Positions 1 through 36,090 of a stretch of DNA of 36,090 nt are shown piece after piece; within the stretch, counting starts at the first letter, position 1, and each line of letters opens with the position of its first letter. The notes beneath the pieces were generated by a model, which was not told where the DNA came from, searched no databases, and saw only the letters and a list, made by a program, of their open reading frames with translations. Origin of the DNA: Patescibacteria group bacterium (GTDB lineage Bacteria > Patescibacteriota > Microgenomatia > 2-02-FULL-39-11). Position numbers and translations under genes: made by a program. The stretch covers positions 1 to 36,090 of the forward strand of contig JAMCUI010000009.1 of NCBI GenBank assembly GCA_023379265.1. Direction: 5' to 3'.

Positions 1-1
1 T

Positions 2-149
2 GATATTGCCAACCGGGATTTAACAGATTGGCTTGTGGAATACAATAGCGTGAGACCGCACAATAGTCTTGATAATATGACCCCAATTGAGTATGCTACG
101 AAAATGTTCGAAGTGTCACCGATGTGGGCGTCCGGCACATCTTTTTGAC
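2..149 (+). mobile_element. C-terminal part of an IS3-like (rve-type) transposase/integrase, truncated by window start
   Basis: Frame 2 reads DIANRDLTDWLVEYNSVRPHNSLDNMTPIEYATKMFEVSPMWASGTSF*, with the typical integrase-core C-terminal 'YNxxRPHxSLxxxTPxEY' motif. Confidence 0.85.
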
Positions 150-184
150 ACTCGGGTCTATAATATATCCAATGCCCGAGGGAT

Positions 185-697
185 GTGAGGAAAAAGATAT
201 TTCTTACAATCGGCGCATTTTTGTTTCTTGCGGCAGTTTTTGGTTCTCCTTCGCAGAATCTTTCAACGAGCCAAAATTTAGAGTCTCCGACACCGGAAAA
301 TAGCGTCAAAGGTGTCCAGACGACAGGGTTTATCCCGGTTCTTTCTCCGATTCCGACAATTATCCCTACTGCTACTTATACTCCTTCGTCTACACCGCAG
401 CCGGTAGTCACAGTGGAGGTGACGGTGATTTATTATCCTACCGCGACTCCCGTTCCGGCTCGGATAGTTTATCCGACTCAGGTTGTCTCGTACCCCACTG
501 CCGTCCCTACCACTTCTTCGGGATTGAGTGGCGACAACTATTATACGAATGTGGAGGGAAACGAGGTTCACTCTCCGGCGTATTCCGATACCGTACCGCA
601 GGGGGCAACCGCCAGATGCGGCGACGGGACATACAGCTTTTCCCAGCACCGGCAAGGGACATGTTCCCACCACGGTGGAGTAGCTCAGTGGTTATAA
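185..697 (+). CDS. Secreted Pro/Thr-rich protein with DUF3761-like C-terminus
   Basis: GTG start; signal peptide MRKKIFLTIGAFLFLAAVFG; Pro/Thr/Val linker; C-terminal ATARCGDGTYSFSQHRQGTCSHHGGVAQWL matches the DUF3761 pattern from memory. Confidence 0.75.
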   Translation: MRKKIFLTIGAFLFLAAVFGSPSQNLSTSQNLESPTPENSVKGVQTTGFIPVLSPIPTIIPTATYTPSSTPQPVVTVEVTVIYYPTATPVPARIVYPTQVVSYPTAVPTTSSGLSGDNYYTNVEGNEVHSPAYSDTVPQGATARCGDGTYSFSQHRQGTCSHHGGVAQWL

Positions 698-724
698 GCG
701 GTTTTGTTGGAAAGATTATAGAGC

Positions 725-753
725 TTGACAAACAGCAAAGCAGTTTCTATTCT
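725..753 (+). promoter_or_regulatory. Promoter TTGACA-17-TATTCT
   Basis: TTGACA 725-730, 17-nt spacer, TATTCT 748-753; projected start ~760, 2 nt before ATG 762. Confidence 0.65.
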
Positions 754-761
754 TTTACTAT

Positions 762-1244
762 ATGGTGGATGATGAGACACAAGTAGATGAGGAAGCTACA
801 AGGATTGGGCATGAATTGCGTTATCCTTCAAGAGTGGTTGAAATACCGCATCCCGATGGAGTAGAACGGATGGCTGCTACTCCGGTGGAGTTGGACGAGG
901 GAGATTTTTTTGAGGCTATTTCCACACAAGGGAAAGAACAAATCCATAAGGGGGTTTATATTGTGGATGAAGGAGGAGGAAACGTGACGCAATATTTTGT
1001 CCTATCAAACGATACGGTATTAAAGGTTGAAGGTCGTAGTTCTAAAGCTATGGATGAGGCTGCTTTTTTTGATCTTCCTGTAGCAGGCGAGAAAGTATCT
1101 GCAGAATTACGGATAGGTGCTAATATAAAGAAGATGGTTAAGGCAGATGGAAACCCTGGAATGCAGACGGTATTGCAGTTTACAGAAATGAAACCTGTAG
1201 TTTCCATGCCAGCCGCCCCACCTCCTCCACAGGCACCACGATAA
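762..1244 (+). CDS. Hypothetical protein, acidic N-terminus, Pro-rich C-terminal tail
   Basis: 160-aa ORF with a promoter immediately upstream; no family recognised. Confidence 0.65.
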   Translation: MVDDETQVDEEATRIGHELRYPSRVVEIPHPDGVERMAATPVELDEGDFFEAISTQGKEQIHKGVYIVDEGGGNVTQYFVLSNDTVLKVEGRSSKAMDEAAFFDLPVAGEKVSAELRIGANIKKMVKADGNPGMQTVLQFTEMKPVVSMPAAPPPPQAPR

Positions 1245-1345
1245 TCTTGTAACATTTTGTATTTAGGATTTTTTCCGTCTAGCTCTGGGAAGTATAGATT
1301 TTTTATTTTTGCTCCAGTTTGAGAGATATGCGAAGATTCCCCCCC

Positions 1346-1444
1346 ATGTCAAAACGTCCAGAATTTTGTGAAAGAGGTAAATGTGGAGAATTTGAGACTT
1401 ATTGCCGGCTAAACGAGTGGGTAAAGAGAGACAGTTTTTGCTGA
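1346..1444 (+). CDS. Possible Cys-rich microprotein (32 aa)
   Basis: ATG...TGA reads MSKRPEFCERGKCGEFETYCRLNEWVKRDSFC*; four Cys in 32 aa; below the length cut-off of the supplied ORF track; alternative in-frame ATG at 1328. Confidence 0.35.
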   Translation: MSKRPEFCERGKCGEFETYCRLNEWVKRDSFC

Positions 1445-1481
1445 TTGCATTATGGTATATTAGAAGTATAATGGTTAGTCT

Positions 1482-1997
1482 ATGAGAGATTTTGACAGAA
1501 ACGACAGAGGCCGCGGCGGCAGCAGGTTTGGCGATAGGTCAGGCAGGAGGGGTTTTGGTGCAGGAGACCGGATGATGCACAAGGCCATCTGTGCCAGTTG
1601 CGGCAGGGAGTGCGAAGTGCCTTTCCGCCCCAGTGGAGACCGTCCCGTATACTGCAGTGACTGTTTTGAGAAGAAGAGAAATGACGGAGAATATCAGGAC
1701 AATCGTGGCGGACGGGATTTTGGCGAAAGGCCAAGGTTTGAAGAGAGACGTCAGAAGTCTTTTGACAGGGGCGACAGGGGAAACCGAGGACAGGATTTTT
1801 CGCAAATGACAGATCAGCTCAAAAGCCTGAATGTCAAGCTGGACAAGATTATTAGCCTTCTGTCGCCAAAGACAGAGACTGCTCTTCTGGTAAAGGATGA
1901 GGTGACAGCGATTGTCCCTGAGCCCAAAAAAGTAAAAGCCAAAGCGGCAAAGAAAAAAACAAAAGAAGAAAACCTCAAAAAAGAGGAAAGCGTATAA
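1482..1997 (+). CDS. Arg/Gly-rich protein with CxxC...CxxC zinc-ribbon domain and Lys-rich tail
   Basis: ICASCGRECEVPFRPSGDRPVYCSDCF (CxxC-x17-CxxC), a zinc-binding motif common in CPR proteins; TATAAT 1467-1472. Confidence 0.7.
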   Translation: MRDFDRNDRGRGGSRFGDRSGRRGFGAGDRMMHKAICASCGRECEVPFRPSGDRPVYCSDCFEKKRNDGEYQDNRGGRDFGERPRFEERRQKSFDRGDRGNRGQDFSQMTDQLKSLNVKLDKIISLLSPKTETALLVKDEVTAIVPEPKKVKAKAAKKKTKEENLKKEESV

Positions 1998-2073
1998 TAT
2001 TTAGTATCCCCCCTATTCTCCATAAAGGGCAAATTGCCCGGCAATATCCGCCAATTTTTGGTAACATTGAGTG

Positions 2074-2292
2074 ATGAAAATAAATCTTTTGGTAAAAACA
2101 AAGGCAAAGGAAAACAGGGTACAAAAGATTGATGGTGCAAACCTTAAGGTTTTTGTGAAAGCGCCGCCACTTGCGGGGAAAGCAAATGCTCAGATTGTCG
2201 AGGTATTGGCTAAATATTTCAATTGCAGGAAGTCAGATATAAATATTGTCTCCGGATTAAAATCCAAAAAGAAGATAGTGGAGATTCTTTGA
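2074..2292 (+). CDS. DUF167 (YggU-like) family protein
   Basis: MKINLLVKTKAKENRVQKIDGANLKVFVKAPPLAGKANAQIVEVLAKYFNCRKSDINIVSGLKSKKKIVEI; characteristic PPxxGKAN and SGxxSKxK motifs. The ORF track starts at GTG 2071; ATG 2074 preferred from -10 position. Confidence 0.85.
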   Translation: MKINLLVKTKAKENRVQKIDGANLKVFVKAPPLAGKANAQIVEVLAKYFNCRKSDINIVSGLKSKKKIVEIL

Positions 2293-2311
2293 TCCTATAC
2301 TGGAAATTTGG

Positions 2312-2385
2312 TCGGGGATACCCGATTTGAACGGGTGACCTCACGCACCCCATGCGCGCGCTCTAGCCAACTGAGCTAATCCCCG
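2312..2385 (-). tRNA. tRNA-Pro (anticodon GGG)
   Basis: Reverse complement CGGGGATTAGCTCAGTTGGCTAGAGCGCGCGCATGGGGTGCGTGAGGTCACCCGTTCAAATCGGGTATCCCCGA folds as a cloverleaf; C1-G72 as in bacterial tRNA-Pro; anticodon loop AT-GGG-GT. Confidence 0.93.
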
Positions 2386-2536
2386 GTTTTTGGTTTTGAT
2401 AAATCTCGAAGCTGGTCCACTCCCTTTTTCTCTTTTATGTTTGATACGAATAGTTATCTTTGAGACTCCTTGTATTCTAGCATATGGTGTGGCAAAATGG
2501 GAAGGAATTTTCTGCCAAAAGAAAGGAAATTATATT

Positions 2537-3571
2537 ATGGCAATCAGTCCCAAATTACAAGCAGTCAGGTTGGCCATGGAACAGATAGAAAAACAGTACG
2601 GTCGAGGTTCCATCATGAAGCTTGGAGACCAGGCCAATAATAAATTGGGGATAGAGATTATCCCTACAGGTTCGCTTGCCCTTGATATAGCGTTGGGGGT
2701 CGGAGGGGTACCCAAGGGAAGGATTATTGAGATCTTTGGCCCTGAAGCTTCAGGCAAGACTACCGTTGCCCTTTCAGTCATTGCCGAGACGCAAAAAGTA
2801 GGAGGGGTGGCGGCATTTATAGACGCTGAGCATGCGCTTGATCCAGTTTGGGCGGAAAAGCTGGGAGTCAAATTGGACGATCTTTTGGTTTCCCAACCGG
2901 ATACCGGAGAACAGGCGCTTGAGATAGCCGAGACTTTGATCCGTTCTGGGGGAGTTGACGTGATAGTTATAGACTCTGTGGCGGCGCTTGTCCCCAGGGC
3001 TGAAATTGAGGGGGAAATGGGAGATTCCATGGTAGGGATGCAGGCCAGACTTATGTCACAAGCTCTGCGCAAACTTACAGGGGTTATTTCCAAGTCAAAA
3101 ACCACTGCCATATTTACCAACCAGTTGCGGCAGAAGATTGGGGTGATGTTTGGTAATCCTGAGACTACTCCGGGCGGGCTGGCGCTCAAATTTTACGCTT
3201 CCATCAGGATGGATACTAGAAAAATTGAGACTTTGAAGGATGGGGATAAAGTTGTGGGCAGCCGCCACCGGATAAGGATAGTGAAAAACAAAGTGGCGCC
3301 GCCTTTTAGGATTGCCGAGTTTGAGGTGACTGCAGACGGATTTTCCAAAGAGGGGGGAATTATAGATGTCGGTTTGGAGTTTGAGGTGCTTACCAAAAGC
3401 GGCGCTTTTATCAGGTTTGGAGAGAAAATGCTTGGGCAAGGCAGGGAAGCAGCCAAGATATCCCTCAAGGAAAACCCCAAAATGTCCAAAGAGATACTTG
3501 ATGCCATCTGGAAAATGTATAAATCTACTGGCCAGGTCAAAGAGAAAGTTGTAGGAAAAGAGGAAGAGTAG
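2537..3571 (+). CDS. recA: Recombinase RecA
   Basis: [31 protein letters not shown]... with Walker [10 protein letters not shown] and canonical RecA sequence. Start moved from ORF-track 2390 to ATG 2537. Confidence 0.98.
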
Positions 3572-3716
3572 ATTTCATAAGTTTAGTAGATAGACTTTAC
3601 TTCTGGCCAGGTCAAAGAGAAAGTTGTAGGAAAAGAGGAAGAGTAGATTTCATAAGTTTAGTAGATAGACTTTACTTCTGGCCAGGTCAAAGAGAAAGTT
3701 GTAGGAAAAGAGGAGG
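3528..3716 (+). repeat. 75-bp tandem duplication, about 2.5 copies, across the recA 3' end / recX upstream region
   Basis: ctggccaggtcaaagagaaagttgtaggaaaagagga at 3528, 3603 and 3678 (period 75); first two units appear identical; third is partial and merges into the recX ribosome-binding site. Confidence 0.95.
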
Positions 3717-3720
3717 ATTG

Positions 3721-4215
3721 ATGGATGACGATACATACCAAAAAGTCCGCGATTATGCCCTGAAACTTCTGTCGCTCCGGCCACGGGGGACTTTGGAGAT
3801 GAGCCAGAAGGTATCCTTCTATTGCCGCAAAAGGAAAATCCCTCCCGAGGCTGTCACACGGCTCTTGCAAGATTTTACAAACAGCGGATTTCTTAATGAT
3901 GAGGAGTTTGTCCGCTGGTGGATTTTGCAGCGCCGGGGTCAATCCAAACCCAAAGGCACCAAATTTATCCTTCGTGAGCTTCTTGGTAAAGGTATCTCCC
4001 GTGACATTTTGGAAAAAGTATTTTATGAAGAAGATCATGGGATTGATACTGACTTTGATAGAGCCAGGGCACTGGCGGCCAAAAGGAAAAATGTCATGGG
4101 AAAAATGCCGGTCCAGGAAATGCGGATGAAGTTGGGAAATTATTTAGGGAGACGCGGTTTTGACTGGGAAATAGTAGATAAAGTACTGGATGAGGTGGTT
4201 GCCAAAGGCCGTTGA
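3721..4215 (+). CDS. recX: Regulatory protein RecX
   Basis: MDDDTYQKVRDYALKLLSLRPRGTLEMSQKVSFYCRKRKIP... RecX-like helical repeats directly after recA; SD aggagg. Confidence 0.85.
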   Translation: MDDDTYQKVRDYALKLLSLRPRGTLEMSQKVSFYCRKRKIPPEAVTRLLQDFTNSGFLNDEEFVRWWILQRRGQSKPKGTKFILRELLGKGISRDILEKVFYEEDHGIDTDFDRARALAAKRKNVMGKMPVQEMRMKLGNYLGRRGFDWEIVDKVLDEVVAKGR

Positions 4216-4478
4216 CTACAGTGTAAAAAAGACTTAAAATAAGGCATTCATGAGTAGTGATAAGGGGATAAAAAGACTTAAAATCATGACAGACAAAAGT
4301 TTTATAAAGTGTCATCAGATTTTTCAACAGCAGCCCTACAAGAGGGAGCGGGTATAATCCCGTGGCTTTTCTTTTCCCCCGAAATTCACTTCCATTGATA
4401 AATTAAGAATCATTATCAGAGCCGTTTATAAAGGCCAAGGTGAGTCAGCTTTTTTAGGCTGGCTTGTAAGGAGGAGTT

Positions 4479-6068
4479 ATGTTACCCATATTAAAGACAA
4501 TTTTATCTAGACTAGAGAAGATAGAAAAACAATTGGAGGAAAAAGAAGTCGTTCAAAGCCGGGAAGCTACAAGTGTGTTTGCCAATCCCGGTGGAGCTGA
4601 TAAAAAGAAATCTTTTCCTCCACAACAGCAGGTTCCCGCGACAGTGCCCGGTGCCGCTTCCCGTATTTCCATATCCGAGTTGCAGCAAGAGGCGAAGGCT
4701 CTTATTCTGGAGGCAAAAGACGAAGCATTCAGGATAAAGAAGAATGCCGAGGACGAGGCAAGCAAAGTCCGTCAGGAAGCCCTGTCTATCGAACAGCGAC
4801 TGGTTGCCAAAGAAGAAACTATTGACCAGAGGATTGCCCAGCTTGAAAGGAAAGAAAAAGACCTGGTGCAAAATGAGCAGTCGATAAATAAAAGGCTTGC
4901 GGAAGTGGATAAGCAGCGGCTAGACCTTATCGCCAAGCTTGAGAAAGCCGCGCACCTGACACGGGATGAAGCAAAAAGTCTCATTTTGACATCAGTTGAG
5001 GAAAGGCTGAAAGAAGATATTGCCAAAAGGATAAGGGAGGCTGAGACTTTGGCCAAGCAGGAGTCGGAGCAGAAAGCCCGGGAGATCCTTATCGATGCCA
5101 TGCGTCACGGAGCTACTGATTACGTGTCAGAGTTTACCGTCTCTACCATCAAGATTCCGGATGAGGATTTCAAAGGTCGGATTATTGGGAAAGAAGGTAG
5201 GAATGTCCGTGCTTTTGAGATGGCCACGGGAGTGGATGTTGATCTGGATGAAGAGGGAGTCATCAGGCTTTCCTCCTTTGATCCGGTCAGGCGAGAGGTA
5301 GCGCGCGTGACTCTTGAGAAGCTTATTCGTGACGGGCGTGTACAACCGGTCCGTATAGAAGAACTGGTCAAACAGACGGAGAAAGAAGTGGAAAAGATCA
5401 TGTTTGCCGAAGGGGAGAAGCTCTGTCGGGCAGTAGGTGTCTACAATATGCCGGCAGACAAAATTGCCCTTTTGGGAAGGTTCAAATACAGGTTTTCCTA
5501 CGGCCAAAACATGATAGCCCATACTCTTGAGGAGACAAAGATAGGTATAGCTCTTGCCCATGAGTTGGGGGCAGATGTGAATATCGTCAGGCTTGGATGT
5601 CTTTTGCACGACATAGGTAAAGTGATTACTGATAAGGAAGGTTCACATGTCCAGTTGGGTGTGGACCTTTTGCGCAAGAACGGCATGCCTCAGGCAGTTA
5701 TTGACTGTGTGGCCGCCCATCACGAGGATATACCTTTCCCATCGATGGAAGCGGTCATTGTCTACGTGGCTGATGCCATATCCGGATCCAGGCCTGGAGC
5801 CCGTTATGAGGATATAGAGGAATATGTCAAAAGGCTCAAGACCTTGGAGGATATCGCCGCCTCATTTCCTGGAATTGAAAAGGCTTATGCACTCCAGGCT
5901 GGACGTGAACTGCGTGTTATTGTCGATCCGGGGAAGCTTGATGATGCGGCAGTGACCGTGACTTCAAAGAAAATTGCCGAGGAGATAGAGAAAAAATTCC
6001 CGACTTATCCTGGACAGATAAAGATAACGGTAATCAGGGAACTTAGAGTGATTGAAACCGTACATTAA
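4479..6068 (+). CDS. rny: Ribonuclease Y (KH + HD domains)
   Basis: Coiled coil followed by KH 'GRIIGKEGRNVRAFEMATGVDVDLDE' and HD 'GCLLHDIGKV...AAHHEDI'; SD aaggagg. Confidence 0.95.
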   Translation: MLPILKTILSRLEKIEKQLEEKEVVQSREATSVFANPGGADKKKSFPPQQQVPATVPGAASRISISELQQEAKALILEAKDEAFRIKKNAEDEASKVRQEALSIEQRLVAKEETIDQRIAQLERKEKDLVQNEQSINKRLAEVDKQRLDLIAKLEKAAHLTRDEAKSLILTSVEERLKEDIAKRIREAETLAKQESEQKAREILIDAMRHGATDYVSEFTVSTIKIPDEDFKGRIIGKEGRNVRAFEMATGVDVDLDEEGVIRLSSFDPVRREVARVTLEKLIRDGRVQPVRIEELVKQTEKEVEKIMFAEGEKLCRAVGVYNMPADKIALLGRFKYRFSYGQNMIAHTLEETKIGIALAHELGADVNIVRLGCLLHDIGKVITDKEGSHVQLGVDLLRKNGMPQAVIDCVAAHHEDIPFPSMEAVIVYVADAISGSRPGARYEDIEEYVKRLKTLEDIAASFPGIEKAYALQAGRELRVIVDPGKLDDAAVTVTSKKIAEEIEKKFPTYPGQIKITVIRELRVIETVH

Positions 6069-6351
6069 ATATGCGACCAGAAAAATGCCGGACGGATTAA
6101 AACCACAGTCAAAACTGTACATTAATCTATGGGTCCTGTCACTCACGTTTCCCAAATCTCGCTTCAATTGCATCGCGAAATAAAGTTTGTTCTGTAAGAA
6201 TAGTTGGTACTCGCTCGCGAGGACTAAGTACTTAGAAATCAATTATCCACTCCCAATTTTAAGTTTCTCTTTCTACATACTACATATTAAAAGGTTGACT
6301 CAGTTTGTATTATTATGACAACCTTTTTATTATTTAATTTTTGATTGGGGC

Positions 6352-6380
6352 TTGACAACAATAAAAAAATTTACTACATT
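6352..6380 (+). promoter_or_regulatory. Sigma70-like promoter for HU
   Basis: TTGACA 6352-6357, 17-nt spacer, TACATT 6375-6380. Confidence 0.8.
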
Positions 6381-6422
6381 GAACTCTGGAAAGTCAGAAC
6401 AACCTGCAAAAAATTCTGTCCG

Positions 6423-6441
6423 TTCCGATACCCTATCGGAA
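6423..6441 (+). promoter_or_regulatory. 5' leader hairpin upstream of the HU Shine-Dalgarno
   Basis: TTCCGATA-CCC-TATCGGAA: 8-bp perfect stem, 3-nt loop, followed by AAAAAAAGGAGGTG. Confidence 0.6.
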
Positions 6442-6468
6442 TTAAAAAAAGGAGGTGAATAAAAATAT

Positions 6469-6741
6469 ATGACAAAAGCTGATTTAGTAGCTTACGTCGC
6501 AAAGAAAGCCAATCTTACCGCCAAAGCAGCCAAGGATGCAGTCAATGCGGTTTTTGGTGCAGTCTCAGATACCCTTAAAAAAGGTGATAAAGTGGTCGTC
6601 ACAGGTTTTGGTACCTTTATGGTCAGGTCAAGAGCAGCAAGAAAAGGCAGAAACCCGCAGACAGGTGCACCAATCAATATTCCAGCCAGGAAAACACCGG
6701 GATTCACCGCTGGGAAAGCGCTCAAGAAAGTCATCAGATAA
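6469..6741 (+). CDS. HU-family DNA-binding protein
   Basis: MTKADLVAYVAKKANLTAKAAKDAVNAVFG...GFGTFMVRSRAARKGRNPQTGAPINIPARKTPGFTAGKALK. Confidence 0.97.
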   Translation: MTKADLVAYVAKKANLTAKAAKDAVNAVFGAVSDTLKKGDKVVVTGFGTFMVRSRAARKGRNPQTGAPINIPARKTPGFTAGKALKKVIR

Positions 6742-6764
6742 ATTTGTAAACGTTTATAAAATAT

Positions 6765-6807
6765 AGAAGAACTCTCCACCAAAAAGGAGGGAGTTCTTCT
6801 ATTTTTT
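6765..6807 (+). terminator. Intrinsic terminator after HU
   Basis: AGAAGAACTC ... GAGTTCTTCT (10 bp) followed by ATTTTTT. Confidence 0.85.
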
Positions 6808-6907
6808 ATGCTGAAAATAGATTCCGATGCGGGAAAAAGCTTATTTTTTGTGGTACTATTATCCACATGAATGCCATCATACGAAGTGAGAAATCGGAAT
6901 TAAATTT

Positions 6908-7888
6908 ATGAAAATTATTACCGTCCAAAAATTGAAAAAACATTTCAAAGTCTACAAGAGGGGAGCAGGTCTGCGCGCCACGCTCAGGTCTTTTCTTTCT
7001 CGTCCCGAGGAGACGGTAAAGGCGGTAGACGGAATATCCTTTGAGATAGAAAAAGGAGAGCTTTTGGGATTTATAGGTCCCAACGGAGCCGGGAAAACTA
7101 CTACTCTCAAATGTCTCTCCGGACTTTTATATCCTACGTCAGGACAGGTGAAGGTTTTGGGATTTACCCCTTTTGACAGGAAACCAGAATACCTGAAAAA
7201 GATAAGCCTTGTCATGGGGCAGAAAAACCAATTATGGTGGGATCTGCCGGCAATTGATACTTTCAGGTTGAATAAGGAAATATATGATATAGAGGACAGT
7301 GACTATGAGAGAAACCTGGCGGAGTTGTCCCAGCTTCTTGAGGTTTCCCATCTAGTTAGTATTCCCGTTCGCAAGCTATCTTTGGGTCAGAGGATGAAGA
7401 TGGAGCTTATCGCCGCCCTCATTCACCGTCCTGAGGTGCTTTTTTTGGATGAACCTACCATTGGTCTTGATGTGGTGATGCAGAAAAACATGAGGGATTT
7501 TATCGCCCAGTATAACAGGCGCTACCAGTCAACAATCCTTCTTACCAGCCATTATATGTCAGACGTAAAGGAATTGTGTAAAAGGGTGATCATTATCGAT
7601 AACGGTAAAATTATCTATGACGGTCAGCTTGACAGGTTGGGCAGAAAATATGCCGATTATAAGACAGTAACCGTAATATTTGAAAAACCCGTTGATGGGA
7701 AAAAATTCCCAGAGATGGGGGAAGTGGTTTCCTTTAAGTTCCCCAAACTGGTATTAAGTGTCCCGAGGAAAATGTCCAAGCATATAGCAGCCAAAATATT
7801 GGAAAATTATCCGGTAGAAGATTTCAATATTGAAGATCCTGAAGTTGAGGATATAGTAAGGAGAGTTTTCAGCGAGAAAAAGGTATGA
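6908..7888 (+). CDS. ABC transporter ATP-binding protein (ABC-2 exporter type)
   Basis: Walker A GPNGAGKTT, signature LSLGQRMKME, Walker B VLFLDEPTIGLD. Confidence 0.93.
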   Translation: MKIITVQKLKKHFKVYKRGAGLRATLRSFLSRPEETVKAVDGISFEIEKGELLGFIGPNGAGKTTTLKCLSGLLYPTSGQVKVLGFTPFDRKPEYLKKISLVMGQKNQLWWDLPAIDTFRLNKEIYDIEDSDYERNLAELSQLLEVSHLVSIPVRKLSLGQRMKMELIAALIHRPEVLFLDEPTIGLDVVMQKNMRDFIAQYNRRYQSTILLTSHYMSDVKELCKRVIIIDNGKIIYDGQLDRLGRKYADYKTVTVIFEKPVDGKKFPEMGEVVSFKFPKLVLSVPRKMSKHIAAKILENYPVEDFNIEDPEVEDIVRRVFSEKKV

Positions 7889-8685
7889 ATCTCAAAAAAT
7901 ATTGGCTGGTTGCCAGCAATTCACTACAGGAATATTTTGTCTACAGGCTGAATTTTATCCTTTGGCGGGTGAGGGTTGTAGTCTCGATGCTTATCACTTA
8001 TTTCTTGTGGTTTGCGGTGTTTAGTTCCTCAAAGCAGGTATTTGGATATAGCGAAAACCAGATGTTGACATACGTTTTGCTTTTGTCCTTTATGAACAGT
8101 TTGGTACTTTCTACCCAGACTTTCAGAATCGCTGAGGAAATAAATATGGGGACGCTCAGTATGTATCTTATAAGACCGGTCAATTATTTTTCCTATAATC
8201 TTGCCCGCGACTTATCAGACAAAGCGCTGAATGTCATCTTTTCAGTAATAGAATTTATTATCCTTATACTTATCCTGAAGCCTGCAATTATCATACAGAG
8301 CCAGCCTTCTTTCATTTTTTTATTTTTAGGCGCGACAACTTTAGGCGCCATACTTTATTTTGAGATAGGCATCATATTGTCTTCTATTGCATTCTGGTCA
8401 TATGAGACTTGGGCGCCTCGGTTCATATTTTTTATTCTTGTCAGTTTTCTAGCCGGCAATTATTTCCCGCTGGATATATTACCCGGCCCACTATTTCATG
8501 CACTTTCCTATCTGCCTTTCAGCTACCTCATATTTTTTCCTCTAAAGCTTTATCTTGGGGAGGCTTCAGGCGGTTTTATCATTCAAGGTTTTACCGTGGT
8601 AGCTTTATGGATTGTCGGTTTATATTTTTTTATAAATTATCTCTGGGCAAAAGGTTTGAGGGCGTATACATCAGAGGGTCAGTAG
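7885..8685 (+). CDS. ABC-2 family permease
   Basis: Polytopic membrane protein overlapping the ATPase stop by 4 nt (ATGA). Confidence 0.85.
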   Translation: MNLKKYWLVASNSLQEYFVYRLNFILWRVRVVVSMLITYFLWFAVFSSSKQVFGYSENQMLTYVLLLSFMNSLVLSTQTFRIAEEINMGTLSMYLIRPVNYFSYNLARDLSDKALNVIFSVIEFIILILILKPAIIIQSQPSFIFLFLGATTLGAILYFEIGIILSSIAFWSYETWAPRFIFFILVSFLAGNYFPLDILPGPLFHALSYLPFSYLIFFPLKLYLGEASGGFIIQGFTVVALWIVGLYFFINYLWAKGLRAYTSEGQ

Positions 8686-8688
8686 TAA

Positions 8689-9471
8689 ATGAAAAAATAT
8701 TTCAGGTTGTGGCTAGTTCTTAGCGTCCGGTCTTTTGAAACTTTTTTTGTCTCCAGGATTGGCGCTGCACTTTTTCTCACCGGAAAAATTTTGCGGTTCA
8801 TATTTTATTTGGGTTTTCTTGTGCTTTTGGTGTCAAAGACCAAGCTTCTGGCGGGATACAATCTTTGGCAGGTGGTGCTTTTTTATCTGACATTCAATTT
8901 TATAGACTCAGTGACGCAGATGTTTTTTAGGGATGTATATCGTTTCAGACAGCAGATTATTACAGGTAATTTTGATCTTCTCCTGGTGAAGCCTGTCAAC
9001 AGCCTTTTCAGGGTGCTTTTCGGCGGAACTGATTTTTTGGATTTTATCACTTTATTTCCCTTTGTCATTTTCCTTGTTTATGCTATCGCCCATCTGTCAC
9101 ATGTGACTCCTTTTGGAATTGTCGCTTATATCATTCTATTGGCAAATGCTTTTGTTATTGCATTATCATTCCATATTATGGTGATGGGACTAGCTATACT
9201 TACACAGGAGATAGATCATGCCATTATGATTTACAGAGACTTTACCGGTATGGGAAAGTTGCCGGTTGATATTTATCGGGAGCCATTGAGATCTGCAGTC
9301 ACATTTATAATACCGGTTGGCATCATGATGACTTTTCCGGTAAAATCACTAGTTGGGCTTTTAAGCTTGTGGGGGATTATAACGGCTATTTTGATAGGGT
9401 TAATATTTTTTTTGGGTAGCGTGGTTTTTTGGCGGTATGCCCTAAGCCAATATACTTCGGCATCAAGTTGA
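8689..9471 (+). CDS. ABC-2 family permease (second subunit)
   Basis: Polytopic; 'ITGNFDLLLVKPVNSLFRVLFGG' resembles the neighbouring permease 'INMGTLSMYLIRPVNYFSYNLARD'; 3 nt after the upstream gene. Confidence 0.85.
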   Translation: MKKYFRLWLVLSVRSFETFFVSRIGAALFLTGKILRFIFYLGFLVLLVSKTKLLAGYNLWQVVLFYLTFNFIDSVTQMFFRDVYRFRQQIITGNFDLLLVKPVNSLFRVLFGGTDFLDFITLFPFVIFLVYAIAHLSHVTPFGIVAYIILLANAFVIALSFHIMVMGLAILTQEIDHAIMIYRDFTGMGKLPVDIYREPLRSAVTFIIPVGIMMTFPVKSLVGLLSLWGIITAILIGLIFFLGSVVFWRYALSQYTSASS

Positions 9472-9504
9472 ATATGTGAATTATGAATTTAAGAAAAATG
9501 AATT

Positions 9505-10767
9505 ATGGAAAAAGGAAAGAGATTAAATATAGTAATAGGTGTTAGTTCCGGGATTGCCGGTTATAAGGTGGTGGATCTAATCAATATATTAACGAAAGGA
9601 AGAAATATTGAGGTGCATGTATTGATGACAGATAATGCAGTAAAGATGTTTGGGGCGGCGATGTTTGAGAGGGCAACGGGAAATAAAGTCTTCTCAGACA
9701 TCATTTCTTCTGGTTTTGATTACAGAAAAATTCTGGAAGAAAGAAGAGTTGAACATATAAGGTTGGCTGACATGGCTGATGTTTTTGTTGTAGCACCGGC
9801 AACAGCCAATGTCATCGGTAAGATGGCGGGCGGTATCGCTGATGATTTTCTCACGACCACGCTTTTGGCTACAACCGCACCGGTCTTGGTTTGTCCGTCA
9901 ATGAATCCCCACATGTTGGCACATAAGTCAGTAAGGGGAAACTTGAGAAAACTTCAGGATTTAGGCTATATCATCGTGTCTCCAGACAGGGGTCCATTGG
10001 CCTGCGGTTATGAGGGGGCAGGCAGGTTTCCCAGAGTGGAAAAAATAGCCGAGGAAATTTTTGGCATATTAAAATACAGGCAAAAACTTGCAGGAAAAAA
10101 AATAGTAGTGACTGCAGGAGGGACAGCTGAATACATTGATACAGTCCGGGTTATCACAAACCGTGGCAGCGGCAAAATGGGTGCGGCAATTGCCGGTGTC
10201 TGCCGGATACAGGGGGCAGATGTTCTTCTTTTGCGGGCGGGAAATTCCGTGTTGCCCGGCATACCCGTTCCAGAAAGATTATTTGAGACTGCCAAAGATC
10301 TGGAAAACCTCCTGAGAAAATATTCCAGTAAATATGATGTCCTATTTCATACGGCTGCCGTATCGGATTTTATTCCCGAAAAAAAAGTCGGTTATAAACT
10401 TGACAGCAATAAGCCTTTAACTTTGAAAATGGAACCTTCGCCAAAGATACTCCATATGATAAAAAAATGGAACCCATATATTCTTCTTGTGGGGTTTAAG
10501 GCAGTATACGGGATGACAGATGAAGAGATGGTTAAGGAAGGAAAAAAGAAACTTGCACAGTCTGGTTCAGATTTTATAGCCGTGAATGACGTAGGCAGAA
10601 AAGGAGTAGGATTTGGGACAGATACAAACGAAATTATATTGGTTTCGAAAAGGGGTAAAGTAGTAAAAATTCAAAAAGCAGAAAAAAGTGAGGTTGCCCA
10701 AAGACTGGTGAGTGAAATTTTTAGTGACAATGGGGCCAGGCGTATACCCCGTCAGCCGCTAGCTTGA
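9505..10767 (+). CDS. coaBC: Bifunctional phosphopantothenoylcysteine decarboxylase / phosphopantothenate-cysteine ligase
   Basis: GVSSGIAGYKVVDL, PSMNPHM, VTAGGTAEYIDTVRVITNRGSGKMG, AAVSDF, VGFKA motifs. Confidence 0.95.
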   Translation: MEKGKRLNIVIGVSSGIAGYKVVDLINILTKGRNIEVHVLMTDNAVKMFGAAMFERATGNKVFSDIISSGFDYRKILEERRVEHIRLADMADVFVVAPATANVIGKMAGGIADDFLTTTLLATTAPVLVCPSMNPHMLAHKSVRGNLRKLQDLGYIIVSPDRGPLACGYEGAGRFPRVEKIAEEIFGILKYRQKLAGKKIVVTAGGTAEYIDTVRVITNRGSGKMGAAIAGVCRIQGADVLLLRAGNSVLPGIPVPERLFETAKDLENLLRKYSSKYDVLFHTAAVSDFIPEKKVGYKLDSNKPLTLKMEPSPKILHMIKKWNPYILLVGFKAVYGMTDEEMVKEGKKKLAQSGSDFIAVNDVGRKGVGFGTDTNEIILVSKRGKVVKIQKAEKSEVAQRLVSEIFSDNGARRIPRQPLA

Positions 10768-11278
10768 ACGCCGCAGTTTTTATCGCCTCCTCAGCATTAA
10801 AGCGCAAATTTGGATCAGGGTTGAGATTCATTCTTATTCTCGTTGTTTCCCAGGAGCCGGCTGAGAATTGGTAGAGTCCACCATAGATCCCGTTGTCTGC
10901 TTTCGGATTAAGCCCTGATTCGCACACGGCGATTTTTATAAGAAGATTGCGGTCAATGCTTTCTATATTGCTGTATTTGCTGAAAAGTGAATTGATATCT
11001 GCAGGGAAAGGGTAGATGATGGGAGTGGGTGTGGGGGTAGGGGTAAGCGTAGGCAGTGGAGTGGGTGTGGGGGTCGGAGTCTCAGTGATGACTATATAGT
11101 CTAAATATTTCGCTGAGACTGATGACTGAGGATCTTTTGCGATACCGAGGATTTCGGGAGGAGAGACATGGCCGGAAATATATCTTTCCGATAAAGCCAA
11201 GACAAATAATAATATAAATATTGTCGCCAAAAAAAAGAAAGAAAAAGGGAATGTTAATTTCAGTTTTTTGCCAGACAT
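10721..11278 (-). CDS. Membrane-anchored lytic-transglycosylase-like protein with Thr-Pro linker
   Basis: N-terminal TM helix, (TP)n linker, C-terminal ...LIKIAVCESGLNPKADNGIYGGLYQFSAGSWETTR... resembling SLT/Rpf-like lysozyme folds. Confidence 0.75.
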   Translation of the reverse strand: MSGKKLKLTFPFSFFFLATIFILLFVLALSERYISGHVSPPEILGIAKDPQSSVSAKYLDYIVITETPTPTPTPLPTLTPTPTPTPIIYPFPADINSLFSKYSNIESIDRNLLIKIAVCESGLNPKADNGIYGGLYQFSAGSWETTRIRMNLNPDPNLRFNAEEAIKTAAFKLAADGVYAWPHCH

Positions 11279-11331
11279 AAAGATGGTGTGATTATACTAT
11301 ACGTGAGCAAAAATGCATTATAATTTTACTT

Positions 11332-11850
11332 ATGTTTCCAAAATTTGAAGCTATAGAAGGAGATATTACAGAAGTAAAGACTGATGCAATCGTAAATGCC
11401 GCCAACACTACACTTTTTGGTGGAGGTGGAGTAGATGGGGCGATACACGCTGCAGCCGGTCCGGGACTTCTGGAGGAATGTAAAACTCTCGGCGGCTGTC
11501 CGACAGGCGATGCAAAGATTACAAAGGGTTACAAACTACCGGCAAGATTTGTCATACATACCGTCGGCCCAGTTTGGAAAGGCGGAGTCAGTCAAGAAGC
11601 GGAGCTACTCAAAAGCTGCTATATCAATTCTCTTTCACTTGCCGATAGGTATGGGATAAAGAGCATAGCTTTTCCTGCAATTGCCACAGGAGCTTTTGGT
11701 TTCCCCAAGGAGGAAGCGGCACAAATCGCTGTAGGTGCTGTTAGGGAATATTTGCCTAATTCCCACATAGGAAAAGTCGTTTTTGTACTCCATGGTCATG
11801 AGGATTATATTATTTATAGCAGGTTGATATCGGATATAGGCGATATATGA
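11332..11850 (+). CDS. Macrodomain protein (ADP-ribose / O-acetyl-ADP-ribose deacetylase type)
   Basis: [41 protein letters not shown]...[12 protein letters not shown]...[15 protein letters not shown]. Confidence 0.95.
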
Positions 11851-11893
11851 CCGGTCATCCAAAATTCATAAACCTGTAGTATATAATGAGCTT

Positions 11894-12616
11894 ATGGAGA
11901 AGACTAGGGAGAACCGTAAAATCGCGATAAAGATTAGTCATCTTACGAAAAAATTCGGCAGTCTAGCTGCGGTAGTGGATGTAAATCTGGAGATAAAAAG
12001 CGGAGAAATTTTTTCCCTTATCGGACCAAACGGTGCGGGCAAAACTACACTTATGAAATGTCTTGTAGGACTTCTTTCTCCTGATGGGGGCATGTGTAAT
12101 ATATTGGGTGTTGATGTGTATAGAGACTCACTTGAGGCAAAAAAACTTTTTGCTTACGTACCAGACGATCCGGTCGCATACGGATATCTTAGCGGAATGG
12201 AGTTTTTGGCGCTGTCAGGAAATCTGCGCGGGATATCTCCTCCCAGTAAACTGAAAAAAAGAATAGATGAGCTTATAAAGTATTTCCCACTGGAAGATAT
12301 TATCTTAAGACCCATGTCGTCATATTCTCGTGGCAACAGGCAAAAATTGGCATTTCTTTCAGCAATTCTTTCTTCACCCCCGGTACTTTTTATAGACGAG
12401 CCAATTGCCGGTTTGGATCCGGAAAGCATTTTGACTTTCGGCCGGGTTCTGAAAAATTATTCATCCGCAGGCAATACCGTATTTTTTATCAGCCACTCCC
12501 TGTCTTTTGCTAAAGATTTTGCCGATAAAGTCTCTCTTATGAAGGAAGGCGGTATTGTCAAGACCTCATTCATGAAGGATGTCAGATCTCTTGAGGATTT
12601 TTCCGGAATCAGGTGA
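11894..12616 (+). CDS. ABC transporter ATP-binding protein
   Basis: GPNGAGKTTLMK, YSRGNRQKLAF, LFIDEPIAGLDPE. Confidence 0.93.
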   Translation: MEKTRENRKIAIKISHLTKKFGSLAAVVDVNLEIKSGEIFSLIGPNGAGKTTLMKCLVGLLSPDGGMCNILGVDVYRDSLEAKKLFAYVPDDPVAYGYLSGMEFLALSGNLRGISPPSKLKKRIDELIKYFPLEDIILRPMSSYSRGNRQKLAFLSAILSSPPVLFIDEPIAGLDPESILTFGRVLKNYSSAGNTVFFISHSLSFAKDFADKVSLMKEGGIVKTSFMKDVRSLEDFSGIR

Positions 12617-14238
12617 CAAAAAACATGAATTTATTTTATTTTCTAGAGTCGGATTTAGCAAAGATAAGACGGTGGTTTGCGACTGAGACTGCAAGCAAGT
12701 TTATAGTACTTTCAGGATTCTTGCTTTTATTTTTTTCCATTGCCTTTTTCCTTTATAAATTCAGCCTTCTTTTTTTTAATGACCTTTTCTCATACGGACC
12801 TTACGGGATAGCAACAGTACATTATATTTTCCATGCTTCTTTTATTCTCCTTTTGTGGTTTGCGGCAGGCAGCAGTCTTGCGGCTACAGGCGCGTTTCTT
12901 ATATCCTCCAATCCGGACAGGGATTTCCTTCTCACAAGTCCTATTTCTTCCGGCCTTATTACCACCTGGTATTTTATCCGTACGACATTGATGAATATGA
13001 TTCTATTGGCATTTATACTGGTTCCGGTAGCATTGTCATTTACCCAGGTTTTCGCTTCCGGTGCTAAGTGGATATATGCATTCAGGTTTGCAGTCGTGCT
13101 TTTTTCTCTGGTTTTTATATCAGGAGCGGTAGGGAGCCTGGGAGCATATTTCCTGGCGGCAAAAATAAAAGGGAAAGAGTCTTTTATTGGAGTTTTGTGG
13201 ATTGTGTTGTTTCTTCTAATATCATATATTTTAGCCCAGCTTATTTTTCCCCAGACTTTGCACTTGTTGTATGAATCCAGCCCGTCGCAGTTTGAGAGTG
13301 TTTACAATAGTTTGCCGTTGGTTTCGATGCCTTTACCTACACGGTTATTTGCCGATGTGTTTGTCAATGGCAGTATATCCTCATCCTTACTTCTGATTTT
13401 GCTTTCAATTTTTGGTGCAGCCGGGACAGTATATTTTGAGTCATCCGTAGTAGAGACGCTCCTTAGGGTGATCAGGGGCAAATCAAATATTTCCGGTTTC
13501 TTAGGAAACGGAGAAAATTCCCATATAGGATTTATGTCGTCAAAATACCCTCTTGTGCTAAAAGACTGGTATTCCGTCATACGGGTGCCTTCAGAATCAG
13601 GATATGCAGTTTTCCTTTTTGCCGTTATGGCATTTTTCTTTATACTCCTAAATCGGGCAACATCAGCAGGTTTTATAAATAGGCGATTTACGGTAGACCT
13701 TATTCTTTTTACTTTTGCCTGGCTTATCTTTTTCTCATCGACCTATTTTCTGCGTCTTGTCTTTCCTCTTATGGCCAGGGAAGGTGATGCGCGCTGGTTT
13801 TTGTTTACCGCCCCCGTGTCATTAAGGAAAATTCTTCATTCAAAGCTTGCCTTTGGAATAATATTGTCTTTGCCGCTTATTCTTATCTCAGCCGTTCTTT
13901 GGTTGACTTTCCCATATGCACAGGGAAATGTTATTCTCTTATCGGTTTTCAGTTCTTTATGCATTTTTATCCTGTTAAAGGTCCAGGTGCTGTTGGGTAG
14001 TATATTACCCAACTTTTCAGAAGGGAATGATCCAGAGAAGGTGAGTACAAGCATGATGGGGATTGTGACGCTTTTTGTCTCAATTGCCGCGGCATTTGCG
14101 ATGGTTTATTTATTGTCAGGGATATTAAAGGGGAATATTGTTGTGTATACCAAATTTTTATTTTTACTAGTTGCAGTTGTCATCTTGTTTATTTCTTTTC
14201 TATATGTCCTTTCTCTAAGACTGCTTTCCCGTTCTTAG
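12613..14238 (+). CDS. ABC transporter permease (12613 GTG; ATG 12625 also possible)
   Basis: 541-aa polytopic protein overlapping the ATPase stop codon. Confidence 0.8.
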   Translation: MTKNMNLFYFLESDLAKIRRWFATETASKFIVLSGFLLLFFSIAFFLYKFSLLFFNDLFSYGPYGIATVHYIFHASFILLLWFAAGSSLAATGAFLISSNPDRDFLLTSPISSGLITTWYFIRTTLMNMILLAFILVPVALSFTQVFASGAKWIYAFRFAVVLFSLVFISGAVGSLGAYFLAAKIKGKESFIGVLWIVLFLLISYILAQLIFPQTLHLLYESSPSQFESVYNSLPLVSMPLPTRLFADVFVNGSISSSLLLILLSIFGAAGTVYFESSVVETLLRVIRGKSNISGFLGNGENSHIGFMSSKYPLVLKDWYSVIRVPSESGYAVFLFAVMAFFFILLNRATSAGFINRRFTVDLILFTFAWLIFFSSTYFLRLVFPLMAREGDARWFLFTAPVSLRKILHSKLAFGIILSLPLILISAVLWLTFPYAQGNVILLSVFSSLCIFILLKVQVLLGSILPNFSEGNDPEKVSTSMMGIVTLFVSIAAAFAMVYLLSGILKGNIVVYTKFLFLLVAVVILFISFLYVLSLRLLSRS

Positions 14239-14249
14239 GGAAGATGTGG

Positions 14250-14741
14250 CTATTTTTCCCCGAATAAATTATTGGGAATTACTGCTTTGATAAGATTTTT
14301 TTCGATACTGTTTACGTAAATATTGTCGGGATTGGTAGAAGCAAAAGATGCTGTGGCGGATTTTATGAAAAGTTGTGCCACCTGCGCGTCCTCCTGACTT
14401 TTTGTGAAATACAAAAATATATACGTCTGGCTGCTTTTGTCGATAGCTACTACTTTTAACCCCAACTCTTTTGCTTCTTTGCGGTTTTCCATAAAATCAA
14501 TATACTCCCGTATTTGCTTATGCTTGTGATGACGCAGATTTCCCTGAAATAATAGCGAAAAAGGGAAAAAGCGCGTGATAAACGGTATAAGTTTTATGAA
14601 AAGGAGGATTAAGGAAAGTCCGAGTACAAGGAAAAACTCTTCCCAGAAAAAGCTGTACATTTTTTTCTTGTCCTTTTTCTTTTCTTCCTGTATTTCTCTT
14701 AATCTTTTGGCTAGTGACTGAAATGATAAGAAAGGGTCCAT
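14250..14741 (-). CDS. Hypothetical protein with one hydrophobic segment
   Basis: 163-aa ORF; FFLVLGLSLILLFIKLIPFITRFF hydrophobic stretch; TATACT 12 nt before ATG. Confidence 0.6.
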   Translation of the reverse strand: MDPFLSFQSLAKRLREIQEEKKKDKKKMYSFFWEEFFLVLGLSLILLFIKLIPFITRFFPFSLLFQGNLRHHKHKQIREYIDFMENRKEAKELGLKVVAIDKSSQTYIFLYFTKSQEDAQVAQLFIKSATASFASTNPDNIYVNSIEKNLIKAVIPNNLFGEK

Positions 14742-14837
14742 ATGATAAGTATATATGTTATTTGTACCAAAACTACATACACACGCAAATGGTCTTATTA
14801 ACTACATCACTATTTAAGTTATAATTGCAATATCTTT

Positions 14838-16835
14838 ATGCAAAAGAGAATTTATTCGCTTGATGGCCTAAGGGGTCTGGCAATTCTTGCAGTAATCTTT
14901 ACTCATATTCCTTTGGGAGTCTGGTACTCCTCAATTCCCTCATTTTTAGCTCCGGTTCTGGATATTATTCTTGGTAGCGGCGGGGTAGGGGTAATTATAT
15001 TTTTTATCCTTACAGGCTTTCTTATGGGGTTGCTGCATCCTAATCCCGGAAATAAATTTTCCTTCTGGTCTTTGAGGTATGCCAGGATCTTTCCGGCATT
15101 TTTGGTTATGGTATTTACGTGGACGGCAATTAGTCTTTTAGGGAAAGAGATGCCGGGAATTCCCATTGTCCTTCTTATCCTGTTTGTATTAGTGGTAATT
15201 GAAAGATTGGTTTGGGAGGTGGTCAGCCGTCTGATTGCTTCCCATATTCCTGCAGGAAAAATACTCATGGTATCCTGGTTATTTATACAAGGGGCAGTTG
15301 CTTTTGGTTATTCTTTTTTTCTCTTGCGTGTCCCAGCCAGCGTTTTTTACCAGGTTTGGAGTGATAGACTTCGTTTGCTTATTTCCGGACTTATAAACGC
15401 CACAATGACGCTTCCATTCGGGCAATACGTGGCACAGATGGACGGTGTGTATTGGGCCATAATTGCTGAGGTTCTTTTTTATCTCTTATACCCCCTTTTT
15501 TTTGTTCCTATATTTCAATATTTGGGTAAGGAGAAAGATATTAAGCTAAAAGCAATTCTGGCGCTTTCCCTCCTGCCCTTTTCTTATGGACTTTATCTTA
15601 TAAGCCAAAGGGTCTTAGGATTTGAGATAGTAAAGATTCATCTTATGATCTATTTTATTGCCGGGACGGCGATTGGTATGAATCTTGTGTGGTTTAAGGA
15701 AAGACTGTCTCCATTTCTATCCGTTATCCGACACCCTTTATGGTTTCTACTGCTCCTTTTTCTCATATTTGGACATCTTCCGCTAAACAAATATGTTCCT
15801 GGAGCTTTTGGCCCCATAATCCAAATATTACTGGTGTTTCCGGTCAGCCTTCTTCTTCTGACTTTGACTATTGATAAATCCGCCGCGGCAAAATTTTTCA
15901 ACAACAGAGTTCTTATATCTCTCGGCAAATACAGCTATTTATTATTTCTTATTCATACGCTTGTCATTCATATTTCCCAAAAATATATACCTGTCGTCAA
16001 TAGTTTATCCGGTATAGAGCTGGCAGTGGTATCCGTGATTGGATCTATAGCGCTTTCTTGCCTGCTTTATCCTTTCCTGGAAAAGCCTTATTTTTTGCAA
16101 AGGAAAAAATCGGCTCCTGTTAAATCTACAAGGGTAGCCATTCATAATGTCAGATATACGGCTTTATCCGCCCGTAAAAGTATTGCTGGAATATGTACAG
16201 TTTCGTTGGTTTTATTGTATATCGCTTACCGTCCACCATTATCACTTTTTACATTTGCAGTGAGGCATGACGCATCTTTCTTGCCTTATTTGTCAGGTAA
16301 AAAGATTTTTTTGACGTTGAAGCCTGATCCGATAAAAAGAAGTTTTACGGCGGCTGATAATAATTTAGGTATGGTTACAGTACATGTCTTGAATAAAGGC
16401 GTCGATAATCCGCCCGGCGGCGCTTCACCAGTGGCAACAAATCTTAAAATAAGCCTTCTGGATAGTAAAAGAAAAGTAATCGCGCAAACTTCCTATGCTA
16501 CAGGTGAGATAATAGACAGTTACTACCACCCTTTTGGATTTCCAGTTATAACCAATTCAAAAGACAGAAAATATACTCTTGAATTGCAGCTTGATAAGCT
16601 TGACCCTACGCAGAATACAGACCTTATTACATCAGAAGGAGATTTTATTACTGTCTACTTTCCTGATAAAAAATCGCTTTTAAGGGATCCCCTAAATTTT
16701 GCTAAATTTTTTACAGCAAAAATTTCCGAACCGGTGAGAAATCCTATATTTTGGTTTAACTTTCTATATATAGTTCCATTTATGATTTTTCTTGTTATTT
16801 CGCTCAAAACATATTCTACCGTCAAAAGGAGGTGA
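14838..16835 (+). CDS. Acyltransferase family 3 (OafA/YrhL-like) with C-terminal non-membrane domain
   Basis: YSLDGLRGLAILAVIFTHI, multiple TM helices, C-terminal ~180 aa globular region ending in a TM helix. Confidence 0.88.
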   Translation: MQKRIYSLDGLRGLAILAVIFTHIPLGVWYSSIPSFLAPVLDIILGSGGVGVIIFFILTGFLMGLLHPNPGNKFSFWSLRYARIFPAFLVMVFTWTAISLLGKEMPGIPIVLLILFVLVVIERLVWEVVSRLIASHIPAGKILMVSWLFIQGAVAFGYSFFLLRVPASVFYQVWSDRLRLLISGLINATMTLPFGQYVAQMDGVYWAIIAEVLFYLLYPLFFVPIFQYLGKEKDIKLKAILALSLLPFSYGLYLISQRVLGFEIVKIHLMIYFIAGTAIGMNLVWFKERLSPFLSVIRHPLWFLLLLFLIFGHLPLNKYVPGAFGPIIQILLVFPVSLLLLTLTIDKSAAAKFFNNRVLISLGKYSYLLFLIHTLVIHISQKYIPVVNSLSGIELAVVSVIGSIALSCLLYPFLEKPYFLQRKKSAPVKSTRVAIHNVRYTALSARKSIAGICTVSLVLLYIAYRPPLSLFTFAVRHDASFLPYLSGKKIFLTLKPDPIKRSFTAADNNLGMVTVHVLNKGVDNPPGGASPVATNLKISLLDSKRKVIAQTSYATGEIIDSYYHPFGFPVITNSKDRKYTLELQLDKLDPTQNTDLITSEGDFITVYFPDKKSLLRDPLNFAKFFTAKISEPVRNPIFWFNFLYIVPFMIFLVISLKTYSTVKRR

Positions 16836-16840
16836 AGCTT

Positions 16841-17122
16841 ATGGGTTCAGATGACAACAAAAGCCAAAGTCAGTCTGTAGCGGTAAATGTCAATCTTGAT
16901 ACCACTCCTATTTTATACACAGACAATATATTTATGAGTACGAATGAGTACGGTCTTGTTTTTGATGTTTGCCAGAAAATAGGTAATACCAATCAGCTGA
17001 GGATTGTATCACGAATCGGTATGAGCCGCGAACACGCCAAGGTGTTTCTGAGGGAAATGGGTAAACTTTTAGCGATGACTGAAGGACAGATGCAAACTGG
17101 AAGTAAAAAGGAAAGGAACTGA
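16841..17122 (+). CDS. DUF3467-like protein
   Basis: YTDNIFMSTNEYGLVFDVCQ...RIVSRIGMSREHAKVFLREMGKLL; SD aggaggtgaagctt before ATG 16841. Confidence 0.75.
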   Translation: MGSDDNKSQSQSVAVNVNLDTTPILYTDNIFMSTNEYGLVFDVCQKIGNTNQLRIVSRIGMSREHAKVFLREMGKLLAMTEGQMQTGSKKERN

Positions 17123-17154
17123 AATCTGGTAACATGTGTAGTATAGTTAAATAA

Positions 17155-17547
17155 ATGGTTCTGCTTCTTGCCGATTTGGTACGCAGTATTGTCGGCTTAT
17201 GCTATAAGATAAGTGAGGAAGGTGGAGCCTATCTCTCAGATGAGGATTATATCGAATCGGTAAGATATGAACTTGAAGCACGGGGATTTTTCTTCCGGCA
17301 AAATGAGGTTATAGAGCTTGAATATTTAGGGAAAGTAGTTGACAGACATATCGTTGAATTTATTATTGAAGACAAAATACTTCTGGACCTTAAGGGGAGA
17401 GTGTTATTGCGCCATCGTATATTTTATAAGCAACTTGCTTTCTATTTATTGAAAAAAAACCTCCCTTTAGCCTTTGTAGTAGATTTCCATTCCCACCGTT
17501 TGAAGATAAGAAAAGTGGTAAATCCGAATTTCAATTATCAGTTGTAA
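17155..17547 (+). CDS. GxxExxY-family protein
   Basis: SVRYELEARGFFFRQNEVIELEYLGKVVDRHIVEFIIEDKILLDLKG...YLLKKNLPLAFVVDFHSHRLKIRKVVNP matches the PF13366 pattern from memory; the eponymous motif is diverged. Confidence 0.72.
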   Translation: MVLLLADLVRSIVGLCYKISEEGGAYLSDEDYIESVRYELEARGFFFRQNEVIELEYLGKVVDRHIVEFIIEDKILLDLKGRVLLRHRIFYKQLAFYLLKKNLPLAFVVDFHSHRLKIRKVVNPNFNYQL

Positions 17548-17702
17548 ATTTGTATGTGGTTATATTGGGGGATTTGTATTTGCCGTCATTTGGAACATGA
17601 TGGTAGTAAAGAAGTAAAGCTTTCCCACTGATGTCTCATGTATTGCATTTACTATTAAGAAAATGCAGAAGATGGTTTATTGTCTAGTGCATACTATTAA
17701 AC

Positions 17703-18557
17703 ATGACTGTAATATATTCTTCTAAATTCCTGGACTTTGGTGAAGTAGGACATCCTGAATCTCCACAAAGGTTAGAACTTATCTATCATGAGTTAAGAGA
17801 TGCTGGCCTGTTTCATTTTGAAACTCCATCTGCCGCAACATTATCTGATTTACTTCGTGTGCATAACATGTCGTTGGTTGAGCAGGTGAAAAGGAATGAG
17901 TTTTATAATCCTGATACTCCCAATATAGAAAATATATATTCATTTGCTCTTCTTTCTGCCGGAGCGGCTTTGAAAGCAATTTCTCTTCTTGAGGATGGCA
18001 GAGAAAAACGTTTTACTTACGCCTTGGCCCGTCCGCCAGGCCATCATGCGACAAGGAAAGAATTGGGAGGATTCTGTTATTTCAATAATATTGCAGTGGC
18101 ATCTGCCAGGCTTCTGGCAGACGGGAAAAAGGTAGCCATACTGGATATTGATGTCCATCATGGTAACGGTACAGAAGATATTTTCCGTGGCAAAAAAAAT
18201 ATCATTTATGTGTCACTGCACCAGTCGCCACTTTATCCCGGTACAGGTCTTGCGCAGCATGACAATTGTTTTAACTTCCCTTTGCCTCCAGGTACAAGTA
18301 TGGATTCATACATAGAGGCCTTGTCTCTTGGATTAAGACAAATAAAAAAATTCTCTCCAGATATATTAGGAGTATCTTTGGGTTTTGATACCTATGCACA
18401 GGATCCTCTAGCTGAGATGAGGCTTTACAGGTCTGATTACCGGATAGTAGCTGGAATGATAAAAAGATTATTGTTGCCGACTTTTTTTGTACAGGAGGGA
18501 GGGTATTCCCAAGATATAGGCAAACTGGCAAAGACTTTTTTTTCTGAGCTAATTTAG
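17703..18557 (+). CDS. Histone-deacetylase superfamily protein (class II/AcuC-like)
   Basis: RPPGHHA, GFCYFNNIAVA, ILDIDVHHGNGT, GVSLGFDTYAQDPL, QEGGY. Confidence 0.95.
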   Translation: MTVIYSSKFLDFGEVGHPESPQRLELIYHELRDAGLFHFETPSAATLSDLLRVHNMSLVEQVKRNEFYNPDTPNIENIYSFALLSAGAALKAISLLEDGREKRFTYALARPPGHHATRKELGGFCYFNNIAVASARLLADGKKVAILDIDVHHGNGTEDIFRGKKNIIYVSLHQSPLYPGTGLAQHDNCFNFPLPPGTSMDSYIEALSLGLRQIKKFSPDILGVSLGFDTYAQDPLAEMRLYRSDYRIVAGMIKRLLLPTFFVQEGGYSQDIGKLAKTFFSELI

Positions 18558-19145
18558 ACCGGTTTTTTCCCTTACTTCCATCTGCATTGTTGATGTCTCT
18601 TTTGTCTTCCAGTTGTATCTTATCGCATGGCCAAGGTTATATACCGCCGCATATTTTGCTCTTTCATCTACCGGTTGGTCGGATAGTAGCATAAACTGTT
18701 CGATAGCAGAGAAATTTGTGGATAGATGGAGGGGGAGTGTTGCATGCAAGTGCCAGGTGCCGTTGTTGTCAAAATATGTAGGAGTAATTAGGAGCCGATA
18801 GAATTCCGGGTACAATGCTACAGGGGCGAATATCTTTATCCTTTCATTATCACCAAAATGCATTGTGGGTTTTGTCCAGAACTCCCTTCTGAGAGGATAT
18901 TGTACGGCAAAAGAAATAGGAATGAGTATGCATATATCGTTTATGGAAAAATCACCTTTCTTATTAGCTTCATGGACGGTTTTTTGCATGGAGTAAGTGA
19001 CATCATCAAAAGTGCGATAAATCGATGGCATCGGGTACATGCCAAGCATATTATAATTTTCCGACAAAAGGAGAAAAGTGATGAAAGCCTCCTTGGGAAA
19101 ATCCGGTTCCAGGGAACAGAACTCATTGTTTTTTTTCTTGACCAT
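18549..19145 (-). CDS. Hypothetical protein
   Basis: ~198-aa ORF (MVKKKNNEFCSLEPDFPKEAFITFLLL...); second ATG chosen because TATAAT lies exactly 12 nt upstream; no family recognised. Confidence 0.65.
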   Translation of the reverse strand: MVKKKNNEFCSLEPDFPKEAFITFLLLSENYNMLGMYPMPSIYRTFDDVTYSMQKTVHEANKKGDFSINDICILIPISFAVQYPLRREFWTKPTMHFGDNERIKIFAPVALYPEFYRLLITPTYFDNNGTWHLHATLPLHLSTNFSAIEQFMLLSDQPVDERAKYAAVYNLGHAIRYNWKTKETSTMQMEVREKTGLN

Positions 19146-19232
19146 AATCATATTATAGCTCCTAAATTATTTTTTTGATGGTGGAAAATCGAAATGAAAA
19201 TAGAATAAGGTAAATAGAGAGAGCCCCGTGCT

Positions 19233-19829
19233 TTAACCCGGGTGGACTCCACTGCGTAGGAATTTTAGATATTTAGATGTTTTTTGAATGTTTTTTTTCA
19301 GTTTTAATAGACTTTTTTCTGATTTATCCTCGATGTCTACCTTGACTTTACCCCCGTCCCTTTTTATACCAGAAAAGATCTTTTTCTGCTTGGTAAACAG
19401 ATATTTGAATATATCTTTTTCCACAATAAAACCAATGAGTTTCTCCCTTTTGTCGATGACTGGCAAAATCCGCTTATTATAAGCCAGCATACGTGATAAT
19501 GCCTTAAAAACGTCGTGGTTTCCGTAAACCGTATAGACTGTTCTATTCATTACATCCTTAGCAGTCAAATCTATATTGTCGGCCAATTTCTTTTCAACAT
19601 CATCAAGGGTGGGTGAGGTAGGGTAGAAATCCGTAAAAAACTCTCTGTAGTTCGGAACAAGATTTATCAGTAGGTCTTCAGCTGTTATGATTCCTTGTAT
19701 TTCGTTTTCTTTATCCAGAACAGGAACCATATGTATCTGTTCGTGGGAAATAAGATCCCATATCCTTTCAACAGGAGCATCGAGGTATACCGTTTTAGGT
19801 TTCAATCGCATCAGGTTTTTGACCTTCAT
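19233..19829 (-). CDS. CBS-domain pair protein
   Basis: Two CBS motifs: 'MRLKPKTVYLDAPVERIWDLISHEQIHMVPVLDKENEIQGIITAEDLL' and 'DVMNRTVYTVYGNHDVFKALSRMLAYNKRILPVIDKREKLIGFIVEKDIF'. Confidence 0.9.
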   Translation of the reverse strand: MKVKNLMRLKPKTVYLDAPVERIWDLISHEQIHMVPVLDKENEIQGIITAEDLLINLVPNYREFFTDFYPTSPTLDDVEKKLADNIDLTAKDVMNRTVYTVYGNHDVFKALSRMLAYNKRILPVIDKREKLIGFIVEKDIFKYLFTKQKKIFSGIKRDGGKVKVDIEDKSEKSLLKLKKNIQKTSKYLKFLRSGVHPG

Positions 19830-19926
19830 AGATGAAACCCTCTATTAATTTATATTTTAATCGTCTTATTGTCAAGAGAAGTGGAAAGGTTTTACGGTTG
19901 GGGCATATGTTACAATAAAATTGTAC

Positions 19927-20508
19927 ATGACTCTTGTTTCCTCAAAAATGGTTTCTTTGGGTACAAAAGCTCCTGACTTTCATCTCCCTGATGTTACTTC
20001 AGGGAAGATCATTTCATTACAGGACTTTGTAGAAAAAAAAGCGCTTTTATTGGTTTTCTTATGCGGGCATTGTCCTTATGTTATCCATGTGAAGGCTGGA
20101 TTAGCAAAGTTAGGGCGTGATTATGGTGATAAAGATTTGGCAATGGTTGCGATAAGCAGTAATGACCCTTCAAAGCATAGTGAAGATTCTCCAGAATCAT
20201 TAGCGCAGATGGCCAAGGAAGAAAGTTTTACCTTTCCGGTCCTTTACGATGAGACTCAAGAAGCGGCCAAAGCTTACAGTGCCGCATGTACTCCCGACCC
20301 GTTCCTGTTTGATGAAAATAGAAGCTTGGTATATCGTGGACAGCTTGATGATAGTAGGCCTGGAAATGGTATCCCCGTTACGGGGAAAGATATCAGAAAT
20401 GCTATTGATGCAGTATTGTCCGGTAGAGAGGTCCCAACCATGCAAAAACCAAGTATAGGATGCAGTATCAAATGGAAACCGGGTAACGAGCCGGATTATT
20501 TCAAATAG
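19927..20508 (+). CDS. Thioredoxin-like / AhpC-TSA family (PRX-like1) protein
   Basis: APDFHLPDVTSGKIISLQDF...LLVFLCGHCPYVIHVKAGL...ACTPDPFLFDENRSLVYRGQLDDSRPGNG. Confidence 0.88.
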   Translation: MTLVSSKMVSLGTKAPDFHLPDVTSGKIISLQDFVEKKALLLVFLCGHCPYVIHVKAGLAKLGRDYGDKDLAMVAISSNDPSKHSEDSPESLAQMAKEESFTFPVLYDETQEAAKAYSAACTPDPFLFDENRSLVYRGQLDDSRPGNGIPVTGKDIRNAIDAVLSGREVPTMQKPSIGCSIKWKPGNEPDYFK

Positions 20509-20626
20509 ATTCCTGATTTTCGTATTTTGCCGCGTCTTCGGGTTTTAGCCAGAAGTTGTGGATGAAGGTGAGAGGATTATATTATTCCTGATTTTCGTAT
20601 TTTGCCGCGTCTTCGGGTTTTAGCCA
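20509..20626 (-). repeat. 43-bp exact direct repeat, offset 75 bp, at the 3' end of the zinc-ribbon gene
   Basis: attcctgattttcgtattttgccgcgtcttcgggttttagcca at 20509-20551 and 20584-20626. Confidence 0.95.
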
Positions 20627-21100
20627 TTGTACATATGTGCAGCCTGTGGCTTCCCGCTTTATTTTATCCCAGCCGGCTGTCGAACATTTTTTCATCTTTT
20701 TACCTTTGGCGGTAGTATAAAGGACCAGTTTTGCGCCGCACTCTGGACATTTTTCGTCAAGTTCTATGGATGTTCCTGTAATCCATTGTACATAGTCGCA
20801 ACCAGTGGGTTTGCGGTTTTCATTATCCCATCCTGCTGTTGAGCATTTCTTCAACTTTTTGCCGAATCTGGTAACCGCAAGCAAGAGCGGCGCTCCACAC
20901 TTGGGACATTTCTCCTCAAGTGTTTTTGGTTCAATCGGGAACCATTTGACAAATGTGCATCCTTCCGTCTTCCTGGTTTGCGGATCGTATTTGCCGGCGC
21001 TGCACCTTTGCAATTTGCGGCCAGTAGGCGTGGTCACAATTTCTCCCAGAGGTTCGCCGCATTTGGGACAGATATCTTCAGGACTGGGTGTGTCACTCAT
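20582..21100 (-). CDS. Triple zinc-ribbon protein (topoisomerase-C4-like fingers)
   Basis: Three repeats of CPKCGxPL...GKKLKKCSTAGWD...R..TGCxYVQW. Confidence 0.82.
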   Translation of the reverse strand: MSDTPSPEDICPKCGEPLGEIVTTPTGRKLQRCSAGKYDPQTRKTEGCTFVKWFPIEPKTLEEKCPKCGAPLLLAVTRFGKKLKKCSTAGWDNENRKPTGCDYVQWITGTSIELDEKCPECGAKLVLYTTAKGKKMKKCSTAGWDKIKREATGCTYVQWLKPEDAAKYENQE

Positions 21101-21208
21101 ATGTATGTATTATACTTCCCGTTTGTGAGAATACGGTCAGTATATATATTTTGTTTGAAAAAAAGCTGAAAGTAAAGAGCGAGTTTTTTATAGTATAATG
21201 TCTGCATT

Positions 21209-22378
21209 ATGAATGACCAGATAATCTGTCCTTACTGTAAACATACAATTCCTCTTACCGAAGCTTTATCCCACCAGATTCAGGAGAAATATCAGAAGTT
21301 TTACCGCCAGAGGCTGGCTGAAGAAAAGACAAAAATTGAAGAAGCATTAAAAGAAGAAATAGGCAGGAAGCTGAAAAGTGAAGTGGAGCTTGAGTTGAAG
21401 GATAAAGGTAATGAAGTGGAAGAGCTGAGAAAACAGAATAAAAGCTTATCTGATCAGCTTTTGGAAATAAATAAACTCATGAGGACATTAAAGTCGGAGA
21501 ATGAGCAAAGTAGACTGGAGATGGAAAAAAGGATTGCCAACCAAGAAGAAAAGATAAGGCTTGAGGAAAATAAAAGGGCAAATGAAGAGTATAAACTCAA
21601 AATCCTAGAAAAAGATAAGAAACTTGATGATGCCCTGAAGATGGTGGAGGAATATAAACGAAAGTTAGAACAGGGTTCACAACAACTACAGGGTGAAGTA
21701 TTGGAGTTGGAGCTTGAAAATATATTAAAGCGCGAATATCCATACGACGAGATTTTACCCGTTGCAAAAGGAGTAAGGGGAGCAGATGTGCTCCAAAAAG
21801 TGAGAGCCAACAATGGCAGGGACTGTGGAGCAATTGTCTGGGAGTCCAAAAGGACAAAGGCCTGGAACAATGATTGGATAGTCAAACTGAAAGAAGATCA
21901 GAGGGAAGCCAAGGCTGAAATAGCCGTTATTATCACTCAGATATTGCCGGATGGCATAAACAATTTTGGGATAATAAATAATGTATGGGTTGGTAATTTT
22001 GAATCTGTTTACGGGTTATCCCTTGTACTCCGCCGGTCGCTTCTCGAGATTACCTCCGCAAAATACGCCAATATTAATAGGCAAAGCAAGATGGATATAC
22101 TCTACAAATATTTCACCGGAGTGGAATTCAAGCAGAGACTCGAAGCAGTTTTGGAATCATATGATGCGATGAAGGATGACCTTGAAAAAGAAAAGCGTTG
22201 GTTCACACTCAAGTGGGCCAAACAGGACAAGAATATACGCAAAGTTTTTGATAATCTTTCCGGAATGTACGGCGATCTGCAGGGTATGTTGGGTCGGTCA
22301 CTGCCGGATGTCAAAGGTCTTGATATGCTGCCTTCACCTGACGAGAAAAGCGCAGACCAAACAAATCTTGATTTTTAA
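21209..22378 (+). CDS. DUF2130 domain protein
   Basis: N-terminal zinc motif CPYCKHTIPL, coiled coil, then LELENILKREYPYDEILPVAKGVRGADVLQKV...GAIVWESKRTKAWNNDWIVKLKEDQR, typical of DUF2130. Confidence 0.88.
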   Translation: MNDQIICPYCKHTIPLTEALSHQIQEKYQKFYRQRLAEEKTKIEEALKEEIGRKLKSEVELELKDKGNEVEELRKQNKSLSDQLLEINKLMRTLKSENEQSRLEMEKRIANQEEKIRLEENKRANEEYKLKILEKDKKLDDALKMVEEYKRKLEQGSQQLQGEVLELELENILKREYPYDEILPVAKGVRGADVLQKVRANNGRDCGAIVWESKRTKAWNNDWIVKLKEDQREAKAEIAVIITQILPDGINNFGIINNVWVGNFESVYGLSLVLRRSLLEITSAKYANINRQSKMDILYKYFTGVEFKQRLEAVLESYDAMKDDLEKEKRWFTLKWAKQDKNIRKVFDNLSGMYGDLQGMLGRSLPDVKGLDMLPSPDEKSADQTNLDF

Positions 22379-22419
22379 TTTCCCATCATGCTTTAATGTT
22401 TGTGTGATAAAATACATTC

Positions 22420-22896
22420 ATGAAATTGAAAGTTGACCAAAAAGCGCCTGATTTCAATCTTTCTGACAGAGATGGTGAGATACATAAACTTTCTGATTAT
22501 AAAGGCGAGTGGTTGCTTATTTATTTTTATCCCAAAGATGACACTCCCGGTTGTACAATAGAAGCGTGTGAATTGCGCGATAACCTGCCGGAATTTAATA
22601 AACTTGGTGTTAGGGTGATAGGGATAAGCACTGATTCGGTAGCTAGTCATGCAAAATTCTCAGAGAAGTATAAGTTGCCATTTACTCTTCTTTCCGATTC
22701 AGAAAAAAAGACTGTCAGAGATTATGATGTCTGGGGACCCAAAAAATTTATGGGAAGAGAGTTTTTGGGTACGAAAAGAACTTCTTTTTTAGTAAATCCT
22801 GACGGGAAAATAGCGAAAATCTACGTAAATGTCCAACCTAAAGTTCATGTCAGTGAAGTACTCAAGGATATCACACCCTTGAAAAATAAAAAGTAA
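22420..22896 (+). CDS. bcp: Peroxiredoxin, Bcp/PrxQ type
   Basis: KAPDFNLSDRDGEIHKLSDYKGEWLLIYFYPKDDTPGCTIEACELRD... Confidence 0.95.
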   Translation: MKLKVDQKAPDFNLSDRDGEIHKLSDYKGEWLLIYFYPKDDTPGCTIEACELRDNLPEFNKLGVRVIGISTDSVASHAKFSEKYKLPFTLLSDSEKKTVRDYDVWGPKKFMGREFLGTKRTSFLVNPDGKIAKIYVNVQPKVHVSEVLKDITPLKNKK

Positions 22897-22948
22897 CCTG
22901 CTGGTTTTTTATAGTAATTTCCTCCGAATGGTAAAATATACCCTTAAT

Positions 22949-24178
22949 ATGACAAAAAAGTTTTTTATAAAGACTTTTGGATGTGCGCAAAATGAGTCCG
23001 ATTCGGAAAGGATAGCTTCCATGCTTCAGGCAAGGGGTATGGAAGAGACTAAAAATATTTCACGGGCTCATCACGTAGTCATAAATACATGCATGATAAG
23101 AGAGATGGCGGAGAACAGAGTATACGGCACAGTATACAACCTGACAAAGAAAAAATTGGCAAGTGGAATGCCAGAAAAAATTATAGTGACAGGCTGCATG
23201 GTGGGGATGGCGGCAAGGGATAAAACCGGTAAATTTATGCATCTTGTAAGAAAGCGGATGCCCAACGTGGATGAATTTCTGCCTATTGAAGAAGTAGGTT
23301 TTGACAATTCGCCGTTGCGGCAGGATTCAAAGAACGCTTGGGTGCCGATTTCAAACGGTTGTAACAATTTCTGTACGTTTTGCGTTGTGCCTTTTACCAG
23401 GGGGAGGGAGATAAGCAGGCCCTATCAGGATATTCTTGATGAATGTCGGAAATTGGCAAGTGAAGGTTATACCCAAATTACTCTTTTGGGAATGAATGTG
23501 AATTCTTACGGGGCAGATCTTGTGGTAGGCGAAGATAATGTCCAGGTTATGCGCGATATCGATAAAAAATATTTCCAAGGAAGAAAAGCTGTCTCTGCCT
23601 CAAAAGGGTATGAGTTGCCTGATGGCAGAATAGTAAAGCCGGTAATGGTGAAGCATCTCAACCGTTTGCGTATCCCCACGCTTTTTCCATATCTTCTAGA
23701 GGATATTTGTAAGATTACAGGGATAGAAAAAATAGATTTTATCTCTTCAAATCCATGGGATTTTTCCGGCGAGCTTATCGATGTTATCGCCAGAAATAAG
23801 AAAATTACAAGGAATATACATCTACCGGTCCAGTCAGGGAGCAATACAGTGCTTAAAAGAATGAATCGTTGGTATGATAAAGATAAATATTTGGGACTGA
23901 TAAAAAGGATGAAAAAGAAGATCTCAGATGTCAGATTTTCCACAGATATCATAGTAGGATTTTGCGGAGAAACTGAAAAGGAATTTCTAGAAACAGTAGA
24001 CCTGGCAAAAAAAGTAGGTTTTTACAAAGCATACCTTGCCATGTATTCCGACAGACCCATGACGGCAGCACACAAGGTTTTCGAGGATGATATTCCACAC
24101 GAGATAAAGAAAAAGAGATGGCAGATATTGGAGGAACTTATAAACAAACCCAACCTTTCCAAAAGATACAGGAATTGA
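22949..24178 (+). CDS. miaB: MiaB-type tRNA methylthiotransferase (radical SAM)
   Basis: KTFGCAQNESDSERI, SNGCNNFCTFCVVPFTRGREISRP, PVQSGSNTVLKRMNR. Start revised from 22928 to ATG 22949. Confidence 0.9.
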   Translation: MTKKFFIKTFGCAQNESDSERIASMLQARGMEETKNISRAHHVVINTCMIREMAENRVYGTVYNLTKKKLASGMPEKIIVTGCMVGMAARDKTGKFMHLVRKRMPNVDEFLPIEEVGFDNSPLRQDSKNAWVPISNGCNNFCTFCVVPFTRGREISRPYQDILDECRKLASEGYTQITLLGMNVNSYGADLVVGEDNVQVMRDIDKKYFQGRKAVSASKGYELPDGRIVKPVMVKHLNRLRIPTLFPYLLEDICKITGIEKIDFISSNPWDFSGELIDVIARNKKITRNIHLPVQSGSNTVLKRMNRWYDKDKYLGLIKRMKKKISDVRFSTDIIVGFCGETEKEFLETVDLAKKVGFYKAYLAMYSDRPMTAAHKVFEDDIPHEIKKKRWQILEELINKPNLSKRYRN

Positions 24179-24187
24179 AGCCAATTC

Positions 24188-25201
24188 TTATTTCATTTGA
24201 CCAGGCAGTATATTTTCCGGTGTCTTTTCTATTATTACTTCTTCTTTGACTAGCGGCGAGTTTAAGTCTATCTGTACTGATTGTACTTCAGGTATATCGC
24301 TAGTGACCGCTTTTTTTACATGGTCAAGCACATTTTCTATTTGTGTCGTGTTCAGGTTTTTGCTGATGTCCAAATCAAGGTCTACCAGGACTTTTTCTGT
24401 ACCGGTGTAGATAGCAGCAAGATGATTTATGGTGATAACCTCTGGAATTTTGGTGACGGATTCCCTGATTTTGACGATTATTGCTTTGGGGACGGCCATT
24501 CCTGCAATCAGGTTTCTGGTCTGGTAAGTAAGTATCAGGGCAAAAACTACCATGAGTATACCTATAAAAATTGCACCTAATCCGTCAAAAAAAAGTATCC
24601 CAGTTAAGTCGTACATTGCAATTGCAGCCAGTCCGATAAGAGCAGATAATGTTCCGAGAAGGTCCTTTATGAGAGTAGTTTTGACCAATTGTTTACCTGA
24701 GACCTTAAAGACGTGTATTAGGTTTGTGCCTGGAATATGGAGTTTTTTTACACTCTGCATGAGTGAATAGCTGTTGGTGATGACAGAAAAGAAAAGAATT
24801 CCCAGTGCCAGCCATTTACCGTGAATTATTTCAGGGGCTCTAGTTTGCGAATATCCACGCCAAAGAGATAAACCGCTTCCCAAGAAAAGCATCACCATAG
24901 ATGAAAGGAGCGACCAAAAAAATACTTCCCTTGTATAGCCGAAAGGATGGGAAGGGTCTTTGGGTTTGTTAGACCTGCGGTATCCGATTATTAGAAGGTA
25001 TGAGCCTAAGGTGTCGGTGACTCCTTGTACCATTTCTGCAAAAATGACCGCGCTTCCAGTAATTACCGCAACAACAATATTTGTAACGACGTCCAGAATG
25101 TCAACAAAGAAAGAAATGAAGAGTACTCTTTTGGTAGTGATTTTGGTTTGCATCGGTAGTTTTTTCCAATGAAACTTTACATTAGAATATAAGCATACCA
25201 A
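24188..25201 (-). CDS. Cation diffusion facilitator (CDF) transporter; ATG at MQTKI may be the real start
   Basis: SAVIFAEMVQGVTDTLGSYLLIIGYRRSNKPKDPSHPFGYTREVFFW and C-terminal cation-efflux domain. Confidence 0.88.
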   Translation of the reverse strand: MVCLYSNVKFHWKKLPMQTKITTKRVLFISFFVDILDVVTNIVVAVITGSAVIFAEMVQGVTDTLGSYLLIIGYRRSNKPKDPSHPFGYTREVFFWSLLSSMVMLFLGSGLSLWRGYSQTRAPEIIHGKWLALGILFFSVITNSYSLMQSVKKLHIPGTNLIHVFKVSGKQLVKTTLIKDLLGTLSALIGLAAIAMYDLTGILFFDGLGAIFIGILMVVFALILTYQTRNLIAGMAVPKAIIVKIRESVTKIPEVITINHLAAIYTGTEKVLVDLDLDISKNLNTTQIENVLDHVKKAVTSDIPEVQSVQIDLNSPLVKEEVIIEKTPENILPGQMK

Positions 25202-25228
25202 GAGGAGAGTCTTGAAGCAATAAATGTT

Positions 25229-26260
25229 ATGAGAAAAGATAAAGTTCTTATTATTTGTGGATCGACAGCGACAGGTAAGACTGATCTTGCGGTTAGGTTA
25301 TGTAAAAAATACTCTGGGGAGATTGTATCAGCGGACTCCCGTCAGGTTTACCGTGGATTGGATATATTGACAGGGAAAGATATAGACAAAAACTCAAAAC
25401 TTAAATGCCCCTTCGACCAAACGGTAAGAAGGATTCATGATGATTACAACTCAAAATTAAATGAGTCTAGTTGTGCAGTGAGAATTGGTTACAGATTGAA
25501 AGAGGAAATCCCTATCTGGTTGACTGATATGGTTGAACCTGACTACGGTTTCAATGTGAAGGAATATAAGGATGTTGCTATGAAAGTGATAAATTTCATA
25601 AATCTGCATGGTAAACTGCCAGTGGTTGTAGGGGGAACTGGGTTTTATATAAAATCTCTACTTTATCCAACTGAAACATTTAGTGTTTATCCTGATATCA
25701 AATTGAGGAATCAATTGGATAAACTTCCACTTGTACGCTTACAACAGAGGTTAGTTATAGAAGACAGAAATAAATGGGAAAACATGAACTACTCTGACAA
25801 GCAAAATCCCCGAAGGCTGATAAGGGCAATCGAGGTGGCAAAATCTAGGGTTCAGTTAGATAGTAAAAAAGATAATGGGTATCTCACACAAAAATCTGAT
25901 GTTTTAATTCTTGGGCTAAAAGCTCCCTATCCAGTGTTGTATGAAAGAATTGATAAGAGAGTAGAGGAAAGATTTGCCGACGGGGCCATAGACGAGGTGG
26001 AGAAAATTCTGGAAAAAGGATACAGTTGGGATTTGCCGTCACTGACGTCAACAGGAGCAATCCATCTCAAAGAGATTATTCAGGGTACAAAACACTCTTC
26101 CGAAGCTTTAATGGCATGGAAGTGGGATGAGCATGCGTTTGCCCGCAGGCAAATGGTTTTTTTCAAGAAACTAAAGAATATATTGTGGTTTGATATCAGT
26201 AGAAAAAGTTATATGGGAGAGATAGATGATGCAGTGGGAAAATGGTACAATCAGAATTAG
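25229..26260 (+). CDS. miaA: tRNA dimethylallyltransferase
   Basis: ICGSTATGKTDLAVRL, IVSADSRQVYRGLDILTGK, VVVGGTGFYIKSLL, NPRRLIRAIEV, FARRQMVFFKKLK. Confidence 0.93.
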   Translation: MRKDKVLIICGSTATGKTDLAVRLCKKYSGEIVSADSRQVYRGLDILTGKDIDKNSKLKCPFDQTVRRIHDDYNSKLNESSCAVRIGYRLKEEIPIWLTDMVEPDYGFNVKEYKDVAMKVINFINLHGKLPVVVGGTGFYIKSLLYPTETFSVYPDIKLRNQLDKLPLVRLQQRLVIEDRNKWENMNYSDKQNPRRLIRAIEVAKSRVQLDSKKDNGYLTQKSDVLILGLKAPYPVLYERIDKRVEERFADGAIDEVEKILEKGYSWDLPSLTSTGAIHLKEIIQGTKHSSEALMAWKWDEHAFARRQMVFFKKLKNILWFDISRKSYMGEIDDAVGKWYNQN

Positions 26261-26300
26261 TCACGAATTGTTAGGTATGTGGTTAAAATGAAAGAAACGT

Positions 26301-27275
26301 ATGCCATCAAAGATTGAGATATCACACAAGACTATAATTTTTACCGTAATTTTCCTTCTTACGTTATGGTTTTTGCTGCAGCTGAAAGAAATCATTTTTC
26401 TCATCTTCATTTCCTTTATACTCATGGCTGCGTTCAAACCATTGGCTGATTATTCAGATACAATTCATGTACCCAGGATTCTTTCTATAATTCTAATTTA
26501 TATTCTTATTATTGCCTTTCTCTTTTTTGCAGGAAGTTCAATATTACCGGTTTTAGCTGCCCAATCCATTCATCTAGCAGAAAAAATGCCAGAGTATCTT
26601 AATTCCGTCATACCTTTTGTTAAGATTGATTCTTCAGTTATTTCCCAGCAACTCACTCCAATCGGTCAGAATCTCCTAAACGTCACCATTGGTATATTTG
26701 CCAATATTGTGACTTTATTTACGATAGTAGTCATATCATTTTATTTGCTTTTGGAAAGAAAACATCTTGATAAGCAGTTGGCTGTTTTTATGGGAGTGGA
26801 AGGCGCCAAAAAAGTAGTAAAGATTATTATAAGGATTGAGGAACGGCTTGGAGCATGGGTTAGAGGGCAACTTTTACTCGGAGTCACTATTGGTTTGGCT
26901 ACGTTTGTGGGAATATCAATTTTGGGACTTCCTTACGCTCTGGCGTTGGCAATATTTGCGGGGATTTTGGAGATTGTACCCATCATCGGACCCATAATCT
27001 CTGCCATTCCGGCCGTTCTTATCGCACTTACCACTTCGCCTCTTTTGGCACTTCTGACTGTGGCAGTATATTTTATTATACAGCAGCTTGAAGCCCAGCT
27101 TATTGTGCCTGTGGTTATGGAGAAGGCAGTAGGAATTCCGCCTCTTGTCACAATTATTGCTCTTATGATGGGGGCAAAACTGGATGGTATTGCCGGAGCC
27201 CTTTTGGCTGTGCCTACTTTTGTGACTGTTGAAACGATAATTTCAGAGTACCTCAAGTTGAGAGAAACCCACTGA
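26301..27275 (+). CDS. AI-2E family transporter (PerM-like)
   Basis: Polytopic; 'ERLGAWVRGQLLLGVTIGLATFVGISILGLPYALALAIFAGILEIVPIIGPIISAIPA...QQLEAQLIVPVVMEKAVGIPPLVTIIALMMG'. Confidence 0.92.
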   Translation: MPSKIEISHKTIIFTVIFLLTLWFLLQLKEIIFLIFISFILMAAFKPLADYSDTIHVPRILSIILIYILIIAFLFFAGSSILPVLAAQSIHLAEKMPEYLNSVIPFVKIDSSVISQQLTPIGQNLLNVTIGIFANIVTLFTIVVISFYLLLERKHLDKQLAVFMGVEGAKKVVKIIIRIEERLGAWVRGQLLLGVTIGLATFVGISILGLPYALALAIFAGILEIVPIIGPIISAIPAVLIALTTSPLLALLTVAVYFIIQQLEAQLIVPVVMEKAVGIPPLVTIIALMMGAKLDGIAGALLAVPTFVTVETIISEYLKLRETH

Positions 27276-27472
27276 CGCAAGCCAGGTATCCTTCTGGCGT
27301 GGCGTTTATCACTCAAATAGTCAAATACAATCCGGAACAATGGCTGTGGCTTGATATCATATTTAGAGTTCCATCTCTTCTGAACCGACACGACGAGAGA
27401 AAGGTGGCGGGATTTGGGAAAGCGTGTAAATAACTTAGACTTTGTGGGAAATTTGTGATATAGATTAAAGAT

Positions 27473-28765
27473 TTACATCCATTTTATTTTCAAAAAGTGT
27501 GAAGCGCAGCTCATACAAGGATCGTAGGCTCTGACTATTTTTTCAATCTCAAGACTGATTTTTTCTTTTTCCTCCAAATTATTTATATTGTCATTTAGGA
27601 ATTTACTGATACTGCCTTCAATGCCTATCTGGTTCTGGCCGGTGGGTACGACAATTTGGCCCGATTTTATTTTCCCGGCATTGTCCACTTCCAGCCGGTA
27701 GTACAAAGTGCCTCTGGGTGCCTCAATTACTCCTATTCCCGTGCCCTCGTGTCGTGGAGCTATTACTGGTTTCTCCTCTTTCACTTCAAACTTTTTTATA
27801 ATATCTATGGAGGAATCAATTGCATGGAGTATTTCAATTGCTTGAGCTAGATTATTGTGAAAGATATTGGTAGAAGGAAAGAGATTTAGATATTTGGACG
27901 CACTTTTTTGGGTAGCCGGGTGGAGTTTTTCTTTGGCCAGATTGAGTCTGGCAAGAGCGCCAACCATATAGACATTTCCTGCGAATTTATAGCCGGAGGC
28001 ATGAGAATAGGGTATGGCTTTATGTTCTAGAAATTCACCGTATTTTTCCGAAGGTACAGTCTCCCCGTCACTCCTTTTCAGATCACCATAAAGGAAGGAA
28101 TATTCATCGTCGGACAGTCCGGCAAAAACAATATCATCTCTGTTCAATTTTTTGTCTTTTTGGGCTAATATTTCCATAAGGTTCAATATTTTTTCTCTTA
28201 TTGCTTGAAGTTCAGGGATGCTTTTTTGTAAATCTTGTGTCGTTGGCAGTTTAGTAAAACCGCCAACAGTTAGAAACGGAGCATGGACAGATCTGCCTCC
28301 TACTCTTTTTGAGAGGTTGTTTCCTACCGATTTGACAGAAAAAGTGTCATCCAGGAGTTTATGTTCTTCCGGGATTTTTTCGTCAAAGTCCAAAATGGAA
28401 TCATGTCCAAAAAGATCAGGTAGGACAAACACATATAGGTGTAACGCATGGTCCCTTATGATAAGCCCGTAATTTAAGAGTTTACGAAGTGTGATTGTCT
28501 GTTCTGTTGGTGTCAAGCCAATTGCGTTTTCCACTGCTTTTAGGGCACAAAGAAGATGTGCATTGGAACACGTTCCACAAATACGGGCTGTCAGCTGTGG
28601 GAGAGCAATGATGTCTTTTCCTCTTATTGCTTGTGTATAAAATCTTTTATATTCGGCAATTGAGAACTTCACATCCTGTACATTACCGTTTCTGACCTTT
28701 ACATTGCAGGCGGCTTTTCCTTCTATCTTTGATATGTCTGCTAAGGATAAATCCAGATCGTGCAT
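27473..28765 (-). CDS. NiFe hydrogenase large (catalytic) subunit
   Basis: L1 motif ARICGTCSNAH and L2 motif DPCMSCASHFLKIKWM at the C-terminus. Confidence 0.95.
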   Translation of the reverse strand: MHDLDLSLADISKIEGKAACNVKVRNGNVQDVKFSIAEYKRFYTQAIRGKDIIALPQLTARICGTCSNAHLLCALKAVENAIGLTPTEQTITLRKLLNYGLIIRDHALHLYVFVLPDLFGHDSILDFDEKIPEEHKLLDDTFSVKSVGNNLSKRVGGRSVHAPFLTVGGFTKLPTTQDLQKSIPELQAIREKILNLMEILAQKDKKLNRDDIVFAGLSDDEYSFLYGDLKRSDGETVPSEKYGEFLEHKAIPYSHASGYKFAGNVYMVGALARLNLAKEKLHPATQKSASKYLNLFPSTNIFHNNLAQAIEILHAIDSSIDIIKKFEVKEEKPVIAPRHEGTGIGVIEAPRGTLYYRLEVDNAGKIKSGQIVVPTGQNQIGIEGSISKFLNDNINNLEEKEKISLEIEKIVRAYDPCMSCASHFLKIKWM

Positions 28766-28782
28766 TTTTGATGTAATAAAAT

Positions 28783-29262
28783 TTAGATTATTCCAAACTC
28801 CTTCAGATATTTATTTACTACGTTTAGAAATATATTTTCGTCCATTGGGCATCCCGGTACCTGATCATCGACAGTTACCACTTCCGATAGCCTTTTTACC
28901 TTATCGGCATACTGGAACCTGATAAGTATATTTTTTATTTCCTCTCTAGTCATCTGGTCAAACAGATTCCTTTGAGAAGAAGGCATGCCTACACAAGCAC
29001 AGGCGCCTATAGCTACTAGTCTTTTTGACTCTTTTCTGATCTCCAAAAGTTTCTTTTCCTGTTTTTGGGAAGTGATGGCACCTTCGACAAAGGCCACATC
29101 CAGGTCTTTTATTTCACTCTTTTTTTGCAGTACCAGCGCAGATTTTATATCCAGAAGGTTTTTCCATTCCATGTAATGATCGTTTAGGATTTCAGTAAAA
29201 ATGATTGTGGAGTCTTCACAACAAGAAAAGGAAAACCAGCCGATTTTAAGTTTTTTGGGCAT
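28783..29262 (-). CDS. NiFe hydrogenase small subunit
   Basis: IGWFSFSCCEDSTIIF, IGACACVGMPSSQRN, DQVPGCPMDENIF; immediately upstream of the large subunit. Confidence 0.9.
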   Translation of the reverse strand: MPKKLKIGWFSFSCCEDSTIIFTEILNDHYMEWKNLLDIKSALVLQKKSEIKDLDVAFVEGAITSQKQEKKLLEIRKESKRLVAIGACACVGMPSSQRNLFDQMTREEIKNILIRFQYADKVKRLSEVVTVDDQVPGCPMDENIFLNVVNKYLKEFGII

Positions 29263-29371
29263 GTCTATAAGATACTGCCGGACAGATTTTCAGTCAATAA
29301 GAAATTTTGACACTTATATCTTAAAAACAAGTAACATGTTTCCTACTAGGTTGTGAATCGATTTTCACCTT

Positions 29372-29393
29372 CCTGCCTCGCCGGCAAGGCGGG
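29372..29393. repeat. GC-rich REP-like palindrome
   Basis: CCTGCCTCGCCGGCAAGGCGGG: self-complementary GC-rich element in an AT-rich intergenic region. Confidence 0.55.
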
Positions 29394-29469
29394 CGCAAGA
29401 ATGACACTTGTTTTGATGGGATAGCCTCAGAAATTTTGATAAAAGAGGGTAAAATGATATAATTCATAT

Positions 29470-29935
29470 GATCTGCGGAGGCCGGATAACCGCCCAGTAA
29501 AATTCCTCAGAATTTTACTGGGAGGAAAGTCCAGACTGCTGAAGGCAGGGGACGGGTGGTAACACCCGATACCGAAGTTATATCGGGACTGGTGATCCAG
29601 ATGCGAAAGCTGACGGATACGATTCCGGAAGCAACCGGATGAGAGAGCCACAGAGACGACCCTTCGACTTCGCTCAGGGTAAAGCAATTTATCCGGGCAT
29701 GTTGGAGGTATGAAACGATAAAGGCAATCCCACCTGCAGCAATTTCCGAACGGTCCGAAAAAGACGGATGTCTTCCCGAATTTGCCCAGTAAAAAATCTG
29801 ACGATTTTTACTAGGGTAAAGCGGACCAAAGTACGAAAGCACCCCGTAAATACGGGGCGGTAGGGTGATAATTATCATCAACCGAGAGAAATGGTTATCT
29901 TAAAACAGAATCTGGCTTACGAGCTTCCGCAGATC
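29470..29935 (+). ncRNA. rnpB: RNase P RNA (bacterial type A)
   Basis: P1 GATCTGCGGA...TCCGCAGATC; GGAGGAAAGTCCAGACT; CCACAGAGACGA; TGAAACGATAAAGGCAATCCCA; GGTAAAGCGGACCAAAGTACGAAAGC; ACAGAATCTGGCTTAC. Confidence 0.95.
29659..29680. repeat. REP-like palindromic element embedded in rnpB
   Basis: ACCCTTCGACTTCGCTCAGGGT. Confidence 0.6.
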
Positions 29936-30321
29936 AATTTTAATATATCCTCCACTTCCTTTTCCGTTTCGGCAACTCTCTTTTTATCACGGGGAATACC
30001 AATAAGCAGTATTTTTTTAATCTTTCCCAATTTTGTCAGGATACCTATATCAATTGGTAAGTCATAATCATGTACAGTTACTCTCGGTGATAAGCTGAAA
30101 TTATCAAGATTGTGAAAAACGGTTACCCTTTTTATACCATACACAGTATCAATAAGAGTAAACCCATCTTTCAGATGAAAAGGATTAATCTCTTCAGTCG
30201 GATCAAGATGAATAAATTTTACATGAGGAAATTTCTTTTTAAGTAGGGGAATGAAGAGAAATACCGTATTGTCATTCTTATAAGTCTGATTTCCTAAATA
30301 ATAGACTGCTTTGTGATGCAT
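29917..30321 (-). CDS. Hydrogenase maturation protease (HycI/HyaD-like, diverged)
   Basis: YYLGNQTYKNDNTVFLFIPLL (cf. GNxxxxDD), HLDPTEEINP, LIDTVYGIKRVTVF, TVHDYDLPIDIGILTKLGKIKKILLIGIP; located beside hydrogenase genes. Confidence 0.75.
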   Translation of the reverse strand: MHHKAVYYLGNQTYKNDNTVFLFIPLLKKKFPHVKFIHLDPTEEINPFHLKDGFTLIDTVYGIKRVTVFHNLDNFSLSPRVTVHDYDLPIDIGILTKLGKIKKILLIGIPRDKKRVAETEKEVEDILKLICGSS

Positions 30322-30327
30322 TTAGTT

Positions 30328-31062
30328 TTAACTGTTAGCGTATTTAATTGCCTGATGGGTATAATATGAAAGATTTTTTAACTGTCTGCCGGAAAGCTTC
30401 TGGCAAAATCTTCCCCAATGGTATGAGACAAAGTCTCCTTCATTCAGGTTTTTCCGACGGATATCCTTTTCCCCCTGCGTCGAAATGGTACGCAAAAGAT
30501 TTCTATCAAGTGATATTCTACCTCCCTTTTCTGACAATCCCTGTGTTTTTACGATCAGCTTATCTGGGAGTATTTTTTCGACTTTCCCCCAATTTATGAT
30601 GCAGGCGTCCATGGTAGACAGCGTGTGTGCTATATCCAAATGGCCAGTACGCCGGTATACATTCATGACATGAAAAGCATGGTGGGGAAGCGCTCCTTTA
30701 TCTATTTTCTCCATAAGTATGCTCACCGCCTCTTTTTTAATTTTCCTTTTAAGATCTAAAGTTTCAGTAAGATGTCTGGCAAATGGTTTGGCATAAACTT
30801 TGGTTAGGAGACTGTTACCCAACCAGTATGCTTCAACGACACGCGGATCAAAAGGATCCTTTATCCCGTTCTCATAGGATATGAGTTGAAGATAATTGTA
30901 AAGAGTATGAAACTGCTCTAAAATTTCACCAGTTCCGCGATCCACGTTGCCGGTTTGGGTATACCAGGAAAGGTCAATATTTTTCTCAGGTGGGCCGCAC
31001 AACGCAAGAGAATTTGGAGGATTTGAGTATCGGCAACAGAGAGCCAATCCTTGTGGATTCAT
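30328..31062 (-). CDS. DUF6390-like hydrogenase-associated protein
   Basis: ALCCRYSNPPNSLALCGPPE...; family assignment from memory plus position. Confidence 0.6.
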   Translation of the reverse strand: MNPQGLALCCRYSNPPNSLALCGPPEKNIDLSWYTQTGNVDRGTGEILEQFHTLYNYLQLISYENGIKDPFDPRVVEAYWLGNSLLTKVYAKPFARHLTETLDLKRKIKKEAVSILMEKIDKGALPHHAFHVMNVYRRTGHLDIAHTLSTMDACIINWGKVEKILPDKLIVKTQGLSEKGGRISLDRNLLRTISTQGEKDIRRKNLNEGDFVSYHWGRFCQKLSGRQLKNLSYYTHQAIKYANS

Positions 31063-31068
31063 CAGAAA

Positions 31069-31998
31069 TTATTTGGAAAGCAAGTCCGGAATAAACTCTG
31101 TTTTTCTTTTGTTTGACATTAGAAATGTGATGAATGTTACCCCCAAAAAAGTCAATAAAGTACTTATCATTTGTTGTGATATGACAAATGATTGGTGATT
31201 GGCGACTAATGACAAAATGTTAGTAATCGGTGTGGCAAGTACAAGAATTGACGAGACTATCGTTGCTGGTGCATATTTGAGCGCTTTATACCAGGTGAGT
31301 ACATAACCCGTAAGGAAGAGTGTGCTTACGGTCAAAGGGATTATATAGGCAGTGGGAAGATTAAATAACAATCCGAATTTCTGCATGGGAATTGAGAAAG
31401 CAATAAGTATAATTGTCCCAAAAAACATTCTTCCCCAGGCGACTATATCTGCATCAACTCCGGAAAGTGTAATTTTAGCAATGATGTTTTCTGCCGACCA
31501 AAGGAGAGTGGCAGAAAATATGAGCAGTTCTCCTGTGCTTGCCTGAAATCCATGAAATCCTCCGATAAAAAGATTACTGAGAAGTAAAAAGGTGTAGCCT
31601 GCAGTTTGCCATATGTTGAGCCTTTCTCCCAAAATAGGTATAGCCATAAGAGCCACCCAGACAAAAAGAGTTTTGTGTATTAGGTTGGCATTTATTGCTG
31701 CAACCGTGCGCAATCCCTCAAAATAAAGCATAAAGGGTAGACTTCCTCCAACAAGCCCGATTAAAAAAAGTTTTTTCCAGCTAGACACGCTAAGTCCCGT
31801 CAGGATTTTTTTTCTTCCCGAAGCAAGTATGACAAGAGATAGTATTAGAGTAACCCCGCCATTATGAGTGATGTTGAAAACAAAAGGGTCAATTCCTGAT
31901 ACTATCACCTGTTTGTTGTAAAAGATTGAAAAGCCTGATATGCAGGCAGTCAGTATAGCAAAAATTATCCCTTTTTTCATAAATTCAGTTTCCGTCAA
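31069..31998 (-). CDS. EamA/DMT family transporter
   Basis: About ten TM helices in two EamA-like halves; overlaps the hypC 3' end. Confidence 0.85.
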   Translation of the reverse strand: MTETEFMKKGIIFAILTACISGFSIFYNKQVIVSGIDPFVFNITHNGGVTLILSLVILASGRKKILTGLSVSSWKKLFLIGLVGGSLPFMLYFEGLRTVAAINANLIHKTLFVWVALMAIPILGERLNIWQTAGYTFLLLSNLFIGGFHGFQASTGELLIFSATLLWSAENIIAKITLSGVDADIVAWGRMFFGTIILIAFSIPMQKFGLLFNLPTAYIIPLTVSTLFLTGYVLTWYKALKYAPATIVSSILVLATPITNILSLVANHQSFVISQQMISTLLTFLGVTFITFLMSNKRKTEFIPDLLSK

Positions 31999-32191
31999 GT
32001 GACTTTATCAGTTTTCTTATTTTTAATCCTTCCAGTTTTGAGAGTGAACCAACCGCTACATTCCCGGCAATTCTGAGGTATTCACCCGGATATACTTTTA
32101 GTCCATTTCCAACTTTGACAGTTTGTCCGCCCTCTACAATTGCTTTATCTTTTTCCACTCTCAACACTTTATACGGTATGGAAAAGCACAT
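31985..32191 (-). CDS. hypC: HypC/HupF hydrogenase maturation chaperone
   Basis: MCFSIPYKVLRVEKDKAIVEGGQTVKVGNGLKVYPGEYLRIAGNVAVGSLSKLEGLKIRKLIKSL; HypC must start Met-Cys, which places the start at 32191 rather than 32215. Confidence 0.85.
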   Translation of the reverse strand: MCFSIPYKVLRVEKDKAIVEGGQTVKVGNGLKVYPGEYLRIAGNVAVGSLSKLEGLKIRKLIKSLDGN

Positions 32192-32289
32192 ATGTACTTT
32201 ATAACACAGCGACAAATTTTTGTCACCCGTTATTAGTGTGATATAGATTACATAATAATGAGTACAAAGTCACCTATAATTCAAACAGT

Positions 32290-34017
32290 ATGTGGTGGCG
32301 CAGAATTTTTATTGTATCTGTCATTTTATTGCTGATTTCTGGCGTAATTTTCAGAATCTATGATTTTACTCATACCCCAGCATTTCATGTGGATGAATTG
32401 GCTTTTGGGTACAGTTCATTTGCCTTAGGCAAAACAGGAGCAGATGAGTTTGGTCAAAAGTTTCCCCTAATACTTGAATCTTTCGGAGATTACAAGCTGG
32501 CTTTATACTCCTATTTCCTTTTGCCCTTTATGGCTGTATTGGGATTATCTGATTGGGCTGTCAGGTTGCCCTCAATAATTTTTGGTTTTCTGACGATTGT
32601 CCTGGTTTATTTTTTCATCAAGGAATATTTAGGAGACAAAAAGATAGCAACACTTTCAGCATTTCTTCTTCTTATTTCTCCCTGGCATATCATCTTTTCA
32701 CGGACGGCAAATGAGGTTTCGATGCAAGTGTTTCTTATCATGCTCCTTTTTTATTTTTGGGTAAGGCATCTAAATACCGGAAGGAATATTTTTCGTGTAG
32801 CATCTTTAGTTACGCTAATACTTGCTACCATATCCTATTATTCGTCTTTTGTTTTTATACCGCTTATCACTCTTTCCTTTATTTTTATATACAAGAAGAA
32901 ATCAGTGAGAAATCTGATTACTCCTTTTGTTGTGACGATAGTTCTGCTTATTTTGCTTTTCTTTACGCAACCTTTACAACGTGTTAGCCAAACCAGTCTT
33001 TTCCAGCACGGGCAAATTCAGGCGCTTATCACGGAGGCACTTCAGGAAGAAGGCCACGCCGGAAATTTATTCGTAGCTAGGTTATTCCACAATAAAATAT
33101 ATATGAGTTTTCTTTTGATAGTCAAAAACTATTTTGACCATTTTACTCCCGATTTTCTTTTCCTTCAGGGAGATACCAACTATGGTAGGTACTCCATTCC
33201 TTTTTCCGGCCCTCTTTACCTTTGGGAATTACCGTTTATCCTGACCGGATTATATTTGGTTTTTGTTAAGGTAATCCATAAAAAAGATACGAAGTATTTG
33301 CTTTTTCCTGTTTGGATTTTGCTAGCCATGATTCCGGACGCGCTATCTTTTATGGGAACAAATACCCAAAGGACGGTAATTGCCGTACCCATGTTTGAAG
33401 TTCTGACTGCCATGGGACTTTGGCAGTGGTACGTTTTCCTGAAAACTAAAAATATCCTTTTGAGAGGCGGTATATATTTGCTTTTTTTATCATATGCTCT
33501 ATATCAATATCTTTCATTTATGCATAATTACTTTGTCCATCAAAACGTTCACCAGCCATGGTATAGGGAAAGCTATGGGAAAGAGACGGTTCAAACAATA
33601 AACGAGGTGTCTGGAAAGTATAAAAAAACCGTCATCACTGGTACTTCGCCAATGCTTTTTCTATTTTACGGTAGGATAGATCCACAGGAAGCAAGGAGAA
33701 TACTTAGCAATAGGACTGTTGATGGTATGGGTTTCAATCATTTGGCTAAATTTGAAAATTACATGTTTATGCCCATAGATTGTCCCACGCAAGGAAAGAC
33801 AGGAGTGCTTTATGTATGCCAAGGGAACAAAGTCGCCTATAATACAAATATTATCAAAGTTATACGGTATGGTGACGGCCAACCCGCCAGAATTTTTCTG
33901 ACTTTTGCCGATCCGACAGAAAAAATTTCTCATCAATTGTCTGACAGAATTGGATATTTCGAGGAAACAATCAAAGATCCCAGAATTATTTCTTCATCCG
34001 AGGATAGGTATTGGTAG
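32290..34017 (+). CDS. GT39/PMT-like membrane glycosyltransferase
   Basis: AFHVDELAFGYSSFALGKTGADEFGQKFPLILESFGDYKLALYSYFLLPFMAVLGLSDWAVRLPS; polytopic. Confidence 0.85.
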   Translation: MWWRRIFIVSVILLLISGVIFRIYDFTHTPAFHVDELAFGYSSFALGKTGADEFGQKFPLILESFGDYKLALYSYFLLPFMAVLGLSDWAVRLPSIIFGFLTIVLVYFFIKEYLGDKKIATLSAFLLLISPWHIIFSRTANEVSMQVFLIMLLFYFWVRHLNTGRNIFRVASLVTLILATISYYSSFVFIPLITLSFIFIYKKKSVRNLITPFVVTIVLLILLFFTQPLQRVSQTSLFQHGQIQALITEALQEEGHAGNLFVARLFHNKIYMSFLLIVKNYFDHFTPDFLFLQGDTNYGRYSIPFSGPLYLWELPFILTGLYLVFVKVIHKKDTKYLLFPVWILLAMIPDALSFMGTNTQRTVIAVPMFEVLTAMGLWQWYVFLKTKNILLRGGIYLLFLSYALYQYLSFMHNYFVHQNVHQPWYRESYGKETVQTINEVSGKYKKTVITGTSPMLFLFYGRIDPQEARRILSNRTVDGMGFNHLAKFENYMFMPIDCPTQGKTGVLYVCQGNKVAYNTNIIKVIRYGDGQPARIFLTFADPTEKISHQLSDRIGYFEETIKDPRIISSSEDRYW

Positions 34018-34040
34018 AGCGCTTTTAAGAATCAATATCG

Positions 34041-34526
34041 TCATTTCTTAATGTATAAAAAGACATTTTCCTTTTCCGCCGCCGGCGGCCAGGTGGGAAG
34101 ATCGAAATAATTGCAGAGTATCCGGCAGCCTGGTTTTGCCTCTTTTTGCAGTTTATCCTCGAGCCTACCCATAATTCTTCGCAGTCCCCAGATAGTTATG
34201 ATATCGTATTTCCCAAAATCTTCCTGCCAGAAGTCTCCCTTTATTATTCTTGCTTTTTTCTCCAACCTCTTTTTCCTTACGTTATGATTGGCAATATCAA
34301 AGAGTATGTTGTCAATTTCGACTCCACTGGCAGACGCGCCTTTTTGGGCAAAAGCGATGACTATCCTGCCGTCACCGGCTCCAAGGTCGAGGCTTTTTTC
34401 TCCTGGTTGGACTCCGGATAATTCTATCATTGCCTTTATTCTTTCTTTTCTGCTTGGGACAAATGGCAGATCGCTTTTATCATGTTTTTTGTAATACTGG
34501 CGTAGTTTGAAGTAAGAATAAAGCAC
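34041..34526 (-). CDS. Class I SAM-dependent methyltransferase
   Basis: VPSRKERIKAMIELSGVQPGEKSLDLGAGDGRIVIAFAQKGASASGVEID. Confidence 0.88.
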   Translation of the reverse strand: MLYSYFKLRQYYKKHDKSDLPFVPSRKERIKAMIELSGVQPGEKSLDLGAGDGRIVIAFAQKGASASGVEIDNILFDIANHNVRKKRLEKKARIIKGDFWQEDFGKYDIITIWGLRRIMGRLEDKLQKEAKPGCRILCNYFDLPTWPPAAEKENVFLYIKK

Positions 34527-34570
34527 TTTAACTTAGTATATACTTTCCGCAATTGAGAATGCGATTAGTG

Positions 34571-34641
34571 TATACCCCTCTATGTTGATTTGATGCAATT
34601 ACAAATCCGGATTATTCACAAAATCAACTAAGACGGGTGTA
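34571..34641. ncRNA. Candidate structured RNA or dyad element
   Basis: TATACCC...GTTGATTT...AAATCAAC...GGGTGTA nested complementary arms with symmetric 6-nt internal loops. Confidence 0.3.
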
Positions 34642-34950
34642 TAAAAATTGAGATGGGGAAAATTCCGCTCGTTCCCATTTTCCAATCAGTATATTCTCAG
34701 ATAAAGGTGGTAAAAAGAAAAATATTGAGTGATTAGAGGTTGAATATAGAAGGAATATATACTATTATATACATTAAGAATAAGTGATATGAGTCCGTTA
34801 TTTTTCCTTGTTTTGAGCTATATAGTTTTGATGGCAGTAGTATAACCGGTAGAATTGTAGATTTATAGAAGCGATATAAACTCCTTTTTCCCCGGAATAT
34901 AATCTTTTTGTTCCAAAATACTATATCTTAAAACGTAATTATACATAAAA

Positions 34951-35844
34951 CTATAATCCGTACGCTGAAAGAGACGCGTTTCCTATTCTTGTTCGATGAA
35001 GATCGTATATAAAACTGTCACACTGCAAAAATCCTCCTTTTGTAGAGAAAGCCGCTATAAATCCGTCGTTTCGTAAAAGATTTATTATCCTATTGTCGGT
35101 TGAGCCGTAAGGATAAGTAAAAATATTGACTGTGCCGCCCAGATGTTGTTCCAGTTGAGTCTTGGCAGTCATGATCTCCATTTGGTCTTTAGTGTCGTTT
35201 CCCGCCGGCATGGAATAATGTGACCATGAATGGTCATAGGCAAATACCACGCCTGAATTGACCATATTTTTTAGATTGTCCCAACTCATGTAACCTGGGT
35301 TATTCAAAAGTCCTGTGGGAATCATCAGGTTGAGTAGGACATGATATTTTTGTGCCACCGGGAATGCGTATGTAGGTATATCGCTATACCCGTCATCTAT
35401 AGTCACTGCAATTGGTTTTGATGGAAGTATTTTTTGATGAAGAAGCGCTTGGGCTAAATCTTCTGCTGTAATGGTATGGTAACCATGTGAAACCAGATAT
35501 TGCATTTGTCGGTCAAAAAAACCCGCGTCCACAGTGAGAGAAGCGTGTCCTTCCGTTTTTGCCTGAGCATATGGTTCTATATGATGGTAGAAAAGCACGG
35601 GTACATTCAGGCAAAAACCTGCAGGTTTATCAGTCGGGGTTGCTGAAGGAGTTGACGCTTTAGTGACTACAGTTTGTTTGGCCAGAACTTTTTGAATTTG
35701 GGGTGGAGGAGACTTGGACGATATTTGAATTGTACTTTTTTTTATACCTGATTTACTCATAAAGTAAATTGATCCGAACAAAAATAAGGCCAGAGCCAAT
35801 CCGGAAATTTTTAATGCTTTGTGAAATATTTTTGAGTATTCCAT
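34951..35844 (-). CDS. Polysaccharide deacetylase (NodB-like) with N-terminal membrane anchor
   Basis: PVLFYHHIEPY, AVTIDDGYSD, FAYDHSWSHYSMPA, FTYPYGSTDNRI. Confidence 0.92.
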   Translation of the reverse strand: MEYSKIFHKALKISGLALALFLFGSIYFMSKSGIKKSTIQISSKSPPPQIQKVLAKQTVVTKASTPSATPTDKPAGFCLNVPVLFYHHIEPYAQAKTEGHASLTVDAGFFDRQMQYLVSHGYHTITAEDLAQALLHQKILPSKPIAVTIDDGYSDIPTYAFPVAQKYHVLLNLMIPTGLLNNPGYMSWDNLKNMVNSGVVFAYDHSWSHYSMPAGNDTKDQMEIMTAKTQLEQHLGGTVNIFTYPYGSTDNRIINLLRNDGFIAAFSTKGGFLQCDSFIYDLHRTRIGNASLSAYGL

Positions 35845-35974
35845 AGGAAATGGATCTTACCCTTATACTATACACAAATGGGAAATAAATGAGTATTAAT
35901 GTATTCCAGCGTACATCTTATTTCTTTTCTAACTGTTAACATGGAAAATGTTTTATATATTCCTTTAATTTTTT

Positions 35975-36090
35975 GTGCTAGCAAAAGTCATCTCCGGTGC
36001 CACTTTGGGTTTGGAAAGTGTTCCTGTCACTGTGGAAGTTGACATTTCCACCCATTCTCTTCCTTCATTTACGATTGTCGGTCTCCCTTC
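35975..36090 (+). CDS. YifB/ComM-family Mg-chelatase-like protein, N-terminus, truncated by window end
   Basis: GTG start; MLAKVISGATLGLESVPVTVEVDISTHSLPSFTIVGLP. Confidence 0.85.
   Translation, partial: MLAKVISGATLGLESVPVTVEVDISTHSLPSFTIVGLP

Follow-up and report, generated by a model that had tools for sequence, protein, structure and literature searches.

Our analysis of a 36,090-nucleotide stretch of DNA (the window) from a Gottesmanbacteria-like Patescibacteria/CPR genome suggests that it probably contains the genes for a minimal cytosolic [NiFe]-hydrogenase, a member of the hyd2 clade, and for a maturation module of the enzyme's own, DUF6390-EamA-HypC, which operates free of HypD, HypE and HypF. 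The computed support for this reading is the gene content and motifs of the locus, the lack of detectable HypA/D/E/F or HydE/G, the HypC-like domain of DUF6390, its complementarity with HypD, the swaps of modules between loci, and the co-occurrence of a maturation protease with a large-subunit tail. A wider proposal, which we put forward only tentatively, is that Patescibacteria build the NiFe(CN)2CO site by a route independent of HypD/E/F (a DUF6390 scaffold with HypC and EamA), one that is interchangeable with HypC-HypD-HypE and with HypC::HydE + HydG, in which case there would be at least three ways to ligate hydrogenase iron. The bacterium that carries the locus is tiny and probably host-dependent.

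The six open reading frames of the locus (large subunit, small subunit, protease-like protein, DUF6390, EamA and HypC) lie where the preliminary description had placed them (Table 1), and a comparison of synteny revealed that most large-subunit loci of the class share this gene set. The set also recurs around DUF6390 in 80 CPR-type loci, and because of this recurrence across the class and the CPR loci we do not regard the arrangement as chance. Besides the values in Table 1, the Pfam scores of the locus were 108 bits for NiFeSe_Hases and 64 bits for Oxidored_q6.

Table 1. Features of the hydrogenase locus, with positions in the window.
Feature	Position	Strand	Remarks
[NiFe]-hydrogenase large subunit	27473..28765	-	CPR hyd2 clade (assigned by sequence), 3b-related
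Truncated small subunit, 159 aa	28783..29262	-	proximal-cluster domain only
RNase P RNA gene, class A, divergent	29474..29935	+	87.3 bits, gathering 100, E 5.6e-27
HycI-type hydrogenase maturation protease (putative), diverged	29917..30321	-	D17, D58, H84 pattern
DUF6390	30328..31062	-	Pfam 173 bits; proposed HypD-substituting scaffold
EamA/DMT-family transporter	31069..31998	-	Pfam 96 bits; adjoins DUF6390 across CPR
Small HypC chaperone	31985..32191	-	Pfam HypC 22 bits, below cut-off

The active-site motifs of the large subunit are intact, as had been claimed (RICGTCSNAH and DPCMSCASH), with all four Cys residues invariant in 18 relatives. Their cores, RICGTC and DPCMSC, match the L1 RxCxxC and L2 DPCxxC signatures of group 3b and do not vary among relatives, nor do the Arg of the EAPRG motif and its surrounding residues, and the protein ends in a 7-residue C-terminal extension, FLKIKWM. 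Its best matches in the PDB are 3b enzymes, and among NCBIfam models it scored 257/250 bits with ShyA/HydA and 120 or less with VhuA and FrhA; the ShyA/HydA scores are far below the equivalog cut-offs, a distant placement that bears out the earlier caution over group assignment. In our phylogeny it falls in a 19-row clade with a support of 100/100 and a long branch. Judged by its sequence, the hydrogenase is a member of the CPR-specific, 3b-related hyd2 clade of Jaffe et al. 2020 (PMC7304191), an assignment made by setting our own 19-row tree against the published hyd2 features rather than by using the published tree itself. In that study hyd2 is a CPR-only, long-branch clade of ‘uncertain’ function, with a large subunit and a truncated small subunit (mean 164 aa, compared with 159 here) and without neighbouring beta/gamma subunits; our locus is alike in these respects and in the 3b-related large subunit and the HypC-like family nearby. 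Like most hyd2 loci, this one carries none of the HydB/HydG subunits (Fe-S and FAD/NAD(P)), so that the compact group 3-type enzyme noted in the preliminary description, with no further Fe-S subunits and none for NAD(P)/FAD, stands as an observation, but not as a new one, since it is already known as hyd2.

The nearest solved large subunit and small-subunit fold are those of the soluble hydrogenase I of Pyrococcus/Thermococcus (group 3b; PDB 9nez, 5yxy), which is a four-subunit NADPH enzyme with CxxC proximal ligands, whereas our locus has CxxD and no diaphorase. More precisely, the first cluster motif of the small subunit reads C14-C-E-D17, with C88 and C138 kept. All hyd2 small subunits compared (58/58) have the first Cys and the Asp, and 10/58 have Ser in place of the second Cys; we therefore rejected a NuoB-like tandem CC as the conserved motif; the CxxD change suggests an altered ligation of the proximal cluster.

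According to a published account (PMC12134894), no [NiFe]-hydrogenase can do without the scaffold of HypC and HypD and the synthesis of ligands by HypE and HypF. Family searches, on which absence from the window's own genome rests, detected no HypA, HypD, HypE or HypF anywhere in that genome. The preliminary description was right that these genes are missing from the window, and passed over the stronger point that HypD, HypE and HypF are absent from the genome and the class rather than encoded elsewhere. HypD was found in none of 374 genomes of the class, with positive controls recovered in E. coli and others, and in none of 20 genomes of a smaller set that includes 14 hydrogenase carriers; since that set contains single-contig genomes at 98-99% completeness, and in view of the count of 0/374, we reject chance incompleteness as the cause. 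HypE and HypF exceeded the cut-off in 0/25 genomes each, with paralogue domains the only matches: a HypE candidate of 68 bits in the window's genome (G000:C7) was taken as ThiL because the gene row around it (L061) reads as thiamine synthesis, and the HypF matches were acylphosphatase, YrdC and TsaD-type fragments. Neither HydE nor HydG was found in this genome, which removes them as its ligand source, and the DUF6390-EamA-HypC module contains no recognisable enzyme for making CN- or CO. The diaphorase gap is thus already known, and we have not found maturation free of HypD/E/F described; the main text of Jaffe et al. 2020 (PMC7304191) makes no mention of maturation or HypD, and it describes neither the missing HypD/E/F nor the assignment of DUF6390, the CxxD motif or the swapping of modules.

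In place of the absent standard maturation genes there appears to stand the conserved DUF6390. In this protein of 244 aa, the N-terminal domain is helical, has C22 and H128 as invariant residues and had no convincing counterpart in a PDB fold search; the C-terminal domain is a HypC-like OB domain. Aligned with HypC by hhalign (Prob 95.6, E 1.1e-8; control of HypC against the small subunit, Prob 0.7), its invariant C154 and H215 coincide with the HypC iron ligands C2 and H51. HypC chains were also the best hits in a PDB profile search, sub-significant alone at E 0.06, and the top hits of a Foldseek search with the DUF6390 model (pLDDT 90; E 0.017, prob 1.00, TMt 0.79), where ribosomal S17 and PriB came nearly equal, OB being a common fold. 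Both methods, hhalign and Foldseek, place a Cys before strand 1 and a His at the end of strand 4 of the OB fold, as in HypC; a stand-alone HypC, however, has 70-90 aa and its Cys at position 2, and here the Cys is internal. DUF6390 is therefore not a HypC, and may work like HypC in part. Compared with the HypCDEF pathway, the locus similarly uses HypC, and DUF6390 has a HypC-like domain with both iron ligands; it differs in the added helical domain and in the undetected HypD, HypE and HypF.

The small HypC begins at MCFSIP, the predicted open reading frame starting further upstream at a TTG. It has the MCxxxP signature, with MC in 24/24 hyd2 relatives, whereas the His equivalent to H51 (E. coli numbering) is found in 0/24 of them. 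Although its own Pfam score is below cut-off, the family that its relatives make up is clearly HypC; phmmer against the PDB gave no HypC match for this short, diverged query. Weak similarity to HypC was also seen in the ‘neither’ proteins L206/L211 (E about 2e-4), on which we do not rely. EamA is encoded in 70/80 DUF6390 loci and is missing from some, such as that of G128, where HypA-like and HypB genes lie beside DUF6390. As for the protease, it has no Pfam match of its own, some relatives match HycI (cut-off 23 bits), the best of them at 23.8 bits, and D17, D58 and H84, which we take to be equivalent to the metal ligands of HybD, are invariant across 18 relatives; that it is HycI-type is suggested by this pattern and by the near-cut-off matches of its relatives. 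The protease gene accompanies 62/73 loci with a tailed large subunit and 0/31 tailless loci, and because its presence tracks the tail in this way we consider hydrogenase maturation to be under selection.

Additional support comes from the distribution of the modules. The large subunit occurs in 59/380 genomes of the phylum, of which 31 have DUF6390, 12 have HypD and one (G618) has both (p=6e-4), an exclusion that is modest once genomes are collapsed by family (p=0.04). Conversely, 31/32 DUF6390 genomes possess the large subunit (p=5e-28). Moreover, large subunits sharing 88-93% identity are accompanied by HypC-HypD-HypE, by DUF6390-EamA-HypC or by HypC::HydE + HydG, the key contigs being in part short MAG contigs of 5-30 kb: those of G442 (HypCDE) and G534 (DUF6390-EamA-HypC) are 93% identical and those of G482 (HypCDE) and G544 (HypC::HydE + HydG) 91%. 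The DUF6390-EamA-HypC module also serves hyd1 enzymes. HydE and HydG are radical-SAM maturases of [FeFe]-hydrogenase, and in these other CPR, where they are fused to HypC beside a [NiFe]-hydrogenase, they represent a second alternative to HypD/E; a role there in maturing [FeFe]-hydrogenase was rejected, as four such genomes have no PF02906.

In the standard pathway the active-site iron is held by C2 and H51 of HypC and C41 of HypD. We propose that DUF6390, as a HypC-derived scaffold, would instead hold this iron through C154 and H215 together with C22 and H128, and that the small HypC, with C2 only, would hand it on to the apo-large subunit, while EamA may contribute to the HypD/E/F-free route by moving a small molecule that it needs. 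The HycI-type protease would then cut the 7-residue tail once nickel is inserted. We infer that the finished enzyme is active, with CN and CO ligands at its site, and that a soluble carrier, for which ferredoxin is the likeliest candidate, would take up the electrons from the single, unusually CxxD-ligated Fe-S cluster in the truncated small subunit. Against the module reading, a DUF6390 of 244 residues with no known catalytic domain cannot obviously make CN- or CO, and the weak HypC profile match, the common OB fold, G618 with both systems, the short MAG contigs and the EamA-less loci also weigh.

The lack of a ligand-making enzyme in the module could mean that DUF6390 and EamA have another job for the hydrogenase, e.g. 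nickel supply or chaperoning, while other genes of the genome, unrecognised so far, make Fe(CN)2CO. The HypA-like and HypB genes next to DUF6390 in G128, which has no EamA there, fit such a role. We think this unlikely, since the locus-level swap involves HypD and HypE and not HypA/B, what the HypC-like domain retains is the iron ligands and not a nickel-chaperone motif, and HypF, HypE and HypD are normally strongly conserved and our search controls were positive. Somewhat more doubtful is that the standard NiFe(CN)2CO site has been lost and that the enzyme, with no metal centre or only a simpler one, performs non-H2 chemistry, with DUF6390 and HypC as plain metal chaperones. The undetected HypD/E/F, the lack of a recognisable CN/CO source and the changed proximal-cluster ligation would agree with this, yet the four Cys, the EAPRG Arg and the residues around them are invariant, tail and protease are kept, and the same module serves hyd1 enzymes up to 93% identical to users of HypC-HypD-HypE.

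CPR are mostly thought to be host-dependent, and with EamA so frequent in DUF6390 loci a host might supply its episymbiont with Fe(CN)2CO, with maturation proteins or with precursors of cyanide/CO, EamA being the import route. This strikes us as very improbable: we know of no precedent for import of an Fe(CN)2CO-type group, HypD-bearing CPR exist, and the EamA clade offers no evidence of cargo. That the locus is a decaying, inactive relic is scarcely credible; distribution is patchy and a few homologues in MAGs have stops, but frames are intact and motifs invariant across divergent genomes, protease and tail are co-retained, and widespread frame disruption is not seen in close relatives.

If a HypD/E/F-free module is indeed at work, a class with apparently functional hydrogenases and no HypD would break the HypC/HypD rule, and near-identical enzymes with swapped modules offer a direct test of which genes support the same large subunit. 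Should CN and CO be missing, the active site would be of a new kind; should they be present, the biosynthetic route would be new, and could allow heterologous hydrogenase production with few genes. Where the CO ligand comes from under anoxia is itself an open question in the field.

Finally, the locus is split between the small subunit and the protease by an RNase P RNA gene on the opposite strand. It scored below the gathering threshold, at which a scan missed it, and it accounts for the region 29263-29916, which we had considered and rejected as the open reading frame of a missing subunit; the gene is outside the hydrogenase system.

We propose that DUF6390, EamA and HypC may form a maturation module free of HypD, HypE and HypF. 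In profile searches, on which all gene absences given here rest, HypD had no match in the window's own genome, in any of 20 individually handled genomes (14 with hydrogenase, single-contig ones included) or in 374 genomes of the class, with the controls positive. HypE and HypF gave nothing over the cut-off in 25 hydrogenase genomes, and HydE and HydG were missing from the own genome. The lack of hyp genes that the preliminary description had noted for the window also held across the rest of the genome, with HypA and HypD not found and HypE and HypF not over the cut-off. The standard pathway uses C2 and H51 of HypC together with C41 of HypD to hold the iron (PMC12134894). Among 380 phylum genomes, PF00374, the large-subunit family, occurred in 59, HypD in 13 and DUF6390 in 32; the 59 divide into 30 with DUF6390 only, 11 with HypD only, one with both and 17 with neither, an avoidance with p=6e-4 (p=0.04 collapsed by family). 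These 17 are mostly accounted for. Six carry a HypC::HydE fusion and a [NiFe]-hydrogenase while lacking HypD and DUF6390, and no [FeFe]-hydrogenase was found in four HydE-bearing genomes tested; the fusion, with HydG, suggests that the NiFe cofactor is made there by radical-SAM chemistry. Six others encode a different protein of 160-300 aa beside HypC and/or EamA, several with a GD..H-like motif; the unnamed proteins of 228-304 aa that take the place of DUF6390 are possibly very diverged analogues of it. The remainder includes two long proteins with low scores and one lacking the active-site Cys motif L2. In family f80, large subunits 75-93% identical are accompanied by HypC-HypD-HypE, by DUF6390-EamA-HypC or by HypC::HydE and HydG, and since the enzyme alongside is 93% identical, the module swapped for HypC-HypD-HypE would most plausibly do the same job.

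DUF6390 itself, on which a literature search gave no publication, has invariant residues that include C22, H128, C154 and H215. A HypC profile matched its C-terminus (Prob 95.6, E 1.1e-8; unrelated-profile control, Prob 0.7), so that C154 lines up with C2 and H215 with the H51 position. Its top PDB profile matches are HypC chains, and a confident model had as top fold match the HypC of the HypC-HypD-HypE complex. DUF6390 thus carries a HypC-like C-terminal domain, which we argue from residue alignment and genomic context because OB folds are common. The small HypC of hyd2 keeps C2 and has lost the His in 24/24, as if the HypC role were split between the two proteins.

A protease gene is present in 62 of 73 loci whose large subunit has a C-terminal tail and in 0 of 31 whose large subunit stops at the last L2-motif residue (p=1.5e-17, a statistic that ignores relatedness); maturation is under selection. 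Tail, protease and CxxD small subunit occur together in hyd2, and tailless hyd1 has mostly CxxC; DUF6390 accompanies both kinds, which rules out a role in proteolysis or one specific to CxxD. The tailless hyd1-type would apparently be a group 3 enzyme whose cofactor is inserted without proteolysis.

Features of the hydrogenase loci in the window and in compared genomes (L, locus; G, genome)
Feature	Location	Strand	Remarks
RNase P RNA gene	window 29474-29935	+	between small subunit and protease; divergent, score below Rfam gathering, long insertions
HypC::HydE fusion	L210:6779-9432 (G544); L258:2636-5378 (G494); L208:2336-3646 (G495); L244; L246; L248		HydG adjoining in G494 and G544
Unnamed proteins in DUF6390 place	L204:11398-12174; L212:7923-8684; L215:680-1594; L206:4915-5676; L211:2222-2908		228-304 aa
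Tailless hyd1-type large subunits	31 loci, e.g. L056, L057, L220-L222, L234		no protease gene nearby
Oxidoreductase pair and fusion near hyd2 cassette	L049:5507-10990, L050, L051, L052 (G072, G040, G096, G017)
Truncated HypA-like	L255:767-1707 (G128); L254; L256; L257
Short HypF-like	L220:12219-13427; L221; L222

Jaffe et al. 2020 (PMC7304191) recognised two kinds of 3b-related hydrogenase in CPR: hyd1 has beta and gamma subunits, and hyd2, of uncertain function, consists of a large and a truncated small subunit. They also reported a hydrogenase-adjoining family partially similar to HypC. The window enzyme is hyd2, given its small-subunit length, its gene context and a long-branch clade supported at 100/100 in our tree. 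The compact locus without partner subunits to which the preliminary description drew attention therefore fits hyd2 but is not new; for the lack of HypD in hydrogenase carriers we found no earlier description. The six ORFs lie where first placed (ORF check and family matches), HypC correctly ending at 32191. Family and PDB comparisons gave archaeal group 3b as the nearest enzymes to the large subunit. A model of the small subunit (pLDDT 92) matches the fold of the delta subunit of Pyrococcus SHI (E 3e-10 by Foldseek), but the protein is shorter, ending after the proximal-cluster domain. In 58/58 distinct hyd2 small subunits, chosen via a flanking motif, C-[CS]-x-D-[SN] replaces the expected CxxC; the GxCA cysteine is kept in 58/58 and that of GCPM in 51/58 (strict pattern), for which the simplest reading would be a proximal cluster with 3-Cys/1-Asp ligation.

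The locus is a conserved cassette: in our data, which are MAGs with some short contigs, the large subunit was found in 30 of 138 relatives, most of whose large-subunit loci hold the same six genes. In most, HydS-HydL is convergent with protease-DUF6390-EamA-HypC; unlike these, the window has the HydS-HydL pair inverted, probably by local rearrangement. A DUF6390 scan gave 486 relatives in named genomes, of which the best 80 were all from CPR (many Microgenomates and Parcubacteria lineages) or unplaced 'bacterium' MAGs, with EamA in 70/80 and the large subunit in 69/80; Gottesmanbacteria are the closest named relatives.

A 2-oxoacid:ferredoxin oxidoreductase pair adjoins the cassette in five class loci (L047, L049-L052), hinting at ferredoxin as the electron partner of hyd2; the window has no comparable pair or fusion. 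In four of the five, an acyl-CoA-synthetase-like/FNR fusion or a piece thereof lies nearby, the unusual 972-aa form joining an acyl-CoA-synthetase (ADP-forming)-like part to an FNR-type FAD/NAD domain. Several CPR have HypA-like proteins of ~85-94 aa, the N-terminal part only, beside hydrogenase genes, and in G128 one occupies the place of EamA/HypC together with HypB. Three loci of HypD-bearing CPR (L220-L222) have short HypF-like proteins (402-472 aa), comprising the carbamoyltransferase part only, beside a second HypC.
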